Shown here: positions 1-64,000 of the stretch, in pieces | Position numbering within the stretch: the stretch's first letter is position 1 | Layout: each line of letters begins with the position of its first letter | Source of the DNA: Oscillospiraceae bacterium | Lineage (GTDB): Bacteria > Bacillota > Clostridia > Oscillospirales > Oscillospiraceae | Assembly: GCA_015068455.1 (NCBI GenBank) | Contig: SVKO01000001.1 | Location: forward strand, 1-64,000 | Direction of reading: 5' to 3' | DNA: 64,000 nucleotides | Position numbers and translations under genes: made by a program | Notes under the pieces: generated by a model | The model's input: only the letters and a program-made list of their open reading frames with translations | Database searches by the model: none | Told to the model about the DNA's origin: nothing

Positions 1-213
1 GTTAACTTTACATCTGTGCCACTGGAAGGAAGTGACTGCCGCTTGAATGGTAATCCCACGCTGCCGCTCCAAAAACAAGGTGTCCGTCCTCGTTGTCCCT
101 TTTTCGACGCTCCCTGGTTCTGAAATGGCTCCACTGGCATATAGCAGACTCTCCGTCAAGGTCGTCTTTCCAGCGTCTACATGGGCAAGAATCCCGATAT
201 TGATAATGTTCAT
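1..213 (-). CDS. tet(W): Tetracycline resistance ribosomal protection protein, Tet(W)-like, 5' part only
   Basis: The first 71 residues of an EF-G-like GTPase that removes tetracycline from the ribosome; the window edge cuts the rest. The start [20 protein letters not shown] contains the G1 P-loop (AHVDAGKT), followed by the G2 region (GTTRTDT then LERQRGITI). From memory of the family, the stretch with [14 protein letters not shown] and FQWHRCKVN matches Tet(W) better than Tet(O) or Tet(M). The start is the ATG at 213, preceded by GGAGG. It sits below a terminator and a leader peptide that suggest translational attenuation. The exact class needs the full gene. Confidence 0.9.
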
Positions 214-249
214 GTCTATCCTCCATACAAGGCCCGAATGGGCGCAAAA

Positions 250-283
250 ATCCCCAGCGGCTAATACTTTTACCGCTGGGGAT
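250..283 (-). terminator. Attenuator terminator upstream of tet(W)
   Basis: An 11-bp perfect stem (ATCCCCAGCGG with CCGCTGGGGAT, 12-nt loop) is followed on the minus strand by a T-rich tail about 40 nt before the tet(W) start. This is the layout of the transcriptional attenuator known from Tet(M)/Tet(O)-type genes, in which readthrough increases with tetracycline. Confidence 0.8.
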
Positions 284-360
284 CATGACTTCGGACACAC
301 AGAAACATACACGACTTACATAAGCCGCGGTCCGTCACGATATTTACTAAAAAGGCAAAA

Positions 361-445
361 GTATTCTTAAAATTGGGTACAAAAACCAAGCCCCTGCAAG
401 GGGCAATCATTTTTGCGCCCATTATCAAATTTTATTTAAGAATAC
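361..445 (-). promoter_or_regulatory. Alternative leader stems of the tet(W) attenuator
   Basis: TTTAAGAATAC at 435-445, inside the leader-peptide codons, is the exact reverse complement of 361-371, so the end of the leader ORF can pair with RNA about 65 nt downstream. Between the arms lies a hairpin (GCCCCT/AGGGGC, 390-404). A ribosome stalled on the leader ORF would disrupt the long stem, consistent with attenuation control. Confidence 0.65.
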
Positions 446-455
446 CTTGCCGCAT
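432..455 (-). CDS. tet(W) leader peptide (7 residues)
   Basis: A seven-codon ORF (MRQGILK) starts with ATG 455 and is preceded by a strong GAGGAG ribosome binding site about 9 nt upstream. Its last codons form one arm of the attenuator stem. Leader peptides of this sort sense ribosome slowing upstream of ribosomal-protection genes. The peptide is too short to recognise by sequence; the call rests on its ribosome binding site and position. Confidence 0.6.
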   Translation of the reverse strand: MRQGILK

Positions 456-487
456 ATTTGATAGACTCCTCAAATCAGGATAATAGC

Positions 488-516
488 AGTATATCATAGT
501 ACGCTCTAAAAAACAA
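488..516 (-). promoter_or_regulatory. Promoter of tet(W)
   Basis: On the minus strand, -35 TTGTTT (511-516) and -10 TATACT (488-493) are separated by 17 bp, about 33 bp upstream of the leader-peptide start. Confidence 0.7.
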
Positions 517-542
517 GAAATCATTTTACCGATTCCACAAAT

Positions 543-580
543 AAAATCGGAGGGTATTCACTGGAATACCCTCCGGTTTT
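543..580 (-). terminator. Terminator after the mob gene
   Basis: A 12-bp perfect stem, CGGAGGGTATTC (548-559) with GAATACCCTCCG (564-575) and a 4-nt loop, is flanked by AAAAT and GTTTT. It lies just past the relaxase stop codon and separates it from the tet promoter. The flanks would allow termination in both directions. Confidence 0.85.
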
Positions 581-585
581 GGTGA

Positions 586-1773
586 TTATCGTGCGTCTAT
601 CCGAATTTTTGACTTTGCGGCCCGTTTCCGTTCCTTTTCGGCATGTTCCTGCTGGTAAGCTGCCTCTAATATTCTGTCCACTTGTTCTGGGCCAAAGGCC
701 CTTTTGACCCGCTCATAGTCAGCGGAGACTTGCCGCATGGCCTTGTTTTCCAACTTGACCTCCTGCAATCGATCAGACAGGCGGATGTTGCTCTCCCTCA
801 CCCGGCCATAGTCCCCTTGCAGACGCTCAAATTTCCCCCGCAGCTCCACATAGGCCAGATACAGGGAGCGCAGCACCTTGACGATTTGGGCCAGCAGGGG
901 CTTTGCCTTTTTCTCTCGGTAGGCCCGGCCTGTTTCCAGCGTTCCCGGCTCCGGCAAAATCTCCTCCGGATTGGCGGAGAAATCCGCTGCCAACCGCTCC
1001 ATATTTTTCACCGCCGGGGCAAGTTCTTTGAGCCGCCGTTCCTGGCTCTCCACCTGGTTTTCTTTCTCCGCCTTGACCGTCTCCAGAACGGCGATCTCCT
1101 TTGCCCGCTGCTCTTTCTTGTAGTCCAGCACAGACAAGTGCTTGTCGTGGGTGCCTTTGTCCTCCCACTCAATCCCGTGGCGCTCCATGACCAGGGAAAG
1201 CTGCTCCTTTTCCGAGCGCACCCACTGGCTCCACTCTGTGTCCCCTCTGGTGCCGCCCTGGAAACCCTGGGCCGCTAACGCCTGTTTCAAAGATACCCTC
1301 GTGTCCAGCCCTCGCTTGCTCCCGGTGGTGAATGGTACAAAGTCAATGTGCAGATGGGGCGTAGCCTCGTCCATGTGGAGGTGGGCAGAGAACACCCGGA
1401 GTTGGGGGTTGCGCTCTTGAAAGCCCTTCATGTACTCGTCCAAAACCGCTGCCGCAAGCTGTCCCTCCTCGCTGTCGGCGCTCATATCATCTCGATTGCC
1501 CACTTGCAGGATGATTTCATGGAACGGCTTTTCCTGCTTGCCGGAGCGGATCTTCTCATAGTAATCCTCTATCCTTCTGTCGGCCCTGGTTTGTTTAGCG
1601 TTGTACCGTTCCAGAGCCTCGTCAAAGAGTTCATGGTACACCGCCTTGATATTCTCCTGGCAGTAGGTTATATTCAAGTGGGAGCGTTCCGGGTCAGTGT
1701 TCTTGGCGTGGAATTTTCTACTGTTATGGTTCACCGATCCTTGGCCCACCATGGCGCTGATTGTCCTTTTCAA
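586..1773 (-). CDS. MobV-family relaxase (Mob_Pre)
   Basis: A relaxase that nicks the origin of transfer so a helper conjugation system can move the element. The HUH-type metal-binding motif HLHMDEATPHLHID is at residues 131-144; residues from about 210 on are charged and helical, probably coiled coil, as in Mob_Pre proteins. Its 395 residues fit the family. The chosen start is TTG at 1773, because AGGAGGG lies 7 nt upstream; the ATG seven codons later has no ribosome binding site. It is the last gene of a minus-strand run from the integrase and is followed by a terminator. Family confidence is high; the exact subgroup is less sure. Confidence 0.9.
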   Translation of the reverse strand: MKRTISAMVGQGSVNHNSRKFHAKNTDPERSHLNITYCQENIKAVYHELFDEALERYNAKQTRADRRIEDYYEKIRSGKQEKPFHEIILQVGNRDDMSADSEEGQLAAAVLDEYMKGFQERNPQLRVFSAHLHMDEATPHLHIDFVPFTTGSKRGLDTRVSLKQALAAQGFQGGTRGDTEWSQWVRSEKEQLSLVMERHGIEWEDKGTHDKHLSVLDYKKEQRAKEIAVLETVKAEKENQVESQERRLKELAPAVKNMERLAADFSANPEEILPEPGTLETGRAYREKKAKPLLAQIVKVLRSLYLAYVELRGKFERLQGDYGRVRESNIRLSDRLQEVKLENKAMRQVSADYERVKRAFGPEQVDRILEAAYQQEHAEKERKRAAKSKIRIDAR

Positions 1774-2219
1774 ATCAATCCCTCCTCCCTTTTCCGCCGC
1801 GCAAGCGGCGAGCCTTTGTTACTTTCTGCGAAAGTAACGCAAAAGCACTTTTGACAGCCTGACGGCCATCAAAAGCGCATTTGCGCCCTACGGGGTGGTG
1901 TGGGGGCTTTGCCCCCGGCAACTGCGGTTGCCTCCCCCAGCAGGGCCGCCCTTTGAAAAGGGCACCCTGCACCCCGCCTAAACTTTGTCACTCGCCGTTG
2001 GGCAGGGTGGAAAGGCCAGGGGCCTTTCCACCGCCCGGCAAGTGTTTTCCGTGGGCCGAAAGTCAAGGGGTACGGGTTGTATTGACTTGCGGCAATCTCC
2101 ACCCGCAGGTATGCCCCCCTTGACTTTCGCCCCCGCTCCCCGTGACAGCCGTGACGACCGTGACGATGTTTTACACACCGCCTCCGCACTCCGAAAAGCT
2201 GTCACAGCTGTCACGGTCG
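1774..2219. other. 446-bp intergenic segment, candidate oriT region
   Basis: I see no convincing gene here; the short frames lack ribosome binding sites and overlap palindromes. It holds a 9-bp stem with 3-nt loop (1818-1838), several GC-rich imperfect hairpins between about 1890 and 2060, and the left arm of an inverted array of 9-bp repeats. Lying directly upstream of the relaxase, it is the natural place for an oriT, but no nick-site consensus could be confirmed by eye. Confidence 0.5.
1818..1838. other. Candidate oriT hairpin upstream of mob
   Basis: Perfect inverted repeat GTTACTTTC (1818-1826) / GAAAGTAAC (1830-1838) with a 3-nt loop, 45 bp before the relaxase start. MobV relaxases usually act on an inverted repeat just upstream of their own gene. 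Confidence 0.45.
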
Positions 2220-2224
2220 TCACG
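2141..2224. repeat. Two opposed arrays of three 9-bp repeats (iteron-like)
   Basis: The left array is CGTGACAGC, CGTGACGAC, CGTGACGAT at 2141-2167. The right array, read on the opposite strand, is CGTGACGAC, CGTGACAGC, TGTGACAGC at 2224-2198. The core CGTGAC(A/G)(G/A)C is thus present six times, head to head around a 30-bp spacer. The right arm overlaps the stop codon of the RepA-like gene. Tandem 9-mers beside a replicative ATPase suggest an origin, or a binding site for an element-encoded DNA-binding protein. Confidence 0.75.
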
Positions 2225-3374
2225 CCTGGGGTTCCTCCAACGTGAGCTTGATACTCCGCCCGGCATGGGTTCGGGCGCTTTCATAGTGGATGTGGTACTC
2301 ATAGGACAGCCGCCACGCCCGGACATTCAGCCGCATAGCCAGGGCATTGGGTTTCATATCCAGCCCCAGGGCGGCGACAAGTTCCGTGGCCGTCCCTCTC
2401 CACTCTGGCCGTTCCGCCGTTACCAGGGCGGCAACAGCCTCCAACACCGGGTCAGGCGGCTCCTGCCGCAGCTCCGTTTCCCGCCGCTCCAGCTCCCACA
2501 CAAGCCGTTCCTCGTCCCGCTTGAGGTAGAGGCGCTGGTCTTGCTGATCCCGCCCAGAAATGTCCAGGGTGGCGGCGTTGTCTGCCCGCCGCTCCTTTTG
2601 GAGCAGAAAGGCCCCGTCTGCCGCACCCAATAAGCCGTTGGTGCCGGAGATCATATCAAACTTATCATCGGCCTGCTGCTTGCGGGTGTGATGTACAACC
2701 AGGAGGCAAACCCCGCTTATATCGGCAAACCGTTTCAGTTTGGTGATTACCTCATAGTCGTTGGCATAGCTGTACTTCTCTGCCCCGGCCTCCCGGATTT
2801 TTTGCAGGGTGTCGATGATAATAAGCCGGGTGTCCGTGTGTTCCCGGACAAAGCCCTTTAGCTGCTCCTCCAGGCCACCGCCGAGCTGCTTAGCTCCGAT
2901 GGCAAAGAACAGGTTTCCGGTACTCTCTACTCCAAACATCCGGTACAACCGCTCCTGTAAGCGACGGTGGTTGTCCTCCAGGGCCAGATAGAGGACTGTC
3001 CCCTGGCGCACCTCATACCCCCACAGGGAAAGGCCCATACTCACATGATAGGCAAGCTGGGCCATGAGAAAGGACTTGCCCACCTTGGGAGCGCCCACAA
3101 AGAGATATGTCCCCGCATAGAGCAGACCGTCTACCACAGGAGGTCTGCCGGGGTACACCTGTTCGTAGAGGTCATTCATAGACACGGTAGGCAGATAGGC
3201 CGGGTCATTGACCCGGCTTATCTGCCGCAGGATTTCCTCCAAATCTCTTTCCGGGGGCTTGTGTTCTGTCACGCCCTCTGCTATACTTTGGTTAGGTTTT
3301 TGTGAGAGCGACTGTCCCCCGTCTGCGCCAACAGGCGGATATGGGGCAGTCGTTTTCTCTTGCAATCTATCCAT
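2220..3374 (-). CDS. RepA-like hexameric AAA ATPase/helicase
   Basis: A 384-residue RecA-fold ATPase of the RepA/AAA_25 type. Walker A GAPKVGKS is at residues 94-101 and a Walker B-like strand (LIIIDTL) near 180, followed by VVHHTRK. The last ~100 residues look like a winged-helix DNA-binding part. Such proteins are replicative helicases of plasmids and of elements that copy themselves after excision. Start ATG 3374 has GGAGG upstream and follows the ribbon-helix-helix gene by 3 bp. The iteron-like arrays overlap its 3' end. Function is inferred from family; primase and initiator are not visible. Confidence 0.8.
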   Translation of the reverse strand: MDRLQEKTTAPYPPVGADGGQSLSQKPNQSIAEGVTEHKPPERDLEEILRQISRVNDPAYLPTVSMNDLYEQVYPGRPPVVDGLLYAGTYLFVGAPKVGKSFLMAQLAYHVSMGLSLWGYEVRQGTVLYLALEDNHRRLQERLYRMFGVESTGNLFFAIGAKQLGGGLEEQLKGFVREHTDTRLIIIDTLQKIREAGAEKYSYANDYEVITKLKRFADISGVCLLVVHHTRKQQADDKFDMISGTNGLLGAADGAFLLQKERRADNAATLDISGRDQQDQRLYLKRDEERLVWELERRETELRQEPPDPVLEAVAALVTAERPEWRGTATELVAALGLDMKPNALAMRLNVRAWRLSYEYHIHYESARTHAGRSIKLTLEEPQA

Positions 3375-3377
3375 CTA

Positions 3378-3698
3378 TCAATCCTCCCTCATGCCGTCCA
3401 TGATGGCGGCGATCAGCCGGATGGTGTCCAGCAACTCCCCATCCACGCCATTCCCGGCCTCGATACGCTCCAGTTCTTCCAGAACGGCGGCCAGCTCGTT
3501 CCGCAGGGCCTTATACACCCTGGGGTTGCCCTGTACCACCACATCCCGGCACAGCAGCCGTCGGGTGATGTAGTCCTGTTTGGTAAGGCCGGAGAGCCGC
3601 ACAGCGGTTTCAATTTCCCTGTCCTCATCCGGGGACACCCGGAAAGCCACAGTTTTGTTTCTCCAGCGGTTGTGTCGGTCAAGATTTTTCACTGACAT
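3378..3698 (-). CDS. Ribbon-helix-helix mobilization accessory protein (MobC-like)
   Basis: 106 residues. The N-terminal part has a ribbon-helix-helix look: a basic strand (KTVAFRVSPDED) followed by helices with SGLTKQDYITRRLL, common in plasmid mobilization proteins that bind oriT and help the relaxase. The C-terminal half is helical. It sits tightly between integrase and RepA-like genes (3-bp gaps), with AAAGGGGGCC before ATG 3698. It could instead be a plain transcriptional regulator of the operon; family assignment is moderate. Confidence 0.65.
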   Translation of the reverse strand: MSVKNLDRHNRWRNKTVAFRVSPDEDREIETAVRLSGLTKQDYITRRLLCRDVVVQGNPRVYKALRNELAAVLEELERIEAGNGVDGELLDTIRLIAAIMDGMRED

Positions 3699-3701
3699 GA
3701 T

Positions 3702-4778
3702 TTAGGCCCCCTTTCGCTCCATGTCCAGTTTGTCCGCCATCTCCGCCTGCCGGGTGGGGAACAGGTGGGCGTAGCGGTAGGTAATATCAATGCTTTCATG
3801 TCCCACCCGGTCAGCGATTGCCAGGGCCGTAAAGCCCATGTCAATGAGCAGCGAAATGTGGGAGTGCCTCAGGTCGTGTATTCTGATCCGCTTTACCCCG
3901 GCCTCTTTCGCACCCCTGTCCATCTCCCGGTGGAGGTAGGATTTTGTCACCGTGAAAATGCGGTCGGTGGGCTTCACCCCATACAGGCTCTTGATATAGT
4001 CTCGCATTTCTTCACAGAGGAAAGCGGGCATTTGAATGACCCGGTTGCTCTTAGGGGTCTTGGGGTCGGTAATCACATCCTTGCCCTTAATCCGCTGGTA
4101 GGACTTGGAGATGGTGACGGTCTGTTTCTCAAAGTCGAAGTCGCCAGGAGTGAGGGCCAGCAGCTCCCCCTCCCGGACGCCGCACCAGTAGAGCATTTCA
4201 AAGGCGTAATAGGAAAGGGGCTTGTCCATCATGGCCTCGGCGAATTTCAGATACTCCGCCTTTGTCCAGAACAGCATTTCCCGTCCCTTTGGCTTTCCCA
4301 TATTGCCCGCCTGGGCAGCGGGATTGACCTTTAGATTGTAGTGCCGTACCGCATGGTTGAACACGGCGCTCAACTGATTGTGCAGCGTTTTTAAGTACAC
4401 CGGAGAGTAGGGCTTGCCGTTCTTGTCCCGGTAACCCAGCATTTCATTCTGCCAGGCGATGACCTCCTTGGAGTGAATGTCGCACATCTTCCGCTTGCCG
4501 AAGTACGGCACCAACTTCTTGTAGAGGATATGCTCTTTCGTCCCCCAGGTGTTTTCCTTGATACGGCCTTTCATGTCCGCCACATAGACAGCCACGAAGT
4601 TTTCAAAGGTCATTTCCAGGTCGGCGGTCTGTTGTTGCAGGAATGTCCGCTCCCACTCCAGAGCCTCCCGCTTGGTGGGAAAGCCCCGTTTCATTTTCTT
4701 TACTTTCTTGCCCGTCCAGTCCTCGTAGTAAAAGGACGCATACCATGTGCCCTTTGCCTTGTCTTTGTATGCCGGCAT
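3702..4778 (-). CDS. int: Tyrosine recombinase/integrase
   Basis: A 358-residue phage/Tn916-type integrase that inserts and excises the element. It has an N-terminal arm-binding domain (about 1-55), a core-binding SAM-like domain (about 58-150) and the catalytic domain. Visible catalytic residues: Arg 202 (CGVREGELLAL), HDLR (His 301, Arg 304), His 327 (VGHE) and nucleophile Tyr 336 (YRYAHLF). I chose ATG 4778 because AAGGAGGG lies upstream; an in-frame start 12 codons earlier has none and would overlap the excisionase gene. It is 13 bp downstream of that gene and shares its repressible promoter. Confidence 0.95.
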   Translation of the reverse strand: MPAYKDKAKGTWYASFYYEDWTGKKVKKMKRGFPTKREALEWERTFLQQQTADLEMTFENFVAVYVADMKGRIKENTWGTKEHILYKKLVPYFGKRKMCDIHSKEVIAWQNEMLGYRDKNGKPYSPVYLKTLHNQLSAVFNHAVRHYNLKVNPAAQAGNMGKPKGREMLFWTKAEYLKFAEAMMDKPLSYYAFEMLYWCGVREGELLALTPGDFDFEKQTVTISKSYQRIKGKDVITDPKTPKSNRVIQMPAFLCEEMRDYIKSLYGVKPTDRIFTVTKSYLHREMDRGAKEAGVKRIRIHDLRHSHISLLIDMGFTALAIADRVGHESIDITYRYAHLFPTRQAEMADKLDMERKGA

Positions 4779-4791
4779 TGTGGTTCCCTCC

Positions 4792-4980
4792 TTATTGTCT
4801 GTCCCGCAGCCCATAGAATTTTTCCTCGAAGTAGCGCCTGCTTACCCGTCCGGGAATGGTGAGAAAGCCTTTTTTCTTCAGCTCCTCGTTCATCTCCCGC
4901 ACCAGCTTGTAGGCGTAGGGCTTGGAAATGCCCAGCTCCCTGGCGACCTCCTCTGCTCTCACAAACAGCTCCTTTTCCAT
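4792..4980 (-). CDS. Excisionase-like helix-turn-helix protein
   Basis: 62 residues with a single helix-turn-helix (VRAEEVARELGISKPYAYKL) and a basic C-terminus, typical in size and position of Xis recombination directionality factors, which bend DNA at the attachment site and favour excision. ATG 4980 is preserved over the GTG at 4989 because AAGGAGG lies 8 nt upstream of the ATG and nearly touches the GTG. It is the first gene of the minus-strand int operon. It could be an operon regulator instead. Confidence 0.75.
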   Translation of the reverse strand: MEKELFVRAEEVARELGISKPYAYKLVREMNEELKKKGFLTIPGRVSRRYFEEKFYGLRDRQ

Positions 4981-5013
4981 GGTCAGCACCTCCTTATTTT
5001 AGTTTCGCAAATA

Positions 5014-5062
5014 TGTTAATGTCACCATCTTCATTATACATTAACATAAGTGTTAATGTCAA
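5014..5062 (-). promoter_or_regulatory. Promoter of the xis-int operon with embedded operator
   Basis: On the minus strand, -35 TTGACA (5057-5062) and -10 TATAAT (5033-5038) are near-consensus with an 18-bp spacer. The spacer is almost entirely a 9-4-9 palindrome, ACATTAACA/TGTTAATGT (5038-5059), and a third identical half-site lies at 5014-5022. A repressor bound there would block RNA polymerase; the divergent XRE protein is the obvious candidate. Confidence 0.8.
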
Positions 5063-5094
5063 GAATTTATTTCGCATTTTTGTTAAAGATTATC

Positions 5095-5123
5095 TTGCAT
5101 CTTTCGCTTTTTTGCGCTATACT
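5095..5123 (+). promoter_or_regulatory. Promoter of the XRE regulator gene
   Basis: -35 TTGCAT (5095-5100) and -10 TATACT (5118-5123) with a 17-bp spacer, 23 bp before the regulator start. Confidence 0.7.
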
Positions 5124-5146
5124 ATTGGCAAAGGCGGTGGGATATT

Positions 5147-5704
5147 ATGACAGTCGGAGACAAGATAAAGAAAATCCGCACCTTTCGAGGCATGACACAA
5201 AAGGAATTGGGGCTTGCTATCGGCTTTGAGGAAAAGGGAGCGGACAACCGGATCGCCCAGTATGAGACGAATTACCGTGTTCCGAAACGGGAACTGCTGG
5301 ACAAGATGGCCGAGGCGCTGCGGGTAGACCGCCAGAACTTCTACACCATCGCCCCCGGCTCTGCCGAGGACTTCATGCGGACATTCTTCTGGCTGGACGA
5401 GGACAGCCCTGGCGCTATCCGCCTGTTCCAACTTGTCCGCAATCCGGGCAGAGCAGGGGCCGCTGATGATACCGCTGTACGGTACAATGATAGCGATGAC
5501 TGGCCCGCACACCCTCCCGTGGGTATGTACTTCCAGTATGGCCTTGTGGACGAGTTCATGCGGGAATGGCTTTTTCGTCAGCAGGAGTTACACGCCGGGG
5601 AGATCACCAGGGAAGAGTATTTTGAATGGAAACTCAACTGGCCCCATACCTGCGACGATGGCCTGGAAAGCGAATATTATATCCCTTGGCGGAAAAATAA
5701 ATAA
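5147..5704 (+). CDS. XRE-family transcriptional repressor of the element
   Basis: 185 residues. Residues 1-65 form a Cro/CI-type helix-turn-helix (KIKKIRTFRGMTQKELGLAI then RIAQYETNYRVPKRELLDKMAEAL). The rest, rich in Trp and acidic residues, has no domain I can name. It is divergent from xis-int and lies next to palindromic half-sites in that operon's promoter, so it probably keeps excision off. It ends at a strong terminator that marks the edge of the element's coding part. Confidence 0.85.
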   Translation: MTVGDKIKKIRTFRGMTQKELGLAIGFEEKGADNRIAQYETNYRVPKRELLDKMAEALRVDRQNFYTIAPGSAEDFMRTFFWLDEDSPGAIRLFQLVRNPGRAGAADDTAVRYNDSDDWPAHPPVGMYFQYGLVDEFMREWLFRQQELHAGEITREEYFEWKLNWPHTCDDGLESEYYIPWRKNK

Positions 5705-5706
5705 GA

Positions 5707-5760
5707 CAAGCAAAAAAACCGCCCTGCTGAATTTGTCGTTCAGCAGGGCGGTTTTGCTTG
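5707..5760 (+). terminator. Terminator after the XRE regulator
   Basis: A long near-perfect inverted repeat: AAAACCGCCCTGCTGAA (5715-5731) pairs with TTCAGCAGGGCGGTTTT (5739-5755) around a 7-nt loop, and the flanks CAAGC/GCTTG extend it. The T-rich arms would let it work in both directions, insulating guaA from the element. Confidence 0.9.
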
Positions 5761-5900
5761 TCCTTTTGGGATTTTTCTCTTGAGAATACCGGGCGGACAC
5801 AAATAGTATCAATCCAGTATCAAGAGCAGTATGGACGGGCAAAAAAGCCTGTATTCATGCGGGTTTTCGCCGTTTCGAGCGTCATTCCCACTCGATGGTT
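5761..5900. other. Right attachment-site region of the element
   Basis: This stretch joins the element to the guaA 3' end. The guaA C-terminal codons (GTIEWE) are intact and read out of 5882, so the core crossover probably lies at or inside the last codons. Short direct repeats AGTATCAA (5805-5812 and 5816-5823), plus a third AGTAT at 5828, are spaced about one helical turn apart and could be integrase arm-type sites. The second copy of the core would lie left of this window. Confidence 0.6.
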
Positions 5901-6862
5901 CCGCTGGGCTTGGGCGTCAGGTCGAACAGGACGCGGTTGACGCCGGGGACCTCGGCGGTGATGCGGGCGGTGATGTGCTGCAGGAGCTCGAAGGGAACGT
6001 TCTCCACGGTGGCAGTCATGGCGTCGCGGGTGTTGACCGCACGGATGACCACAGGCCAGTCGTAGGAGCGCAGGCCGTCGCGCACGCCGGTGGACTTGAA
6101 ATCGGGCACGATGGTGAAGTACTGCCAGACCTTGCCGGCCAGGCCGTTCTTGGCGAACTCTTCACGCAGGATGGCGTCGGACTCGCGCACAGCCTCGAGG
6201 CGGTCGCGGGTGATGGCGCCGACGCAGCGTACGCCCAGGCCGGGGCCCGGGAAGGGCTGACGGTAGACCATGTTGTCGGGCAGGCCGAGGGCCTTGCCGA
6301 CCACGCGGACTTCGTCCTTGAACAGGAGCTTGATGGGCTCCACCAGCTCGAAATCCAGATCCTCGGGCAGGCCGCCGACGTTGTGGTGGGCCTTGACCGG
6401 GCCGCTCTCCAGGATGTCGGGGTAGATGGTGCCCTGGGCGAGGAACTTGATGCCGTCGAGCTTGCGGGCCTCCTCCTCAAACACGCGGATGAACTCGGCG
6501 CCGATGATCTTGCGCTTTTTCTCAGGCTCGGCCACGCCGGCCAGCTTGTCCAGGAAGCGGTCCACGGCGTCCACATACACCAGGTTGGCGTCCATCTGAT
6601 TGCGGAAGACCTCGATGACCTGCTCGGGCTCGCCCTTGCGCAGCAGGCCGTGGTTCACGTGGACGCAGACCAGCTGCTTGCCCACAGCCTTAATGAGCAG
6701 AGCCGCCACAACGGAGGAATCGACGCCGCCGGACAGGGCCAGCAGCACCTTCTTGTCGCCGATCTGTTCGCGCAGCGCGGAAAGCTGCTCTTCAATGAAT
6801 GCCTCGGCCAGAGCCGGGGTGGTGATCCGTTCCATGGTCTCCGGACGCTTGTTATTTTCCAT
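5882..6862 (-). CDS. guaA: GMP synthase, ATP-pyrophosphatase and dimerization domains only
   Basis: Catalyses XMP to GMP. The 326 residues begin almost at the N-type ATP-pyrophosphatase P-loop (LSGGVDSS, residues 43-50) and run to the classic C-terminus GTIEWE, with the XMP-binding/dimerization part present. Usual bacterial GuaA is about 510-525 residues and starts with a class I glutamine amidotransferase domain, which is absent here and in the upstream sequence. Either the glutaminase is a separate gene elsewhere (as in archaea) or the enzyme uses ammonia. ATG 6862 has GGGAGTG upstream. Its 3' end is the insertion site of the element. Confidence 0.93.
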   Translation of the reverse strand: MENNKRPETMERITTPALAEAFIEEQLSALREQIGDKKVLLALSGGVDSSVVAALLIKAVGKQLVCVHVNHGLLRKGEPEQVIEVFRNQMDANLVYVDAVDRFLDKLAGVAEPEKKRKIIGAEFIRVFEEEARKLDGIKFLAQGTIYPDILESGPVKAHHNVGGLPEDLDFELVEPIKLLFKDEVRVVGKALGLPDNMVYRQPFPGPGLGVRCVGAITRDRLEAVRESDAILREEFAKNGLAGKVWQYFTIVPDFKSTGVRDGLRSYDWPVVIRAVNTRDAMTATVENVPFELLQHITARITAEVPGVNRVLFDLTPKPSGTIEWE

Positions 6863-6898
6863 TGTGACACTCCCTATTCTGTATTTATTGGAATCCCC

Positions 6899-7459
6899 TC
6901 AGGGATTACTGTCGGTATCTTCCGGGGCCTCGAACCACACCAGCGCCTCCGGCGCCGGGGGCGGGCAGGTCTCGGGGTCGATGTTCAGCTGGCGGCAGCG
7001 GGCATAGTAGGCATGGGACAGGAAGGGCCGCACGCCCTGCATGGCCTCGCTGAGCTCCACGGCGTCGTCGCCCACGAACAGCATCACCGTGATGCCGCCC
7101 CGGGTGGCCAGCGCCTGTTCGCCGCGGATCTGATTATACTGATAGCGCTTCTCGCCGCGCAGGGTGCGGCAGGTGAAGCCCTCATCGTCGTACTGAACGG
7201 AGAAGGAGCAAAAGCTCAGCAGCAGCACCGCGCCCAGCAGGGCGATCACAACGCCGCCCACCCGCAGAAGCCCGGGCACGAACAGCGCAATGTAAATGCC
7301 CACGACCAGCAGGATCACACCGATGACGACGGATCTGCGGGGCTGGCGCACGGTTTTCGCGTCGGCCGCTTGTTTTTTTCCGCGGCTGAGCAGGCGATCG
7401 ACCAGAAAGCACAGGCCGAACACGCAGGCGCAGAACAGCGCCAGAAACACATAGAACAT
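6899..7459 (-). CDS. Small membrane protein, function unknown
   Basis: 186 residues with three predicted membrane segments (about 1-21, 44-62, 66-86), then a soluble domain of roughly 100 residues with strand-rich, PH-like features (VQYDDEGFTCRTLRGEKRYQYNQI is split by charged turns). The tail is Pro- and acid-rich. It starts 4 bp after the upstream lipoprotein gene and ends 36 bp before guaA, so the three may be cotranscribed. I do not recognise a named family. Confidence 0.7.
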   Translation of the reverse strand: MFYVFLALFCACVFGLCFLVDRLLSRGKKQAADAKTVRQPRRSVVIGVILLVVGIYIALFVPGLLRVGGVVIALLGAVLLLSFCSFSVQYDDEGFTCRTLRGEKRYQYNQIRGEQALATRGGITVMLFVGDDAVELSEAMQGVRPFLSHAYYARCRQLNIDPETCPPPAPEALVWFEAPEDTDSNP

Positions 7460-7463
7460 AGGA

Positions 7464-7997
7464 TTACCCCTGCAGCTTGGAGATGTACCATTGGCCGTCG
7501 ATGCGCTTGCAGGTCAGATCAGCCTGGCCCTTATAGCGCTGGCCGTCCTCCTCATACCAATAGGTCAGGTCAGCCGTGGCTTTGTCGTCCTTGATCTCGA
7601 TGTTGGAGAGCTCCGTTTCGAGGCTTTCGCAGAACTGGCGGTAATCTGAGGAGCTGGCGCCCAGGGTCTGGCACAGGAGCCCCATGACCTGCTCTTCACC
7701 GGTATCGGAAAAGCTGCCCGCAAGATCCAGGATCGTGCGCATCGGCTTGGCGGCCGAGGGGGTGAGGCAATCCAGGATGCCGTCGACGTCCACCGCGTTG
7801 CATGCGCTGCAGCATCGGTCCCCCAGAGCTTCGATCTCGGCGATCTGCTCTTCCTGCGCAGGCGTCTCCTGTTCGATCTGCGAGACGGGATCATCCTCGT
7901 CGGAGGAAGGGTCCGATTGCTTTTTGAGCAGGCTGCAGCTGAACAGGCACGCCGCGATCAGCACGACGGCAAGCAGCAGATACAGCAAACGTTTCAT
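7464..7997 (-). CDS. Predicted lipoprotein
   Basis: 177 residues. A basic N-terminus and hydrophobic stretch lead to a Cys in a lipobox-like context (LFSC, about residue 21), then an acidic linker (SDPSSDEDDP) and a domain of about 110 residues with LTYWYEEDGQRYKGQADLTC near the end, resembling NTF2-like DUF4878-type lipoproteins of Clostridia. It would be anchored on the outer face of the membrane. GAAAGGATCC precedes the ATG at 7997. Function unknown. Confidence 0.75.
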   Translation of the reverse strand: MKRLLYLLLAVVLIAACLFSCSLLKKQSDPSSDEDDPVSQIEQETPAQEEQIAEIEALGDRCCSACNAVDVDGILDCLTPSAAKPMRTILDLAGSFSDTGEEQVMGLLCQTLGASSSDYRQFCESLETELSNIEIKDDKATADLTYWYEEDGQRYKGQADLTCKRIDGQWYISKLQG

Positions 7998-8110
7998 ATC
8001 GGATCCTTTCTCCCCTGCCGCGGGGACACAGTTTTTCCATGCTCCACATTATATCACCAATCCCATTGCGGCACAAGCAAAACATGGGTTCCTGCAACAA
8101 TTTCGTGATA

Positions 8111-8542
8111 TTATCCTAATTTTTCCGCCATTTGCAGGAATTTTGTGTAGAAATCCAGAGTAGTCATTTCATTTTTGCATGGCTCTGTGCAGCCGCCGGG
8201 CCGGATCCTTCCTCCGGCGTGCGTCATGGCGCACAAATAGACCGCCGCCCCGGCCGCCAGAAGCTGGCTGACCAGGGCGCGGATGGCCAGATCCGCGCCG
8301 ATCTCGCTGTCCGACTGCACCAGGCAGGCGCAAAGCATCCCCTCCAGGCGCCCGGCCTGCGCCGTCAGCCGCTGCTTCATCCGCCAGAAACCGCGGCTGT
8401 AGTAATCCGGCGTCACCAGCACGAGGGCCCGCTCCCCCGCCGGGAGCGCCGCCTCCGCCGGGCCGCATCCGATCCCGCCCACGCCGCTCAAAGTCCGTGC
8501 CAGGGCCTCCGAAGCCGCCTCCGGGGCATATACGATGTACAT
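8111..8542 (-). CDS. Hypothetical protein
   Basis: 143 residues from ATG 8542, chosen because GGGAGGGGATCGG directly precedes it; the frame stays open further upstream but without a ribosome binding site. The sequence is Ala/Leu-rich, with MYIVYAPEAASEALARTL at the start and four scattered Cys, no membrane segment and no domain I recognise. It lies 75 bp downstream of nrdR on the same strand and may be cotranscribed with it. Confidence 0.55.
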   Translation of the reverse strand: MYIVYAPEAASEALARTLSGVGGIGCGPAEAALPAGERALVLVTPDYYSRGFWRMKQRLTAQAGRLEGMLCACLVQSDSEIGADLAIRALVSQLLAAGAAVYLCAMTHAGGRIRPGGCTEPCKNEMTTLDFYTKFLQMAEKLG

Positions 8543-8617
8543 CCGATCCCCTCCCGTGCATCGTACTGCCCCGCGCAAAAAAATATGCCCCCGCCGGAGC
8601 GGGGGCAGCATCCTTAT

Positions 8618-9073
8618 TTACTTCTCCTCCAGGAGCTTGTTCAGCTCCGTCATGAAGCTGTTGATATCCTTAAACTGGCGATAGACGGAGGCGAAACGGA
8701 CATAAGCCACCTCGTCCAGGGGCTTGAGCCGCTCCATGACCAGCTCGCCGATGTAGGAGGTCTTGACCTCGCGCTCCAGAGAATTCTGAATGATCTGCTC
8801 GATCTCCGTGACCGCCGACTCGATGGCGCTGAGGCTGACCGGCCGTTTTTCGCAGGCGCGGACCATGCCGTTGATGAGCTTGTTGCGGTCGAAGCTCTGG
8901 CGGCTGCCGTCCTTCTTGATGACTACGATGGGCAGACTCTCCACCGTTTCATAGGTGGTGAAGCGCTTCTGACACGACAGGCACTCCCGCCGGCGGCGGA
9001 TGCTGGTGCTGTCCTCGGAATGACGCGAATCAATGACCTTGCTCTCCTGAAAACCGCAATAGGGGCACTTCAT
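8618..9073 (-). CDS. nrdR: Transcriptional repressor NrdR
   Basis: 151 residues, the family's usual size. It represses ribonucleotide reductase genes in response to the dATP/ATP balance. A zinc ribbon (MKCPYCG ... CLSCQKRF) at residues 1-37 is followed by an ATP-cone domain ([20 protein letters not shown]). ATG 9073 is chosen over an upstream in-frame start because TAAGGAGG precedes it. No NrdR boxes are obvious at its own promoter and no nrd genes are in the window. Confidence 0.96.
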
Positions 9074-9121
9074 AGGGGCCGTCCTCCTTATCAAAATGGG
9101 GTGAAATTCTGATTTTTTACT

Positions 9122-9150
9122 ATTATATCAGAAACGCCCGGGCCTGTCCA
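9122..9150 (-). promoter_or_regulatory. Promoter of nrdR
   Basis: -35 TGGACA (9145-9150) and -10 TATAAT (9122-9127) on the minus strand with a 17-bp spacer, about 50 bp before the nrdR start. Confidence 0.65.
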
Positions 9151-9156
9151 GCATAA

Positions 9157-9453
9157 TTATCCCCGCGCGAGGATGGAATCCATGACCTCCCCCAGGGCGG
9201 ACGGCGTCACCGCGCCGTCGCTGAGCTGCTGCAGAATATCCAAAATACGCCTGCCCAGGGGCGTGATTCCCCGGAGGCGGGCGATCTCGGGTTTCCGCAC
9301 GCCCGACCGGTAGAGCAGGATCTCCACGCCGTAGACCTCCAGGCTGCCGCCGTCGAACAGGGCGTCGTCGGTGAGCAGATAGTATTCCAGGCGCAGGGGC
9401 TCCGCCAGATCATCTGTAAGCATCACACAGCGAAACAGGGTCCTTCGGCTCAT
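9157..9453 (-). CDS. Small conserved protein, DUF6514-like
   Basis: 98 residues. Strands such as RCVMLTDD, LRLEYYLLTDD and YGVEILLYRSG followed by helical LGRRILDILQQLSDG resemble small DUF6514-type proteins of Clostridia, whose role is unknown. The start ATG 9453 has GAAAGGAGGTGATC upstream, a strong site that rules out the earlier in-frame start. It is followed by the nrdR promoter, so it is probably its own unit. Confidence 0.65.
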   Translation of the reverse strand: MSRRTLFRCVMLTDDLAEPLRLEYYLLTDDALFDGGSLEVYGVEILLYRSGVRKPEIARLRGITPLGRRILDILQQLSDGAVTPSALGEVMDSILARG

Positions 9454-9640
9454 GCGATCACCTCCTTTCGCTCCCATTAAACCACGGCTTTGCGCATTGG
9501 AAAAGGAGAAGATTTCGCATAATTCGACATGTGATCCCCGGATTTTTCACGCAAATCTTGGAAAATACCACATTTTGTGGTGCCGTCTTTTTCCACGGCA
9601 CCATCGCGTGTTGAACCGTGTCGAACGGTTTTTTGCGCAT

Positions 9641-9669
9641 TTGCATTCCTTCCGCGGGTATGCTATAAT
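9641..9669 (+). promoter_or_regulatory. Promoter of the PrsW-like protease gene
   Basis: -35 TTGCAT (9641-9646) and -10 TATAAT (9664-9669), 17-bp spacer, 30 bp before the start codon. A small hairpin with a T-run (AACCGT/ACGGTT at about 9612-9633) lies just upstream and may insulate it. Confidence 0.75.
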
Positions 9670-9699
9670 ATCCGTAATCTGTCGAAAGGGGGCGTCCGC

Positions 9700-10410
9700 A
9701 TGTCCCGACTCCTGGCGCTGGCGCTGCTGCCCGCGGGCATCCTGCTGGGCTATATCTACCGCATGGACACCATTGAAAAGGAACCGACCAAACTGCTGAT
9801 CCGGCTGTTCCTGTTCGGCTGTCTGTGCGCCATTCCGGCCTCGATCCTGGAAGGGATCGGCACAACTCTGCTCGACGGCGTCGACAGCACCCTGATAAAG
9901 CTGCTGGCAGACGCCTTCCTCGTGGTGGCCGTGGCGGAGGAAGGCTGCAAGTTCGCATTCCTTTGCACCGCCTGGCGCAATCCCGCCTTCAACTACCGGT
10001 TCGACGCCATCGTCTATGCCGTGTGCGTCTCGTTGGGCTTTGCAGCCCTGGAGAACGTACTGTACGTCGTTCAATACGGCCTGGGCACTGCCCTGATCCG
10101 CGCCTTCACCTCCGTCCCCGGCCACTGCTTCTTCGGCGTATCCATGGGTTACTGGTTCGGCAAGGCGAAGCACGCCCGCTATTACGGCCTGCCCGGCAGC
10201 AAGCTCTATCTTGCCCTGGCGTTCCTCGTGCCGACGCTGCTGCACGGCTTCTATGATTTCTGCTGCTTCATGAGCGGCAACGGCCTGTTCATCGCAATCT
10301 TCTACGCTTTCCTGATCGTATTTTTCATCGCGTCCATCCGCTGCGTGAAAAAAGCCTCCGCCTCGGACGTTCCCATCAGCGGCGGCTACGGCACGGATCA
10401 GCCCATGTGA
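9700..10410 (+). CDS. PrsW-family glutamic-type intramembrane protease
   Basis: 236 residues with about seven or eight membrane segments. The family's conserved motifs are present in order: EEGCK (Glu 80-81), ALENVLY (Glu 118), VPGHCFFG (His 142) and HGFYDF (His 182, Asp 186). PrsW in Bacillus clips the anti-sigma factor RsiW; the substrate here is unknown and no anti-sigma gene is adjacent. The start at 9700 follows AAAGGGGGCG. Transcribed alone from its own promoter to a terminator. Confidence 0.9.
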   Translation: MSRLLALALLPAGILLGYIYRMDTIEKEPTKLLIRLFLFGCLCAIPASILEGIGTTLLDGVDSTLIKLLADAFLVVAVAEEGCKFAFLCTAWRNPAFNYRFDAIVYAVCVSLGFAALENVLYVVQYGLGTALIRAFTSVPGHCFFGVSMGYWFGKAKHARYYGLPGSKLYLALAFLVPTLLHGFYDFCCFMSGNGLFIAIFYAFLIVFFIASIRCVKKASASDVPISGGYGTDQPM

Positions 10411-10428
10411 TAAGCATCTCAAACACCC

Positions 10429-10460
10429 CCGAAGGCGCCGAAGGGCGCCTTCGGTTTTCT
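10429..10460 (+). terminator. Terminator after the PrsW-like gene
   Basis: The stem CCGAAGGCGCC / GGCGCCTTCGG with a 4-nt loop (10429-10454) is followed by TTTTCT. Confidence 0.85.
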
Positions 10461-10464
10461 GTCA

Positions 10465-10493
10465 TTGCGCTGGGGTTCTCGTTATTGTATAAT
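10465..10493 (+). promoter_or_regulatory. Promoter of the two-component system
   Basis: -35 TTGCGC (10465-10470) and -10 TATAAT (10488-10493), 17-bp spacer, 38 bp before the response-regulator start. Confidence 0.75.
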
Positions 10494-10531
10494 GAGCGTG
10501 ACAGCACATGTCCGCCGCGGGAGGAAACAAG

Positions 10532-11236
10532 ATGACCGAACATAGAATCATGATCGTGGACGATGAGCCGGACATTGCGGCGCTTCTGGAAAAAGCGCTG
10601 CAGATGGAGGGCTTCTCGCAAATCAGCAAGGTCGAACGCGGTCTCGACGCCGTGGACGAATGCCGGAGGCTCGCGCCGGACGTGGTCATTCTGGATGTGA
10701 TGCTGCCGGATCTGGACGGCTATGAGGTCTGCCGGCGCATCCGGCAGTTTTCCCTCTGTCCCATCATGTTCCTGTCGTCCAAAAACGACGAGGTGGACAA
10801 GATCCTCGGTCTGGCCGTGGGCGGCGACGATTACGTGACCAAGCCCTTCAGCCCGAAGGAGGTCGCCTACCGCGTAAAAGCGCAGCTGCGCCGCGCGGAT
10901 TATCGGCATGCCCCGGCGCCGGCGCAGACGATCCGCGTCGGCGCGCTGGAACTCGATCCCGACCGCGCCCTGGCCGTCATGGACGGAAAAGCCCTGGCGC
11001 TGACAGCGCGGGAGTATGAGATCCTCCGATACCTGGCGCAGAATATCGGCCGGGTGATCAGCCGCGAGCGCCTGTACGAGGCGGTATGGGGCGAGGACAG
11101 CTTCGGCTGCGACAACACGGTCATGGTCCATATCCGGCACCTGCGTGAAAAGCTGGAGGAGGATCCGGCAAAGCCGCAGTATATCCGCACGGTGAAAGGA
11201 CTGGGCTATCGAATGGTGAATCCCCATGAAGCATAA
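10532..11236 (+). CDS. OmpR/PhoB-family response regulator
   Basis: 234 residues. The receiver domain (1-115) has the acidic pocket DDEPD (10-14), phosphoacceptor Asp 55 (VVILDVMLPD) and the conserved Lys in VTKPFSP. The winged-helix output domain (about 135-230) has LTAREYEILRYLAQ and the HIRHLREKL recognition helix. ATG 10532 is used because GGGAGG precedes it. It overlaps the kinase gene by 11 bp. Probable target: the ABC exporter immediately downstream, as in bacitracin/lantibiotic-type modules (inference). Confidence 0.95.
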   Translation: MTEHRIMIVDDEPDIAALLEKALQMEGFSQISKVERGLDAVDECRRLAPDVVILDVMLPDLDGYEVCRRIRQFSLCPIMFLSSKNDEVDKILGLAVGGDDYVTKPFSPKEVAYRVKAQLRRADYRHAPAPAQTIRVGALELDPDRALAVMDGKALALTAREYEILRYLAQNIGRVISRERLYEAVWGEDSFGCDNTVMVHIRHLREKLEEDPAKPQYIRTVKGLGYRMVNPHEA

Positions 11237-12611
11237 ATTCCTTGTCCGGATTTTCGTGATCCTCTGCGCGCTGCTGCTGCTGGCCGCGGCCGCGGCGGTG
11301 GGCCTGTACTACTATGTATTCTCCATCCCCGAGCCCAACGGTCTGAGTCTGGCCTCCTGGCCGAACCGATTCACGGACAATTTCCCCGGCTGGATCGAAG
11401 CCGAGGGCAATACGGTCCGCGTGGCGGATATCGGTCTGGAGCGGCTGGACGAATACGGCCTGTGTCTGCAGATCCTCGATGCATCCGGACGCGAGGCGTT
11501 CTCTTACCGCAAGCCCGCATCCTGGCCGGAGGCATACAGCGCGGCGGAGCTGGCGGCGCTTGCCGAGCAGCCCTATGAAGATGGCCGCAGCGTCTTTGTC
11601 AGCAGCACTGACGCCGGTGCGCAGACCTGGACCTGCCTGGTGGGCTTTCCCTATCCCATCGGCAAGCGCATGATCTACTACAACGGCCGGACCGTGGGCC
11701 GGCTGCTGCCGGTATTCGCCGCGGCAGCCGCGCTGATCCTGGGCATCGCCGCGGCGGCCCTGTTTCTCTACGGCCTCTGGCTCACCCGGAGGACGGCGGC
11801 GATCACCCGCGGGATCGAAGCTGCCTCGCGCCGCGAGTATCAGGCCCTTCCGGAACGCGGCCTGTTCTCCGACGTCAACGCGGCGCTGAATCAGATGGAC
11901 GCCCGGCTCCGGCACAGCGAGCAGCTGCGCTCGCAGACCGAGCGCGAGCGCCGGGAGTGGATCGCGAACATCACCCACGATCTCAAGACCCCCCTCTCCC
12001 CCATTCGCGGCTACGCAGAGCTCCTGGCGGACGGATCGGCGGATGGAGAAACCGCACGCGAATACGGCGCCGTCATCCTGAAAAACGCCGAGCATACGCA
12101 AACGCTGATCAACGATCTGAAGCTGACATATCAGCTGGAATCCGGCGCGCTTCCCTGCCGCACCCGGCCGGTGGAGCTGATCCGCTATGTGAAGGAACTG
12201 CTGATCGACGTTGCGAACATGCCGGCGTTTTCCGACCGCGATATTTCGTTTGCGTCCGATCTGCCGGAGCTCACCGCACAGATCGATCCGGATCTGTTCC
12301 GCCGCGCGCTGGAAAACCTGGTGATCAACGCGCTGATCCACAATCCCCCCGATACCAGAGTCACGGTGTCCGTCTCCCGGGGCGAAGGGGGCGCCGCGAT
12401 TTCCATCCGTGACAACGGCAGCGGCATGAGCGAGGCCGAATGCGCCCGCCTGTTCACCCGCTACTACCGGGGCACCAGCACGCAGGAAAAGCCCGAGGGC
12501 AGCGGCCTCGGCCTTGCAATCGCAAAACAGATCGCCATGCTGCACGGCGGCGACATTACCGTCCGCAGCGCCTCGGGCGAGGGCTCGGAATTCATCTTAA
12601 GATTAAATTAA
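11226..12611 (+). CDS. Membrane sensor histidine kinase
   Basis: 461 residues. Two membrane segments (about 8-32 and 160-185) enclose a ~125-residue extracellular sensor. HAMP-like region, then HisKA with the phosphorylated His 251 (ANITHDLKTPLSPIRGY) and a HATPase domain with N-box (ENLVINALIHN), DNGSGM and GSGLGLAIAKQI. Partner of the overlapping response regulator. The ligand is not evident. Confidence 0.95.
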   Translation: MKHKFLVRIFVILCALLLLAAAAAVGLYYYVFSIPEPNGLSLASWPNRFTDNFPGWIEAEGNTVRVADIGLERLDEYGLCLQILDASGREAFSYRKPASWPEAYSAAELAALAEQPYEDGRSVFVSSTDAGAQTWTCLVGFPYPIGKRMIYYNGRTVGRLLPVFAAAAALILGIAAAALFLYGLWLTRRTAAITRGIEAASRREYQALPERGLFSDVNAALNQMDARLRHSEQLRSQTERERREWIANITHDLKTPLSPIRGYAELLADGSADGETAREYGAVILKNAEHTQTLINDLKLTYQLESGALPCRTRPVELIRYVKELLIDVANMPAFSDRDISFASDLPELTAQIDPDLFRRALENLVINALIHNPPDTRVTVSVSRGEGGAAISIRDNGSGMSEAECARLFTRYYRGTSTQEKPEGSGLGLAIAKQIAMLHGGDITVRSASGEGSEFILRLN

Positions 12612-12636
12612 GCTGGAAAAAAGGCTGCAATAAGAT

Positions 12637-12674
12637 CGATGGTTTATGCTTTGGGCATAAACCATCGTTTTTTT
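12637..12674 (+). terminator. Terminator between kinase and ABC genes
   Basis: A 13-14-bp stem (CGATGGTTTATGC / GCATAAACCATCG) with a short loop is followed by seven Ts. It would separate the two-component operon from the exporter genes unless read through. Confidence 0.85.
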
Positions 12675-12702
12675 CGAAAAACCGATCCCAAGGAGGAATC
12701 CA

Positions 12703-13611
12703 ATGGAACTGGAATTGCAGCACTTATGCAAACAATACGGCCCGATCCGGGCCGTTGACAACGTTCACATCCGCCTGTCTCCCGGCGTGTACGGCCTGCT
12801 CGGCGCGAACGGCGCGGGAAAAACGACCCTGATGCGCATGATCTGCGGCGTATTGGCGCCCACCTCCGGCTGCATTCGTCTGAACGGAAAGCCCATGCAG
12901 GCCCTTGGGGAGCAGTACTATGCCCAGTTGGGGTATATGCCCCAGGATTTCGGCTTTTATCCCGACTTCACCGCCCGGGAATTCCTGCACTACATGGCGG
13001 CGGTCAAGGGTCTCAGCGCCGGGACAGGCCGGGAAAGAACGGAGCGGCTTTTAAAAATGGTCAACCTGCACGACGCGGCAAACCGCAGGATCAAATCCTT
13101 TTCCGGCGGCATGAAGCAGCGTCTGGGCATTGCCCAGGCGGAACTGAACGATCCCTCGATCCTGATCCTGGACGAGCCGACGGCGGGCCTGGACCCGAAG
13201 GAGCGCGTGCGTCTGCGCAATCTCATTGCGGATTTTGCCAGAGAAAAAATCGTGATCCTGTCCACGCACATCGTTTCCGACGTCTCCTACATTGCCGATA
13301 CGATCCTGATGATGAAGCAGGGGCGCATCCTGCTGCAGGGGGCGCCGGACGAGATCACGCGCAGCATTCAGGGTAAGGTGTGGGAACTTCTGACAGATGA
13401 ACAGACCGCGGCGGACTGCGCGCACCGTCTGAGTGTGGTCAATCTGCACCACGAGGGCGGGCGCATCCGGCTGCGCATGATCTCCGATGCGGCGCCGGCT
13501 CCAAACGCCAGGGCGGTCGAACCGAGTCTGGAAGACCTGTTTTTATACCATTTCGGCGAAAGCTCCCCATCGGAAGGAGGTGCGGCGTATGAAAGCGCTG
13601 ATTCGATTTGA
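12703..13611 (+). CDS. ABC transporter ATP-binding protein
   Basis: 302 residues. Walker A GANGAGKT (34-41), Q-loop (YMPQDFGF), signature SFSGGMKQR (about 131-139), Walker B ILILDEPT and switch His in LSTHIVSDV. The closest functional type is the drug/bacteriocin exporter ATPase of the CcmA/BcrA kind, with a C-terminal accessory region. It follows a terminator, and its last codons overlap the permease gene by 23 bp. Together they form an ABC-2-like exporter or sensor complex. Confidence 0.92.
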   Translation: MELELQHLCKQYGPIRAVDNVHIRLSPGVYGLLGANGAGKTTLMRMICGVLAPTSGCIRLNGKPMQALGEQYYAQLGYMPQDFGFYPDFTAREFLHYMAAVKGLSAGTGRERTERLLKMVNLHDAANRRIKSFSGGMKQRLGIAQAELNDPSILILDEPTAGLDPKERVRLRNLIADFAREKIVILSTHIVSDVSYIADTILMMKQGRILLQGAPDEITRSIQGKVWELLTDEQTAADCAHRLSVVNLHHEGGRIRLRMISDAAPAPNARAVEPSLEDLFLYHFGESSPSEGGAAYESADSI

Positions 13612-14824
13612 ATTTCAAAAAATCCTGCGCAGGCGCTCCACCCTGATCGTATGCGCCGTGAGTCTGCTCGTCACCGCCTTTCTGTTCGCCCTGCCCGTCA
13701 TGCAGTATCAGGTTTACGACCACGGCGAGCCCAGAAAGGGCCTGGACGGCGTCGCCTTCCAGAAGGCGCAGTTCTCCGGGGGCGATGTCTGGCTGACCGA
13801 CGAGTCCGTCGCCGGGCAAATCGACGAAGTCCGGCAGCTGTTCAAAAACCCGGAAAACGTCGGCTTTGACGGCGGCGAAGAATTTCTGATCGGCGACGCT
13901 TACTGGAACAGCGTCGCGCCGAGGGAAGACCTGCTGAACCTGATCGCCGGGAACTATGCTCCGCCGGGGGAATTCGCCGGCTACAGCGCCCTGGCAAAGC
14001 TGGATCTGTCCGCCGGCCCGCGGTTTTATGAAACCCGGGCGGAAAAGATCCGCGCCATCGTGGGCGATCCGGCCCGCCGCATGAGCGCGCAGCAGGCGGC
14101 ATTCTGGGAGAAGCGGAACAGTCAAGTGGCCCAGCCGCTGCGATACGGATATTTTGAGGGCTGGCGCGTGCTTTTCTCCTCTTGGGAGCTCTTTCTCTTT
14201 GCCGTTCTGGCGGTGTGCATCGCCGTCGCCCCCGTGTTCTGCGGCGAATACCAGGCCGGCACCGACGCCGTGATCCTGGCGGGCAAATACGGCAAGACCA
14301 GAGTGGCGGCCGCAAAGATCATCGCCTCGTATCTGTTCGGCGCGCTGGCCTTCCTCGTCCATATCGGGCTGGCCTGCGCCATCGTGTTCCTGACCTTCGG
14401 TCCGGAGGGCTGGGACCTGCCCCTGCAGATCAACGGTCTGAGCGTTCCCTATCCGTGGACATTCCTGCAGGCCGCCCTGATCAATTTCGGGGTGATCTTC
14501 CTGGTCCTGTTCGCCATGATCGCCCTGACCCTGGTGCTCTCGGCAAAGATGAAGAGCGCCTATCTCGTGCTGGCCGTGCTGGTTCCGGTGCTGTTCTTGC
14601 CCATGTTCCTGACGCCCTCCGGAACAACGGGACTCCTCAGCCGGATCGCGTTCCTGCTGCCGTACCGCAGCACCATGCCGGAGCTGGGCCACTATATCTC
14701 CTACCAGTTCGGCGGCCTGGTGCTGGATGTGCTGTCCGTCCGGGCCATCGTATACGCCCTTTTTTCGCTCGCGGTGCCGCCCCTTGCCGGGCGCGGCTTC
14801 CGCCGGCATCAGCCGGGCGCATGA
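13589..14824 (+). CDS. ABC-2-type transporter permease
   Basis: 411 residues; ATG 13589 follows GGAAGGAGG. One N-terminal membrane segment (about 18-35) is followed by a ~170-residue extracellular domain and then about five membrane segments (from roughly 195 on). The large external loop between first and second segments is typical of ABC-2 permeases of lipoprotein- or peptide-export systems. No motif fixes the substrate. Partner of the preceding ATPase. Confidence 0.85.
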   Translation: MKALIRFEFQKILRRRSTLIVCAVSLLVTAFLFALPVMQYQVYDHGEPRKGLDGVAFQKAQFSGGDVWLTDESVAGQIDEVRQLFKNPENVGFDGGEEFLIGDAYWNSVAPREDLLNLIAGNYAPPGEFAGYSALAKLDLSAGPRFYETRAEKIRAIVGDPARRMSAQQAAFWEKRNSQVAQPLRYGYFEGWRVLFSSWELFLFAVLAVCIAVAPVFCGEYQAGTDAVILAGKYGKTRVAAAKIIASYLFGALAFLVHIGLACAIVFLTFGPEGWDLPLQINGLSVPYPWTFLQAALINFGVIFLVLFAMIALTLVLSAKMKSAYLVLAVLVPVLFLPMFLTPSGTTGLLSRIAFLLPYRSTMPELGHYISYQFGGLVLDVLSVRAIVYALFSLAVPPLAGRGFRRHQPGA

Positions 14825-14835
14825 GCGTCACAGAA

Positions 14836-14866
14836 AAGCGCCGCAGAACGATGTTCTGCGGCGCTT
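14836..14866 (+). terminator. Bidirectional terminator between convergent genes
   Basis: The stem AAGCGCCGCAGAAC / GTTCTGCGGCGCTT (14 bp, 3-nt loop) lies between the permease stop and the end of the convergent DUF937 gene. The T-run is weak. Confidence 0.75.
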
Positions 14867-14881
14867 CGTTTGCGCAAATAT

Positions 14882-15796
14882 TCAGCGGAAGAGGTTCAGC
14901 AGGCCGTCGAGGAAGCCGCCGCTTTCCTCCTGCGCGGGCTCCTGGGTCTGCCCGCCGCCGAGGAGCGTGGACAGGAGGCTCTGCTGCTGCTGGCTGGCGT
15001 TGAACTGCTGACCGGCGTTGACCTGCTGCTCCGGCTTTTCCGACAGAACCAGGTCGTTGTTCTGACTCTGGCCGCCGCCGAAGAGGCTGCTGAACAGGCT
15101 GCCGGAGGGCTGCTGCTGCGTCTGCTGCACCTGTTGGGTCTGACCGCCGCCGAGCAGGCTGCCGAGCAGATTGGGCTGCTGGGTCTGCTGCACCGGCTGG
15201 GTCTGGCCGCCGCCGAGCAGACTGCCGAGCAGATTGGGCTGCTGGGTCTGCTGCTGCACCGGCTGGGTCTGGCCGCCGCCGAGCAGGCTGCCGAGCAGAT
15301 TGGGCTGCTGGGTCTGCTGCTGCATCCCGCCGCCCAGAAGCATGCTCAGAAGCAGCGAGGACAGATTGAAATTGCTGCCGCCCTGGTTCTGCTGCCCGCC
15401 CAGAAGGCTCAAAAGCAGCGGGGCGAGAAGCGCCAGGATGCTGGTGGTCTTGCCTTTGCTGACGCCGCTGGCGCGGGAGATCTGATCCACCACATCCTCC
15501 TGGTCGCCGCCCAGCACATGGGCGATGATCTTCTTGCCGTCCTTGAGGTCCGCGCCCTTGAGGAACTTGCCGACGTTGCTGACATCGTCGCCGCTGTGAT
15601 AACGCAGGGCGTCGGACAGGGACTGCTCGCCCTGCGCGGTGGCAGCATTCCGGTTCATGCCGCCCACCAGGATGGGAATACCGTAGGACATGACCTTCGC
15701 CACGTCGCCGGCGGGCAGCCTGGTGCGCTTGCTGATGGCCTTGACGCCGCCGCCGGAGAGCAGGGCGCCGATGGAATTCATGGTAAAGTCAGCCAT
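14882..15796 (-). CDS. DUF937 protein with Q/L/G-rich repeats
   Basis: 304 residues. The N-terminal ~130 match DUF937 (helical, YidB-like): VKAISKRTRLPAGDVAKVMS, then GVSKGKTTSILALLAPLLLSLL. The remainder is low complexity, with tandem units of about 21 residues built on QQPNLLGSLLGGGQTQP, then more LLGGGQTQ motifs, ending GGFLDGLLNLFR. No signal peptide. ATG 15796 has GGAG upstream; the earlier in-frame extension overlaps the upstream gene. Second gene after a zinc-motif membrane protein (13-bp gap). The role of DUF937 is not established. Confidence 0.85.
   Translation of the reverse strand: MADFTMNSIGALLSGGGVKAISKRTRLPAGDVAKVMSYGIPILVGGMNRNAATAQGEQSLSDALRYHSGDDVSNVGKFLKGADLKDGKKIIAHVLGGDQEDVVDQISRASGVSKGKTTSILALLAPLLLSLLGGQQNQGGSNFNLSSLLLSMLLGGGMQQQTQQPNLLGSLLGGGQTQPVQQQTQQPNLLGSLLGGGQTQPVQQTQQPNLLGSLLGGGQTQQVQQTQQQPSGSLFSSLFGGGQSQNNDLVLSEKPEQQVNAGQQFNASQQQQSLLSTLLGGGQTQEPAQEESGGFLDGLLNLFR
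15135..15321 (-). repeat. Tandem ~63/66-bp coding repeat in the DUF937 gene
   Basis: Three nearly identical units of about 63-66 bp encode QQPNLLGSLLGGGQTQP(V)QQ. They differ by one CTG (Gln) codon and a few substitutions, suggesting recent unit duplication and possible length variation between strains. Confidence 0.8.
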
Positions 15797-15809
15797 AATC
15801 TTCTCCTTT

Positions 15810-16649
15810 CTATGCCGCCGGTGCGACGGCCTCTTCCTCCCCGATCTCCTTCTCCACATTCAGTGCGTCCAGATCCAGCTCGTCGGCATGGCGCTTGGCG
15901 CAGAAGGAGCAGATGGCGGTGCGGCCGGACTCGATGGCCTCGGTGACGGTGCCTTCATAGACGGTGTTGGAATTGACGATGGCCTGGCAGTCCACATCCA
16001 GGTGGTATTTGTGACCGAAGGTGGTCCAATAGACGTCGTCGGTGATGCTGGTCTCTGCCTCGGCCTTCTGCTCGGCAGAGACGGGGTGGTAGTCCGCCGA
16101 GGTGACGCCCGCGATCAGCAGGGCCGCGGCGGCCACGGCGGTGACGATGGTCTTGGTTTTCTTGTCCAGCTTGTTGCTCTTGAGGAGCAGGATGATCAGC
16201 GGGATGAAGCAGATGCAGGCCATGATGACGCCCATCTCACTCCAGAGGTAAAACAGGAACTTGTTCTTCTCGCTCATGGGCTTGATGCGGTTGGCCTTCT
16301 TCCAAAGCTGGGCGGCGACGACGGCAAAGATAAAGTCCAGCACGATGAAGCCGATGAGCAGGATCAGCATGTTGGTGTTGCCGTTCTTGGTGAAACGGAT
16401 GGTGAAATTCTTGGTCAGAGCCATGATGGCGGCAAACTCGCAGGCCAGGGCCAGGATCCACAGCACGATGGCGCCGGCGCGGTAGCCGGCGGAGCTGCCC
16501 TTGGTGGGCTCTGCCTGCACGATTTTGCGGCCGGATTTGGCCTTTTCCTCGACCTGTTCGGCTGCCGCGGCGGCCTTGCGGGCCTTCTTTTCCTCCGAGG
16601 CGGGCTTGATCTCCCGGCCATCGGAAGCACGAACGATTTTCTGTGCCAT
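15810..16649 (-). CDS. Membrane protein with Ada-like Cys/His zinc motif
   Basis: 279 residues. A charged, helical N-terminus (about 1-50), four to five membrane segments between about 55 and 195, then a C-terminal module with YHLDVDCQAI, TEAIESGRTAICSFCAKRH. That Cys-x(n)-Cys-x2-Cys pattern resembles the small metal-binding module of Ada-type proteins seen at surface-exposed ends. Start MAQKIVRASDGREI at 16649 follows GGAAGG. First gene of the operon with the DUF937 protein. Function unknown. Confidence 0.75.
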   Translation of the reverse strand: MAQKIVRASDGREIKPASEEKKARKAAAAAEQVEEKAKSGRKIVQAEPTKGSSAGYRAGAIVLWILALACEFAAIMALTKNFTIRFTKNGNTNMLILLIGFIVLDFIFAVVAAQLWKKANRIKPMSEKNKFLFYLWSEMGVIMACICFIPLIILLLKSNKLDKKTKTIVTAVAAAALLIAGVTSADYHPVSAEQKAEAETSITDDVYWTTFGHKYHLDVDCQAIVNSNTVYEGTVTEAIESGRTAICSFCAKRHADELDLDALNVEKEIGEEEAVAPAA

Positions 16650-16693
16650 ATTCCTTCCTCCAATGACAAAATGTGCGGGTTTTCTCTGTTACT

Positions 16694-16722
16694 ATTATCT
16701 AAATATTGTGGTCTGATGTCAA
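16694..16722 (-). promoter_or_regulatory. Promoter of the zinc-motif membrane protein/DUF937 operon
   Basis: -35 TTGACA (16717-16722) and -10 GATAAT (16694-16699) on the minus strand, 17-bp spacer, 45 bp before the start. Confidence 0.7.
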
Positions 16723-16758
16723 TAGGGTTTGTTGAAAAAGTTTTATGCCGGATGCAGA

Positions 16759-16784
16759 GCGCCGGGGGGGCCTATCCCCGGCGC
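16759..16784 (-). terminator. Hairpin after the SLH protein gene
   Basis: The GC-rich stem GCGCCGGGG (16759-16767) / CCCCGGCGC (16776-16784) lies 29 bp past the stop codon. No T-run follows, so it may be a weak terminator or an mRNA 3' stabiliser. Confidence 0.5.
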
Positions 16785-16812
16785 CCCTGTTTGAAAAAGA
16801 CAGCCGGAAAGG

Positions 16813-19566
16813 TTATTTCATGGCCCGATAGAGGAAAGTCACGATCTGGCCTCTGGTGCAGGTGGCGTTCGGGCTGAAGGTTGTTTCGCTGGTGCCCTTG
16901 GTGACGTTCTTCTCCACGGCCCACAGAACGGCGTCATAATAGAACGCGCCCTCTTTGACGTCGACGAAGGGATTGACGCTGCTGCCGGGGGCCGGGGTCC
17001 CCTGCGACCGGTGCAGGAAGGCGACCACCTGACCTCTGGTGCAGCCCCGATCCGGGCCGAAGTGCGTGGCGTCCACGCCGTTGGTGATGCCGTTCTGCAC
17101 CGCCCAGAGGACAGCCTTATAGTAGAACGCGCCTTCTTTGACGTCGGAGAATGGATTCAGGGTCATGGTCGGCTCCGGCGCGCCGGCGGCCCGCCACAGG
17201 AAGGTGACCACCTGGCCTCTCGAGCAAATCGCATTGGGGCTGAACGTCGTGGGGGAGGTGCCATTGGTGATCTGGGGCTCGTGACCTACCGCCCAGAGGA
17301 CGGCGTCATAGTAATAGGCGCCCTCGGCGACGTCGGTGAAGGGATTGTACCGCGCGATCTTCACATACTTGAAGCTGCCGTCCTTACTCAGATCGTCCGT
17401 GCCGTTCCAGGCCTTCGCGCCGATCTCCGTCGGCTCGGTATTGACCATGACGGCGGGAGCGGCATCGCCGGAGAGTTTGGGCGCTATATAAAGCGCGCTG
17501 CTCTGCCCGGTGGCCTCAATCGTGCCGCCGTTGATGGTGGCTTGACCTACGAAGCCCCAGCTTTCGGGCGCTTCTCCGGCCTCAGTAATCAGGGTGCCGC
17601 CCTCCATGGTGAAGAACAAGGAATAAACCCCATCGCTTGTCTCCGTCGCCTTCCCGGCGGTTACCCGGAGCGTGCCGCTATGCATGGTCATAACAAATGT
17701 ATCGACGCCGCAGCTTAAACGGCCCTCCCCTGTTGTTACATTCAGGATCCCGTCTCCTGTGACAATCAAGGAACAGTCGCCTGCAAAAATACCGAGACAA
17801 TCCCCGCCTTCCCACGCATCGTTCGCAGTAACGGTGTTCTCGCCATGAAGCTCCAGGGTCAGGTCGATATCGCTGTAGATGCCGTCGCTGTCGTGTGGCC
17901 AGGCAGGAACCGGCGCGCCGATGATCTCGGCGCCGTTCAGCGTCAGCTTGGCCTGCTCGCTCTCCGTGGCGGGGGTGAAGGCCACCGTGCCGTCGCCCAG
18001 CACGTCGGCTTTGTTGGCTTCCGTGACGCGCACGCCGCCGACCCACAGGTCGTAGCCGGCCGGTTCGATGATCACACACTGGAAGCTGCCGTCCTCACCC
18101 AGATCGTCCGTGCCGTTCCAGGCCTTCGCGTATTGGGGATAATCCGCCTCCGTGTTGACCCGGACGTCGGGATCGGCATAACCGGAGAGATCTGGCTCAC
18201 CGTAAAACGCGCAGGTCTGCCCGATGGCCACAACCGTGCCGCCGTTGATGATGGGAGCGCTGACAAAGAGGCCAAGGCTAATCGACGATTCTCCGCCCTC
18301 AGCAATCAGGGTGCCTCCCTCCATGGTGAAGTTGCTGGTAAAAACGGCATCACTTTCATACGACGCCTTGCCGGCGGTCGCCCGAATGGTACCGCTTCGC
18401 ATGATCATCGACTTCGCGCCGATGCCGCAGTTGGCGAAGCCATCGCCTGCTGAAACGTCCAGCGTCCCGCCGCCGATGACAGTCAGCTTTGAATCTGATA
18501 CCAGAACACCGTAGCTTACGTCCGAAGCGTCTGTGCCGATGACTTCGTTGCTGCCGACCAGTTCCAGGGTCAGATCCATCTTGGCGTAGACGACGACGGT
18601 GGAGTCTGTCTGATCCGGCCGCACCGCGCCGGTGATTTCGGCGTTGTTCAGCGTCAGCTTTGCCTGCTCGCTCTCCGTGGCGGGGGTGAAGGCCACCGTG
18701 CCGTCGCCCAGCACGTCGGCTTTGTTGGCTTCCGTGACGCGCACGCCGCCGACCCACAAGTCGTAGCCGGCCGGCTCGATGCGCAAATACTTGATGCTGC
18801 TGCCGTCGCCTCCCAGGGCGTCTGTGCCGTTCCAGGCCGTCGCGCCGGTCGCCGACGTGGCGGTGTTGACCCAGACGTCGGGATCAGCATAGCCGGAAAG
18901 ATCCGGTTCCCTCCAAAACGCGCGAGCCTGCCCGCCGGCTATGACGACGCCGCCGTTCATGGCGGCATTGCCGCCGACGCCCCAGCTTTTGGGCGCTTCA
19001 CTGCCCGTGGCAACAAGTGTGCCGCCCTCCATGGTGAAGCTGTTGGAATAAACGCCCTCGCTCTCATCCGACGCCTTGCCGGCGGTCGCCCGGACCGTGC
19101 CGCTGCGCATGATCATCGAATTCGTGCTGATCGCGCAGCTGTAGCTGCCATCTCCCGCTGTAACGTCCAGCGTCCCGCTGCCTGTGACGGTAAGGGTTTT
19201 ACCATCCAACAGAATGCCGAAGCTCGAGCTAATGGCGTCCGTGCCAGTGATTTCGCTGCTGCCGACCAGCTCCAGGGTCAGGTCGATCCCGGCGTAGATG
19301 CCGGCGGTGGAATTTGGCGCGTCCGGCCGCGCCGCGCCGGGGATAGCGGCGTTGTTCAGCGTCAGCCTGGCCTGCTCGCTCCCGGAAGCGGGAGTGAATA
19401 CCACCGTGCCGTCGCCCAGCACGTCGCCGGCGTTCGAGCTGTCCACCCGCACGCCGCCGATCCATATGTTGTACTCCTCCGCCGCCTGCGCCGGGAGGGT
19501 CATCTGCGGCAGGCAGGCAAAGACCAGGGCCAGCAGCACGCTCAGCCATTTTCTTGCGTTTCTCAT
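16813..19566 (-). CDS. Secreted SLH-domain surface protein with three internal repeats
   Basis: 917 residues. Signal peptide at 1-30 (cleavage near AQA-AEEY). Three copies of a ~236-residue strand-rich module begin near residues 32, 267 and 503, each opening with W(I/V)GGVRV and containing GDGTV.FTPA.ESEQA.LTLN; these resemble the carbohydrate-binding-type Cthe_2159 repeat. Three SLH repeats (about 740-917; NPF.DVKEGAFYYKAVLWAV) would hold it on secondary wall polymer. ATG 19566 follows AGGAGGAAGAGAAC; 25 further upstream codons lack a ribosome binding site. Ligand unknown. Confidence 0.88.
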   Translation of the reverse strand: MRNARKWLSVLLALVFACLPQMTLPAQAAEEYNIWIGGVRVDSSNAGDVLGDGTVVFTPASGSEQARLTLNNAAIPGAARPDAPNSTAGIYAGIDLTLELVGSSEITGTDAISSSFGILLDGKTLTVTGSGTLDVTAGDGSYSCAISTNSMIMRSGTVRATAGKASDESEGVYSNSFTMEGGTLVATGSEAPKSWGVGGNAAMNGGVVIAGGQARAFWREPDLSGYADPDVWVNTATSATGATAWNGTDALGGDGSSIKYLRIEPAGYDLWVGGVRVTEANKADVLGDGTVAFTPATESEQAKLTLNNAEITGAVRPDQTDSTVVVYAKMDLTLELVGSNEVIGTDASDVSYGVLVSDSKLTVIGGGTLDVSAGDGFANCGIGAKSMIMRSGTIRATAGKASYESDAVFTSNFTMEGGTLIAEGGESSISLGLFVSAPIINGGTVVAIGQTCAFYGEPDLSGYADPDVRVNTEADYPQYAKAWNGTDDLGEDGSFQCVIIEPAGYDLWVGGVRVTEANKADVLGDGTVAFTPATESEQAKLTLNGAEIIGAPVPAWPHDSDGIYSDIDLTLELHGENTVTANDAWEGGDCLGIFAGDCSLIVTGDGILNVTTGEGRLSCGVDTFVMTMHSGTLRVTAGKATETSDGVYSLFFTMEGGTLITEAGEAPESWGFVGQATINGGTIEATGQSSALYIAPKLSGDAAPAVMVNTEPTEIGAKAWNGTDDLSKDGSFKYVKIARYNPFTDVAEGAYYYDAVLWAVGHEPQITNGTSPTTFSPNAICSRGQVVTFLWRAAGAPEPTMTLNPFSDVKEGAFYYKAVLWAVQNGITNGVDATHFGPDRGCTRGQVVAFLHRSQGTPAPGSSVNPFVDVKEGAFYYDAVLWAVEKNVTKGTSETTFSPNATCTRGQIVTFLYRAMK
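17935..18790 (-). repeat. Near-identical DNA repeats within the SLH protein gene
   Basis: About 140 bp around 17935-18070 and the same length around 18645-18785 are almost identical, coding for the opening of modules 3 and 2. A more diverged copy is near 19345-19480. The identity at DNA level suggests recent duplication or gene conversion between modules. Confidence 0.75.
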
Positions 19567-19719
19567 GTTCTCTTCCTCCTTGTTGGGGTGTTCCGCAACG
19601 AATCTCCGCACGGGCGGAGGATGCGGGCGTATGCAGGACATCGCGCCTGCGGAGTTGGGCGGATGATATCCGCCGGCTCCGGGCCGAACCGTCCGGTTCC
19701 GATTCTTTTCCTATTTATT

Positions 19720-19749
19720 AGTATACAACGATTCAAAAGCTGCAGTCAA
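19720..19749 (-). promoter_or_regulatory. Promoter of the SLH surface protein gene
   Basis: -35 TTGACT (19744-19749) and -10 TATACT (19720-19725) on the minus strand, 18-bp spacer. It leaves a 5' leader of about 145 nt. Confidence 0.65.
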
Positions 19750-19825
19750 TCAATCCGGAAACGAACTCCGGATTCTTTTCACATTCGGGCTCTGACGGCG
19801 ATCGGCCCCGGGTCCTCCCCCTGCG

Positions 19826-19855
19826 GGCATACCGTGCGAGCGCGGCGCATACGTT
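19826..19855 (+). promoter_or_regulatory. Possible sigma-E-type promoter of spoIIID
   Basis: CATACGTT (19848-19855) resembles the sigma-E -10 element, and GGCATA (19826-19831) about 16 bp upstream could serve as its -35. spoIIID is a sigma-E gene in Bacillus, which is why this weak match is listed. Confidence 0.35.
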
Positions 19856-19884
19856 GTCACGACACATGCTTTGGGAGGTGGCAC

Positions 19885-20154
19885 ATGGCCCACGACATCG
19901 ACGAAAGAGCCCGCGATCTGGCCGTGTACATTCTGGAGCACCGCGCCACAGTGCGCAGTGCGGCAAAGCACTTCGGCATTTCCAAATCCACCGTGCACAA
20001 GGACGTCGCGGAGCGGCTCCGGCGCGTCAGTCCGGCTCTCTGGGCGCAGGTGCGGGCCGTCCTGCTGGAAAACAAGGCCCAGCGGCATCTGCGCGGCGGC
20101 GAAGCGACCCGGCAAAAATATCTGCAAAGGCACAAATCCCGCGATCAGCCTTGA
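19885..20154 (+). CDS. spoIIID: Sporulation transcriptional regulator SpoIIID
   Basis: 89 residues, the usual size. It is a mother-cell DNA-binding protein that tunes sigma-E and sigma-K genes during endospore formation. The family core is plain to see: YILEHRATVRSAAKHFGISK, STVHKDVAERL and, near the C-terminus, HLRGGEAT.RKY-like RHLRGGEATRQKY. ATG 19885 follows GGGAGGTGGC. The gene ends inside the -35 of the queT promoter. Its presence is the clearest sign that the host can sporulate. Confidence 0.96.
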   Translation: MAHDIDERARDLAVYILEHRATVRSAAKHFGISKSTVHKDVAERLRRVSPALWAQVRAVLLENKAQRHLRGGEATRQKYLQRHKSRDQP

Positions 20155-20179
20155 CGAAATGCCCTTTCTTCGTTATAAT
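20151..20179 (+). promoter_or_regulatory. Promoter of queT
   Basis: -35 TTGACG (20151-20156), overlapping the spoIIID stop codon, and -10 TATAAT (20174-20179) with a 17-bp spacer. Confidence 0.85.
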
Positions 20180-20195
20180 GAGCCTGCCTTCGGGC

Positions 20196-20236
20196 CGACA
20201 GTTCGAAACCATCCTGTCGTAAAATAAAACTACGGA
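20196..20236 (+). promoter_or_regulatory. PreQ1-I riboswitch candidate upstream of queT
   Basis: The stem CGACAG (20196-20201) / CTGTCG (20214-20219) closes a loop containing TTCG and AACCAT. It is followed by the A-rich tail and CTACGG (20220-20235), then the GGAG ribosome binding site (20238-20242). Small stem, C/A-rich loop and A-rich pseudoknotting tail are the preQ1-I plan, and the downstream gene is a queuosine-precursor transporter. The exact pseudoknot pairs were not verified. Confidence 0.75.
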
Positions 20237-20251
20237 ATTGGAGATTTACAA

Positions 20252-20758
20252 ATGAAAAATGACTACAAGCTGTCCATCCACAGGCTGACGGCCTGCGGCA
20301 TCATTGCATGTTTGTACGCCGTGCTGACCGTCGCCACCGCCTCCTTCGCCTACGGACCCATTCAGTTCCGTATCGCCGAGGCCATGTGCATCCTGCCCTT
20401 CTTCGCCCCCTGGACCACCTGGGGCCTGACCCTGGGCTGCCTGCTGGCCAACCTCTTCTCTCCGGTATCCGCCCTGGATATCGTCGTCGGCACAGCCGCC
20501 ACCCTGATCGCCTGTCTGATCACCGCCCGCTGCCGGAACAAATTCCTGGCCCCGCTGCCGCCGGTGATCGTCAACGCGGTGCTGGTGGGCGCCATGCTTG
20601 CCGGCGTACTGACGCCCGACGCCTTCTGGAAGGGCTTCTTCGTCTTCGGCGCCGAGGTGGGCGCGGGAGAACTCGCCGTCATGTATCTGCTGGGACTGCC
20701 CCTGCTGCTGGTCTTCCGGCGCCAGGGCCTGGATGAGCGCCTGCGCGCCATCGAATGA
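20252..20758 (+). CDS. queT: Queuosine precursor transporter QueT (ECF S component)
   Basis: 168 residues, about five or six membrane segments. Recognisable S-component family features include FAYGPIQFRIAEAMCILPFF and the ending LLGLPLLLVFRRQGLDERL. QueT binds queuosine precursors and works with a shared ECF energising module, which is not in this window. ATG 20252 follows TTGGAG. A preQ1-type riboswitch upstream fits feedback by the transported compound. Followed 15 bp later by another small membrane protein gene. Confidence 0.9.
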   Translation: MKNDYKLSIHRLTACGIIACLYAVLTVATASFAYGPIQFRIAEAMCILPFFAPWTTWGLTLGCLLANLFSPVSALDIVVGTAATLIACLITARCRNKFLAPLPPVIVNAVLVGAMLAGVLTPDAFWKGFFVFGAEVGAGELAVMYLLGLPLLLVFRRQGLDERLRAIE

Positions 20759-20773
20759 TAGAATGATTTCATT

Positions 20774-21280
20774 ATGAAGCTGAAACGTCTGACCCGCCTT
20801 GCCCTGCTGACCGCCATTGCCCTGACGATCTTCCTTGTGGAGCTGCAGATCCCCTCGCCGGTGCCCATTCCCGGCGTGAAGCTGGGTCTGAGCAATATCG
20901 TCACGCTCTACTGCGTATTTGCCTACGGGCCCTGGAGCGCCCTGGCGGTGCTCATCTGCCGCGTGCTGCTGGGCGCCCTGTGCTCCGGCCGGATCATGGC
21001 CCTGGCCTACTCCCTGGCGGGCGGCCTGCTCAGCTGGGCGCTGAGCTGCGGCCTGCGCCGCATCGTGACGGAGAAGCAGCTCTGGATCGTCAGCATCCTG
21101 GGCGGTCTGGCCCACAACACCGGCCAGATGCTCGCCGCCGCGGCCATTGCCGGCACAAGAGCTCTCTGGGTCTACTACCCTGTCCTGTGCCTGACCGGCA
21201 TGGCCGCCGGAGCCTTCACCGGCCTGTGCGCCCAGTTCCTCCTGGCCCGCATGCGCAAAATCGGAATGCCGAGAGAATAA
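20774..21280 (+). CDS. Gx-transporter / Hpre_diP_synt_I family membrane protein
   Basis: 168 residues, about five membrane segments. It matches the Hpre_diP_synt_I family (old name heptaprenyl diphosphate synthase component I; now regarded as ECF-S-like Gx transporters): PSPVPIPGVKLGLSNIVTLY, GRIMALAYSLAGGLLSW, GGLAHNTGQ. In many Clostridia it accompanies isoprenoid or Rnf-type genes; here it follows queT closely and may share its transcript. The substrate is unknown. No clear Shine-Dalgarno is seen, so translation may be coupled. Confidence 0.85.
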   Translation: MKLKRLTRLALLTAIALTIFLVELQIPSPVPIPGVKLGLSNIVTLYCVFAYGPWSALAVLICRVLLGALCSGRIMALAYSLAGGLLSWALSCGLRRIVTEKQLWIVSILGGLAHNTGQMLAAAAIAGTRALWVYYPVLCLTGMAAGAFTGLCAQFLLARMRKIGMPRE

Positions 21281-21284
21281 GACG

Positions 21285-21314
21285 ACCGCCTTCTTCGGAA
21301 GGCGGTGTTTTTTT
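21285..21314 (+). terminator. Terminator after the queT operon
   Basis: The stem ACCGCCTTC (21285-21293) / GAAGGCGGT (21298-21306) with a TTCG loop is followed by seven Ts. Confidence 0.9.
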
Positions 21315-21323
21315 CACTGCGTT

Positions 21324-21397
21324 CGTAGGGGCGGATGCCCACATCCGCCCGCTTGATCCGGCCTGCATTCGGGCGGATGTGGGCATCCGCCCCTACG
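21324..21397. repeat. 28-bp perfect inverted repeat (dispersed palindromic element)
   Basis: The arm at 21324-21351 (begins CGTAGGGGCGGATGCCCACA) is the exact reverse complement of 21370-21397, around an 18-bp spacer. Each arm is itself partly palindromic (GGCGGATG..CATCCGCC). It lies after a terminator, in no gene, and resembles the REP/MITE-like palindromes dispersed between genes in many gut Clostridia. No ORF or transposase is inside. Confidence 0.85.
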
Positions 21398-21456
21398 GTC
21401 AGCTTGTTTGTCTCACTGTGCCTCACACAAAAAACGTGAAATATCGCAGTTTTTTG

Positions 21457-21485
21457 TTGACAAATCCAAGCAAATGCATTAGAAT
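21457..21485 (+). promoter_or_regulatory. Promoter of rpsF-ssb-rpsR
   Basis: -35 TTGACA (21457-21462) and -10 TAGAAT (21480-21485), 17-bp spacer, 78 bp before the rpsF start. Confidence 0.85.
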
Positions 21486-21487
21486 AG

Positions 21488-21538
21488 TTTGGCCTGCCGA
21501 TGCAGGCAAATCCTTGCCGCCGAAGCCCGGCGGCCAAA
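21488..21538 (+). promoter_or_regulatory. Structured 5' leader of rpsF, possible S6:S18-binding site
   Basis: The leader can fold in mutually exclusive ways: hairpins GCCTGC/GCAGGC (21492-21507) and GCCGCCG/CGGCGGC (21516-21534), or an outer stem TTTGGCC/GGCCAAA (21488-21494 with 21532-21538). S6:S18-binding leaders with a CCG-type hairpin are known upstream of rpsF in Bacillota; whether this matches that consensus was not tested. Confidence 0.4.
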
Positions 21539-21563
21539 AGTCCATAAGGAGGTGCAACGAACA

Positions 21564-21860
21564 ATGGCTAAAGTTTCCGCAAAGTACGAGATCCTGTATA
21601 TCATCGACGCCACCGTCGAGGAGGAGCAGAGAATCGCTCTCGTGGAAAAGTTCAAGGCAATGGTCGAGGCAGAAGGAACCCTGACGAGCATCGACGAGTG
21701 GGGCAAGCGCCGTCTTGCGTATCCCATCAACGATATGGCCGAGGGTTACTACGTTCTGATGACCTGCGAGTGCAAGCCCGAGCTTCCCGCCGAGCTTGAC
21801 CGCGTGTTCAAGATCACAGAAGGTATCCTGCGCTCTCTCATTACCTGCGTAGAGGAGTAA
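21564..21860 (+). CDS. rpsF: Ribosomal protein bS6
   Basis: 98 residues. A ferredoxin-like small-subunit protein that pairs with bS18 on the 16S platform. Family sequence: YEILYIIDATVEEEQRIALV, WGKRRLAYPINDMAEGYYVLM, then DRVFKITEGILRSLITCVEE. ATG 21564 follows AAGGAGGTGC; codons upstream in the same frame are not translated by any visible site. First gene of the classic rpsF-ssb-rpsR operon. Confidence 0.97.
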   Translation: MAKVSAKYEILYIIDATVEEEQRIALVEKFKAMVEAEGTLTSIDEWGKRRLAYPINDMAEGYYVLMTCECKPELPAELDRVFKITEGILRSLITCVEE

Positions 21861-21865
21861 GGGCT

Positions 21866-22336
21866 ATGCTGAACCACATCGTTCTCATGGGCCGCCTCAC
21901 CCGCGATCCCGAGCTGCGCCGCACCGGCAGCGGCCTGGCGGTCGTGTCGTTCTCGCTGGCAGTTGACCGTGACTTCGGCAACCGCGAGACCGGCGACAGA
22001 GAAACGGACTTCATCGACATCGTGGCATGGCGCAACACCGCCGAATTCGTGAGCAAGTACTTCACGAAGGGCCGCATGGCAGTGGTGTCCGGCCGGCTCC
22101 AGATCCGCAACTGGACCGACAAAGAGGGGAACAAGCGCAGAAGCGCCGAGGTCGTGGCGGACAACGTCTACTTCGGCGACAGCAAGCGCGACAATCAGGA
22201 CTCCGGCTTCGGCGCCGACCAGTCCTACAGTGCCCCCGCTTCCAACTTCGGCGGCTACAGCGCCCCCGCCGCTCCCTCGGCGGTCAGCGACTTCGCCATG
22301 CTGGAGGACGAGGACGACGGTCATCTCCCCTTCTGA
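21866..22336 (+). CDS. ssb: Single-stranded DNA-binding protein
   Basis: 156 residues. OB fold at 1-105 (LNHIVLMGRLTRDPELR, DFIDIVAWRNTAEFVSKYFTKG, GRLQIRNWTDKEGNKR), a Gly/Ser/Ala-rich linker and the acidic tip DDGHLPF, which docks partner proteins as DDDIPF does in other SSBs. Lies 5 bp after rpsF with its own GTAAGGG-type ribosome binding site. Confidence 0.97.
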   Translation: MLNHIVLMGRLTRDPELRRTGSGLAVVSFSLAVDRDFGNRETGDRETDFIDIVAWRNTAEFVSKYFTKGRMAVVSGRLQIRNWTDKEGNKRRSAEVVADNVYFGDSKRDNQDSGFGADQSYSAPASNFGGYSAPAAPSAVSDFAMLEDEDDGHLPF

Positions 22337-22383
22337 TCCCAAACTGAACTTTTTCACAAATCCGAACAAAGGAGGAACGATTC

Positions 22384-22617
22384 ATGGCTAACGACAGAGC
22401 TCGTCCGCATAAGCGCAAGAAGGTTTGCAGCTTCTGCGTCGACAAGATCGCTCAGATCGATTACAAGGATACGGCGAAGCTGCGCCGCTATCTGTCCGAG
22501 CGCGGCAAGATCCTTCCGCGCCGCACGACCGGTACCTGCGCCATCCATCAGCGTCAGCTGACCGTGGCGATCAAGCGTGCCCGCCAGATCGCGCTGCTGC
22601 CCTACGTGGCGGACTGA
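22384..22617 (+). CDS. rpsR: Ribosomal protein bS18
   Basis: 77 residues. Contains [17 protein letters not shown] (a CxxC pair, zinc-type form), the RNA-binding core [20 protein letters not shown] and [28 protein letters not shown] precedes ATG 22384. Third gene of the rpsF operon, ending at a strong terminator. Forms a dimer with bS6 on the ribosome. Confidence 0.97.
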
Positions 22618-22624
22618 CACAGAC

Positions 22625-22662
22625 AAAAACGAGGCGTCTCCCCGGAGATCGCCTCGTTTTTT
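22625..22662 (+). terminator. Terminator of the rpsF operon
   Basis: AAAAACGAGGCG pairs with CGCCTCGTTTT, the interior TCTCC/GGAGA extending the stem, followed by T6. Confidence 0.9.
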
Positions 22663-22688
22663 ATGGTTTTCAAAAAATTTTTTCCATG

Positions 22689-22736
22689 TGACCCTGCGTC
22701 AGGGGTTGCTTGTGACGCTGCGTCATGCGCTACGAT
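22689..22736 (+). promoter_or_regulatory. MerR-type promoter with two dyads
   Basis: -35 TTGCTT (22706-22711) and -10 TACGAT (22731-22736) are 19 bp apart, the over-long spacing typical of MerR-activated promoters. The spacer contains the perfect dyad TGACGC-T-GCGTCA (22713-22725); a second, slightly imperfect copy TGACCCTGCGTCA lies at 22689-22701. Autoregulation by the downstream MerR protein is the simplest reading. Confidence 0.8.
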
Positions 22737-22760
22737 GGCGGCAGAAGGAGGCAAGAAGCC

Positions 22761-23498
22761 ATGTCCCAATACACCACAGGCGAGATCGCAAAGCTCTGCG
22801 CCGTCACCGTGCGCACCGTGCAGTACTATGACAAGCGCGGCATCCTGGTCCCCAGCGCCCTCAGTGAGGGCGGCCGGCGGCTGTACTCCGACGACGACCT
22901 GTCCCGAATGAAGGTCATCTGCTTCCTGCGGGAGCTGGGCCTGCCCCTGGACGCCATCGGCCAGCTCCTGGCGGAGGAAGATCCCGGCAGCGTCATCGAC
23001 CTGCTGATCGACCAGCAGGCCGCGGCCCTGCGCGACGAACTGGACGAGTGCCGGGAGAAGCTGGAAAAGCTGGAGGCCCTGCGCCGGGAGCTGCGGAACA
23101 AACAGATCCGCACCGTGGAATCCATCGGGGACATAGCGAAAACCATGCAAGGAAAAAAGAAGCTCAAAAAAATGCGCTGGACCATGCTGCTCACCGGTCT
23201 GCCGGTGACGGCGCTGCAGTGGTTCGCCATCATCCGGGGCGTCGTCACGGGGCGCTGGCAGCTCCTGGCCGTCTGGGCAGTGATCGCCGTTCCCTGGGCC
23301 GTTCTGTGGAGCCGGTACTATTATAAAAACGCCGCTTATCTCTGCCCCCAATGCCACGAGGTGTTCAAGCCCACGTTCCGGCAGATGTTCTTCGCCCGGC
23401 ACACGCCCAATACCCGCAAGCTCACCTGCACCCACTGCGGCCACAACGGCTTCTGCGTGGAGGTCGCCGCCGAACAGGAGGTGAAAGGCCATGCGTGA
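22761..23498 (+). CDS. MerR-family regulator fused to membrane segments and a zinc ribbon
   Basis: 245 residues. MerR helix-turn-helix at about 5-70 (TGEIAKLCAVTVRTVQYYDK, GGRRLYSDDDLSRMKVI), a helical dimerisation region to about 120, two membrane segments (about 138-158 and 165-185), then a C-terminal zinc ribbon (CPQCHEVF ... CTHCGH). Membrane tethering would make it a one-component sensor; its zinc ribbon may sense or stabilise. ATG 22761 follows GGAGG. Overlaps the CPBP protease gene by 8 bp. Confidence 0.88.
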   Translation: MSQYTTGEIAKLCAVTVRTVQYYDKRGILVPSALSEGGRRLYSDDDLSRMKVICFLRELGLPLDAIGQLLAEEDPGSVIDLLIDQQAAALRDELDECREKLEKLEALRRELRNKQIRTVESIGDIAKTMQGKKKLKKMRWTMLLTGLPVTALQWFAIIRGVVTGRWQLLAVWAVIAVPWAVLWSRYYYKNAAYLCPQCHEVFKPTFRQMFFARHTPNTRKLTCTHCGHNGFCVEVAAEQEVKGHA

Positions 23499-24396
23499 TA
23501 CGGAATTCAACAAATCCCGGGTGGTCAGATACCTGCTGTGGACCTTCGGCCTTGCTTATCTCATTCAGTTCGGCGCGGCATATGTTTATCACAACACAAA
23601 ATCCCTGATCTGGCAGCTGATTGTCGCCGGCGTGATGTTCGTCCCGATGTTCGGCGTGCTGCTCGCCGGCGGCAAGCTGCGCGGCATGGGCTGGAGACTG
23701 CAGATCAAAAAGAACTGGCGGCAAATCCTGTTTGCCTGGCTTGCCCCCGCCGTCCTCACCGCCCTCGGCGCCGGACTGTATTTTCTGGTTTTCCCGGGTC
23801 ATTTCGACCTGAGCGGCGGCTACATGGCGGCCGGCGCCGGCCAGGAGGTCCTCGCGCAGATGGAGGCCCAGGGGATCACCTATCCCATCTATGTTTTGAT
23901 CACCGCGGCGTCGACCCTGACCTACGCCCCGCTTATCAACGCCTTTTTTGCCCTGGGCGAGGAGACCGGCTGGCGGGGCTTCCTGTACCCGCAGCTCAAG
24001 GCGCGATTCGGGCAGAAAACCGGCCGCCTCCTGGGCGGCGTCATCTGGGGCGCCTGGCACTGGCCCCTCATCTGGCTGATCGGCTATGAGTACGGCGCCG
24101 CGACGGGCAACCGCGCAGGCTACTTCGGCGCCCCCGTCGTCGGGATGCTGCTGTTCTGCGTGATCACCGTGGGTATGGGCATCCTGCACGACTGGCTCTA
24201 TGAGAAAAGCGGAAGCATCTGGGTGCCGTCGCTGCTGCACGGGGCGATCAACGCGGCTGGCACGATCCCCCTGGCGGTCTGCCTGACGGACACCGGCTCG
24301 GCAAGGCTCCTGGGCCCCGCCCCCATGGGTCTGCTCGCGGGTCTGCCCATGCTGATCGCCGCGGCGGCGGTGTTTTTCCGAAAAAGCAAAACCTGA
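23491..24396 (+). CDS. CPBP-family intramembrane metalloprotease
   Basis: 301 residues, about eight membrane segments. CAAX-protease/bacteriocin-processing motifs are in place: EETGWRGFLYP (motif 1, Glu-Glu..Arg), WGAWHWPLIW (motif 2, His) and LLHGAINAAG (motif 3, His-Asn). CPBP proteins process or give immunity to peptides, or cleave membrane regulators. Translationally coupled to the membrane-bound MerR regulator, which may be its partner or target (inference). Confidence 0.9.
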   Translation: MRDTEFNKSRVVRYLLWTFGLAYLIQFGAAYVYHNTKSLIWQLIVAGVMFVPMFGVLLAGGKLRGMGWRLQIKKNWRQILFAWLAPAVLTALGAGLYFLVFPGHFDLSGGYMAAGAGQEVLAQMEAQGITYPIYVLITAASTLTYAPLINAFFALGEETGWRGFLYPQLKARFGQKTGRLLGGVIWGAWHWPLIWLIGYEYGAATGNRAGYFGAPVVGMLLFCVITVGMGILHDWLYEKSGSIWVPSLLHGAINAAGTIPLAVCLTDTGSARLLGPAPMGLLAGLPMLIAAAAVFFRKSKT

Positions 24397-24400
24397 AAAA

Positions 24401-24437
24401 GACCGGCTTCGGATCGCTCCGAAGCCGGTCGTTTTTT
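24401..24437 (+). terminator. Terminator between CPBP gene and glyA
   Basis: The stem GACCGGCTTCGG (24401-24412) / CCGAAGCCGGTC (24419-24430) is followed by T6. It lies 4 bp from the convergent glyA stop and may serve both. Confidence 0.9.
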
Positions 24438-24440
24438 ATC

Positions 24441-25688
24441 TTACTCGTACAGGGGGAAACGGGTGCACAGCTCGTCCACAGCCGCCAGGATCTCGCCGCG
24501 GCTGGAATCGAAGTCGAACACGGCGCGGCAGATGAGGTCGCCGATGATCTTCATTTCCTCTTCCTTGAAGCCGCGGGTGGTGACGGCGGGGGTGCCGATG
24601 CGCACGCCGGAGGTCTCTCTGGCGCTGCGGGGATCGGCGGGGATCTTGTTCTTGTTGACGGTGATGCGCACGCGATCCAGACGCTCCTCCAGATCCCGGC
24701 CGCTGAGGTCGGTGCCGCGCAGGTCAACGAGCATCAGGTGGTTGTCCGTGCCGCCGGAGACCAGCTGCAGGCCGCCGTCGAGCAGGCTCTGGGCCAGGGT
24801 CTTGGCGTTGCGCACGATCTGCGCCTGGTATTCGGTGAACTCGGGCTGCAGGGCCTCGCCCAGGGCGATGGCCTTTGCGGCGATGATGTGCATGAGGGGG
24901 CCGCCCTGGGTGCCGGGGAAGACGGCGGAATTGATCTTCTTCGCGATGTCGGGATCGTTGGTGAGGATGATGCCGCCGCGGGGACCGCGCATGGTCTTAT
25001 GGGTGGTGGTGGTCACGACGTCGGCATAGGGGATGGGGCTGGGATGCTCACCCGCCGCCACGAGGCCGGCGATGTGGGCCATATCCACCATGAGGTAGGC
25101 GCCGACCTCGTCGGCCACCTGGCGGAAGAACTGGAAGTCGATGACGCGGGGATAGGCGGAGGCGCCGGCAATGATCATCTTGGGATGATGCTCCAGGGCC
25201 TTGGCGCGGACGTCGTCATAGTCGATCAGTCCGGTCTCGGGATTGACGCCGTAGGACACGGCATGGTAAAGCTTGCCGGAGAAGGAGGCGGGGCTGCCGT
25301 GGCTCAGATGGCCGCCGGTGGAGAGATCCATGCCCAGGATGGTGTCGCCGGTCTGGCACAGGGCCAGATAGACGGCGCTGTTGGCCTGGGAGCCGCTGTG
25401 GGGCTGGACGTTGGCGAACTTTGCACCGAAAATCTTCTTCGCCCGCTCGATGCAGACCTTCTCCGCGATATCCACGTATTCGCAGCCGCCATAGTAGCGG
25501 TGGCCGGGATAACCCTCGGCATACTTGTTGGTCAGAACCGAGTTCATGGCCGCCATAACGGCGGGGCTGACAATGTTTTCCGAAGCGATCAGCTCCAGAT
25601 TCTCACGCTGGCGCTTCAGCTCCAGGGAGAGCACGCGGGCAATCTGCGGGTCGTGCTGCGCAACGATCTTGATGGAATCCTCAACCAT
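24441..25688 (-). CDS. glyA: Serine hydroxymethyltransferase
   Basis: 415 residues, usual length. PLP enzyme that interconverts serine and glycine with transfer of the one-carbon unit to tetrahydrofolate. The PLP-lysine motif [13 protein letters not shown] is around residue 228; [20 protein letters not shown] N-terminus and [16 protein letters not shown] are textbook. AAGGAG precedes ATG 25688. Transcribed alone from its own promoter. No glycine or SAM riboswitch is apparent in the short leader. Confidence 0.98.
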
Positions 25689-25721
25689 GGGTCAATCTCC
25701 TTATATTTAATGATCTCATAT

Positions 25722-25750
25722 ATCTTACCACGCCCACCTGTTCGCCGCAA
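25722..25750 (-). promoter_or_regulatory. Promoter of glyA
   Basis: -35 TTGCGG (25745-25750) and -10 TAAGAT (25722-25727) on the minus strand, 17-bp spacer. Confidence 0.65.
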
Positions 25751-25855
25751 TGGCAAATGTTCGACAAAAAATAGGCGAAAAACCGCCCGTTCTTTGCCGT
25801 TTCGGGCAGGAATCATCCCGGAATGCCCCACATAGACTTTTGGGGAGGTGATCAG

Positions 25856-26131
25856 ATGGGCAACCGGATCTCAAGCCTGCGCTGCAAGGAGGTCGTGAAT
25901 GTGTGCGACGGGGCGCGTTTGGGCTATGTCAGCGACGTGGAAATCGAGCTGCCCGGAGGCCGGGTCACGGCGCTGCTGGTGCCGGGACCGTGCCGGTTCT
26001 TCGGGCTGTTCGGCAGGGACAGCGACTATCTCATCCCCTGGGGCTGCATCCGGCGCATCGGCGAGGACATCATTCTGGTGGATGTGCCCCTGGAAAGCGC
26101 CAAAACGCCGCGTCCGCGCCGCTGGAGTTAA
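25856..26131 (+). CDS. YlmC/YmxH-family sporulation protein (PRC-barrel)
   Basis: 91 residues with a single PRC-barrel-like fold: LRCKEVVNVCDGARLGYVSD, VEIELPGGRVTALLVPG and YLIPWGCIRRIGEDIILVDV. YlmC/YmxH proteins are conserved in endospore formers; the mechanism is not established. ATG 25856 follows GGGGAGGTGATC. Monocistronic, divergent from glyA. Confidence 0.85.
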   Translation: MGNRISSLRCKEVVNVCDGARLGYVSDVEIELPGGRVTALLVPGPCRFFGLFGRDSDYLIPWGCIRRIGEDIILVDVPLESAKTPRPRRWS

Positions 26132-26170
26132 AAAAGATTGAAAAAAAGTCAAAAAAAGTGAAAAAAGCCC

Positions 26171-26199
26171 TTGCGAAATGGGAAAACTTTCGATATAAT
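26171..26199 (+). promoter_or_regulatory. Promoter of rpsB-tsf
   Basis: -35 TTGCGA (26171-26176) and -10 TATAAT (26194-26199), 17-bp spacer. It leaves a leader of roughly 125 nt before rpsB in which I see no known regulatory RNA. Confidence 0.8.
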
Positions 26200-26332
26200 A
26201 TGCAGTGCTGTGCTCTGCACAGACATTTAGAGCCCACACACCCGGGGATCTTTTTGCTGCAGTGCCGCAACGCGGTCGGCGGAGGAAATGACGCGGGTGG
26301 AGGTCAAAACAAAAATAAAGGAGATTATCAAA

Positions 26333-27076
26333 ATGGCAGTCGTATCTATGAAGCAATTGCTCGAAGCCGGCGTGCATTTCGGTCATCAGACCCGCCGCTG
26401 GAACCCCAAGATGGCCCAGTACATCTACACGGAGCGCAACGGGATCTATATCATCGATCTGCAGAAGACCGTGAAGAAGCTGGAAGAGGCCTATTCCTTC
26501 GTCCGCGAGCTGGCCGCCAACGGCGAGTCCATCCTCTTCGTCGGCACCAAGAAGCAGGCCCAGGACGCCATCAAGGAAGAGTCCGAGAAGGTCGGCCAGT
26601 TCTATGTCAACGCCCGCTGGCTCGGCGGCATGCTGACCAACTTCAAGACCATGCGCACCCGCATCGACCGTCTGGCCCAGCTGCGCAAGATGGAAGCCGA
26701 CGGCACCTTCGCCATGCTTCCCAAGAAGGAAGTCATCAAGCATCAGGGCGAGATCGCCAAGCTCGAGAAGTACCTCGGCGGCGTGAAGGACATGAAGAAG
26801 CTCCCCGGCGCCGTGTTCGTCGTTGACCCCCGCAAGGAGCGCAACGCCATCGCCGAAGCCCGCAAGCTGCACATCCCCATCGTTGCCATCGTCGACACCA
26901 ACTGCGACCCCGATGAGGTCGATTACGTTATCCCCGGCAATGACGACGCCATCCGCGCCATCCGCCTGATCGCCGCCACCATGGCCAACGCGGTCACCGA
27001 AGGCCGTCAGGGCGAAGTCCTCACCGAGGCTCCCGCCGCCGAAGCTCCCGAAGCCGAGGCTCCTGCCGCGGAATGA
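26333..27076 (+). CDS. rpsB: Ribosomal protein uS2
   Basis: 247 residues. Sequence throughout is uS2: [78 protein letters not shown]. The C-terminus carries a short Ala/Glu/Pro tail common in Clostridia. ATG 26333 lies after AAAGGAGAT; the further upstream start is not used. Operon with tsf. Confidence 0.98.
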
Positions 27077-27114
27077 TCCGCACCACCAAAGATCATAATT
27101 AGGAGGATACTACC

Positions 27115-28035
27115 ATGGCATTTACTGCTGCTGATGTTAAGAAACTGCGTGAAATGACCAACGTTGGCATGATGGACTGCAAGAAGGCCCTCGCCGAGAA
27201 CGACGGCGACATGGATAAGGCCGTCGAGTGGCTCCGTGAAAAGGGCCTGGCCAAGGCTGCCAAGAAGTCCAGCCGCATCGCCGCCGAGGGCATGGCCTAT
27301 GCCGTCGTCGAGGATGGCATCGGCGTGGTCGTGGAAGTCAACGCCGAGACCGACTTCGCTTCCAAGACTCCCGTTTTCGTTGAGTTCGTCAAGGATATCG
27401 CCAAGGTCGTCAAGGACAATGATCCCGCCGACGTCGAGGCGCTCAAGGCCTGCAAGTACCCCGGCAGCGAGCTGACCGTCGCCGAAATGATCCCCGAGAA
27501 GGTCATGGTCATCGGTGAGAACCTGCAGATCCGCCGCTTCGCCCGCTTCGACAAGAACACCTCCGTGTCCTATGTCCATGCCGGCGGCAAGATCGGCGTG
27601 CTGGTCAACCTGGAGGTCTCCGACGGCATCGACGCCACCACCGTCGGCAAGGACGTCGCCATGCAGATCGCCGCTCTGAACCCCAGATTCTGGGACAAGA
27701 GCCTCGTGACCCAGAACGTGCTGGACGAGGAGAAGAAGATCCTCGTGGCCCAGATGGACAACGATCCCAAGATGGCCTCCAAGCCCGCCCAGGTCAAGGA
27801 GAAGATCGCGGCCGGCAAGATCAACAAGTTCTTTGAAGAGAACTGCCTGCTCCAGCAGCCCTTCGTCAAGGACGGCAGCCTGAGCGTGGAAAAGTATATC
27901 GCCTCCAGCGCCAAGGCTCTGGGCGGCGCCATCAAGTTCGTCGACGCCATCCGCTTTGAGAAGGGCGAGGGCATCGAGAAGAAGCAGGAAGACTTCGCCG
28001 CCGAAGTCGCTGCGCAGATGAACGCCGGCAAGTAA
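27115..28035 (+). CDS. tsf: Translation elongation factor Ts
   Basis: 306 residues, full length. Nucleotide exchange factor for EF-Tu. The N-terminal UBA-like domain has VKKLREMTNVGMMDCKKAL and the core contains VEVNAETDFASKTPVF, the EF-Tu contact, and the paired coiled-coil region. Follows rpsB by 38 bp with AGGAGGATACTACC before ATG 27115; ends at a strong terminator. Confidence 0.98.
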   Translation: MAFTAADVKKLREMTNVGMMDCKKALAENDGDMDKAVEWLREKGLAKAAKKSSRIAAEGMAYAVVEDGIGVVVEVNAETDFASKTPVFVEFVKDIAKVVKDNDPADVEALKACKYPGSELTVAEMIPEKVMVIGENLQIRRFARFDKNTSVSYVHAGGKIGVLVNLEVSDGIDATTVGKDVAMQIAALNPRFWDKSLVTQNVLDEEKKILVAQMDNDPKMASKPAQVKEKIAAGKINKFFEENCLLQQPFVKDGSLSVEKYIASSAKALGGAIKFVDAIRFEKGEGIEKKQEDFAAEVAAQMNAGK

Positions 28036-28055
28036 GCCAAATCCAATAACAAAAA

Positions 28056-28091
28056 CCGCCTGTGGACGAATCGTCCACAGGCGGATTTTTT
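28056..28091 (+). terminator. Terminator of rpsB-tsf
   Basis: The 14-bp stem CCGCCTGTGGACGA (28056-28069) / TCGTCCACAGGCGG (28071-28084) is followed by ATTTTTT. Confidence 0.93.
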
Positions 28092-28115
28092 CCCCATAAG
28101 CCGCAGCGCGCAATC

Positions 28116-28164
28116 GCTCCCTCCGGGAGGGAGCTGGCTCCGCCGCAGGCGGAGACTGAGGGAG
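28116..28164. repeat. Compound palindromic intergenic repeat
   Basis: GCTCCCTC/GAGGGAGC hairpin (28116-28134), then CTCCGCC-GCA-GGCGGAG (28138-28154), closed by CTGAGGGAG. The double-hairpin plan with CTCCCTC ends is typical of dispersed intergenic repeats seen in many gut Clostridia. This is a single copy in the window and is not transposase-bearing. Confidence 0.7.
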
Positions 28165-28328
28165 TATAGCGAATGGTCTGATGCCGCTTGGCACCAATCA
28201 ACACGCATATAGTGCATTTTCTTGACCTGACAGAGCGTCGGCAGTTCACGACAGAGGCGTGAGGGCCCGCCGGAGGCATGACTCATCCCGGGTATCGCAG
28301 GATCCGGATTCCTGCAGAAAAAAGAAAT

Positions 28329-28354
28329 GCCGGGGCTGCGGATGCAGCCCCGGC
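28329..28354 (-). terminator. Terminator of the SGNH-GH3-SLH gene
   Basis: The 11-bp stem GCCGGGGCTGC (28329-28339) / GCAGCCCCGGC (28344-28354) is followed on the minus strand by ATTTCTTTTTTC. Confidence 0.85.
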
Positions 28355-28399
28355 TGGTTTCATTTATGCGGTTGTTTCATCCTTCAGAAGCGTTCGCTC

Positions 28400-31300
28400 T
28401 TATTCGGCGGTTGCTCTGTACAGGAAGGTCACGACCTGGCCTCTCGTGCAGGTGGCTTCCGGGCCGAAGGTGGTGGCGGTCATGCCGTTGGTGACCTCGT
28501 TCTCCACGGCCCAGGCCACAGCCTTCTCATAGAAGGCGCCGGCCTTGAGGTCGGTGAACGGGGTCTGCGTGCTCTTGGGTGCGGGTTCACCCTTGAAGCG
28601 CCACAGGAAGGTCACGATCTGGCCGCGGTTGCACTTGCCGTCGGGTGCGAAGGTGGTGTCCGTCATGCCCTTGGTGATGCCTTCCTCCACGGCCCAGGCC
28701 ACGGCCTTCTCATAGAAGGCGCCCGGCTTGAGGTCGGTGAACGGGGTCTGCGTGCTCTTGGGCTCCGGCTCACCGGCGGCGCGCCACAGGAAGGTCACCA
28801 CGTGGCCTCTGGTGCAGGCGTTGTCGGGGCCGAAGTGGGTATCGTCGGTGCCCTTGGTGATCTGCGGATCGGCATTGAAGGCCCAGTAGACGGGATCGAA
28901 GTAGAACTTGCCGGGATCCTTCACATCCTCGAACAGGAAGGGCTCAGGGCCGATAGCTTCCTTCAGCGCCTCGATCGCCGCATCAACGGCATCCTGCGTG
29001 GCGTCCTCATCAGCCATAACGGCCTCGGCTGCATCAATGGCCGCCTGAATGGCAGCAGCACTTTCCTCGGTGTACTGGCTGAGATCAAGGGCCTTGGCTT
29101 CCTCAATGGCCTTGGCAAGCTCGTCCTTGTTCACCACGTTGGGCGCGTCGGCGGAAACCTTGATGGTCTTCGTGGCGGAAGCGGTGGTAGCGCCCTCCTT
29201 GATGGTGACGGTCACGGTGACGTCCTTCTCCTCTGCGGGCACGGTGACCTTGCCGTCGGCGGCGATCACAGCGGGATCGCTGGAGACGACGGTCAGCTCA
29301 TAGCCGTGGGGGATGGGCGAGAAGCGCAGATCTTCCTTCGTGGCGTCGGGCAGATCGGCGGCCACATAGTCGGCCACGTTCTGGGCCGCCCAGGTGAGCA
29401 TATCGGGCATGTTGTACTGCTCCACGCCGCCGGCGGAGGTGACGCAGACGAACTCGTAGTAAGCTTCCGCGGTGGAAAGCAGGCCGAGCTTGGGATTGGC
29501 AAAGAGCTTGTCATCCACGGTGCCGACGGTCTTGTACTCCAGGCCGTCCTGCGACCAGGACTCGGTGATGATGTTGTCCTTGCTCTCGAGCTTGAGGTAA
29601 AGGGTGACGCTGCCGTCGGCCGCGGCGACAGGCGCCTCGGGGATCACGGCGGTGTTGTTCTCCGGGCTCTCGCTCAGGATCAGCATCGGCATCTGTCCCT
29701 CGGCGGGCGCGGTCGGGCAGAACACCTTGGCCACGACGGCCCAGTTGCCCATGCCGGGCATGAGGTACAGATCCTTGAAGCCGCCTTCGCCGCTCTGGGC
29801 GGGCATCACGATGCCCTTGCCCTTTTCGACCTTGGAGCCGGACTTGTTCTCGATCTCCCAGAGATCCTCGGCATAATCGCCGTCGGCGAAGTAGTCGTCC
29901 TCCACGGTGTGGTTGAAGCTCAGCTTGTAGGTCAGGGTCTTGCTGCCTGCGGTGGCGGTGACAGTGGCGGTGCCGAAGGGCCCGGTAAGCTGCTCGACTT
30001 TGACCTTGGTGGAGCTGTTGCCGGCCTTGGCGGCCACAACGGGAACCTTCGTGCTGTCCTTGGCAACCTCGAAGTTGTAGACATAGACGCCGTCAATCAG
30101 GCCAACGGAATCGCCGTCAACGGTGATGGAGTTGATGGCAGGATCCTCGACCTCGCCGCCACCGCCGCCCTCGAAGGTCAGGGACTTCAGGGTGAACTTG
30201 TAGCCGGTGGTCATGCCGGTGTAGGCGTCGATGAGGATCTCATCGGCCTCGATGCCGGTGGACTCGTAGGTAAAGATCTCGGTGAATTCCTCACCGTCGT
30301 CGGAGCGGTAGCAGATGTAGCTGTCGCCCACCTTCTCGATGCGCAGGTAGTAGGTCTTGCCGGTGGTATCGAAGCCGGGCGAACTGGATCTCTGCTCCTC
30401 GGTGATGGCGCCGTCGGTGCGGATGAAGTCCTGCATGGCGCCGTCGCCGCCGCGGATACCCACCATGTTCTGGTTGTCGCCGCCCATGGAGGCGAAGAAG
30501 CCGAAGAACTGATAGTAGCCGTTGGCCGCGCCGTTGGTGTCGAATTCGGTCTCCAGGGTCGCGGTCCAGTCGCCGGAGACGGGTACGCGCACAACGTCGA
30601 TGTCCTGCTCGGCAATACTCTGCTTGGCCGGCTCGATGCCGCCCTGGCTGGAAACCAGCGCCAGGCCGACGCCTTCCTCGACCTCACTCTGACTCTGGCC
30701 GGAGATCTCATACTTGCCGGCGTCGGCTTCGGTGGTGAAGTCGATGCTGGGCAGGCCGGAGGACTGCTGCACATACTCATAGAGCTTGATGGAGCTGCCG
30801 GAGGTCTGGGGATCCCAGGAGCCGGTGGCAATGTACTGGGCATTGAAGCCGGTCTCCGCGCCGACCATGGGATAATAGCCTCTGGAGCTGGAGCCGTTCA
30901 GATAAAGGGTGTAGGCGCCGTCTTCCTCCGTGCGGCCGGTCAGGGACCAGGTGAAGTAGCGCGAATTTGCGGCGTCGTATTCCGCAAGCGACAGCGGCAG
31001 GGCTCCGCCGCCGGACCCGCGGCGCACGCTGTTGCCGTCGCCGTTGGAGATGAGGTACAGATCGTTGCCGTCTCCGGCGGGATCGACGCCCTCCGCCGGC
31101 TGGAAGGTCCAAAGCACAGTGTCATCGATGTCACCGGTGACGGTATCGCCGCTGACGGTGACCTCCGTGGCGCCGAGGGTGTCGCCGGATGCCTGCGCGT
31201 TGAGCGCATACGTGTCATCGGCCACGATGACATAGGTGCCGCCGGGCTTGACCTCGGACGCCAGCACATAGCCGCCGCCGGAGGCTTTGACCTTGAAGTT

Positions 31301-34300
31301 GATCTCATAGGTGGCGGTGACGCCGGAATCGGGATCCTTGGTGGTGATGGTGCAGACGCCGGGCAGGGTCTTGACCTGATCGATCCTGATCTTGAGATCG
31401 GGGTTGGAAGCGGTGGCAGCAACCACGGGCTTGTGGGCCTTGGAATCCAGGGTCACATTGTACTTGTACTTGTCGGGGCTGAACTTGGCAATGGGCTCGC
31501 CGTCGATGGTGATGCCGTCGAGCTTGACGTTGGACATGACGTAGACGACGAAGTCGGTGGTGACGGTGTGGCCGTCTTTTTCACCGGTGACGGTGATGGT
31601 GGCGACGCCGGGACCGGCGGCGGTGATCTTGTCGCCCTCGACCTTGGCAACCTCGGGACGGTTGGACTCGTAGGTGAAGGTCATGCCCTCGGGCAGCGGG
31701 GTGCTGCTGAGGGACTTGATGATGGAGGTCTGCTCCTTGATGATGTAGCCATAGAGCTTCTCGTTGTTCATGGCAACGGTCAGCTGCGGGTTGATGGTGG
31801 CGCCCTTGTCGAAGATGATGCGCTGCTCGATGCCGAGGGCCTCATCGCCTTCCTGGTTGGGCTTGGCCGACAGAACCACGGGATACTCATCCATGGCGCC
31901 GGAGACGGTGAAGTCGGCGGTGAGGTTCGCGTGGGCGCTGTCCTCGCCTACCTGGATCTGATACTTGCCGGTGTCGACCTCGAACTTGTCGGCCTCTTCA
32001 TTGTAGTAGGCAAGATCGGGGATCTTGACCTCGAGCGCGACGGTCTTGGTCTGGCCGGGCTGGAGCTCGAACTTGTCGAAGCCCTCAAGGCGGCGGATCG
32101 GGCGGTTGAGCTCGGCGGGGGCGTCGGGCTGGGCAACGTAGAGCTGCGCCACGTCCTTGCCGGCCACGGTGCCGGTGTTCTTGACGTCGAAGGTGACCTT
32201 GACGGTATCGTTGGCGTCATAGGCGGTCTTGTCGATCTTCAGGTTGGAGTAGGCGAAGGTGGTATAGCTCAGGCCGTAGCCGAAGGGATAGGAGACGGGC
32301 ACGGTGCCGTCATAGTACATGTAGGTGCGGCCGTGGCTGCCGTTGGTGGCATAGAGGTTGTAGTCACGGATGCCGGGGATGTCGTTCATGCTCTGATGCC
32401 AGGTGGCGGTCAGATGGCCGGAGGGGTTGACCTTGCCGGTGATGACATGGCCGAAGCCCACGCCCTTGCGGATGCCGCCGAAGCTGGACCACAGGATGGC
32501 CGCGACGTCGTTCTCAAAGGCGGTGACGGTCATGGGGCCGCAGGTCTCCATCACGCAGACGGTATTGGGGTTCATCTTGCCGACGTTGGAGATGAGCTGC
32601 GCCTGGTTGTTGGGCAGATCGGTGTTGGAGCGGTCTCTGCCCTCGGAGGAGTAGCCGCTGCCGGTGCCGGTGACCACGATGACGGCGTCCGCGGCACGGA
32701 TGGCGTCCTCATTGGAGATGGTGTTGGAGTTGATCCGGGTGACGGTGGCGTCGGGATTGACGTCCTTGATGGCCTGCTCGATGCCGGGGCCGATCCAGAT
32801 GCGCCACTTGTCGTCCTCGGCATGGCGCTGCTCGGAGGAGTACAGGCCGAGGTAAGAGTTGGTCTGGTGCTCGCCGATGATGACGACCTTGTAGTCGCCG
32901 GTGGCGGGGATCTGCAGAGGCAGAACGCCGTTGTTCTTGAGCATGACGACGCCCTCGTCCACTTCCCTGTCAACGACTGCGATACGCTCGGGCGTATAGT
33001 TGTTGATGCCGCGGGCGGCCTGGTCGGCCATGCGCTCGTTGGCGGCGGCGGTCCAGGGATTCTCCTCGTCGAACTCACCGGTGGCGATACGGGCGGTCAT
33101 CAGACGGTGGACGGACACGTCGATGGTATTCTCGGTGAAGGTGCCCTTATCGGTCTGCACGCCGGCGCTGACCATCTGCGTTGCCAGCTGGTTGTAGTCA
33201 CCGACATTTGCAGAGATGCCGGAGTTGCACTCCAGATCTTCGCCGTGGGCCAGGGCGCCGGCCATCTGCTCCACGGAAGTGAGCTTGGCGCCGGTGCGGG
33301 GGTTGGTGTAGTTCAGGTTGGAGATGGTCTTGGCGGAGTCGCAGTCGGAGGTGATATGACCCGTGAAGCCGAAGGTCTGACGCAGCAGGGTGTCCATCAG
33401 ATAGGAGCTGTAGGAGCAGGGCTCCTTGTTGACGTAGCTGTAGGCCGTCATGACCGAGCGGACGTCGGAAGCGCGGATAACGTCGCGGTAGGGGGCGACA
33501 TAGTACTCACGCAGGGCGCGCAGGTCCACATTGTCCGCACCGCCGCTGGTACGGATGGCCTCGGTGTTGTTGGCGGTGTAGTGCTTGATGGTGGTCAGGG
33601 ACTTGAGATAGCCGTTGGGGTCCAGGGGATTGCCGTCCTGGTCCTTGCCCTCCATGCCCAGGACGAACTGGGTGCCCATGGTGGCGTTGAGCAGGGGATC
33701 CTCGGAGTAGGCTTCCTCGTTGCGGCCCCAGCGGGGGTCGCGCTGCATGTTGATGGTGGGGGAATAGAAGTTCAGGTTGATGCAGTTGCCCAGTTCATTT
33801 TTGCGGGATCGCTCGCGGATCTCATCGGCGATGAGGGTCGCGCCCTCATAATAGAGGTCGGGGTTCCAGGTGGAGCCCATGGTCAGGCTCTGGGCATAGC
33901 TGACGTTGTCCTTGGTGCCCTCGGACTGGGGATTCTCATTGTCGCGGAGCAGGCCGTGCAGGGCCTCGGCCCACCAGGAGTAATGGCTCAGGTCCTTCGT
34001 GGCGGGCACGTTCATGGCGCCGCCGCCGAGCTGGGAGGCGGGGATGGCCGCCGCGCGCTCGACCAGCTGGGAGGCCTTCTGCTGCAGGCTCATGCGGGCG
34101 ATCAGGTCCGCGGCACGCTCGGCGAAGGAATAGCTGGTGTCCTCATAGATGGGGATGCCGGGCTCGGGGGGAGGATCATCGCCGGGATCGGTGCCGCCCG
34201 CTTCGGCCAGGATAAAGTCCGCCACGAACTTGCCGATGGCGGCATGGCCGGCCTCGTTGGGATGGATGTTGTCGGGGAAATCCGATGCCATATCGCTGGT

Positions 34301-34888
34301 GAAATCGTGCACGTCGATGATCTTGCAGCCCATCTCAGCGGCGACTTCCTTCTGCAGAGGAACAATATAGTCGTGGATGTTGGCAGGGGGCAGGCCGAAA
34401 CCGCCGTTGCCGAAACCGGTGGCACAGGTGGCGATGTAGACCGTGGGATGGGAGTCCAGATCGCGATAGACGGTGATGAGCTCCCGCAGGTCGGCTTTCA
34501 GGCTCTCCTGCTTCTCCGCGGCGTCAGAACCGGGGGAGTCGTTGGTGCCCAGCATGATGATAACGATGTCGGGCTGATAATCCTTGCTCTGGGTGAATTT
34601 TTCGATGTTCCAGACCGGGGTGCCGCCGCCCTTGCTCAGGGTGATGCCGTTCTGGCCGAAATTCTTGACTTCATAGCCGTCGCCCAGGGTCTGCCCCAGG
34701 ACCGTCGGCCAGTTGTTCTGGATCTGGGTACGGCCCCAGTCAGCGGGATTGTGGCCGTAGGTGATGCTGTCGCCGATGCATGCGATCTTGATGGGTGCGT
34801 CCGCGGCGAAGACGCCGGCGGGCAGCAGACTCAGACACATGGCAAGGCACAGCACGATCGCCAGCAGCTTGCTTACGTTTCTTTTCAT
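28400..34888 (-). CDS. Secreted SLH-anchored SGNH esterase / GH3 glycosidase fusion
   Basis: 2162 residues. Signal peptide 1-29. SGNH esterase (about 32-235): GDS block (IACIGDSITYG, Ser near 39), LGTNDS, and DNIHPNEAGH catalytic Asp/His near 205-208. GH3 N-terminal barrel with SWWAEALHG (about 305), DPRWGRNEEAYSEDP and nucleophile Asp in ITSDCDSA (about 513); GH3 C-domain (GVVMLKNNGVLPL, about 645) and Fn3-like PFGYGLSYTTF (about 865). Then Big_2-like, discoidin/laminin-like and FIVAR (about 1920-1980) regions and three SLH repeats (about 1986-2162). Probably deacetylates and trims plant xylan side chains at the cell surface (inference). AGGAGGAACC precedes ATG 34888. Confidence 0.93.
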   Translation of the reverse strand: MKRNVSKLLAIVLCLAMCLSLLPAGVFAADAPIKIACIGDSITYGHNPADWGRTQIQNNWPTVLGQTLGDGYEVKNFGQNGITLSKGGGTPVWNIEKFTQSKDYQPDIVIIMLGTNDSPGSDAAEKQESLKADLRELITVYRDLDSHPTVYIATCATGFGNGGFGLPPANIHDYIVPLQKEVAAEMGCKIIDVHDFTSDMASDFPDNIHPNEAGHAAIGKFVADFILAEAGGTDPGDDPPPEPGIPIYEDTSYSFAERAADLIARMSLQQKASQLVERAAAIPASQLGGGAMNVPATKDLSHYSWWAEALHGLLRDNENPQSEGTKDNVSYAQSLTMGSTWNPDLYYEGATLIADEIRERSRKNELGNCINLNFYSPTINMQRDPRWGRNEEAYSEDPLLNATMGTQFVLGMEGKDQDGNPLDPNGYLKSLTTIKHYTANNTEAIRTSGGADNVDLRALREYYVAPYRDVIRASDVRSVMTAYSYVNKEPCSYSSYLMDTLLRQTFGFTGHITSDCDSAKTISNLNYTNPRTGAKLTSVEQMAGALAHGEDLECNSGISANVGDYNQLATQMVSAGVQTDKGTFTENTIDVSVHRLMTARIATGEFDEENPWTAAANERMADQAARGINNYTPERIAVVDREVDEGVVMLKNNGVLPLQIPATGDYKVVIIGEHQTNSYLGLYSSEQRHAEDDKWRIWIGPGIEQAIKDVNPDATVTRINSNTISNEDAIRAADAVIVVTGTGSGYSSEGRDRSNTDLPNNQAQLISNVGKMNPNTVCVMETCGPMTVTAFENDVAAILWSSFGGIRKGVGFGHVITGKVNPSGHLTATWHQSMNDIPGIRDYNLYATNGSHGRTYMYYDGTVPVSYPFGYGLSYTTFAYSNLKIDKTAYDANDTVKVTFDVKNTGTVAGKDVAQLYVAQPDAPAELNRPIRRLEGFDKFELQPGQTKTVALEVKIPDLAYYNEEADKFEVDTGKYQIQVGEDSAHANLTADFTVSGAMDEYPVVLSAKPNQEGDEALGIEQRIIFDKGATINPQLTVAMNNEKLYGYIIKEQTSIIKSLSSTPLPEGMTFTYESNRPEVAKVEGDKITAAGPGVATITVTGEKDGHTVTTDFVVYVMSNVKLDGITIDGEPIAKFSPDKYKYNVTLDSKAHKPVVAATASNPDLKIRIDQVKTLPGVCTITTKDPDSGVTATYEINFKVKASGGGYVLASEVKPGGTYVIVADDTYALNAQASGDTLGATEVTVSGDTVTGDIDDTVLWTFQPAEGVDPAGDGNDLYLISNGDGNSVRRGSGGGALPLSLAEYDAANSRYFTWSLTGRTEEDGAYTLYLNGSSSRGYYPMVGAETGFNAQYIATGSWDPQTSGSSIKLYEYVQQSSGLPSIDFTTEADAGKYEISGQSQSEVEEGVGLALVSSQGGIEPAKQSIAEQDIDVVRVPVSGDWTATLETEFDTNGAANGYYQFFGFFASMGGDNQNMVGIRGGDGAMQDFIRTDGAITEEQRSSSPGFDTTGKTYYLRIEKVGDSYICYRSDDGEEFTEIFTYESTGIEADEILIDAYTGMTTGYKFTLKSLTFEGGGGGEVEDPAINSITVDGDSVGLIDGVYVYNFEVAKDSTKVPVVAAKAGNSSTKVKVEQLTGPFGTATVTATAGSKTLTYKLSFNHTVEDDYFADGDYAEDLWEIENKSGSKVEKGKGIVMPAQSGEGGFKDLYLMPGMGNWAVVAKVFCPTAPAEGQMPMLILSESPENNTAVIPEAPVAAADGSVTLYLKLESKDNIITESWSQDGLEYKTVGTVDDKLFANPKLGLLSTAEAYYEFVCVTSAGGVEQYNMPDMLTWAAQNVADYVAADLPDATKEDLRFSPIPHGYELTVVSSDPAVIAADGKVTVPAEEKDVTVTVTIKEGATTASATKTIKVSADAPNVVNKDELAKAIEEAKALDLSQYTEESAAAIQAAIDAAEAVMADEDATQDAVDAAIEALKEAIGPEPFLFEDVKDPGKFYFDPVYWAFNADPQITKGTDDTHFGPDNACTRGHVVTFLWRAAGEPEPKSTQTPFTDLKPGAFYEKAVAWAVEEGITKGMTDTTFAPDGKCNRGQIVTFLWRFKGEPAPKSTQTPFTDLKAGAFYEKAVAWAVENEVTNGMTATTFGPEATCTRGQVVTFLYRATAE

Positions 34889-35108
34889 ACGGTTCCTCCT
34901 TCTAATCTTGAGGGCAGCGCAAACCGGCCGAACCGTCGATTTGCACATGAGCCCACTATATAAATTTATTTTACTGGTTCAGAAAAATAAATGCAACACA
35001 ATCCCCCCCGCATTTCCCTTCCCGTTTGTAGAATTTCACCCTCTGAAATTGTGCACTTTTCTTTGCTGTTCCGGAATTTTCCAGAATTCAGCGTAAAACG
35101 GTATCCGT

Positions 35109-35139
35109 GAAAAGTTACAAATTTATTTTGTAACTTTTC
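35109..35139. promoter_or_regulatory. 13-bp perfect inverted repeat, possible operator
   Basis: GAAAAGTTACAAA (35109-35121) is the exact reverse complement of 35127-35139 around a 5-nt spacer. It lies about 220 bp upstream of the large surface-enzyme gene. T/A-rich arms could also terminate transcription, but no gene ends here, so an operator is plausible. Confidence 0.5.
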
Positions 35140-35381
35140 CGTCAACTGATTAATTATGGGTGAAAAACTTGGATTTTCCGGGTTTTTGCCTGTGGAAAAC
35201 CATGTTGAAGTTGGGGAAAACTTTTGATTCAGCTTGCAAAAAATCGCACATATAGAAGAATTATGTCTACCTCGATCCCATACCTTGTGGTCACCCCACG
35301 GCGGCGGCACGGAACAGACGGCCTCTGTGAAAAGCGACGAACCCGTTTCCGTAAAATTTTTTCGGCGCGGATTTTCCTCTT

Positions 35382-35409
35382 TTGCGCAGGTGCATTTGTG
35401 TGCTATAAT
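35382..35409 (+). promoter_or_regulatory. Promoter of the U32 peptidase gene
   Basis: -35 TTGCGC (35382-35387) and -10 TATAAT (35404-35409) with a 16-bp spacer, about 68 bp before the start. Confidence 0.65.
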
Positions 35410-35477
35410 CATCATCGGCCAGTTGTCGCCATTCGGCGATTTCATCCAAATTATCTGCCTTTTAGAGGTATTTTCAT

Positions 35478-37559
35478 ATGCTCGAACTGTTATCCCCGGC
35501 CGGCTCGATGGAGTCGCTGCGCGCCGCCGTGCACAACGGCGCGGATGCGGTCTATCTCGGTTTCGGGAACTTCAATGCCCGTCAGGGCGCCAAAAATTTC
35601 ACATATGACGAGCTGCGCGAAGCGGTCAAATACTGCCATATCCGCGGCGTGAAGGTCCATCTGACCCTCAATACCCTCGTCACCGATCGAGAGATGCCCC
35701 GGGTGGCCGAGCTGATCCGCTCCGCCGCCCTGTGCGACGTGGACGCGTTCATCGTGCAGGATCTGGGCATCGTCAATCTCTGCCGACAGATCGCCCCCCT
35801 CATCCCCCTGCATGCCTCCACCCAGATGTCCATCCATAACCTGGAGGGCGTCCGTCAGGCGGCGGCCATGGGCCTGAGCCGCGTGGTGCTGGCCAGGGAA
35901 CTGGATCGGGATCAGATCGCCTACATCTGCCGCAACTCTCCCATTGAGATCGAGGTTTTCGTCCACGGCGCGCTGTGCATGTGCTATTCCGGCCAGTGCT
36001 ATATGTCCGCCGTCATCGGCCGCCGCAGCGGCAACCGGGGCCAGTGCGCCCAGCCCTGCCGCCTGCCCTACGGCTACAGCCGCTTTGAAAACAAGCATCC
36101 CCTGAGCCTCAGGGACAACTGCCTGGTGGAATTCCTGTGGGAGCTGGAGCAGCTGGGCGTGGCGTCCGTCAAGATCGAAGGCCGCATGAAGCGGCCGGAA
36201 TATGTCGCCACCGCCACGAAAATCTACCGCAGTGTCCTCGACGGCGGCCGGATCGGACGCAAGCAGCTGAGCGATCTGCGCGACGCCTTCTCCCGCCAGG
36301 GCTTCACCCAGGGCTATTTCACCGGCAAGCTTGGTCCGGACATGTTCGGCGTGCGCACCGATGAGGCCCCCAACGAAGCCCTGTTCGCCAAGGCGCGGGC
36401 AAGCTTCGAGCGAGGCGAGGCGTCCCGGGTCCCGGTGCAGTTCTATGCCATCATCAGCCGCCGCCAGGGCTCCATGCTGGCGGTACAGGACGCCGAGGGC
36501 CACATCTGCAAAACGGCCGGTCCCGCCCCCTCCGAGGCCATCAACAATCCCATTACCGAGGAGCTTCTTGCCCAGCGGCTCGGCCGCACCGGCGGCACGC
36601 CCTACGCCTGCACCAAGGTGCGCAGCGTGGTGGAGCCGGGCCTGACCCTGCCCGCCAGCGCCATCAACGCCATGCGGCGGGAGGTGCTGGATCATCTCAC
36701 CGCCCTGCGCGGCCGCCGGGATCCCCCCCGGCTGGGCACGTTCACCGAAGTCCTGCGTTATTCCGGACCCGCGGAGCCGCCGAAGCTGGCGGTATCCGTC
36801 ACCCGGGCAAACCAGTTGATCTCCGCCCTGAACGCCGCGGATATCGTCTACGCCCCCCTGCATCTGATCGTCTCCGACCGCCGTGCCTTTGCCCGCCTGA
36901 GCCAGGATACGGAGCTGGTGGCCGTGCTGCCCCGGGTACTCCACGACAGCGAGGCCGGCAAGCTGGTGGATCAACTGGACGCCGCCTACGAGCGGGGCGT
37001 GCGCAAGGTGCTGATCGGCAATCTGGGCCAGCTGTCCGTGGCGCGTTCCCGCGGCTTCTCCCTGCGGGGCGATTTTGGCTTCAACGCCTTCAATTCCCGC
37101 TCCATGCTGGAGCTGCGTTCCCTGGGCCTGATCAGCGCCACCGCGTCCTTTGAAATGACGCTGCCTCAAATCCGCGATCTGAGCAAGGCCATCCCCACCG
37201 AGCTCATCATTTATGGCCGCCTGCCGCTGATGCTCACGGAAAACTGCATCATTCGCGGCCGCACCGGCGCCTGCACCTGCCGCTCCTCCGCCGCCGTCAA
37301 GCTCATCGACCGCACCGGAGCGGAATTCCCCATCATCCGCGACGGCGACAGCTGCCGCAGCGTGATCCTCAACGGGAAAAAGCTCTACTGGCTCGATAAG
37401 CAGCCCTCGCTGCGCAAGCTGGGCCTGAGCTGGCTGCGCATTGCCTTCACCAACGAAAGTCCTGCCGAGGTCGCCCGGGTCATGGAAAGCTACCGCACCG
37501 GCGCCGCCTTCGATCCGGGCACCTGCACCCGCGGCCTGTACACCCGCGGCGTGGAATAG
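35478..37559 (+). CDS. Peptidase U32 family protein (RlhA/TrhP-like)
   Basis: 693 residues. N-terminal TIM-barrel LLSPAGSMESLRAAVHNGAD and the U32 signature EVFVHGALCMCYSGQCYMS with later Cys residues, which in characterised members bind an iron-sulfur cluster; a C-terminal DUF3656-type region follows. Despite the name, members such as RlhA and TrhP hydroxylate 23S rRNA or tRNA rather than cleave peptides, so RNA modification is the likelier role. Ends in a TAG stop. First of a run with maf and mreC. Confidence 0.9.
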   Translation: MLELLSPAGSMESLRAAVHNGADAVYLGFGNFNARQGAKNFTYDELREAVKYCHIRGVKVHLTLNTLVTDREMPRVAELIRSAALCDVDAFIVQDLGIVNLCRQIAPLIPLHASTQMSIHNLEGVRQAAAMGLSRVVLARELDRDQIAYICRNSPIEIEVFVHGALCMCYSGQCYMSAVIGRRSGNRGQCAQPCRLPYGYSRFENKHPLSLRDNCLVEFLWELEQLGVASVKIEGRMKRPEYVATATKIYRSVLDGGRIGRKQLSDLRDAFSRQGFTQGYFTGKLGPDMFGVRTDEAPNEALFAKARASFERGEASRVPVQFYAIISRRQGSMLAVQDAEGHICKTAGPAPSEAINNPITEELLAQRLGRTGGTPYACTKVRSVVEPGLTLPASAINAMRREVLDHLTALRGRRDPPRLGTFTEVLRYSGPAEPPKLAVSVTRANQLISALNAADIVYAPLHLIVSDRRAFARLSQDTELVAVLPRVLHDSEAGKLVDQLDAAYERGVRKVLIGNLGQLSVARSRGFSLRGDFGFNAFNSRSMLELRSLGLISATASFEMTLPQIRDLSKAIPTELIIYGRLPLMLTENCIIRGRTGACTCRSSAAVKLIDRTGAEFPIIRDGDSCRSVILNGKKLYWLDKQPSLRKLGLSWLRIAFTNESPAEVARVMESYRTGAAFDPGTCTRGLYTRGVE

Positions 37560-37567
37560 AGGATAAT

Positions 37568-38134
37568 ATGATCATTCTTGCATCCAAATCTCCCCGGCGG
37601 CGCGAGCTGCTGGAAAAACTGGGGCTCGATTTCACCGTCATGACCGAGGACGTGGACGAGACCATGGACCCCGCCCGCGTCCTGGAAACCGAGATTCAGC
37701 GCGTCAGCGAGCGCAAGGCCCGGGCCGTGCAAAGCCTGGCCGGGCCGGAGGATCTCATCATCAGCGCCGACACCGTGGTCTGCGCCGACGGCCGCCGCCT
37801 GGGCAAGCCCGCCGACGCGGCGGAAGCCCGGGCCATGCTCCGTCTGCTCAGCGGCCGGGAGCACACCGTGGTCAGCGGTCTGTGCCTGCTGCGCGGCGAT
37901 CGCTGCGAAACCGCATCCGTCACCACGGCGCTGCACTTCCGGCCCCTGTCCGACCGGGAGATCGACGCCTATATCGCCACCGGAGAGCCCATGGACAAGG
38001 CCGGGGCCTATGGAATTCAGGGACTGGCGTCGATTTTTGTGGACAGATTGGACGGAGACTATTATAATGTAATGGGTCTGCCTCTGTGCACGCTGGCCGC
38101 CATGCTGCGCGGCTTCGGCGTGGACATACTGTAA
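37568..38134 (+). CDS. maf: Maf-like nucleotide pyrophosphatase
   Basis: 188 residues. Opens LASKSPRRRELLEKLGLDF, then SERKA, ADTVV (Asp 66-67 region), SGREHTVVSG, and the TGEPMDKAGAYGIQG block with VMGLPL near the end, all Maf hallmarks. Maf hydrolyses dTTP/UTP and modified nucleotides and is often near mreBCD, as here. AGAGGATAAT precedes ATG 37568, 8 bp after the U32 gene. Confidence 0.96.
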   Translation: MIILASKSPRRRELLEKLGLDFTVMTEDVDETMDPARVLETEIQRVSERKARAVQSLAGPEDLIISADTVVCADGRRLGKPADAAEARAMLRLLSGREHTVVSGLCLLRGDRCETASVTTALHFRPLSDREIDAYIATGEPMDKAGAYGIQGLASIFVDRLDGDYYNVMGLPLCTLAAMLRGFGVDIL

Positions 38135-38153
38135 CTGAGAATGAGGTGATCGA

Positions 38154-38987
38154 TTGAGAACAGGCAAACTGACCCGACGGCGGATCATCGTTTTGCTCGC
38201 CGTCGCCCTGGCCATCATCGTGGCGCTCAGCTCCGCGCTGATCCGCGGCCACAAGGCGGGGAAGAACGTCACTCAGTCGCTCCTTGCGCCGTTTGACAGC
38301 GCCCTGTCCGCTCTGACGCGGACGGCGGAGCGATTCTATAACTATGTATTCCAATTTGAATCCCTGGAGGCGGAAAACGCTTACCTTAAAAAACGCGTCG
38401 CCACCCTGGAGGACGAGATCCGCTCCATTGATACCCTGCAGCGCGAGAACGAGCGTCTGCGCGCTCTGGCAAATCTTCTGAAGGAGCACGAGGACTACGA
38501 CCCGGTCTCGGCCTACATCATCAGCTGGGATTCAAGCAACTGGCGAAACACCTTCACCATCGGCAAGGGCACCAACTCCGGCGTCAGCGAGGGCATGTGC
38601 GCCGTGACGGAGCAGGGCCAGGTCGTGGGCATCGTGACCGATTGCGGCAGCAACTGGGCCACCGTCACCACCATCCTGGACTCCTCCCTGCAGATCTCCG
38701 CCACCCTCTCGTCCTCGGGCTACAACGGCATCGTTCAGGGCGCCCACAAGACCGACAAGGAAAACCAGCTTCGCATGGATTATCTGTCCACCGAAGCCGT
38801 CATCCGCAACAATGACCAGGTGGTCACCACCGGCTCCACCCTCTATCCCCGCGGCCTGATCCTGGGCTACGTGGTGGACGCCGGCCTGGACGGCACCGGC
38901 GTGGCAAAATACGCCGTCATCGAGCCGGCCGCGAATTTCAACGCTCTGGAGCAGGTGTTCGTCATTACAAATTATGTGAATGAATAA
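38154..38987 (+). CDS. mreC: Rod shape-determining protein MreC
   Basis: 277 residues. One N-terminal membrane segment (about 10-30), a coiled coil (about 60-100; LEAENAYLKKRVATLEDEI) and the beta-rich extracellular domain (WRNTFTIGKGTNSGVSEGM ... VTTGSTLYPRGLILGYV). It scaffolds lateral wall synthesis. The start is TTG 38154, preceded by GAGGTGAT. Unusually mreD does not follow: a terminator sits directly after mreC. Confidence 0.93.
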   Translation: MRTGKLTRRRIIVLLAVALAIIVALSSALIRGHKAGKNVTQSLLAPFDSALSALTRTAERFYNYVFQFESLEAENAYLKKRVATLEDEIRSIDTLQRENERLRALANLLKEHEDYDPVSAYIISWDSSNWRNTFTIGKGTNSGVSEGMCAVTEQGQVVGIVTDCGSNWATVTTILDSSLQISATLSSSGYNGIVQGAHKTDKENQLRMDYLSTEAVIRNNDQVVTTGSTLYPRGLILGYVVDAGLDGTGVAKYAVIEPAANFNALEQVFVITNYVNE

Positions 38988-39017
38988 AACGAAGCGGCCG
39001 GCGCCGCTTCGTTTTTT
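38987..39017 (+). terminator. Terminator after mreC
   Basis: AAACGAAGCGGC (38987-38998) pairs with GCCGCTTCGTTT (39003-39014) around a 4-nt loop, followed by Ts. It overlaps the mreC stop region and leaves only 10 bp to the next gene's start. Confidence 0.85.
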
Positions 39018-39027
39018 CGGAGGTGCC

Positions 39028-39948
39028 ATGCGTTATCATTCCTTCGACCGGGCCATGCGCGGACGTTTCGGCTGCAAGGTCTACAAGCTCTCGCTGGACG
39101 GCGGCTTTGGTTGCCCCAACCGGGACGGAACCGTCGGCGCCCGGGGCTGCAGCTTCTGCTCCGCCCGGGGCAGCGGGGAATTCGCCGCCAGTGCCTGGCT
39201 TCCCATCGAGGAGCAGCTTGCCTGCGCCCGGGCAAGGGTCGCGCATAAGAATCCCGGCGGCAAATACATCGCCTATTTTCAGAGTTATACCAACACCTAC
39301 GCGCCGCCGGAACGGCTGCGCAGCCTCTTCTCCGCCGCCGCGGCCCCGGAAGACATCGTCGCCCTGGACGTGGCCACAAGGCCGGACTGCCTGGGGCCGG
39401 AGGTGCTGGAGGTGCTCGCGGAGCTGGCGCAGCGAAAGCCCCTGTGGGTGGAGCTGGGCCTGCAAACCATCCACCCCGAAACCGCCCGGGCCATCCGCCG
39501 GGGCTGCAGCCTGCCGGTGTTTGACGAAGCAGTTCGGAATCTGCACGCCGCCGGCGCGGAGGTGATCGTCCATCAGATCCTGGGTCTGCCCGGGGAGACG
39601 CCGGCGCAAATGGTCGAAACCGCCCGCTATATCGCCGACAGCGGGGCCGAGGGGATCAAGCTCCACCTGCTGCACATCCTCGATGACGCCGACATGTATG
39701 AAGACTATCTTGCGGGCCGGGTACCGGTGATGGAAAAGCAGGACTACTTCTCCGTCCTGGGCGCCTGCCTGCGGGTGCTGCCGCCGAACATGGTGATCCA
39801 CCGGCTCACCGGCGACGGGGACAAGCGCCATCTGATCGCGCCGCTGTGGAGCGCCGACAAAAAGCGCGTCCTGAACGACATGAACCGCTATTTTGAACAG
39901 CACGACGTGATCCAGGGCAGCGACTGGGTGTCAAATAAAAACACTTGA
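39028..39948 (+). CDS. TIGR01212-family radical SAM protein (YhcC-like)
   Basis: 306 residues. The cluster motif CPNRDGTVGARGCSFC has the widely spaced C-x9-C-x2-C of the YhcC/TIGR01212 family; SYTNTYAP, ALDVATRPDCL, WVELGLQTIHPETA, HQILGLPGET and LTGDGDKRHLIAPLW follow. The reaction is not established. ATG 39028 follows GGAGG. An in-frame ATG at 38980 would overlap mreC and the terminator, so the later start is chosen. It starts just after a terminator, so its mRNA may come from readthrough or an internal promoter. Confidence 0.88.
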   Translation: MRYHSFDRAMRGRFGCKVYKLSLDGGFGCPNRDGTVGARGCSFCSARGSGEFAASAWLPIEEQLACARARVAHKNPGGKYIAYFQSYTNTYAPPERLRSLFSAAAAPEDIVALDVATRPDCLGPEVLEVLAELAQRKPLWVELGLQTIHPETARAIRRGCSLPVFDEAVRNLHAAGAEVIVHQILGLPGETPAQMVETARYIADSGAEGIKLHLLHILDDADMYEDYLAGRVPVMEKQDYFSVLGACLRVLPPNMVIHRLTGDGDKRHLIAPLWSADKKRVLNDMNRYFEQHDVIQGSDWVSNKNT

Positions 39949-39973
39949 CAAACCGGCGCTTTTGGGGTATCAT
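39945..39973 (+). promoter_or_regulatory. Promoter of ylxM-ffh-rpsP-khpA
   Basis: -35 TTGACA (39945-39950), overlapping the preceding stop codon, and -10 TATCAT (39968-39973), 17-bp spacer. Confidence 0.85.
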
Positions 39974-40024
39974 ATATCAGCTGGCAAGGAAAAGCACTTG
40001 ACATCGACGCAAGGGGGCGAGGGT

Positions 40025-40384
40025 ATGCGCCGCGACAGCCTGAAGCAGGGGCTCCTGCTGGACTACTACGGCGAACTTTTGACGCAAAAGCAGCGCCTCT
40101 ACTGCGACCTGTACTACAACCAGGACTATTCCCTTGCCGAAATCGCGGAGGAAACCGGCATCTCCCGCCAGGGCGTGCACGATTCCCTGCTCCACGCCGA
40201 AGCAGCCCTGATGGAATTTGAGCGCATCCTGGGCTGCGCCGCCCGGGACAGCGCCCTGCGTGCCCTGGCCCAGGACGGAAAGCGTGCACTGTCTCCCCTG
40301 CTGGAGAGCCCGGACCCCGAGGTGCGCGAGCGCGCCCGGCAGGCAACCGAAATCATCACCACCATGGAGGGCTCCGCCGAGTGA
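40025..40384 (+). CDS. ylxM: YlxM-family DNA-binding protein
   Basis: 119 residues. Sigma-70 region-4-like helix-turn-helix: LLLDYYGELLTQKQRLYCDL then YSLAEIAEETGISRQGVHDS. YlxM always sits next to ffh in Bacillota and is a proposed modulator of the signal recognition particle. ATG 40025 follows AAGGGGGCGAGGG; the longer frame from 39962 begins inside the promoter. Followed 21 bp later by ffh. Confidence 0.94.
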   Translation: MRRDSLKQGLLLDYYGELLTQKQRLYCDLYYNQDYSLAEIAEETGISRQGVHDSLLHAEAALMEFERILGCAARDSALRALAQDGKRALSPLLESPDPEVRERARQATEIITTMEGSAE

Positions 40385-40405
40385 GGAAGCCCCGGGAGAA
40401 TCGAT

Positions 40406-41785
40406 ATGGCATTTGAAGGCTTAACCGAAAAACTGTCCGCGGCGTTCAAAAAGCTGCGCGGCAAAGGCCGCGTCACCGAGGCCGACGTCAAGACCGCCAT
40501 GCGCGAGATCCGTCTGGCCCTGCTGGAGGCGGACGTCAGCTATAAGGTCGTCAAGGACTTCATCCGCACCACCACCGACCGCTGTGTCGGCGCCGACGTG
40601 CTTGAGAGCCTGACCCCGGCCCAGATGATCGTGAAGATCGTCAACGAGGAGCTGACCCGGCTCATGGGCTCGGAGAATCAGAAGCTCACCACCAACCCCA
40701 AGGGCCCCACGGTCATCATGCTGGTGGGCCTGCAGGGCGCCGGCAAAACCACCAACGGCGGCAAGCTGGCCGGCCTTTTGAAAAAGCAGGGCAAGCGCCC
40801 TCTGCTGGTGGCCTGCGACATCTATCGCCCCGCCGCCATCGAGCAGCTGTGCGTCGTGGGCAAAAAGCTGGACATCCCCGTGTTCCAGATGGGGAAAACA
40901 AACCCCGTGGACATTGCCAAGGCCGGCGTGCGCCACGCCGAGACCCACGGCAATGACGTCGTTCTGCTGGACACCGCGGGCCGTCTGCACATCGACGAGC
41001 AGCTCATGGACGAGCTCAAGAATATCAAGGCAGCCGTTGCGCCCAGCGAGATCCTGCTGGTGGTGGACGCCATGACCGGCCAGGACGCGGTGAACGCCGC
41101 CCAGAGCTTCAACGAATGGCTGGATATCACCGGCGTCATCCTCACCAAGCTCGACGGCGACGCCAGAGGCGGCGCGGCGCTTTCCGTCCGCGCGGTCACC
41201 GGCAAGCCCATCAAATTCGCCGGCCAGGGCGAAAAGCTCGATCAGATCGAGCCCTTCCACCCCGAGCGAATGGCTTCGCGCATCCTGGGTATGGGCGACG
41301 TACTCACCCTCATCGAAAAGGCCGAGGCGGCCATGGATGAGAAAAAGGCCATGGAGCTGGAAAAAAAGCTCCGTTCGTCCAAATTCACCCTGGCGGACTA
41401 CTACGATCAGCTCCTGCAGCTCAAGAGCATGGGCTCCATGCAGGATATGCTGGCCATGATGCCCGGCATGGGCAGCATGAAGAACGTCCAGCTCGACGAA
41501 AAGGCCCTGGTTCGCACCGAGGCCATCATCCAGTCCATGACGCCCGCCGAGCGCGACAATCCCGCCTGCCTCAACCACAACCGCAAGCGCCGCATCGCCG
41601 CGGGCTCCGGCACCAAGGTGGAGGACGTCAACAAGCTGCTCAAGCAGTTTGAGATGATGCAGAACCTGATGCGCCAGATGACCGGTCCCGGCGCGTCGAA
41701 AAAGATGAAGAAAAAAGCCCGCCAGTTCGGCGGCATGCCCGGCATGGGCGGCCTGGGCGGCATGCCCGGCGGCTTCCGCTTTTAA
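40406..41785 (+). CDS. ffh: Signal recognition particle protein Ffh
   Basis: 459 residues. N domain ([20 protein letters not shown]), G domain with [38 protein letters not shown] and an M domain rich in Met ([15 protein letters not shown], then [14 protein letters not shown] at the C-terminus). Binds signal peptides and the SRP RNA at the ribosome. Part of the ylxM-ffh-rpsP-khpA operon. Confidence 0.98.
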
Positions 41786-41850
41786 CCGATCGCTGCAAGC
41801 ATACGGCTTGTCGATATAGAAACAAACTATTATTATTTGGAGGTTATCTC

Positions 41851-42090
41851 ATGGTTAAGATCAGACTCAGAAGAATGGGCGCGAAGAAGGCCCCCTTCTA
41901 CCGCATCGTTGTTGCAGACTCCCGCTCCCCCCGCGACGGCCGCTGCATCGAAGAAATCGGCACCTACAATCCCCTGACCAATCCCGCCACCATCCAGGTC
42001 GACGGCGAGAAGGCCCTTGCGTGGATCAAGAACGGCGCACAGCCCACCGATACCGTCAGAGGTCTGCTGAAAAAGGCCAACGTCCTGTAA
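41851..42090 (+). CDS. rpsP: Ribosomal protein bS16
   Basis: 79 residues: [38 protein letters not shown] and [18 protein letters not shown]. Full length. TTTGGAGG precedes ATG 41851. Operon position after ffh and before a KH-domain gene is standard in Bacillota. Confidence 0.98.
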
Positions 42091-42102
42091 GCCGGGGGCC
42101 GT

Positions 42103-42333
42103 ATGATGAAGGAACTCCTGCTCTATATGGCAAGGAACCTTGTCGAACACCCCGACGCTGTCACCGTCACGGAGATCCCCGGCGACGTCACGGTGCTGGA
42201 GCTGCGGGTTGCACCGGAGGACATGGGCAAGGTGATCGGCCGCCAGGGCCGAATTGCCAAGGAAATCCGCACGATCATCAAGTCGGTCGCACAGCGCACC
42301 GGCGAAAAGGTGACCGTAGAGATCATGGATTGA
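42103..42333 (+). CDS. khpA: KH-domain RNA-binding protein KhpA
   Basis: 76 residues, one KH domain with the GxxG loop (VIGRQGRIAKEIRTIIK). KhpA pairs with KhpB/EloR to bind RNA and affects cell elongation in several Bacillota. The first Met at 42103 is immediately followed by another; either could start. 12 bp after rpsP, ending at a strong terminator. Confidence 0.95.
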   Translation: MMKELLLYMARNLVEHPDAVTVTEIPGDVTVLELRVAPEDMGKVIGRQGRIAKEIRTIIKSVAQRTGEKVTVEIMD

Positions 42334-42335
42334 GA

Positions 42336-42372
42336 AAAAGAACGGAGCACATCAGTGCTCCGTTCTTTTTTC
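42336..42372 (+). terminator. Terminator between khpA and the DUF4097 gene
   Basis: The 15-bp stem AAAAGAACGGAGCAC (42336-42350) / GTGCTCCGTTCTTTT (42355-42369) has T-rich ends on both strands, so it can serve both convergent operons. Confidence 0.93.
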
Positions 42373-42373
42373 T

Positions 42374-43327
42374 TTACGGCACCGTGATTTCAATGTCGCC
42401 GGTGTCGGTGGTGATTTCGCAGCGGCCGCCGGTGACGGACTTCGGCACGTCCTGCCTGCCGGTGTCCGACCGGGTGATGAACACCTTCTCGCTGCGCAGG
42501 CTGCCGGTGACCTCGCCGGTGCTGGTGGTCACATAAATCTCGGATGCGTCCGAATTCTCAAACCGGACGTCGCCGGTGCTCCGCTCGATGGTGAACGTGC
42601 CCGAGGCAACCACATCCTGCAGGGTGATGTCCCCGGTGCTGCCGTCGGTGCGCAGGCTCGCGCACTGCAGGCCGTTCAGCCGGGTCTTGCCGGTGCTGAC
42701 ATGGATATCCACGCCGCCCTTGCAATTCACGGAATCGACCGTGACGATCCCGGTGGAAACGGAGAGGCTCAGGCTCCCGGCGTCCAGCTCGGCGAGGGTG
42801 ATGTCGCCGGTGCTCAGGGCGATCTCCATGGCGCCGGAAACGTCTGCCCGGCAGTCCACATCCGACGTGTCGCCATGGATCTGAAGGGCTGCGAAGGAGA
42901 ACTCCGCGGGGATGTCGATATCGCCCGTATCTGTTTCGATGACGATCTGGTCATACGCCCCTGCGGGCAGATAAACCGCGATCTTCGGGGTGCCCAGGTG
43001 CAGGCCGATCTGATCGACCCAGGTCCGCTTGTCCTCCGTGCGGATGGAAAGCTCGCCGTTTTTTTCCGTCACCTCGTGGGTGATTTTCTTCGTCTCGCTG
43101 CAGACGACCTTGCATTTGCCGTCCTTCGCGGGGAGCAGGGTGATTTTATCCGTCTCCGCGTCGATCGAAATCCGTTTGATCTTCCCCTCCACCGAATAAG
43201 TATTGGTTTCATAGGCCTCCGTGCTGAGGGCGGAAAAACGGAATCCCAGGGTCGCCATGGACGCGACGCAGATCGCGATCCCCGCCAGCAGCAGTGCAGC
43301 CGCCGCAAACAGCCATCCTTTTTTCAT
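42374..43327 (-). CDS. DUF4097-family beta-helix envelope protein
   Basis: 317 residues. One N-terminal membrane anchor (about 4-25), then an almost purely beta region with repeating STGD/STGE turns (ALSTGDITLAELDAG, VSTGKTRL, GSTGDITLQDV, RSTGDVRFEN, TSTGEVTG), as in DUF4097 adhesin-like proteins. AAAGGAGG precedes ATG 43327, with a slightly long gap. Third gene of the padR-DUF1700-DUF4097 set, a common envelope-stress-type arrangement in Bacillota. Confidence 0.88.
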   Translation of the reverse strand: MKKGWLFAAAALLLAGIAICVASMATLGFRFSALSTEAYETNTYSVEGKIKRISIDAETDKITLLPAKDGKCKVVCSETKKITHEVTEKNGELSIRTEDKRTWVDQIGLHLGTPKIAVYLPAGAYDQIVIETDTGDIDIPAEFSFAALQIHGDTSDVDCRADVSGAMEIALSTGDITLAELDAGSLSLSVSTGIVTVDSVNCKGGVDIHVSTGKTRLNGLQCASLRTDGSTGDITLQDVVASGTFTIERSTGDVRFENSDASEIYVTTSTGEVTGSLRSEKVFITRSDTGRQDVPKSVTGGRCEITTDTGDIEITVP

Positions 43328-43328
43328 A

Positions 43329-43928
43329 TTATGCGGCCTCCTTTCCAACAAACCAGGATTTGATCCCCAGGATCATTTTTTTCGTCAGCCGGGCGATGCC
43401 CTTTGTTGCCGCCACGCTGGCAAAGAACATCAGAATCGCAAGGCCCGCACAGGCCAGCGCTGTGCCGCCGGCAAAGATCGCGCCGCCCAGATTGCCCGCT
43501 TTTTGATAGACGAAGACCTCAAACAAGCAGGCGAACACCCCCGCCGCGAGGGACAGCGTCACAGTCCAAAGGCAGACGACCACCGACCACAGGACGATAT
43601 ACAGGGACAGGCCGACGGCGAACACCGCGATCAGCAGCGACAGCCAGATGGGCGAGCCCAGCACCAGCAATATGATCTCCCACACACGCAGGGTCCGCTT
43701 CGGGCGGACCTTCTCCCGGACGAGGGCCGTCAGGGGGATCTCTGACATGATCTGATTGACCACATCCTCCACCGGACCCACCTCGGCAACGGCTTCCTCC
43801 TCCGTCAGTCCGTCCTCGATCCGGTCGTCGATCATTTCATTGTAAAAGGCCAGCCGCTCTTCGATCTCCGCCTGCGGCAGGCCGGCCAGTCTTTTGCGGA
43901 GCGTTTCCATAAATTCTGCTTTACCCAC
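43329..43928 (-). CDS. DUF1700-family membrane protein
   Basis: 199 residues. Cytoplasmic helical N-terminus (FMETLRKRLAGLPQAEIEER then YNEMIDDRIEDGLTEEEAVAEVG), typical of DUF1700, followed by about four membrane segments. The start is GTG 43928, chosen because GGGAGG lies 9 nt upstream and because the GTG overlaps the padR stop by 8 bp (translation coupling). It ends one base before the DUF4097 start. In related systems it acts as a membrane partner of DUF4097 proteins. Confidence 0.88.
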   Translation of the reverse strand: MGKAEFMETLRKRLAGLPQAEIEERLAFYNEMIDDRIEDGLTEEEAVAEVGPVEDVVNQIMSEIPLTALVREKVRPKRTLRVWEIILLVLGSPIWLSLLIAVFAVGLSLYIVLWSVVVCLWTVTLSLAAGVFACLFEVFVYQKAGNLGGAIFAGGTALACAGLAILMFFASVAATKGIARLTKKMILGIKSWFVGKEAA

Positions 43929-44241
43929 AGTTTGTATCCTCCCTGGTGATGAATCGATAGATCGATTCGATTTGCTTCCATTCGTCCCTGAATTCCTCAA
44001 TGCGCGCGAGCCCGAGGGGCGTGATACGGTAATACTTTCGAAGTCTTCCCCCGTGCTCCGCGGTCCGGACCGTGAGCATGCTCGCGGCCTCCAGGCGCTT
44101 CAATATGGTATACAGGGTGGATTCGGACATCTCCAGATAGGGCTTCATATCCTTGATGATCCGATACCCGTAGGAGTCTTCATTCTTTATGGCGGCCAGC
44201 ACGCAAACGTCCAGCAGGCCACGCTTCAATTGTCCGTCCAT
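43921..44241 (-). CDS. PadR-family transcriptional regulator
   Basis: 106 residues. Winged helix LLDVCVLAAIKNEDSYGYRI, SESTLYTILKRLEAASML, GRLRKYYRITPLGLARIEEF, then a short dimerisation helix (PadR subfamily 2). Represses its own operon in characterised relatives. ATG 44241 follows GGGAGGTATTAT. First gene of the operon; coupled to the DUF1700 gene. Confidence 0.95.
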   Translation of the reverse strand: MDGQLKRGLLDVCVLAAIKNEDSYGYRIIKDMKPYLEMSESTLYTILKRLEAASMLTVRTAEHGGRLRKYYRITPLGLARIEEFRDEWKQIESIYRFITREDTNCG

Positions 44242-44249
44242 ATAATACC

Positions 44250-44294
44250 TCCCTTCGTGGTATACATCGTATCACGAGGTATTGTATTTGTCAA
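44250..44294 (-). promoter_or_regulatory. Promoter and probable PadR operator
   Basis: -35 TTGACA (44289-44294) and -10 TACGAT (44266-44271) on the minus strand, 17-bp spacer. An imperfect dyad TCGTGATAC/GTATACCACGA surrounds the -10 region, where a PadR repressor would be expected to bind. Confidence 0.7.
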
Positions 44295-44320
44295 GCGCTT
44301 TTTTTGTTTTTTTGCAGAAT

Positions 44321-44356
44321 AAAAAAGAGCCGTCTCCGGGGAGACAGCTCTTTTTT
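44321..44356 (-). terminator. Terminator after the zinc-motif membrane gene
   Basis: AAAAAAGAGC (44321-44330) pairs with GCTCTTTTTT (44347-44356); GTCTCC/GGAGAC extends the stem. T-rich on both strands. Confidence 0.88.
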
Positions 44357-44366
44357 GTCAATTGGT

Positions 44367-45302
44367 TTACTGCACCTTTTTGAAGGTGAAGCCGCCGGTG
44401 CTCTCGCGCAGGGCGTTGCGGATGTAGAACACGCTGGCCACCGCGGTGAGCAGATAGCCGATGCCCAGATCCTTGATGTACTCGCCCATGACGTCCGCTT
44501 CCTTGACCATGGCGATCAGATTGCGGAAAATTTCGAAGAAGGAGTAGCCGTAATCCTTGATCTGACTGTGGACCTCCCAGGTCCAGGCGATCTTGTTGGC
44601 CAGATAGACCATGATCAGAGAGATGATCACAGAGATGATGACGCCCTTGCGGTCCAGGGTGCCGCCGAGCAGGCTGTAGCCCTTCATGGCGCAGACCACC
44701 ATGATCAGACCGGCGATGCCGGCGATGTAGCCCGCCCGATGCACCAGGATCCACACAATGCTGCCGATGAGCGCGCCCAGCAGGGCGCCCGCGATACCGC
44801 CGATGAGATTGCTCTTCTTCTCCCGCACCGCCTTCTGGTTGCCCTTGAGCTCCTGCTCCATCTGAGCGGCGCAGGGCTCGCACATCTGCAGGATCTCGTT
44901 GTTGGCCTGATAGCAGTTCAGGGTGGCGCCGGTGGTGCCGCAGCAGCCGCAGCCGGTGGTATAGCCCTGGCCGGCGATGTAGCGCAGGATGGGCTCCATG
45001 ACGCCGCCCACCTGCTCGGGGATCTTCTTCTGGGACATCACAGCCTTGATCACCACATAGAAGCGGAACGGGGTGACGCCCACGGAGGCGATCTTTTTAT
45101 TCTCCCCCCTGGCGCGCTCCAGGAAGGAATAGAGGGCGGCGTTGCCGGGATCGGCGGGCAGGGACGCGTTCACGGTGACGCGGTAGCCGTCCGCCTGGGG
45201 CACGAAGGTCATATAGTAGCCCTGGCAGTAGCCGGCATAGTGGGTCTTATGATCGGCCAGCGCGCCGCCCAGCAGCTCAGCTCTGACTTTTTCGGAATAC
45301 AC
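44367..45302 (-). CDS. Membrane protein with Cys-rich zinc-like motif, unknown function
   Basis: 311 residues. A soluble N-terminal part (1-110) leads to a Cys-rich stretch (GCGCCGTTGATLNCYQ, then MCEPCAAQ at about 117-145) that looks like a zinc-binding site, followed by four to five membrane segments (about 165-300). Starts MYSEKVRAELLGG at 45302. The partner gene 11 bp upstream encodes a small DUF4870-like protein. It resembles the zinc-motif membrane protein at 15810-16649 in plan but not clearly in sequence. Confidence 0.75.
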   Translation of the reverse strand: MYSEKVRAELLGGALADHKTHYAGYCQGYYMTFVPQADGYRVTVNASLPADPGNAALYSFLERARGENKKIASVGVTPFRFYVVIKAVMSQKKIPEQVGGVMEPILRYIAGQGYTTGCGCCGTTGATLNCYQANNEILQMCEPCAAQMEQELKGNQKAVREKKSNLIGGIAGALLGALIGSIVWILVHRAGYIAGIAGLIMVVCAMKGYSLLGGTLDRKGVIISVIISLIMVYLANKIAWTWEVHSQIKDYGYSFFEIFRNLIAMVKEADVMGEYIKDLGIGYLLTAVASVFYIRNALRESTGGFTFKKVQ

Positions 45303-45313
45303 GGCGGGCCTCC

Positions 45314-45682
45314 TTACTTCAGGATCTGGAAGCCGCCGACCAGGGGCAGCTCCTTGGCCTTGCCGTTGATGGCATTAACGATGCCCATAATGGCAAACAC
45401 AAACAGCGCCAGGCCGCCGAGACCGCCGACGAGCCGGATGATCCAGCCGACGAGGGGCAGTCTGCCGAAAATGCGGACAGCGAAGCTGAGGATCACCTCT
45501 GCGAGGGCAAGCACAATGCCCTGGTTGCAGTGGAACCGGGCGAAGGGAGACTCCCTGGCGGCAAACAGCGGGATGAGCACCAGGATGCCCAGATAGGACA
45601 GCACGCCCATCACGCGGTTCTGCTGGATGTCGTTCTGGTCGAAGGACGCGGTGTAATCGGGGGTTGTGTTGATATCTGCCAT
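45314..45682 (-). CDS. DUF4870-like small membrane protein
   Basis: 122 residues, three membrane segments. NRVMGVLSYLGILVLIPLFA and SPFARFHCNQGIVLAL are the DUF4870-type signature (short segments with FH.NQG). Function unknown; members often accompany other small envelope proteins. AGGAGTG precedes ATG 45682. Confidence 0.85.
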   Translation of the reverse strand: MADINTTPDYTASFDQNDIQQNRVMGVLSYLGILVLIPLFAARESPFARFHCNQGIVLALAEVILSFAVRIFGRLPLVGWIIRLVGGLGGLALFVFAIMGIVNAINGKAKELPLVGGFQILK

Positions 45683-45735
45683 AATGATACACTCCTTATT
45701 TTGATTGAACCTTTCATAGTTCGACTATCAATGAC

Positions 45736-45763
45736 AGTATAGCATGCCTGCGGCAAAAAACAA
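45736..45763 (-). promoter_or_regulatory. Promoter of the DUF4870-like operon
   Basis: -35 TTGTTT (45758-45763) and -10 TATACT (45736-45741) on the minus strand, 16-bp spacer. Confidence 0.6.
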
Positions 45764-45782
45764 GTCCTTTTTGCAAAACGAA

Positions 45783-45806
45783 GCGGCGGCGCATCCGCGC
45801 CGCCGC
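45783..45806 (-). terminator. Terminator of the RiPP-like operon
   Basis: The 10-bp stem GCGGCGGCGC (45783-45792) / GCGCCGCCGC (45797-45806) is followed on the minus strand by TTCGTTTTG, just after the nucleotidyltransferase stop. Confidence 0.8.
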
Positions 45807-45812
45807 CGAAAC

Positions 45813-47075
45813 TCAGCTTTTTATAATATTGTATTGCTCCAGCAGGCGGATGCGCTCGTTGCCCACCCGTATGCTGGTCAGTGCCGAATTGGACCTTCCC
45901 CGATGCCGAATCAATTCCCAGAGATAACCCAACTGCCGATGCAGCCAGGCCGCCGGCAGCAGCACGGGGATCTTTTTCAGACAGGGATATTTCCCCTGCA
46001 TGGACTCCAGCGGCGGGAACAGCGAATAGAGCACGGCGCTGGGGCCGTGGCCGCTCTGCGTGGACGCCGCCCGCAGGGTCATATTGCTGCTGTGCAGCCG
46101 ACTCATGGTGGCCGAGCCGTAGATGCCGCCCTCCATCACGTCCGCCAGCAGGGGCTCCGGATCGACGCCGGTCAGATCCCAGTCCGCCAGATACTTTGCC
46201 GCGCGGCTCTCCGGCAGCAGTTGCTCCCCTGCAATCCGGAATATCGCCCGGACGAAGTCCATGGCACCGATGTTCTCAAGCCGCGCGCGCAGGCTATCCC
46301 AGTTGATCTCCGTGCGGTATGCCTCGGCATACAGCCCGATATCGCAGATCTGACGGATGCCGAAGCCGCTGTAGAGGAAATGCTTCAGCGCGTGCAGCAG
46401 CAGATACAGAAGATGATCCTCCGGACCCAGGGTCAGGAATTCCGTGCCGCAGATCTGCTGCGTTACCGCCCGGTCATGGGCGCCCAGGAAACAGTCGTTC
46501 AGCCGGTCCAAATAAGGGGAATCGGGGGTAAACGGCGTTTTGTGCACCTCAATATACAGGCGTTTATCCTTATCCTGATAAGCCACTTCAAACTGCGTCG
46601 CCGCGTCCTTGCCCGGATCCGAGAGGACAAAGCCGTAGTTCAGCAGCGCCTAATGCAATTGCTGAAATTCCGCGGGCTTCACCAGCAGATCCTCGTCTGT
46701 GGAAGGACGGTGCTCCGGGTCGGGATAAAGCGCGCGGCACACGATCCCCTTCATCACCAGCGGATGCAGGCCCTTGGAGCGCAGATATCGATAAAGCAGG
46801 CAGAGCTCGCCTGTCCGGTTCGCCTGGCTGAGAATCTCAGCGCGGGCACGGTCGGCATACGCGGCCAGCAGCCGTTCAGCCGGCGGCGCAGTCCACTGTG
46901 CGATCCTTTCCGGAGGCAGCGCGTCAGCCGCCAGAGCGAGGATACTGTGGCTGCAGCACACATGGAAGAACGCCTTCCACTGCTCCGCATCCGGCTTTAC
47001 CGTCTCGTCGGCAACTGTCCCGCTCAGCACGTGCCGCAGCGTGCTGAGCACAAGCCTATAGATCTGTTTGAGCAT
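45813..47075 (-). pseudogene. NTP_transf_5-type nucleotidyltransferase gene with an in-frame TAG
   Basis: Reading from ATG 47075, 141 codons lead to TAG at 46650-46652; the same frame then continues without a gap (ALLNYGFVLSDPGKDAATQF...) to the stop at 45813, for about 420 residues in all. The first part carries VMKGIVCRALYPDPEHRPST and DEDLLV, the family's catalytic acidic motif; the second carries the C-domain (PEDHLLYLLLHALKHF). The stop falls in the middle of conserved sequence (QLH-stop-ALLNYGF) and fits a CAG-to-TAG change. TAG ends other genes here, so recoding is unlikely. The first fragment alone could still be expressed. Confidence 0.85.
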
Positions 47076-47093
47076 TCACGTCACGTCTTTAAA

Positions 47094-47375
47094 TCATCGG
47101 CTGAGATCATCGCCGCCAATCGTTTCACCCTCCGGAACAATCACCAGCGGCTCATCCTCTTCTTCCACCAGCATGGGCTGCGGCGCAGGTTTTTCTTCTT
47201 CCTGCTTTTCCTCCTCGCCGTCGGCCGGCGTCTCCCCTTCCACCGTCTCGGCAGAGGATTCTGCGCCTGTTTCTGAAACGTTTTCCGAATTCGTTCCGTT
47301 CTTATCATCCCGGCAGCCGGTAAAGCAAAGGACGATCATTGCGATCGCGAGCAGGCAAATAATAAACTTTTTCAT
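47094..47375 (-). CDS. Small acidic lipoprotein in the RiPP-like operon
   Basis: 93 residues. Signal peptide with lipobox (LCFTGC, Cys about residue 21), then a very acidic, low-complexity tail (Glu, Pro, Asp, Ser), ending near IVPEGETIGGDDLSR. Interestingly the tail ends in GGDD, and the precursor-like protein of the same operon contains GGGDLED. The role is unknown; a surface immunity or scaffold protein is possible. AGAGAG precedes ATG 47375. Confidence 0.7.
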   Translation of the reverse strand: MKKFIICLLAIAMIVLCFTGCRDDKNGTNSENVSETGAESSAETVEGETPADGEEEKQEEEKPAPQPMLVEEEDEPLVIVPEGETIGGDDLSR

Positions 47376-47396
47376 AGTGATCTCTCCATTCAGGGT

Positions 47397-47675
47397 TTAG
47401 TCAATCAGATAATTTTTTTCCAGAAGCTGATCCAGAAGCGACAAAAGATCCTGCCGAAGTTCCTCCGGATCCTCAATTTCATACTCTGCGGATACCTTTT
47501 CCATCAGCTCGTCGAGGTCGCTGCCCTGCTCCAGAATACGCCAGCAAAACGCCGCCGTATCATTGATCTGCGTCACGTGCGGACATATTTCGCGAAGCTG
47601 TTTCGCCGCGACCAGCACATACTGCCCCGCGACCGTGGTAAGAACCACACCCGGCCTGGTGTTATAACGCTTCAT
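47397..47675 (-). CDS. PqqD-family peptide chaperone (RRE protein)
   Basis: 92 residues. PqqD winged-helix fold: YNTRPGVVLTTVAGQYVLVA, INDTAAFCWRILEQGSDLDE, LMEKVSAEYEIEDPEELRQD. PqqD-like proteins hold the leader of RiPP precursors for tailoring enzymes. ATG 47675 follows GGGAG and lies inside the end of the HPr-kinase-like gene (14-bp overlap), so the two are coupled. The fold is clear; the client is presumed to be the 88-residue protein at the head of the operon. Confidence 0.9.
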   Translation of the reverse strand: MKRYNTRPGVVLTTVAGQYVLVAAKQLREICPHVTQINDTAAFCWRILEQGSDLDELMEKVSAEYEIEDPEELRQDLLSLLDQLLEKNYLID

Positions 47676-48426
47676 TTTCCGTACTCCCTTCGGATAAATA
47701 CGCACAGATCGTTTTCGCAGTCAGCAGCATCGACGCATCGTCGCCCCGGTTCTGCAGCAGCCATGTGGGATACTGTGACACCGTGCGCTCAACCAGCGCG
47801 GCAAGCCGGATGATCTGCTCTTTTGTCTCCGGTCTGCAGCCATACTGATGAAAAATGCGGTAAACAGACTGTTCCGGGCCGATCCGGGCAATGGTATTCT
47901 CCTGTGCCTGCTCCAGATAAATGACGCCGCCGAGCGGAGCTGCCGTTGTGCCCGCCCAACGCTCCTTTCCATTCCACGCAGACGGCCAGACGCGGATCGA
48001 GCCGTCCGGCTGCGCCGCCAGGACCGGCATATCCCCGCTGATTATCTGCACATCATCGCCGAAGCGGCGCTTCCAACGGATCATCTGCGTCGTTTTCCCG
48101 ACGCCGCTCGGCCCGGCCAAAAGCCAGGCAAAGCCCTGCCAGATGAAGGCGGCCGAATGGAAAATGCACGCATCAAAGCGCAGCAGATATACGGCCGTCA
48201 TTTCGATCAGATATTTGCTCTCACAATATGCCGCCGTATGCTCCGGGAAGCACTTTTGGATAAAGGCCATATCCCGGTCGCTCACGGCAATATCAAATTG
48301 GTCGCCCTCCGCCGGAAACATGTAATGCGAAAAAAAACGCAGCGTGTCCGGCTCTCGCAGTCGATACCGCAGAATATGACCCGCCACATTCATCTGGTAA
48401 ATCATATGTTTCATGTTTTTGATCAT
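47662..48426 (-). CDS. HPr kinase-like P-loop protein
   Basis: 254 residues. HprK-related: CIFHSAAFIWQGFAWLLAGP, Walker A GPSGVGKT (105-112) and SGDMPVLA (about 130). Such HprK-like enzymes sit in lasso-peptide and related RiPP clusters, where members such as PadeK phosphorylate a Ser of the precursor. The start is uncertain: the frame is open to 48468, no good ribosome binding site is seen, and ATG 48426 or 48414 are both possible. It follows the small peptide gene by 150 bp. Confidence 0.85.
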   Translation of the reverse strand: MIKNMKHMIYQMNVAGHILRYRLREPDTLRFFSHYMFPAEGDQFDIAVSDRDMAFIQKCFPEHTAAYCESKYLIEMTAVYLLRFDACIFHSAAFIWQGFAWLLAGPSGVGKTTQMIRWKRRFGDDVQIISGDMPVLAAQPDGSIRVWPSAWNGKERWAGTTAAPLGGVIYLEQAQENTIARIGPEQSVYRIFHQYGCRPETKEQIIRLAALVERTVSQYPTWLLQNRGDDASMLLTAKTICAYLSEGSTENEAL

Positions 48427-48576
48427 AGCATCAAAGAAAAGCGTGAAGATAACTCCTTCTCCACGCAATTCTTTTCAGGATTCATTTCAGGCATGCACAG
48501 GACGGAAGAATGCAGACTCCTCCTGCTGCGCACACCGGCCCTGCCTGCCGATTCCCTCTCTCTTTGCAGAAAGAGA
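48427..48576 (-). promoter_or_regulatory. Gap with hairpin between precursor-like gene and kinase
   Basis: A 7-bp hairpin TCTCTTT/AAAGAGA (48559-48576) begins right after the peptide gene's stop, followed by about 130 nt without a gene. A partial terminator here, letting more precursor than enzyme mRNA accumulate, is a common RiPP layout; no T-run is seen. Confidence 0.5.
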
Positions 48577-48843
48577 TTAAGGAATCAGAGTCTCAACGGG
48601 GCTGATGACCTCGGGCGTCTCAATGATCTCTTCCGCGGCAACGGTATCCTCCACAAGATCGATAACCGCGTCGGCCAGAAGATCATTGTTCGCTTCAACT
48701 ACGGGAGTTTCGACGTTGCTGAAAAGGATACTTCTGCTGTTATCCTCCAGGTCGCCGCCGCCGATTCCCGTGTTTCCGCCGATAATATCATCATCAGAAA
48801 TCCAGCCACTCAGAACAATCGGCTTAAAGTACTTTTTTCCCAT
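48577..48843 (-). CDS. Small Cys-free peptide, candidate RiPP precursor
   Basis: 88 residues. It opens MGKKYFKPIVLSGWISDDD: Tyr 5, Pro 8 and Gly 13 resemble the YxxP...G leader motif bound by PqqD/B1 proteins in lasso-peptide clusters. Then GGNTGIGGGDLED and an acidic, Val/Ile-rich tail ending ISPVETLIP. There is no Cys, so lanthipeptide-, thiopeptide- or sactipeptide-type crosslinks are excluded; Ser and Thr are available for phosphorylation. GAGAGG precedes ATG 48843. First gene of an operon with kinase, PqqD, lipoprotein and nucleotidyltransferase. Confidence 0.75.
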   Translation of the reverse strand: MGKKYFKPIVLSGWISDDDIIGGNTGIGGGDLEDNSRSILFSNVETPVVEANNDLLADAVIDLVEDTVAAEEIIETPEVISPVETLIP

Positions 48844-49005
48844 ATCGTATTCCTCTCTTTCGTTTACACGCCAACAGAAAGGTAAAAAATGACGTCAAAA
48901 TAAAGTGCATGTCATGCTGCTGCCGGGTCGGGGCGCTTCATCAGCAGCTCCGTGCGATTGGAAAATCGCCGCGATCAAAGCAGCAAAGCACAATATTACT
49001 TTTAT

Positions 49006-49033
49006 AGTATAACACACAATCACAAAAATGCAA
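49006..49033 (-). promoter_or_regulatory. Promoter of the RiPP-like operon
   Basis: -35 TTGCAT (49028-49033) and -10 TATACT (49006-49011) on the minus strand with a 16-bp spacer. The -35 lies in one arm of a small hairpin (ATGCAA/TTGCAT), so structure or a regulator could affect it. Confidence 0.65.
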
Positions 49034-49082
49034 GGCCATTGCATTTTTTTTGCATGTTTTTTCACAGTTTTTCAATCGAGGC

Positions 49083-49119
49083 GGATAATACGTGAGGGTC
49101 AAGCCCTCACGTATTATCC
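49083..49119. terminator. 16-bp perfect stem after the large surface protein gene
   Basis: GGATAATACGTGAGGG (49083-49098) and CCCTCACGTATTATCC (49104-49119) pair perfectly around 5 nt, 62 bp past the stop of the large surface gene. No T-run follows in either direction, so it may terminate poorly, protect the mRNA end, or bind a protein. Confidence 0.6.
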
Positions 49120-49180
49120 CCCTGACTTACAGTTTGGCGGCCGCGTCTGCGTATCCCTTTACGGGATACGCGTCGGCGCA

Positions 49181-52100
49181 TCACTGCTCGGAAGTTGTGA
49201 TATGCTGGTTCTCGTCGATCTCAACGAGTCTCGTCTTGGGGCCGACGACTTCGATGCCGTCGATCGTGGTCCAATACGGGGTGATCGTATAGCTCTGACC
49301 CGCGGAAACATCGAAATCAACATAATAGCTCACGAGGGCGAACAGATCCTTTGTGGTATCTCCGCCAAAGTTATTGCGGTTGACCGTCACGCTCTGCGTG
49401 TTGTAACCGTTCTGGATCTTGACGGAGGTCTTCTTGGCCTTGCCCGGCTTCGCTTCACCGTTGATCACAAAGCCTGCGCCGGAATAGTTCGGATCATCGA
49501 TCGTTGCAAGGGCGCAAAGCCAGGTCACCTTGTTGGTGTCAAGCTTATACGTGTAGCGGATGATGGATCTCAGGTACTTCTCCGACTTGGGAACTTCCTT
49601 GACGTAGTAGGTAGCCTTGGCTTCCGGGCTCTTCATGGCTCTGCCGCTTTCCGTCTGGGCTGCGGTGATATCCCAGTCCACACCTTCTTCCGTGGGCGGC
49701 GGAGACTCCTTGTAGTAGCCGCCATAGAGGCAATCCTCGCTGACGCCGGGCAGCTCATAGCCCTTCATGGTATTATCGGGATCGACAAGATTGTAGCCCG
49801 TGCCCGATTCGCCGCTCTTGGTTTCAATGATGGGGATCTGATAGATCGTGTAGCTGTCGGGATTCGCGTAGTAGTCGGAAGAGTAAACGACGTTGAAGTA
49901 CGGAGCCCAGACTGCATAGTAGGCCTGGTAGGGATCGGCCTCGTCAGCAGCGACTTCCGTCACTTCTGTCCAGGTACCGTCCTTCTTCTGCGCCTCATAA
50001 TGGCCTTCCGCTCCACCGGCTCTGGTTCCTCCCGCTGCCGTTCCGGCCTCGGGGATCCATTTGATGTACAGATCGTCGTAACCGACATCGTGATAGGCCG
50101 TCGGAGTGAGCGAGGTGTCATTGCCTTCATATTCCGACTCTCTGGCCCAGCCGAGGAAGATATAACCCTCCTCCGGGGGAGTAGGAAGTCCCTCTGTCAG
50201 CGTATAAATCTTCCGGGGCTCGTTGATCTGCAGGTCAACGTCCTTATGCAGGATGGCGGCTCCCTCAGGTTCGCCCTGCGCATCGACCGTTACAGTATCG
50301 CCCTCATAGTTGCGGTACCATCTGAAGTAGGTATCCTTCGGGGTCTCCTTCAGCGCAAACTCGGCGCGGAGCTGCAGCGTGTATTCCGCCTTGTCGATGA
50401 TGGTTTCATGAGTATTGGGATCCTCGTGGGTAGCGCTGATGACCGCCTTGGCATTCTCGAGGTCGATCGGGAAGCTGTCGCCGGGGTAGCAGATGACCGG
50501 CTCATTGTTCTCATCCAGAACGTCCACAAACTCGCCGCTCGCAGCATCGCCGACCCACTTCTGCAGGACCCAGTACACGAACTGATACTTATCCGAACCC
50601 TCTTTCGCCGGATCGACCTGGCAGCCCTCCTGGGCAACGGCCTTGGTATCGTCCTTGTAGTAGAGCGAATCCTCGGGCACGGAGCTTGCAAGGCCGTACT
50701 CGCCCGGGTCATAAATCACCTGGACGCCGGGAGCGCCTTCGGTGATCTTACGCCACTTGCCGTACAGATCCAGCTTGCGGGTGACCCATCCGCGGTCTGC
50801 GTCAGAGTTGGACGGGCCTTCTCCGGCCTCGTAATGGAAGTTCTCCGTCTTCTCATTGCTGATCCAGTAGTCCTCGCCTTCCTGAACGATCTCGCCGAAC
50901 TTATCCATGACGTCCGTCAGATCCGTTTCCTTGTTGTAAGCAGGCTCTGCGGGAACGGTGGAATCGTTCAGTTCGGTTCCCGCCATATAGCCGGAGCCGT
51001 CCTCATGGTACCAGCCGACGAATTCGTATCCCTTCCTCGTGCCAAAGGGAACGCTGACCTTGTCGCCCCAGGAGACGCGGAAGTTCATCTGCTGTTTGTC
51101 GTCAGCGCTGGCGGTTTCATCGCCCCAGCTCAGCGTCAGGTCTCTTTCTGTCGTCAGATTCCCGTTTGCGTCTTCCAGGAACGCTCTGGGGTGCAGGAAC
51201 ACACGGTACTGGATCTGCCGCCACTTGGCGTGGACCGTGATGCCGCCGACCGGCATGGTGGTCCAGGTATAAGGCGTGGTGCAGGCCTCGTCCAGATACC
51301 AGCCTTCGAACACATATCCTTCCTCACCGGCCGGAAGCGAGGGTACCCAATTCTGATAGGACTCGGCAATCATCGCACCCTGCTGGATTTTTTCTTCAAC
51401 CGTCTCCAGCGGATCCGATCCTCTGCTCTGAATGATGTTATTGCGGCCGTCAAAATAGGTGCCGTCGTAGTAGTTAATATTGTAGACCTTACGATCGTAA
51501 TAATACCGAACGTGATACAGGGTTGTACCGCCCTCTGTGGATGTCCATCTGGCATTATTGCCGTTGTTGCCGCCGGTTTCACCACTCTCGTTCGAGTTGC
51601 CGACCTGCACAAATCCGTCATACTGCGGCGGGTTCTGCTCTGCAACATTCTGGTTGCTCGATCTACTGGGGACGACGTCTTCCTGGTAATATTTTTTGCC
51701 GTTATAGGTAACGGGCGTTTTCCCGGTATAATCCACTCCGTCAAGCTGCTCATAGAAAATATGATAGCGCCAGTTGTTATAGCTCGTATCATAACGGCAA
51801 ATCAGGAAGTTACCGTCCGCATCCTCCGTCGCACCGAGAATCTTTTCATCCATACGGGTGATGAGGCCCTTGACGGTACCCTGACCGGACTGGCCGGTAG
51901 CGCCTTCCTTCAGCTGTGCGCCGTTCATCATAATGAAGCTGACCGGAGAGCGCGTCTGGTTGCCCTCTGTCACAGCAGTCAAGCTGCTGTAGGCAGGCCA
52001 TTTCGAACTGATGTCGTCGCCGTAATAAGCTTCCAGCGCAAAATAGTAGGCTGTACGAGTTCCTGCAGATACAGACTGAAGGGTAAGTCCGCTGCCATTA

Positions 52101-54916
52101 ACCACACCGGGATGGTCATTATCATCATAAAACGCATTCACGTTGCCGCGCGGATCCGTCCTGGAGCCTGGGCTCAGAGGATAGTGGGCATAGGAATAGC
52201 GGTTGCCAGCTCCGCCCGCATCCCAGTAGACGTAGAATCGAAGCTCATACTTGATGCGGTCGAAGTACAGGTTCAGGACCGAGTCGCCTTCGGCACGAAT
52301 CTTGGGAACTTCAATGCTTTCCAAAACCGGGTTCCCGTTGGCGTCATACGATTTCACCTTAAAGAGCTTGCCATCGTCATCATGGTTCAGACAGAAGCCC
52401 GTATAATGGCCGTTGTCCGTGCCGAAGCCGGTGACATAGTCCTCGTCGTCATTGTCAACGATTGTCAAGGGAATGTCCTGACCCACAGTGCCGGAGCCAA
52501 CATAGGAGCCGGCCACGTCATAGGCGCTTCTGTCCGAATTCTGCGTCCAGAAAACGACCGTATAAGGAGCCGTCGGATTGGCTTCCCACTTGGCGAAGAT
52601 GTTCGTCGTCTCAGTCAGAGGAGAACCAAACTCGAACTCTTTTCCATCGGTACATGCCTCATCGGTATACCAGCCCTTGAACTCATAGCCGTTGCGCTTC
52701 ATGACAGGAGGATCCGCGTCCGGATCCGCATTCGTGGCGGGGAACGTGTTTTCGCCCGGCAGGTAGAACTGAGGCGCGTTGAAGGTGGCGCCCTTGCCGT
52801 TGCCGTTGTAGACCAGCCAGAAGCCCTTGGGCGCCTTGGGGTAGAAGACTACTTCGCCCGTGATGGTGATCGTTTCCTTATAATCATAGACTTCCTTGAC
52901 CGGCGTCTTAATATTATCCTTCGTGGCAGGGATACTCAAACGGACAGGAGAGGTTTCATCTTCTTCATCTTCTCTCACGACCACTTCTTCGTCAGTGGGG
53001 AGCCAGCCAAAGAAGTTCTGGTCCTCCGTGGCAGCCGTGAAGTCCAAATTGATCTGATATTCCGCTTCCGTTTCGTTCGGCTTGATCAGGACGGTGTCCG
53101 AACCCAGGGAGACGTCCCAGGCGGGTTCGCCCTCGACAGTCGAGCCGAAGTAAGTGATGTTAAAGAATTTGAACACGCCGGCATAGACGTCGAGGACGTC
53201 GCCTTCTTTGATCTTGCCCTCGGTCTCCGGATCAAAGCCAGCGTGATCATTGCCGATGATGGTCTTCAGGATATACTCGCGGAGACCCTCGACGGTGAGA
53301 AGGGCGGTCTCGGTGGTATAATCCGCGCCCACAAGCTCCTCGGTATCCGTATAGTAAGCGTACGTCGGATTTCCATCTGCATCCAGGACCGGCTTCTTAT
53401 CCGCGCCCAGGACGGTTTTCTGGAGGTCGTCCAGGGACCAGCCCTTGAACACCAGCTCCGGGCCGATGGAGCCGGCGCCGGGATCGGTGACGATCTTCTC
53501 CAGATCCGCAGCGGTATCGGCGTTCTTTACATAATAGGTGGTGACCAGCTTCGGCACGTATTTGCCCGCATTCTCGCCTTCTGTGGCTTTCTCCAGACCC
53601 CAGAATCTGACTGCGACACGGGCGTCCTCGCCGCCTTCGCCGGGCTCGACCACGGCGTAAATGGAGAACTTCTCCGCCTTGAAGGCGACCTCGTCGTCCT
53701 TATCGGTCTCGACGGTCTCAACGGGCTCGGCCTTCTTGGTCACGTCGTCGATATGGACAACGGTGGCGTTCTCCGCCTTGTCCTTCAGCTCAGGCGCGCT
53801 GAAGCTGACCTTAACGGCCTTGCCCTCGGCGGGCTGCAGCTCCTGGCCGTCCTTGGAGAAGGTGATGTCCACGGCATAGAGAACCTTGCCGTTGACTTCC
53901 TCAGCGTCGTCCACGGCCTTCTGCACGTCGACCAGCTCGACCTTCTTTGCTTCCACGACAGTGCCCTCGGGGAAGGCGCCGTTCTCGGCATCGACGGAAA
54001 CGGTCAACTTTTCATCGACCTTCAGTTCTTTTCTGATGACGGGATAGGTCACCACCGTGAGCGTCGCAGCATCGGAGGTGAGCTTGGTGCCGTCGGCCAG
54101 GGTGACAACGCAGCGATAAGAATAGCCCTTGCGGCCGATGGTGGCCTTGACCTTCAGCGTATCCTTGTTGTAGCCCTGGGTGGCAGAGTTGAGGTTGTAC
54201 CACTTCGAGCCAACCGCGCTCTTATACTGCCACAGATAGCCCTTGACCGCGGCGCCGCTTACGGCGACGGAGAAGGACGCCATGGTGCTCACATCGGCGG
54301 TGACATCCTCGGGCTGGGCAGCGATCGCAGCCTGCTCCACGGTCAGTCTGGCGGCGTCGGAGACGGCGGTGTTGCCGTACTGGTCGGTGACGACGCAGCG
54401 GTACTGATATCCGTCGCGGGAGGCATTGACGGCGACCTTCAGCTCGGCGGTATTGTAGCCGGTGGTGGCAGAGGTGGCATTATACCAGCTCACGCCCTTT
54501 TTGGTCGCATACTGCCACTTGTAGCTCAGGCCGTCGCCGACGGCTTCGACCGTAAATACGGCCTTGGTGCCGTAGGCGGCAGTGACGTCCTCAGGCTGCA
54601 CCGTGATCTCCACGGGGGCAGGCTCGGGCTCCTCAGCGGGCTCCTCCTCGACGGGAGCGGGCTCTTCGACGGGGGCGGGCTCCTCAGCGGGAGCGGGCTC
54701 CTCGACGGGAGCGGGCTCTTCGACGGGGGCGGGCTCCTCAGCGGGAGCGGGCTCCTCGACGGGAGCGGGTTCTTCCTGGGTCACGGCCGGCGTGCTGGGC
54801 ACGGTTTCTTCCTCGTCTGCGCCTCCCGGGGCGGCAAACGCGGAAGCCGGCATGACGGTCAGCAGCATGGTCAGAACCAGCGCCAACGCGACCAGTTTTC
54901 TCAGTCTGGTTTTCAT
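49181..54916 (-). CDS. Large secreted surface protein with Ig-like and InlB-type repeats
   Basis: 1911 residues. Signal peptide 1-28 (ASAFA-AP), a Glu/Pro/Ala/Val repeat stretch (48-102), two Ig-like domains (about 107-290; YKWQYATKKGVSWYNATS, then YLWQYKSAVGSKWYNLNS), a region with LQPAEGKAVKVSFSAPELKD, and many InlB-type beta repeats (GYEFKGWYTDEACTDG, YTVVFWTQN, EGYVFEGWYLDEACTTPY). The C-terminus (TTSEQ) has no LPxTG, SLH or membrane anchor that I can see, so how it is held is unclear. AAGGAGGATCC precedes ATG 54916. Adhesin-like; ligand unknown. Confidence 0.9.
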   Translation of the reverse strand: MKTRLRKLVALALVLTMLLTVMPASAFAAPGGADEEETVPSTPAVTQEEPAPVEEPAPAEEPAPVEEPAPVEEPAPAEEPAPVEEPAPVEEEPAEEPEPAPVEITVQPEDVTAAYGTKAVFTVEAVGDGLSYKWQYATKKGVSWYNATSATTGYNTAELKVAVNASRDGYQYRCVVTDQYGNTAVSDAARLTVEQAAIAAQPEDVTADVSTMASFSVAVSGAAVKGYLWQYKSAVGSKWYNLNSATQGYNKDTLKVKATIGRKGYSYRCVVTLADGTKLTSDAATLTVVTYPVIRKELKVDEKLTVSVDAENGAFPEGTVVEAKKVELVDVQKAVDDAEEVNGKVLYAVDITFSKDGQELQPAEGKAVKVSFSAPELKDKAENATVVHIDDVTKKAEPVETVETDKDDEVAFKAEKFSIYAVVEPGEGGEDARVAVRFWGLEKATEGENAGKYVPKLVTTYYVKNADTAADLEKIVTDPGAGSIGPELVFKGWSLDDLQKTVLGADKKPVLDADGNPTYAYYTDTEELVGADYTTETALLTVEGLREYILKTIIGNDHAGFDPETEGKIKEGDVLDVYAGVFKFFNITYFGSTVEGEPAWDVSLGSDTVLIKPNETEAEYQINLDFTAATEDQNFFGWLPTDEEVVVREDEEDETSPVRLSIPATKDNIKTPVKEVYDYKETITITGEVVFYPKAPKGFWLVYNGNGKGATFNAPQFYLPGENTFPATNADPDADPPVMKRNGYEFKGWYTDEACTDGKEFEFGSPLTETTNIFAKWEANPTAPYTVVFWTQNSDRSAYDVAGSYVGSGTVGQDIPLTIVDNDDEDYVTGFGTDNGHYTGFCLNHDDDGKLFKVKSYDANGNPVLESIEVPKIRAEGDSVLNLYFDRIKYELRFYVYWDAGGAGNRYSYAHYPLSPGSRTDPRGNVNAFYDDNDHPGVVNGSGLTLQSVSAGTRTAYYFALEAYYGDDISSKWPAYSSLTAVTEGNQTRSPVSFIMMNGAQLKEGATGQSGQGTVKGLITRMDEKILGATEDADGNFLICRYDTSYNNWRYHIFYEQLDGVDYTGKTPVTYNGKKYYQEDVVPSRSSNQNVAEQNPPQYDGFVQVGNSNESGETGGNNGNNARWTSTEGGTTLYHVRYYYDRKVYNINYYDGTYFDGRNNIIQSRGSDPLETVEEKIQQGAMIAESYQNWVPSLPAGEEGYVFEGWYLDEACTTPYTWTTMPVGGITVHAKWRQIQYRVFLHPRAFLEDANGNLTTERDLTLSWGDETASADDKQQMNFRVSWGDKVSVPFGTRKGYEFVGWYHEDGSGYMAGTELNDSTVPAEPAYNKETDLTDVMDKFGEIVQEGEDYWISNEKTENFHYEAGEGPSNSDADRGWVTRKLDLYGKWRKITEGAPGVQVIYDPGEYGLASSVPEDSLYYKDDTKAVAQEGCQVDPAKEGSDKYQFVYWVLQKWVGDAASGEFVDVLDENNEPVICYPGDSFPIDLENAKAVISATHEDPNTHETIIDKAEYTLQLRAEFALKETPKDTYFRWYRNYEGDTVTVDAQGEPEGAAILHKDVDLQINEPRKIYTLTEGLPTPPEEGYIFLGWARESEYEGNDTSLTPTAYHDVGYDDLYIKWIPEAGTAAGGTRAGGAEGHYEAQKKDGTWTEVTEVAADEADPYQAYYAVWAPYFNVVYSSDYYANPDSYTIYQIPIIETKSGESGTGYNLVDPDNTMKGYELPGVSEDCLYGGYYKESPPPTEEGVDWDITAAQTESGRAMKSPEAKATYYVKEVPKSEKYLRSIIRYTYKLDTNKVTWLCALATIDDPNYSGAGFVINGEAKPGKAKKTSVKIQNGYNTQSVTVNRNNFGGDTTKDLFALVSYYVDFDVSAGQSYTITPYWTTIDGIEVVGPKTRLVEIDENQHITTSEQ
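54611..54775 (-). repeat. Short tandem coding repeat (Glu-Glu-Pro-Ala-Pro)
   Basis: About ten 18-bp units code for EEPAP(V/A) after the signal peptide. Runs of near-identical GCTCCTCGACGGGAGCGG-like units suggest slippage or recombination could vary the stalk length. This is a coding repeat, not a CRISPR. Confidence 0.85.
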
Positions 54917-55000
54917 GTACGGATCCTCCTTCTTCCTTATATACGCTCGAGTAAACCGGCGTTTTCACGCCTGAAAGTTCACAGAAGTATAGATACTAAC

Positions 55001-55056
55001 ACTATACCATAAAACCGCAAAAAATCAAGTCAAAATTGTTGGTTTACTATAGTAAA
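55001..55056 (-). promoter_or_regulatory. Promoter of the large surface protein gene, with upstream palindrome
   Basis: -35 TTGATT (55023-55028) and -10 TATAGT (55001-55006) on the minus strand, 16-bp spacer. A 14-bp perfect palindrome, TTTACTATAGTAAA (55043-55056), lies 15 bp upstream of the -35 and could bind an activator or repressor. Confidence 0.65.
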
Positions 55057-55057
55057 T

Positions 55058-55105
55058 TTCTATAAAAATAGACCGCGCTCACAGGCGTTTTTGCCTATGA
55101 GCGCG
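55058..55105 (-). terminator. Terminator of the Mrp-type operon
   Basis: CGCGCTCA (55074-55081) and TGAGCGCG (55098-55105) with inner AGGC/GCCT pairs form a long stem, followed on the minus strand by TCTATTTTTATAG. Confidence 0.85.
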
Positions 55106-55123
55106 TGTTTTCTGTTTGATAAT

Positions 55124-57337
55124 TTACATATGATAACCGATCACGTAAATCAGCACGACGGTCAGGGCCACACAGAGCATCAAAAGGGCAAAAGAGAGGT
55201 TTCCCGTGATGCGGTGCGTGGTGGCGCGCAGGGTGCGCCAGACACGGTAATTCAGGCGAGCGTAGCGGTGCTCGCCGGCGTTCTCCGTCCCGTGACGGAC
55301 CTTCCACCGGTCGATCCGGTCGCCGGCGCGGTAGGGCAGCGATTCCAGCGCCCGCTCCCCGGTGGGAATGCGGCTCTCCCGGTAAAAGGTGCGGTGCAGC
55401 ACATACACGGCCGCGTCCGGCAGATCGAGCAGCGCGTGCATCAGGATCGAACCCGCCCGCATCAGTTTCTTCGCCAGAGGTCCGCTCACCCGGTTGTTGC
55501 CCGTCAGATCGCTGGCCGTGCCCAGGGCGTCGACGCCCAGGCGGTAAGCAGGTCCGGTGATCCGGTTCTCGCCGAAGAGCCGGCTCCCCTGCCCCAGGGG
55601 CACATCCAAAATCCAGCGGAAAACGGGGCCGCTGATCCGGTTTTCGCCGAACAGGGCGCAGACGGGGCCGAGGATTCCCGGCAGCCAGGAAAGCAGCAGG
55701 GGCCGGTAGACCAGATCCTCCAGATCCAGCTTCGACGGCCAAAGGTTGACATAACGCCCATCCCGCATCAGGAGCTTGCGCACCACGAGCAGGTATACCA
55801 GCGCGCCGATGGCCAGGGAAACGGCCGCCCCTTTGAGATTTTCAAGCGACAGGTAATGCACTGCGTGCTCCATCGGCCCGGCGCGGAAAAAGTCGGTTCC
55901 GAGGCTTGCAATGGCGTCCATGGAGCGCGAAGCGGTGAGGCCAAGGATCGGCAGGATCAGCGCGGGAACGCAAACGGCAATTGCACTCCGAAGGTTCATA
56001 TAATGCCTGTTTTCGTCGAATTCCGCCTGTTTTTCCGGATGTTTTTCCGCAAAAATACAGACGTACAATTTGGTCATATAGGCCACGGTCAGGCCGCCGG
56101 AGAACAGGAACAGCCACTCCGCCAGCCGGTAGCTCCCGCCCTCCACGATGGCCTCGTGAAGCAGCGTTTTGCTGACATATCCGTTCAGAAGCGGCACGCC
56201 GCCGATGCCCATGGCCCCCAGAAGGAAGGCGATTTTCAGCAGCGGCTTTTTGCGGCCGAAGCCCCGGATCTCGTTGAGGTCCAGCTTGTGCAGATTCATA
56301 TACACCACGCCGGCGCACTCGAACAGCACAAGCTTGAACAGGCTGTGGTTCATCATGTGCAGCAGCGCGCCCCGGGCCGCCAGGGCGTTTTCCTCACCCA
56401 GGATGCCCATCATGCCCACGCCCACCAGCACGAAGCCGATCTGGGACATGGACGAGCAGGCCAGGGTGCGCTTGAGGTCGATGCTGAAGGTCGCCAGCAC
56501 CGCGCCCAGCACCATGGTCACGGTGCCCAGGGTCAGGATCAGGGTCCCCCAGGCGGGATCATGGCGGAAGATATTGCAGCTGATGGCCAGGATCCCCCAG
56601 ACGCCGGACTTGGTCAGCACGCCCGAGAGCAGCGCCGACGCCGGGGCCGGGGCCACGGGATGGGCCTTGGGCAGCCAGATGTGCAGGGGGAACATGCCCG
56701 CCTTGGCCCCGAAGCCGAAGAGGATGCAGCCGCCGGCGATCCACAGGGCCGTTTTGTCCGGACAGGCCAGGGCCAGATCATACAGACGGGCGACCTCGGT
56801 GGTGCCCAGGCGGTTCTGGAGCAGGAACAGGCCCATCAGCGCCACCAGGCCGCCGATGACCGCCACCGCCAGATAGGTGTTGGCGGCCCGGATCGCCCCG
56901 GGGGTCTCCTCCTGGATGACCCAGGTATAGGAGGTGAAGGACATGACCTCGAAGAATATGAAAGCCGTGAACAGATCTGCGGCCAGGAACACGCCCATGG
57001 TGGCGCCAAGGGTCATGAGATTAAAGAAATAGTAGCGGCCGCGGTGATGATAGCGGGCAAAATACTCGTCGGACAGAAGCATGGTCATAAACCACATCAG
57101 GGCGACGATCACAATGTAGACCTTGCGGAAGCCGTCGAGCTCCACGCTCAGGCCCAGCGAGCAGATCCCCGGCAGGGACTCGGCGCGCATCGGCCCGAGC
57201 GCCAGGACGAGCGACAGCGCCAGCTCCAGGCCGGTCGCGGCCACGCCGCACAGGCTGCGCAGCGCCGCCGAGCGTCTGCCCAAGAGATAGCACACAAACC
57301 CCAGGGCCATGGGGCAGAAAATCAAAAGAAGCAGCAT
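55124..57337 (-). CDS. NuoL/MrpA-like proton-pumping subunit with repeat tail
   Basis: 737 residues, about 14 membrane segments in the core plus one at the C-terminus. NuoL/M/N family motif AKAGMFPLHIWLPKAHPVAPAPAS with the channel Lys and nearby Glu; HMMNHSLFKLVLFECAGVVY. From about residue 540 on comes a soluble segment with three copies of a (E/N)NR(I/V)(S/T)GP motif, then a basic stretch and a final membrane helix. Shorter than MrpA (~800), whose C-terminal MbhD/E parts are separate genes here. Last gene of the operon; GAGGAGG precedes ATG 57337. Confidence 0.85.
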   Translation of the reverse strand: MLLLLIFCPMALGFVCYLLGRRSAALRSLCGVAATGLELALSLVLALGPMRAESLPGICSLGLSVELDGFRKVYIVIVALMWFMTMLLSDEYFARYHHRGRYYFFNLMTLGATMGVFLAADLFTAFIFFEVMSFTSYTWVIQEETPGAIRAANTYLAVAVIGGLVALMGLFLLQNRLGTTEVARLYDLALACPDKTALWIAGGCILFGFGAKAGMFPLHIWLPKAHPVAPAPASALLSGVLTKSGVWGILAISCNIFRHDPAWGTLILTLGTVTMVLGAVLATFSIDLKRTLACSSMSQIGFVLVGVGMMGILGEENALAARGALLHMMNHSLFKLVLFECAGVVYMNLHKLDLNEIRGFGRKKPLLKIAFLLGAMGIGGVPLLNGYVSKTLLHEAIVEGGSYRLAEWLFLFSGGLTVAYMTKLYVCIFAEKHPEKQAEFDENRHYMNLRSAIAVCVPALILPILGLTASRSMDAIASLGTDFFRAGPMEHAVHYLSLENLKGAAVSLAIGALVYLLVVRKLLMRDGRYVNLWPSKLDLEDLVYRPLLLSWLPGILGPVCALFGENRISGPVFRWILDVPLGQGSRLFGENRITGPAYRLGVDALGTASDLTGNNRVSGPLAKKLMRAGSILMHALLDLPDAAVYVLHRTFYRESRIPTGERALESLPYRAGDRIDRWKVRHGTENAGEHRYARLNYRVWRTLRATTHRITGNLSFALLMLCVALTVVLIYVIGYHM

Positions 57338-57347
57338 TGTATCCTCC

Positions 57348-58814
57348 TCATCCCAGGCCGGCGATGGCCTGCGCCGCCCGGATGACGGGCGAGGCAAACA
57401 CGCCTGTCAGCACGATCGCGGCGGCCAGGATGACCATGGGCACGGTCATCCGCCAGGAAGCCTCGCGCACGCCGGAATTGTCCAGCGTTCCGCCGCCCAC
57501 GGGGAACCATGCCCTGGCCACGGTGGTCAGCATGTACACCGCCGTCAGCAGTGCAGCCGCCAGCAGTATCCCCGCGCCCGCATAGGCCAGGGGTGTGCCG
57601 CTGTCCGCGGCCGCGGTCAGAAGGCTCCACTTGCTCACAAAGCCGGACAGGGGCGGGATGCCCACCAGGGCCAGCGCGGAGACGGTGAAGCACACAAAGG
57701 TGACGGGCATGCGTCTGCCCAGCCCGTCGAGCTCGGAAATATACTCCCTGCCCGTCTGGTGCAGCACCGCGCCGCAGCAGAAGAAGGCCAGGATCTTGAT
57801 TTCGGCGTGGAAGGCCATATGCAGCAGGCCGGCCGACAGCCCTGCCGGGGTCATCAGCACCGCGCCGAAAATGATATACGACAGATTTGCCACCGTGGAC
57901 CAGGCCAGGCGGCGCTTCCAGTGGGTCTCTTTCACCGCCCGGGACGCGCCGTAGAAGATCGTGGCGATGGCGGCGCACAGGGCGACGGTCTGGGCCCAGG
58001 TGCCGATGAGCAGGCGGGTCCCGTAGGCGAACCAGGTCAGCCGGATGATGGCGAACACACCGGATTTGACCACGGCCACCGCGTGCAGCAGGGCTGTGAC
58101 CGGCGTGGGCGCCGCCGAGGCGATGGGCAGCCAGCGGCACGACGGCAGCATGGCCGCCTTGACGCCGAAGCCGAAGAAGCCCAGAGTATAGAAAATCAGG
58201 GTGAACTGGGGCCGGGCATAGGGATAGGTGTGCAGCACGCCGCCGAGAACGAAGTCGGCCGTCTCGCCGTTGGAAATCAGGAAGATCATTGCGGCGAAAG
58301 CGAATGCAGCCCCGCCCAGGGAATAGGCAAAGTACGTCCTGGCGGCCCGAACGGCCTCCTTTGTGTTGGGATGCAGCACCAGGGGCGCCGTGGACAGAGT
58401 CAGGAGCTCATAGAAGCAGTACATGGTGAAGAGGTTGCCCGCCATGGCCACGCCCAGCGTCACGCCGAAGGCCATGGTAAAGAAGGCGAAAAACGGCGTT
58501 TTGCGGGGGTCCTCCTTCATGTACTCGAAGGCATAAAGGGTGGTCAGCGGCCAGAGGGTCGCGATAATCCCGGCGAAGAAACGGCCCAGCCGGTCGAAGC
58601 GCAGCACCAGCGTCAGCACGTCGGTGAAGCTCAGCAGGGCGAAGCGTTCCTCCGGCGCCGTAAGGATCAGCGCCCAGGTGATGGCCGAGGTCAGCAGCAT
58701 CACCGCGGAGGTATAGATCCGCCCGCTCCGCTCTCCTTTTCCGACGATCAGGCTCTGGCACGCGCCCGCGAGGATCGGCAGGCCGATCGCCGCAAGCATT
58801 AGGATCTGATTCAT
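57348..58814 (-). CDS. NuoM/MrpD-like proton antiporter subunit, third paralog
   Basis: 488 residues, about 14 membrane segments. Proton-conducting family signature GFGVKAAMLPSCRWLPIASA, a more diverged form of the usual lysine motif (the PLH is replaced by PSC), then APTPVTALLHAVAVVKSGVFA. NuoL/M/N proteins carry ions along a Lys/Glu chain. 10-12 bp from its neighbours on both sides, so all are one transcript. ATG 58814 follows GGAGGACG. Of the four paralogs it departs most at the conserved His. Confidence 0.88.
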   Translation of the reverse strand: MNQILMLAAIGLPILAGACQSLIVGKGERSGRIYTSAVMLLTSAITWALILTAPEERFALLSFTDVLTLVLRFDRLGRFFAGIIATLWPLTTLYAFEYMKEDPRKTPFFAFFTMAFGVTLGVAMAGNLFTMYCFYELLTLSTAPLVLHPNTKEAVRAARTYFAYSLGGAAFAFAAMIFLISNGETADFVLGGVLHTYPYARPQFTLIFYTLGFFGFGVKAAMLPSCRWLPIASAAPTPVTALLHAVAVVKSGVFAIIRLTWFAYGTRLLIGTWAQTVALCAAIATIFYGASRAVKETHWKRRLAWSTVANLSYIIFGAVLMTPAGLSAGLLHMAFHAEIKILAFFCCGAVLHQTGREYISELDGLGRRMPVTFVCFTVSALALVGIPPLSGFVSKWSLLTAAADSGTPLAYAGAGILLAAALLTAVYMLTTVARAWFPVGGGTLDNSGVREASWRMTVPMVILAAAIVLTGVFASPVIRAAQAIAGLG

Positions 58815-58826
58815 ACCGTCCTCCGA

Positions 58827-60293
58827 TTACCCGAACAGGGACTGCGCCATGGCGGTGAAGGGCCCGGCCAGGGCGCCCGAGAACACACCCAGCAGGATCG
58901 TCAGCGCCGCCAGGATCACGATGGGCAGCCACATGACGGGTCCGCCCTCGTCGTTGCGCTCGGGGATGACGGCGTCCTTGCCGGGGAAAAAGCCGCGGAT
59001 GGTGATGGGCAGCAGGTAGCCCGCCGTCAGCAGGGCCGAAATCAGCAGGATCACCGGCGCCAGCCAGTTGAACACGTGCATCTCCGACTCCAGAGCCCCC
59101 GCGGCCAGGTACCACTTGCTCACGAAGCCCGAGGCGGGCGGGATGCCCACCAGGGCCAGGGACGCCAGGGTGAAGGACCAGAGGGTGACGGGCATGGAGC
59201 GCCCGTAGGCCAGGAAGTCGTCGACGTTGTGCTTGCCCGTATTGAAGATGAACGAGCCTGCCACCAGGAACAGGCAGATCTTGATGACGGCGTGGAACAG
59301 CAGATGCAGCAGTCCGCCGTAGGCCGCCTCCGGGGTCAGGAAGAACAGACCCACCAGAATATAGGAGATCTGACTGATGGAGGAATAGGCCAGGCGCTTT
59401 TTGAACTGCTGCTCCCGGAAGGCCATCATGGAGCCCATGAGCACCGTCAGAAGGGCCAGGGACAGCCAGGCGGTCTGCACCCAGGTGCCGCGGACGAAAT
59501 CCGCGCCCACGCTGAAAAACACCACCCGGATGATGGCCAGCACGCCGGCCTTGGCAATGATGCCCGAGAGCACCGCCGAGGCCGGGGCCGGGGCGGCGGG
59601 ATGGGCGTCGGGCAGCCAGCCGTGCAGGGGGTACATGCCCGCCTTGGCGCCGAAGCCCACCACGCCCAGGAAGATCACGACGCGCAGCAGGGTCTCGTGC
59701 CCCGCCGCCCGCTGCGCCGTCAGGCTGCCGCCGGGGACGAAGTCCAGGGTGCCGGCATAGCGGGACAGGAAGAAGATGGCGCACAGGGCCAGGAAGGCGC
59801 CGGCGATGGAATAGAACAGATATTTGAGCGCCGCCCGCACCGCCGCAGGGGTCCGGTCATGGAGCACCAGCGGCATGGACAGGAGGGTGATCATCTCAAA
59901 GAACAGATACATGGTGATGAGGTTCGCCGAAAGGTCCATGCCCATCAGCGCGCCCAGGCTCAGCAGATAGAAGCTGTAGAAGCTGCCCCGCCGCTCGCTG
60001 TGGCTCATGTAGCGCAGGGCATAGATCCCCGAAAACAGGAAGCCAAAGGCCGCGATGACCATGAACACCCGCGAGACCGCATCCATGCGCAGCCGCGCCG
60101 TCAGGGCGGGCGTCATGGAGAACAGAGCCAGCTCCGCTCCCCTGCGGGGCAGCAGAGCGCACACCGCGATCGCCTCCGCGGCCAGGGCCACGACGAAAAG
60201 CGTCCCCTTGGCGCGTTCAGTGGGCAGCGCAAGCATCAAAAGGGCGCACAGGGCCGGGAAAAAGATCACGAATAACAGGAGAAATTGTTCCAT
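58827..60293 (-). CDS. NuoM/MrpD-like proton antiporter subunit, second paralog
   Basis: 488 residues, about 14 membrane segments. Signature GFGAKAGMYPLHGWLPDAHP then APAPASAVLSGIIAKAGVLA; LFHAVIKICLFLVAG is the second conserved block. ATG 60293 is chosen because AAGGTGACTG precedes it; a GTG three codons earlier is possible. Lies between the two other NuoM-like genes (12- and 18-bp gaps). Confidence 0.9.
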   Translation of the reverse strand: MEQFLLLFVIFFPALCALLMLALPTERAKGTLFVVALAAEAIAVCALLPRRGAELALFSMTPALTARLRMDAVSRVFMVIAAFGFLFSGIYALRYMSHSERRGSFYSFYLLSLGALMGMDLSANLITMYLFFEMITLLSMPLVLHDRTPAAVRAALKYLFYSIAGAFLALCAIFFLSRYAGTLDFVPGGSLTAQRAAGHETLLRVVIFLGVVGFGAKAGMYPLHGWLPDAHPAAPAPASAVLSGIIAKAGVLAIIRVVFFSVGADFVRGTWVQTAWLSLALLTVLMGSMMAFREQQFKKRLAYSSISQISYILVGLFFLTPEAAYGGLLHLLFHAVIKICLFLVAGSFIFNTGKHNVDDFLAYGRSMPVTLWSFTLASLALVGIPPASGFVSKWYLAAGALESEMHVFNWLAPVILLISALLTAGYLLPITIRGFFPGKDAVIPERNDEGGPVMWLPIVILAALTILLGVFSGALAGPFTAMAQSLFG

Positions 60294-60311
60294 AGCAGTC
60301 ACCTTCGTTGC

Positions 60312-61802
60312 TCAGAACATGGCAAGCCCACGTTCCAGAATGTCGATCAGGGGGGAAGCCGCCACGCCGGCGGCAAAGTTGAACACGGCGAACAGGATCG
60401 CCGCCGCGGCATAGGAGCGCTGTTTCCGCACCGGCATGACGCCCGCGGGCGTCCCGGAAGGATGGCCGTAAATCCGCAGCACGGTGCGGGCGAAGTACAG
60501 GGTGTTGAGCACCGTGCTCAGCGCCAGGATGATCAGGGTGGGAACCATCTTGATATTGGCCCGGAAGGCCGAAAGGGCGAACAGGTATTTGGAGATGAAG
60601 CCCATGGTCAGCGGCAGGCCGATCATGCTGAAGGCCCCCGCCGTGAAGGCGGCGCCGGCCAGATGGTTGGACCAGGCCGCGCCCTGCAGGTCGGCAAAGC
60701 GCTTCTTCCCTCCGGCCACGTCGCACAGCCGGGCGGCCGCCAGGAACAGCGGCGGCTTCGTCACGGCGTGGGTCAGGATATGGAACAGCGCCGCCAGAAT
60801 GCCCGCTTCGGGCGAGATGCCGATGCCCAGGTAGATATAGCCGATCTGGGCGGCGGAGGAATAGGCGATCATGCGGAAGATATCGTTTTCCCGCATGGCG
60901 CTGACCGAGCCCACCACAATACCCATGGCGCCGAAGGCGAACAGGACGTTGTGCACGCCGCTCTCATAGAATACGTTTGTGCCGAATACGTCGAAAATGA
61001 TCTTGATGAGGAAGAAAATGTAACCCTTGGAGATGAGGCCGGAAAGGATGCCCGAAGAGCTGGGCGTCGCATAGCCGTAGGTATCCGGCATCCAGAAATG
61101 GAAGGGAAACAGGCCGCTCTTGACGGCAATGCCCACGGTGATCAGGCAGATGGCCGCCGTGATGGGCAGGGTGTACCGGCCGTTCGCCCAGAGTTCGGAA
61201 ACGCTCAGACGCAGATCCGGCATCAGCAGATGGCCCGTGACGTTGTACAGCAGCACCACGCCCAGCAGAAACAGGCCCGAGCCCAGCAGGGAAAAGATCA
61301 GGTACCGCACCGAGGCCAGGGTCGTCCTGCCCCACTGACGGATCATTAAAAGGCCGCAGGAGGACAGGGTGCAGATCTCGATGAAAACGTAGCCGGTGAA
61401 GATGTCGTTGGTATAGACCAGCACGAGCAGGGCAGAAAGCACCAGATCCGCCATGACGTAGTAGAGGTTGCTTTTCGCCGGTTCCAGATCCTCGGCCAGG
61501 TGCTTGCGTCCGCCCAGAAGGCACAGGAACAGCACCGCCGAGAACGCCATGGCGAACAGGGGCTCCAGAAGGCTGATGCGCAGCTCGTTGCCCCAGGGAT
61601 GGGGGTAGTGGCCCATCAGATAGGTCACCGCCTGATCCGTCCGCAGGATATGGGCAAACAACATGCCCGAGGTGATGCTGACCGCCAGGCTCAGCACAAG
61701 GCTCAGCCTCCGCGCCGCCCTGCCGGGCAGGACGCAGGAAATCACCGCGCTCATCAGGCAGAGCACGACCGAAAACAGGGGGAAATTCACGCTGAAGTTC
61801 AT
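60312..61802 (-). CDS. mrpD: MrpD-like proton antiporter subunit
   Basis: 496 residues, about 14 membrane segments. Family signature VKSGLFPFHFWMPDTYGYAT then PSSSGILSGLISKGYIFFLI, closest of the four paralogs to MrpD. GITTAGAT-type loops aside, the later block HILTHAVTKPPLFLAA is typical. AGGAGGAGC precedes ATG 61802, and the start overlaps the mrpC stop (ATGA). In Mrp complexes MrpD forms one of the two ion channels. Confidence 0.9.
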   Translation of the reverse strand: MNFSVNFPLFSVVLCLMSAVISCVLPGRAARRLSLVLSLAVSITSGMLFAHILRTDQAVTYLMGHYPHPWGNELRISLLEPLFAMAFSAVLFLCLLGGRKHLAEDLEPAKSNLYYVMADLVLSALLVLVYTNDIFTGYVFIEICTLSSCGLLMIRQWGRTTLASVRYLIFSLLGSGLFLLGVVLLYNVTGHLLMPDLRLSVSELWANGRYTLPITAAICLITVGIAVKSGLFPFHFWMPDTYGYATPSSSGILSGLISKGYIFFLIKIIFDVFGTNVFYESGVHNVLFAFGAMGIVVGSVSAMRENDIFRMIAYSSAAQIGYIYLGIGISPEAGILAALFHILTHAVTKPPLFLAAARLCDVAGGKKRFADLQGAAWSNHLAGAAFTAGAFSMIGLPLTMGFISKYLFALSAFRANIKMVPTLIILALSTVLNTLYFARTVLRIYGHPSGTPAGVMPVRKQRSYAAAAILFAVFNFAAGVAASPLIDILERGLAMF

Positions 61803-62182
61803 TCGTGCTCCTCCTGTTCCCGCAGGGCCTGCATATAGATCTCATCCAGGTTCAGGGTGTGGTAGCGCTGATAAAGCCGGATGGTCAGCGCCAGCATCAC
61901 CGCCGTGACCGACACGGATACCACGATGCCCGTGAGCACCAGGCCGGCGGGGATGGGATTGACGTAGGCCGAATAGGTCGCGGCGCCCTCCGAAACGATC
62001 GGGGCAAGCCTGCCCCGGATATAGCCGATGGAGGTCAGGAACAGAAACACCGCCGTGTCCATGATGTTCAGGCCGATGATCTTCTTGATGAGATTCCGAT
62101 TCAGAAGCAGGGTCGAAAACCCGATGGCGAAGAGGATCACCGCCGCGCACTGGATCCGGTTGTTCCAAAGACTTTGCAGCAT
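61799..62182 (-). CDS. mrpC: MrpC/NuoK-like subunit
   Basis: 127 residues, three membrane segments: SLWNNRIQCAAVILFAIGFS, KKIIGLNIMDTAVFLFLTSI, LVLTGIVVSVSVTAVMLALT, the NuoK/MrpC plan (TVMIGMGI-like LNIMDTAV). AAAGGGGGCG precedes ATG 62182, which overlaps the mrpB stop by one base. Connects the antiporter channels in Mrp complexes. Confidence 0.93.
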   Translation of the reverse strand: MLQSLWNNRIQCAAVILFAIGFSTLLLNRNLIKKIIGLNIMDTAVFLFLTSIGYIRGRLAPIVSEGAATYSAYVNPIPAGLVLTGIVVSVSVTAVMLALTIRLYQRYHTLNLDEIYMQALREQEEHE

Positions 62183-63084
62183 CAGATCCGCCCCCTTTGA
62201 AACAGGGAATAGAACCCGTACATGGTGCAGGCCACCACGATGCCCACCGCGATGTTCAGCGGCAGGATGAGGCCGGCGGAGAAAATGGCGCCGGGGGTGC
62301 CGGTACGGAAGATCGTCTCCAGATGGTTGGCGCCGCAGTAGAAGGAATAGCACTTCGCGGCGCTGTAGAAGCACAGGGCGCAGGCCACCACGATGCGGTA
62401 TATCCGGAGGTTCAGTACCTTTTCCAGCTTTTCAAAGCCGAAGGCAATGGCGTAGAGGATCAGCGCGCCGCCGATGACCGCGCCGCCGGAAAAGCCGCCG
62501 CCCGGCCCCAGATGGCCGTTGAAGATCACATAGATCCCATAGAGGATCGCCGCGGGTACGATGACGCGGGCGGTGGCGCGCAGGATGGGGTCCGCCCGGG
62601 TGATATCGGCCAGGGCCCGGGGCTCCGGCCGCTCCTTCGCGCTCAGCAGCAGGACCAGCACCGCCGCCACAGCAGTGAACAGGACGTGCGATTCGCCCAG
62701 GGTGTCGAACGCGCGGTAATCCAGGATCATGCCCGCCACGGCGTTGACCGCGCCGGTCTCGGACAGGCCGTGCTCCAGATAGCGCCTGGTGACCTCGTTG
62801 ATGGTGGGTACGCTGTCGCTGCCGAAGGCGGGCAGGGCGGCCACCGTCAAAAGCAGAAAGACGATGATGACCGTACACAGCAGGGCAGCCAGCACGGGAT
62901 ACAGGCGCTGGTAGGCCCGCAGCTCCTTCTGCTCGATCTCCGGGAGCAGCTCCCGCTCCCAGGCTCTGTCGGTATAGGCCTCAGGCTTCTGCGCCCGGGG
63001 CAGGCGGAAGGACATGTCGGTGAAGTTGAACGCCCCCGCGTCCCACTGCGAGAGCCAGTCGCGCAGGTTATTCGGTTTTTTCAT
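62182..63084 (-). CDS. mrpB: MrpB with N-terminal MbhE-like part
   Basis: 300 residues. The N-terminal half has one or two membrane segments and MbhE-like sequence (ALLCTVIIVFLLLTVAALPA, TRRYLEHGLSETGAVNAVAG, YRAFDTLGESHVLFTAVAAV); the C-terminal half is MnhB (ILYGIYVIFNGHLGPGGGFS, GGAVIGGALILYAIAF). In true Mrp operons the MbhE-like piece belongs to MrpA; here it is fused to MrpB, as in Mbh-type and some archaeal/clostridial clusters. ATG 63084; overlaps its upstream neighbour by 17 bp. Confidence 0.85.
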   Translation of the reverse strand: MKKPNNLRDWLSQWDAGAFNFTDMSFRLPRAQKPEAYTDRAWERELLPEIEQKELRAYQRLYPVLAALLCTVIIVFLLLTVAALPAFGSDSVPTINEVTRRYLEHGLSETGAVNAVAGMILDYRAFDTLGESHVLFTAVAAVLVLLLSAKERPEPRALADITRADPILRATARVIVPAAILYGIYVIFNGHLGPGGGFSGGAVIGGALILYAIAFGFEKLEKVLNLRIYRIVVACALCFYSAAKCYSFYCGANHLETIFRTGTPGAIFSAGLILPLNIAVGIVVACTMYGFYSLFQRGRI

Positions 63085-63340
63085 GCTTCGCCGCCTCCCG
63101 GATATCACGGATTTTTTTCAGGGTGAGGAACAGCAGCACGCTGGAGATCCCCGCCCCCACGGCGGCCTCGGTGACCGCCAGATCCGGGGCCATCAGCAGG
63201 GCCCAGACCACGGACATGATGAGGCTGTAGGCCATGAAAATGACGAGGGAAACCAGCAGGTTGCGGCTCAGGCAGGTGCAGACGCCGCAGATGACCAGCA
63301 ATCCCAGCAGGATCACCTCAAGATATTCCATCGGCATCAT
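63068..63340 (-). CDS. MbhD/DUF4040 subunit (MrpA C-terminal piece)
   Basis: 90 residues, three membrane segments: VILLGLLVICGVCTCLSRNL, IFMAYSLIMSVVWALLMAPD and LAVTEAAVGAGISSVLLFLT, matching the MbhD/DUF4040 segment of MrpA (PDLAVTEAAVGAG is characteristic). The start could be the first or second Met (63340 or 63334 region). Overlaps both neighbours, so it is translationally coupled. Confidence 0.9.
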   Translation of the reverse strand: MMPMEYLEVILLGLLVICGVCTCLSRNLLVSLVIFMAYSLIMSVVWALLMAPDLAVTEAAVGAGISSVLLFLTLKKIRDIREAAKHEKTE

Positions 63341-63668
63341 GCTCCGCCCCTCCTTCCATTTCCATATGCTGCCCGAGATCGGCGTCGGTGGAGATCTCCA
63401 GCCGCCCCACCAGATGGGAGGCGATGGGGCTGCCCACCCAGAGGATCAGGGGGATGCACAGCAGCTTCGGGATGTATTCCATGCTGCCGGCGGCGACGAT
63501 CAGTCCCGCCGAGACAAATAAAACGCCCAGGGTGTCGATGATGGCGGCACAGTGCATCCGGTTCATGACGAAGCGGAACTTGAACACGCCCAGGATGGCG
63601 AAGAAAATGCACCCGATGCCAACGCCGATGAGCGCCGCGCTGAGTATGAAGCGGACCGTCTCACACAT
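63318..63668 (-). CDS. mrpG: MrpG subunit
   Basis: 116 residues, three membrane segments with the family pattern ALIGVGIGCIFFAILGVFKF, MNRMHCAAIIDTLGVLFVSA (family: R.H....TLG) and PLILWVGSPIASHLVGR. ATG 63668 overlaps the mrpF stop by 8 bp; a longer in-frame start lies inside mrpF and is not used. Confidence 0.93.
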   Translation of the reverse strand: MCETVRFILSAALIGVGIGCIFFAILGVFKFRFVMNRMHCAAIIDTLGVLFVSAGLIVAAGSMEYIPKLLCIPLILWVGSPIASHLVGRLEISTDADLGQHMEMEGGAEHDADGIS

Positions 63669-63951
63669 CGTCGTCCACCTCCTGTTTCTTCGCCGCGATG
63701 CAGACCTTGGCCAGCACCACCACCGCCAGAAAGCTGATGAGGGCATAGAGGATGCACACGTCCAGCAGCCAGCTCTGCCGCAGCCAAACCGAAAGGATCG
63801 CCAGGGTCAGGGAGACGATGGTGCCGATCATATTGATGCCCATGATGCGGTCGGCCACGCGGGGTCCGCGGATGGCGCGCAGCAGGGCAAAGAACAGGCC
63901 CGCCGCCAGGCACAGGGCCGCCGCGGCGAACAGATAATCATAAGCGTTCAT
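63661..63951 (-). CDS. mrpF: MrpF subunit
   Basis: 96 residues, three membrane segments. GPRVADRIMGINMIGTIVSL (family: GPT..DR..A) then SWLLDVCILYALISFLAVVVLA. GGAGGCGTG precedes ATG 63951, which lies a few bases after the mrpE stop. Accessory membrane subunit of the Mrp complex. Confidence 0.94.
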   Translation of the reverse strand: MNAYDYLFAAAALCLAAGLFFALLRAIRGPRVADRIMGINMIGTIVSLTLAILSVWLRQSWLLDVCILYALISFLAVVVLAKVCIAAKKQEVDDDV

Positions 63952-63952
63952 A

Positions 63953-64000
63953 TCACGCCTCCAGTCGGGAGATCCAGCGCTCAAATACGCTGTCCGGAGA
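63953..64000 (-). CDS. mrpE: MrpE subunit, last 15 residues only
   Basis: The frame open at the window edge ends SPDSVFERWISRLEA then TGA, directly before mrpF. In Mrp operons mrpE precedes mrpF, and MrpE ends with a short helical, charged tail like this. The window cuts the rest, so the call rests on order and the final residues. Confidence 0.6.
   Translation of the reverse strand, partial: SPDSVFERWISRLEA

Follow-up and report, generated by a model that had tools for sequence, protein, structure and literature searches.

Introduction

LPPs represent a ring-free chemistry of an RRE, an HprK-type kinase, and an NTP transferase that was published in May 2026 (PMC13381572). According to the parts of that report used here, LppK polyphosphorylates Ser3, 18 residues after the leader Tyr-16, and D70 of LppB hydrogen-bonds the leader Tyr; in the same parts, the final LPP product is not identified and the biological roles are stated as unknown (PMC13381572). 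PqqD, kinase, and NTP transferase genes also accompany lasso clusters of the paeninodin type, and PsmN of pseudomycoidin is a nucleotidyltransferase homologue linked to a hexose on the phosphate, as described in the sections of two further reports on which we draw (PMC9266682, PMC7533575).

In this study, we analyzed a 64,000-nucleotide stretch of DNA from an Oscillospiraceae bacterium, referred to as the window, for which an original prediction had proposed an undescribed RiPP-type operon. On balance, we favor the reading that this operon encodes a ring-free, LPP-like system for a phosphopeptide, and that the system is dedicated to a giant surface protein with predicted secretion. This suggests a possible job for the newly described peptide-phosphorylating chemistry, namely, as the partner of a giant surface protein.

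Results

Organization of the locus

The ORF list and Pfam matches recovered, at the places originally given, every part of the proposed single minus-strand unit: an 88-aa protein, a kinase, a PqqD-type RRE, a lipoprotein, and an NTP_transf_5 protein, the last of which, however, is split. The parts list was incomplete, since it overlooked the main neighbor, a gene for a 1911-aa protein directly upstream of the operon. The proposed search for homologous operons showed that the arrangement is also present in relatives. The same order of genes is seen in MAGs with the titles Oscillospiraceae, Lachnospiraceae, Erysipelotrichaceae, and Christensenella, and the hosts of the gene set beside a giant-protein gene are gut and rumen bacteria. 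A genus search returned one of two genomes, namely, the window's own.

The 76 related loci compared below were taken from the top 80 among 300 confirmed stretches. They include near-copies (L116/L117 and L073/L074), and L079, L098, L117, L127, and L131 have the same length or sequence as L033, L034, L035, L036, and L040. The operon ends in a terminator-like hairpin (45782..45807, minus strand) of 11 pairs, 10 of them G-C, which is the strongest stem among the terminator-like sites of the region (8 versus 4.1 expected). A promoter scan gave 3 sites versus 2.3 expected, and an Rfam search yielded no match.

The kinase clade and the giant protein

The kinase gene (47662..48426, minus strand; start codon provisional) encodes the P-loop GPSGVGKT, and alignment columns H90, K111, and D132 are invariant across 66 sequences. 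No Pfam family reached its cut-off. Comparison of an AlphaFold2 model (pLDDT 95.0, pTM 0.91) with the PDB by Foldseek identified PEPCK as the best match (E 3.3e-7), together with HprK/P 1kkl (E 4.9e-6), at modest TM-scores. The predicted HprK/PEPCK fold agrees with the earlier assignment as an HPr-kinase-like ATPase.

In a kinase tree built by a quick method, with SH-aLRT as the sole support measure, the window's clade was split from the SpI-linked LPP clade at SH-aLRT 99. Using a profile built from 6 loci of the LPP group, an SpI-like leader peptidase was detected on the same strand within 6 kb in 18/20 loci of the LPP clade versus 0/48 assessable loci of the window's kinase clade, the window counted among the 48. 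An ABC exporter was encoded at a distance of ≤4.5 kb in 16 of these 48 loci, and in the window, none was found over 6 kb downstream. Since no SpI was found nearby and no exporter over that distance, our proposal does not explain cleavage and export.

The 1911-aa giant protein (49181..54916, minus strand) has a signal-like N-terminus, from which secretion is predicted, and Ig-like and List_Bact/InlB B-repeats, with Pfam matches to Flg_new (E 6.4e-19) and I-set (E 3.7e-6). Large proteins were counted when they showed a crude signal pattern or were cut by a contig end, the latter applying to L087 and L114 and, on the LPP side, to L039. In 34/46 assessable loci of the window's clade, such a protein ended no more than 1 kb upstream from the kinase, compared with 3/22 in the LPP clade (Fisher p 3.9e-6, in a test that ignores relatedness). 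On the LPP side, the large protein of L049 lies just beyond the 1-kb limit.

What links the giant protein to the system is its C-terminal domain (49190..49630, minus strand; alignment A6), which has no Pfam family in common and no convincing PDB match by sequence. In 53/76 related loci, it was located upstream of the kinase at a distance of ≤1.5 kb, 24 of these 53 being part of the profile. Among 200 family genomes, the domain was found in 5, one of them weakly, and these are exactly the five with a kinase match at E <1e-30, a boundary placed in an E-value gap (2.0e-33 versus 2.5e-24) that was picked after seeing the results. Of these five, G004, G194, and G123 are outside the domain profile; G824, where the domain protein adjoins a kinase, is outside it as well. 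Weak matches to the domain, at E 2.5e-8 to 7.9e-6, were obtained in G123, G850, and G800, and these are off the kinase's contig. While the domain is kept, the rest of the giant protein varies, comprising VWA and Cna_B in L117 and List_Bact repeats in L073.

These observations bear on the strongest alternative, in which the locus is an ordinary LPP-type system whose peptidase and exporter are encoded elsewhere in the genome, and the giant protein is a co-controlled neighbor and no partner. The core enzymes are the same as those of LPP, an ABC exporter follows in the 16 loci mentioned above, and the domain protein of G824 adjoins a locus whose 755-aa protein starts SpI-like. However, the distribution of SpI within 6 kb across two well-separated kinase clades, the conservation of the C-terminal domain while the remainder of the giant protein changes, and the genome-by-genome co-occurrence of domain and kinase type all argue against it, and we regard this alternative as unlikely, if still a serious one.

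The small protein, its leader, and the RRE

The 88-aa small protein (ORF call at 48577..48843, minus strand) is the candidate precursor. It carries the YxxP leader motif close to its N-terminus, at residues 5 to 8 (Y5-F-K-P8), followed by a Gly-rich GGNTG segment and an acidic C-terminal half, ends in Pro, and contains no Cys. T25 is located 20 residues past the motif Tyr. A search against 5.8 billion proteins returned 5 matches at E ≤1, which were 94-97% identical. Its conservation, on which the original prediction had been staked, was therefore partial: position, leader motif, and hairpin are kept among relatives, but the sequence is not.

The small ORFs found at this position, one in the window and the others in 53 relatives, were sorted by eye into sets A2 and A3. 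The remaining 23/76 loci belong to neither, either because no small ORF was seen or because it was excluded on visual inspection (L095 and L127, plus the SpI loci L136 and L146). A [YFW]xxP motif within the first 16 residues was found in 42/54 small ORFs. By set, the counts were 34/35 for A2 and 8/19 for A3 (shuffle means, 3.8 and 1.6); it should be noted that the sorting relied partly on the leader motif, so that 34/35 taken alone is circular and the pooled value is fairer. The other 11/19 A3 ORFs do not have the leader motif, yet they stand beside the same kinase type. Lack of Cys did not hold up as a trait of the system, since Cys is present in 21/35 A2 small proteins, a set that includes the window, and in 6/19 of A3.

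No phosphoacceptor is universal. The pattern [GN][ST][GDAQ] follows the leader in 22/35 A2 members (shuffle mean 11.4, largest 21). Another motif, [ST]xQ[GST], was set aside (12/35; shuffle mean 2.6, largest 9).

The discrete RRE (47397..47675, minus strand) matched PF05402 at E 3.9e-14, and the first 14 bp of its gene also belong to the kinase gene, as originally described. Overlaps of exactly this length occur in 16/56 loci and overlaps of at least 1 bp in 43/56. The best PDB match of the PqqD profile was LppB 9x8z (E 6.4e-7). In the 30 of 35 A2 members for which RRE residues were compared, the position aligned to LppB N33 is Asn in 29. The position aligned to LppB D70 varies with the leader, being Asp in 9/14 Tyr-leader systems, including the window, versus 0/14 Phe-leader and 0/2 Trp-leader systems (Fisher p 1.4e-4, with relatedness ignored). 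On the tree, this correlation rests on 3 changes and on independent pairs numbering 2 (3 if unsupported branches are also counted), so that the covariation of RRE Asp and leader Tyr is supportive only.

A terminator-like hairpin (48434..48473, minus strand) separates the small gene from the kinase gene, with its core at 48466-48441 followed by TTTTCTTT. A hairpin was found at the same place in 36/50 assessable loci versus 2.9 expected from dinucleotide shuffles, with a mean folding z of -4.1 and a recurrent GCGTGG stem; 4 of the 54 gaps were dropped (L110, L115, L135, and L143). A hairpin at this position fits a precursor made in excess.

Alternatively, the small protein might remain unmodified and assist the giant protein as an accessory subunit or chaperone, with another target for the RRE, kinase, and NTP_transf_5. 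This finds some support in the A3-type ORFs without leader motif and in a Ca-loop-like pattern (regex) in 18/35 A2 small proteins (shuffle mean 3.0). Pursued as an EF-hand or dockerin in the second half of the protein, that pattern was matched by Pfam Dockerin_1 in only 2/35 (best E 0.03) and by NCBIfam dockerin_GC in 2/35 (best E 0.0038). A PDB sequence search gave no match at E 0.1, and a model of the small protein (mean pLDDT 73) gave no fold match, so that an EF-hand is not established by any of these searches. Together with the YxxP-type motif in most small ORFs, the RRE gene alongside, and a hairpin as for an overproduced precursor, this makes the accessory role rather improbable.

The lipoprotein and the interrupted NTP_transf_5 gene

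The acidic lipoprotein (47094..47375, minus strand) has a lipobox-like LCFTGC, recognized by eye, and a C-terminal tail reading ...VIVPEGETIGG.... An [IV]x[IV]P motif was present in 17/27 lipoprotein tails picked by hand (shuffle mean 0.87); in some loci, the lipoprotein gene follows NTP_transf_5. A common motif of small protein and lipoprotein tail, IxIPxGQGSGG versus GxGTGQGG, was rejected because it is hardly above composition (mean z 0.5). Cognate pairs of small protein and tail outscored mis-paired ones (p 0.015, n=27).

NTP transferase genes were found within 6 kb in 38/48 loci of the window's kinase clade. In the window, PF14907 is indeed present, as had been claimed, but not as one open gene. 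A first piece (46650..47075, minus strand; E 1.3e-16, profile 2-108) ends at an in-frame TAG, the only one between it and a second piece in the same frame (45813..46586, minus strand; E 9.9e-23, profile 130-246). Elsewhere, an uninterrupted 420-aa protein, from a cluster of 13 member sequences, is 98% identical to the second piece, and the cluster of the 257-aa second piece itself has 8 members. Because of this stop, nucleotidylation, one of the two modifications originally envisaged, is doubtful in the window strain.

The TAG also raises the question of whether the locus is decaying in this strain, the more so as the window's small protein does not have the conserved C-terminal half of alignment A5. 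The other four frames are open, though, the kinase model is of high confidence, and near-identical small proteins (5 clusters) exist in the protein collection. Small proteins with an acidic tail were also noted by eye in L102, L112, and L120, and we consider decay to be quite improbable. The small proteins of many relatives have a W/D-rich half that is lacking in the window's.

Lasso genes

As the original prediction stated, cyclase and B2 are missing nearby. A search of the 2.3-Mb genome for PF13471 (B2) at E 0.001 gave no match, and there is no cyclase-like match within 39 kb; the nearest Asn_synthase-like match, at that distance, is a weak one (C7:6656-6763, E 1.2e-4). The suggested check in relatives agreed, in that B2 exceeded the Pfam cut-off in only 2/30 kinase-bearing genomes, on contigs other than those of the kinases. 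A degraded lasso peptide cluster that lost both genes, an already disfavored idea which draws on the company of PqqD, kinase, and NTP transferase in the paeninodin-type clusters covered by the cited sections, is highly implausible given these absences and the same small gene set in relatives.

Discussion

Our preferred reading of an LPP-like system dedicated to the giant protein is based on a recurrent gene order, the structural match of the kinase model, the linkage of C-terminal domain and kinase, the hairpin, and the finding of neither lasso nor SpI genes in the vicinity. It upholds, as a prediction, the earlier proposal of a ring-free RiPP-type pathway, with phosphorylation by the predicted kinase as the likely modification of the small protein.

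The 88-aa protein would be made in excess, since a terminator-like hairpin follows its gene. The PqqD-type RRE would bind the YxxP leader and hand the protein to the kinase, which may place one or more phosphates on Ser/Thr just past the leader; T25 in the Gly-rich segment is the best candidate phosphosite. In relatives with an uninterrupted NTP_transf_5, a nucleotidyl or sugar group might then be added to the phosphate, a step that was probably lost in the window strain. Finally, the product would come together on the cell surface with the giant protein's C-terminal domain, and the tail of the lipoprotein may serve as a tether.

An LPxTG-like anchor was seen in 1/60 domain proteins only, so another surface attachment is needed, which makes the system a candidate for sortase-independent adhesin presentation in gut and rumen Firmicutes. 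More tentatively, and with more doubt than confidence, it could represent a new type of surface display, in which a ribosomal peptide is modified by the RRE, the HprK-type kinase, and the nucleotidyltransferase, escapes cleavage by a leader peptidase, and by its phosphate-based group holds or switches a giant adhesin via the dedicated C-terminal domain, without sortase. If true, a biological role would thereby be assigned to LPP-like chemistry for the first time. Gene order and genome co-occurrence tie ring-free RiPP-type kinase enzymes to one class of giant surface protein, and the question of what polyphosphorylated linear peptides do becomes a two-protein experiment.

Among known systems, the HPr-rel-A system (TIGR04353) has a PqqD-type chaperone and is tied by name to an HPr-related system; the window's PqqD scored 20.4 bits against this model, below the cut-off of 35. 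Paeninodin and pseudomycoidin share a precursor-phosphorylating HprK-type kinase, a discrete RRE, and a nucleotidyltransferase homologue, but, in the sections cited, both cyclase and B2 are required for lasso systems, in which the phosphate is placed on a C-terminal Ser (PMC9266682, PMC7533575), whereas the window has neither gene and its small protein ends in Pro.

The LPP system of P. alginolyticus is closer. As far as the cited parts of its report go, it likewise combines a discrete RRE, an HprK-like kinase, and an NTP transferase with a small precursor that has an N-terminal YxxP and a variable C-terminus, and with no macrolactam cyclase (PMC13381572). Discrete RRE and HprK-like kinase (by predicted fold) are found in the window, where PF14907 lies in two pieces; SpI and an MsbA-like exporter were not found within 6 kb, and the full precursor motif is not present. 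From YxxPxVLxHQxIxFETxxS, as given there, the window has YxxP, and the remainder, including HQxIxFETxxS, is absent. The pathway is thus not undescribed as to its chemistry, which has been published as LPP, but judged from its genes it resembles LPP and is not a standard LPP system. Compared with what those parts describe, the window's kinase belongs to a separate clade with no SpI found nearby and with an ABC exporter in only a third of loci, and the system adds a lipoprotein that bears a tail, as well as a giant protein whose C-terminal domain is linked to the kinase type.

Organization of the locus

All genes of the locus lie on the minus strand of contig C7 from a 2.3-Mb genome. A giant protein of 1911 residues with a signal-like N terminus (54916-49181) is followed by an 88-residue small protein (48843-48577), the kinase (48426-47662), a PqqD-type protein (47675-47397; 14-bp overlap with the kinase gene), a lipoprotein (47375-47094), and an NTP_transf_5 protein (47075-45813), 3' of which is a G+C-rich terminator-like hairpin of 11 pairs. 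The NTP_transf_5 gene is split by an in-frame TAG. Because a 420-residue entry of the protein collection is 98% identical to the second piece, the interruption does not extend to the whole lineage.

The gap between the giant and small genes, about 340 bp in the window and, by eye, mostly short in relatives, contains a perfect 14-bp inverted repeat with a 5-base loop (ATAATACGTGAGGG, 49085-49117). On the plus strand, a 1994-residue open frame (49028-55012) antisense to the giant gene is probably a by-product of the codon make-up of that gene. The same contig carries a second PqqD-like gene (locus L072, C7:153000-172900, at 10613-10882 therein), near which no kinase of the window's family was seen. 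It lies 3' of what we take to be a nicotinate phosphoribosyltransferase gene.

Related loci and small proteins

To gather relatives, 84,980 species genomes were scanned once with an alignment of four kinases as the query; of 300 confirmed stretches, the best 80 yielded 76 loci. Almost all come from metagenome-assembled genomes whose titles name Clostridia or Erysipelotrichia, with gut and rumen as frequent sources; three had Bacteroidales-type titles. The original prediction had proposed a search for homologous operons, and the order giant protein, small protein, kinase, PqqD, tail-bearing membrane protein or lipoprotein, and NTP_transf_5 was recurrent, with the tail gene 3' of NTP_transf_5 in some loci. 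Two tandem PqqD matches were seen 3' of the kinase in L087, L093, L106, L108, and L126, titled as Erysipelotrichaceae-type genera (Solobacterium, Faecalitalea, and others).

The small proteins are highly diverse (mean column identity, 21%), but [YFW]xxP is found close to the N terminus in 42 of 54, counting that of the window, compared with about 5 expected. Small open reading frames at this place were sorted by eye into two sets, A2 (35, including the window) and A3 (19). Cysteine occurs in 21/35 and 6/19 of them, respectively; its absence, which had been taken as a clue, is thus not a trait of the system. In L123, L128, L129, L130, L133, and other A3 loci, the small protein encoded at this place has no clear leader, and the adjacent kinase is of the same type; the small proteins of L123, L128, and L130 have a C-terminal SxQGxG-type stretch.

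A terminator-like hairpin separates the small gene from the kinase gene in 36 of 50 loci (2.9 expected), and this gap has a mean folding z of -4.1. The stem GCGTGG...CCACGC was present in 15/50 loci (0.01 expected) and a looser form, as in the window, in 18/50 (0.04 expected). We infer an excess of the small protein over its enzymes. In 43 of 56 loci, the kinase and PqqD genes share 1 base or more; the overlap is exactly 14 bp in 16 loci.

Kinase fold and relationships

The window kinase matched no Pfam family above the cut-off. Its AlphaFold2 model, built with 66 sequences, reached a pLDDT of 95, and all 50 best PDB matches were PEPCK (best E, 3.3e-7) or HPr kinase (Lactobacillus casei 1kkl; E, 4.9e-6). 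Query-normalized TM-scores were modest (0.39-0.55 and 0.28-0.38, respectively), so the kinase, as modeled, shares this fold without being close kin. Invariant columns include H90, K111 (P-loop), and D132. A review gives the catalytic set of lasso-tailoring kinases as His-Lys-Asp-Asp, of which His, Lys, and one Asp could be placed here.

A lasso cluster was rejected. As in the original prediction, cyclase and B2 peptidase are missing nearby: PF13471, the B2 family, had zero matches in the window's genome at E 0.001, and the closest Asn_synthase-like match, a weak one, is at a distance of 39 kb. Among 30 kinase-bearing genomes, PF13471 matched in 6 and was above the cut-off in 2, on contigs other than those of the kinase.

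In a tree of 85 kinases, a branch with SH-aLRT support of 99 parts 26 sequences, 24 of whose loci encode SpI, the leader peptidase of linear polyphosphorylated peptides (LPP), from 59, including the window, with SpI at none. Where 4.5 kb or more of downstream sequence was available, a profile from six LPP-side loci detected SpI in 0/48 loci of the window's clade versus 18/20 of the LPP clade (Fisher P = 1.5e-14, relatedness ignored). A large protein within 1 kb upstream, its N terminus signal-like or cut by the contig end, was found in 34/46 versus 3/22 (Fisher P = 3.9e-6, relatedness ignored). The corresponding counts were 57/59 versus 22/24 for PqqD, 38/48 versus 5/20 for NTP_transf_5, and 16/48 versus 13/20 for an ABC exporter. 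On the LPP side, L039 and L049 have a large protein 5' of 35- to 37-residue peptides with YxxP- or YxxL-like starts.

C-terminal domain of the giant proteins

The large proteins differ in their bodies, with List_Bact repeats in those of the window, L073, L110, and L123 and VWA plus Cna_B in that of L117, yet have a C-terminal domain of about 150 residues in common, for which Pfam gave no common family and the PDB no convincing match. Of the 76 loci, 53 encode the domain no more than 1.5 kb upstream of the kinase, and 24 of these 53 had contributed to the profile. The remaining 23 are made up of 7 SpI loci, 3 loci that carry the domain in another position, 8 with less than 2.5 kb available upstream, and 5 clear exceptions (L109, L118, L119, L125, and L132). 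In the SpI loci L039, L047, L049, and L061, the upstream large protein lacks it. Of 60 domain proteins, one (that of L090) had an LPxTG-like signal near the C terminus.

Among 200 family genomes, the domain was found in five (G000, the window's, and G004, G173, G194, and G123), exactly those with a kinase match better than 1e-30 (chance of an identical five, 4e-10, relatedness ignored); the G123 matches are weak and on contigs other than the kinase's. Among 391 class genomes, it occurred in G000 and G824, with weak matches in G850 and G800. These four all have a kinase match, which was found in 100 of the 391; domain and kinase share a contig in G000 and G824 only. G824 (L192, 2906-11499) groups a protein with three domain matches, a 40-residue FxxP peptide, PqqD, kinase, and a 755-residue protein with an SpI-like N-terminal part; the length of this protein suggests that it may extend into an ABC exporter.

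Comparison with LPP

The LPP gene set, published in May 2026, comprises SpI, a discrete RRE (LppB), an HprK-like kinase (LppK), an NTP transferase (LppN), and an MsbA-like exporter (PMC13381572). The crystal structure of LppB shows a hydrogen bond from D70 to the leader Tyr, with N33 holding the Pro kink in place (PMC13381572). At the position of N33, 29 of 30 systems have Asn; at that of D70, Asp is found in 9 of 14 Tyr-leader systems, including the window, and in 0/14 Phe-leader and 0/2 Trp-leader systems. Because the leader residue changed only three times on the tree, giving two independent pairs, this sequence pattern is supportive of the RRE contact rather than a test of it.

LppK polyphosphorylates core Ser3, LppN showed no activity in the host chosen, and the final product is described as unidentified and its role as unknown (PMC13381572). 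The original prediction had offered phosphorylation or nucleotidylation: by family precedent, phosphorylation is likely in the window system; nucleotidylation or glycosylation may occur in relatives and is doubtful for the window strain. The main text of PMC13381572 does not contain the words surface, adhesin, or Clostridia; neither HPr kinase nor nucleotidyltransferase was found in that of the RRE-Finder paper (PMC7470986). Among the titles listed in searches of freely accessible journal papers, none described the giant-protein-linked variant. The window system would work like LPP; it differs in having no leader peptidase, one of the defining LPP features, at the locus, and in an additional putative surface-protein partner, to which gene order and co-occurrence link it.
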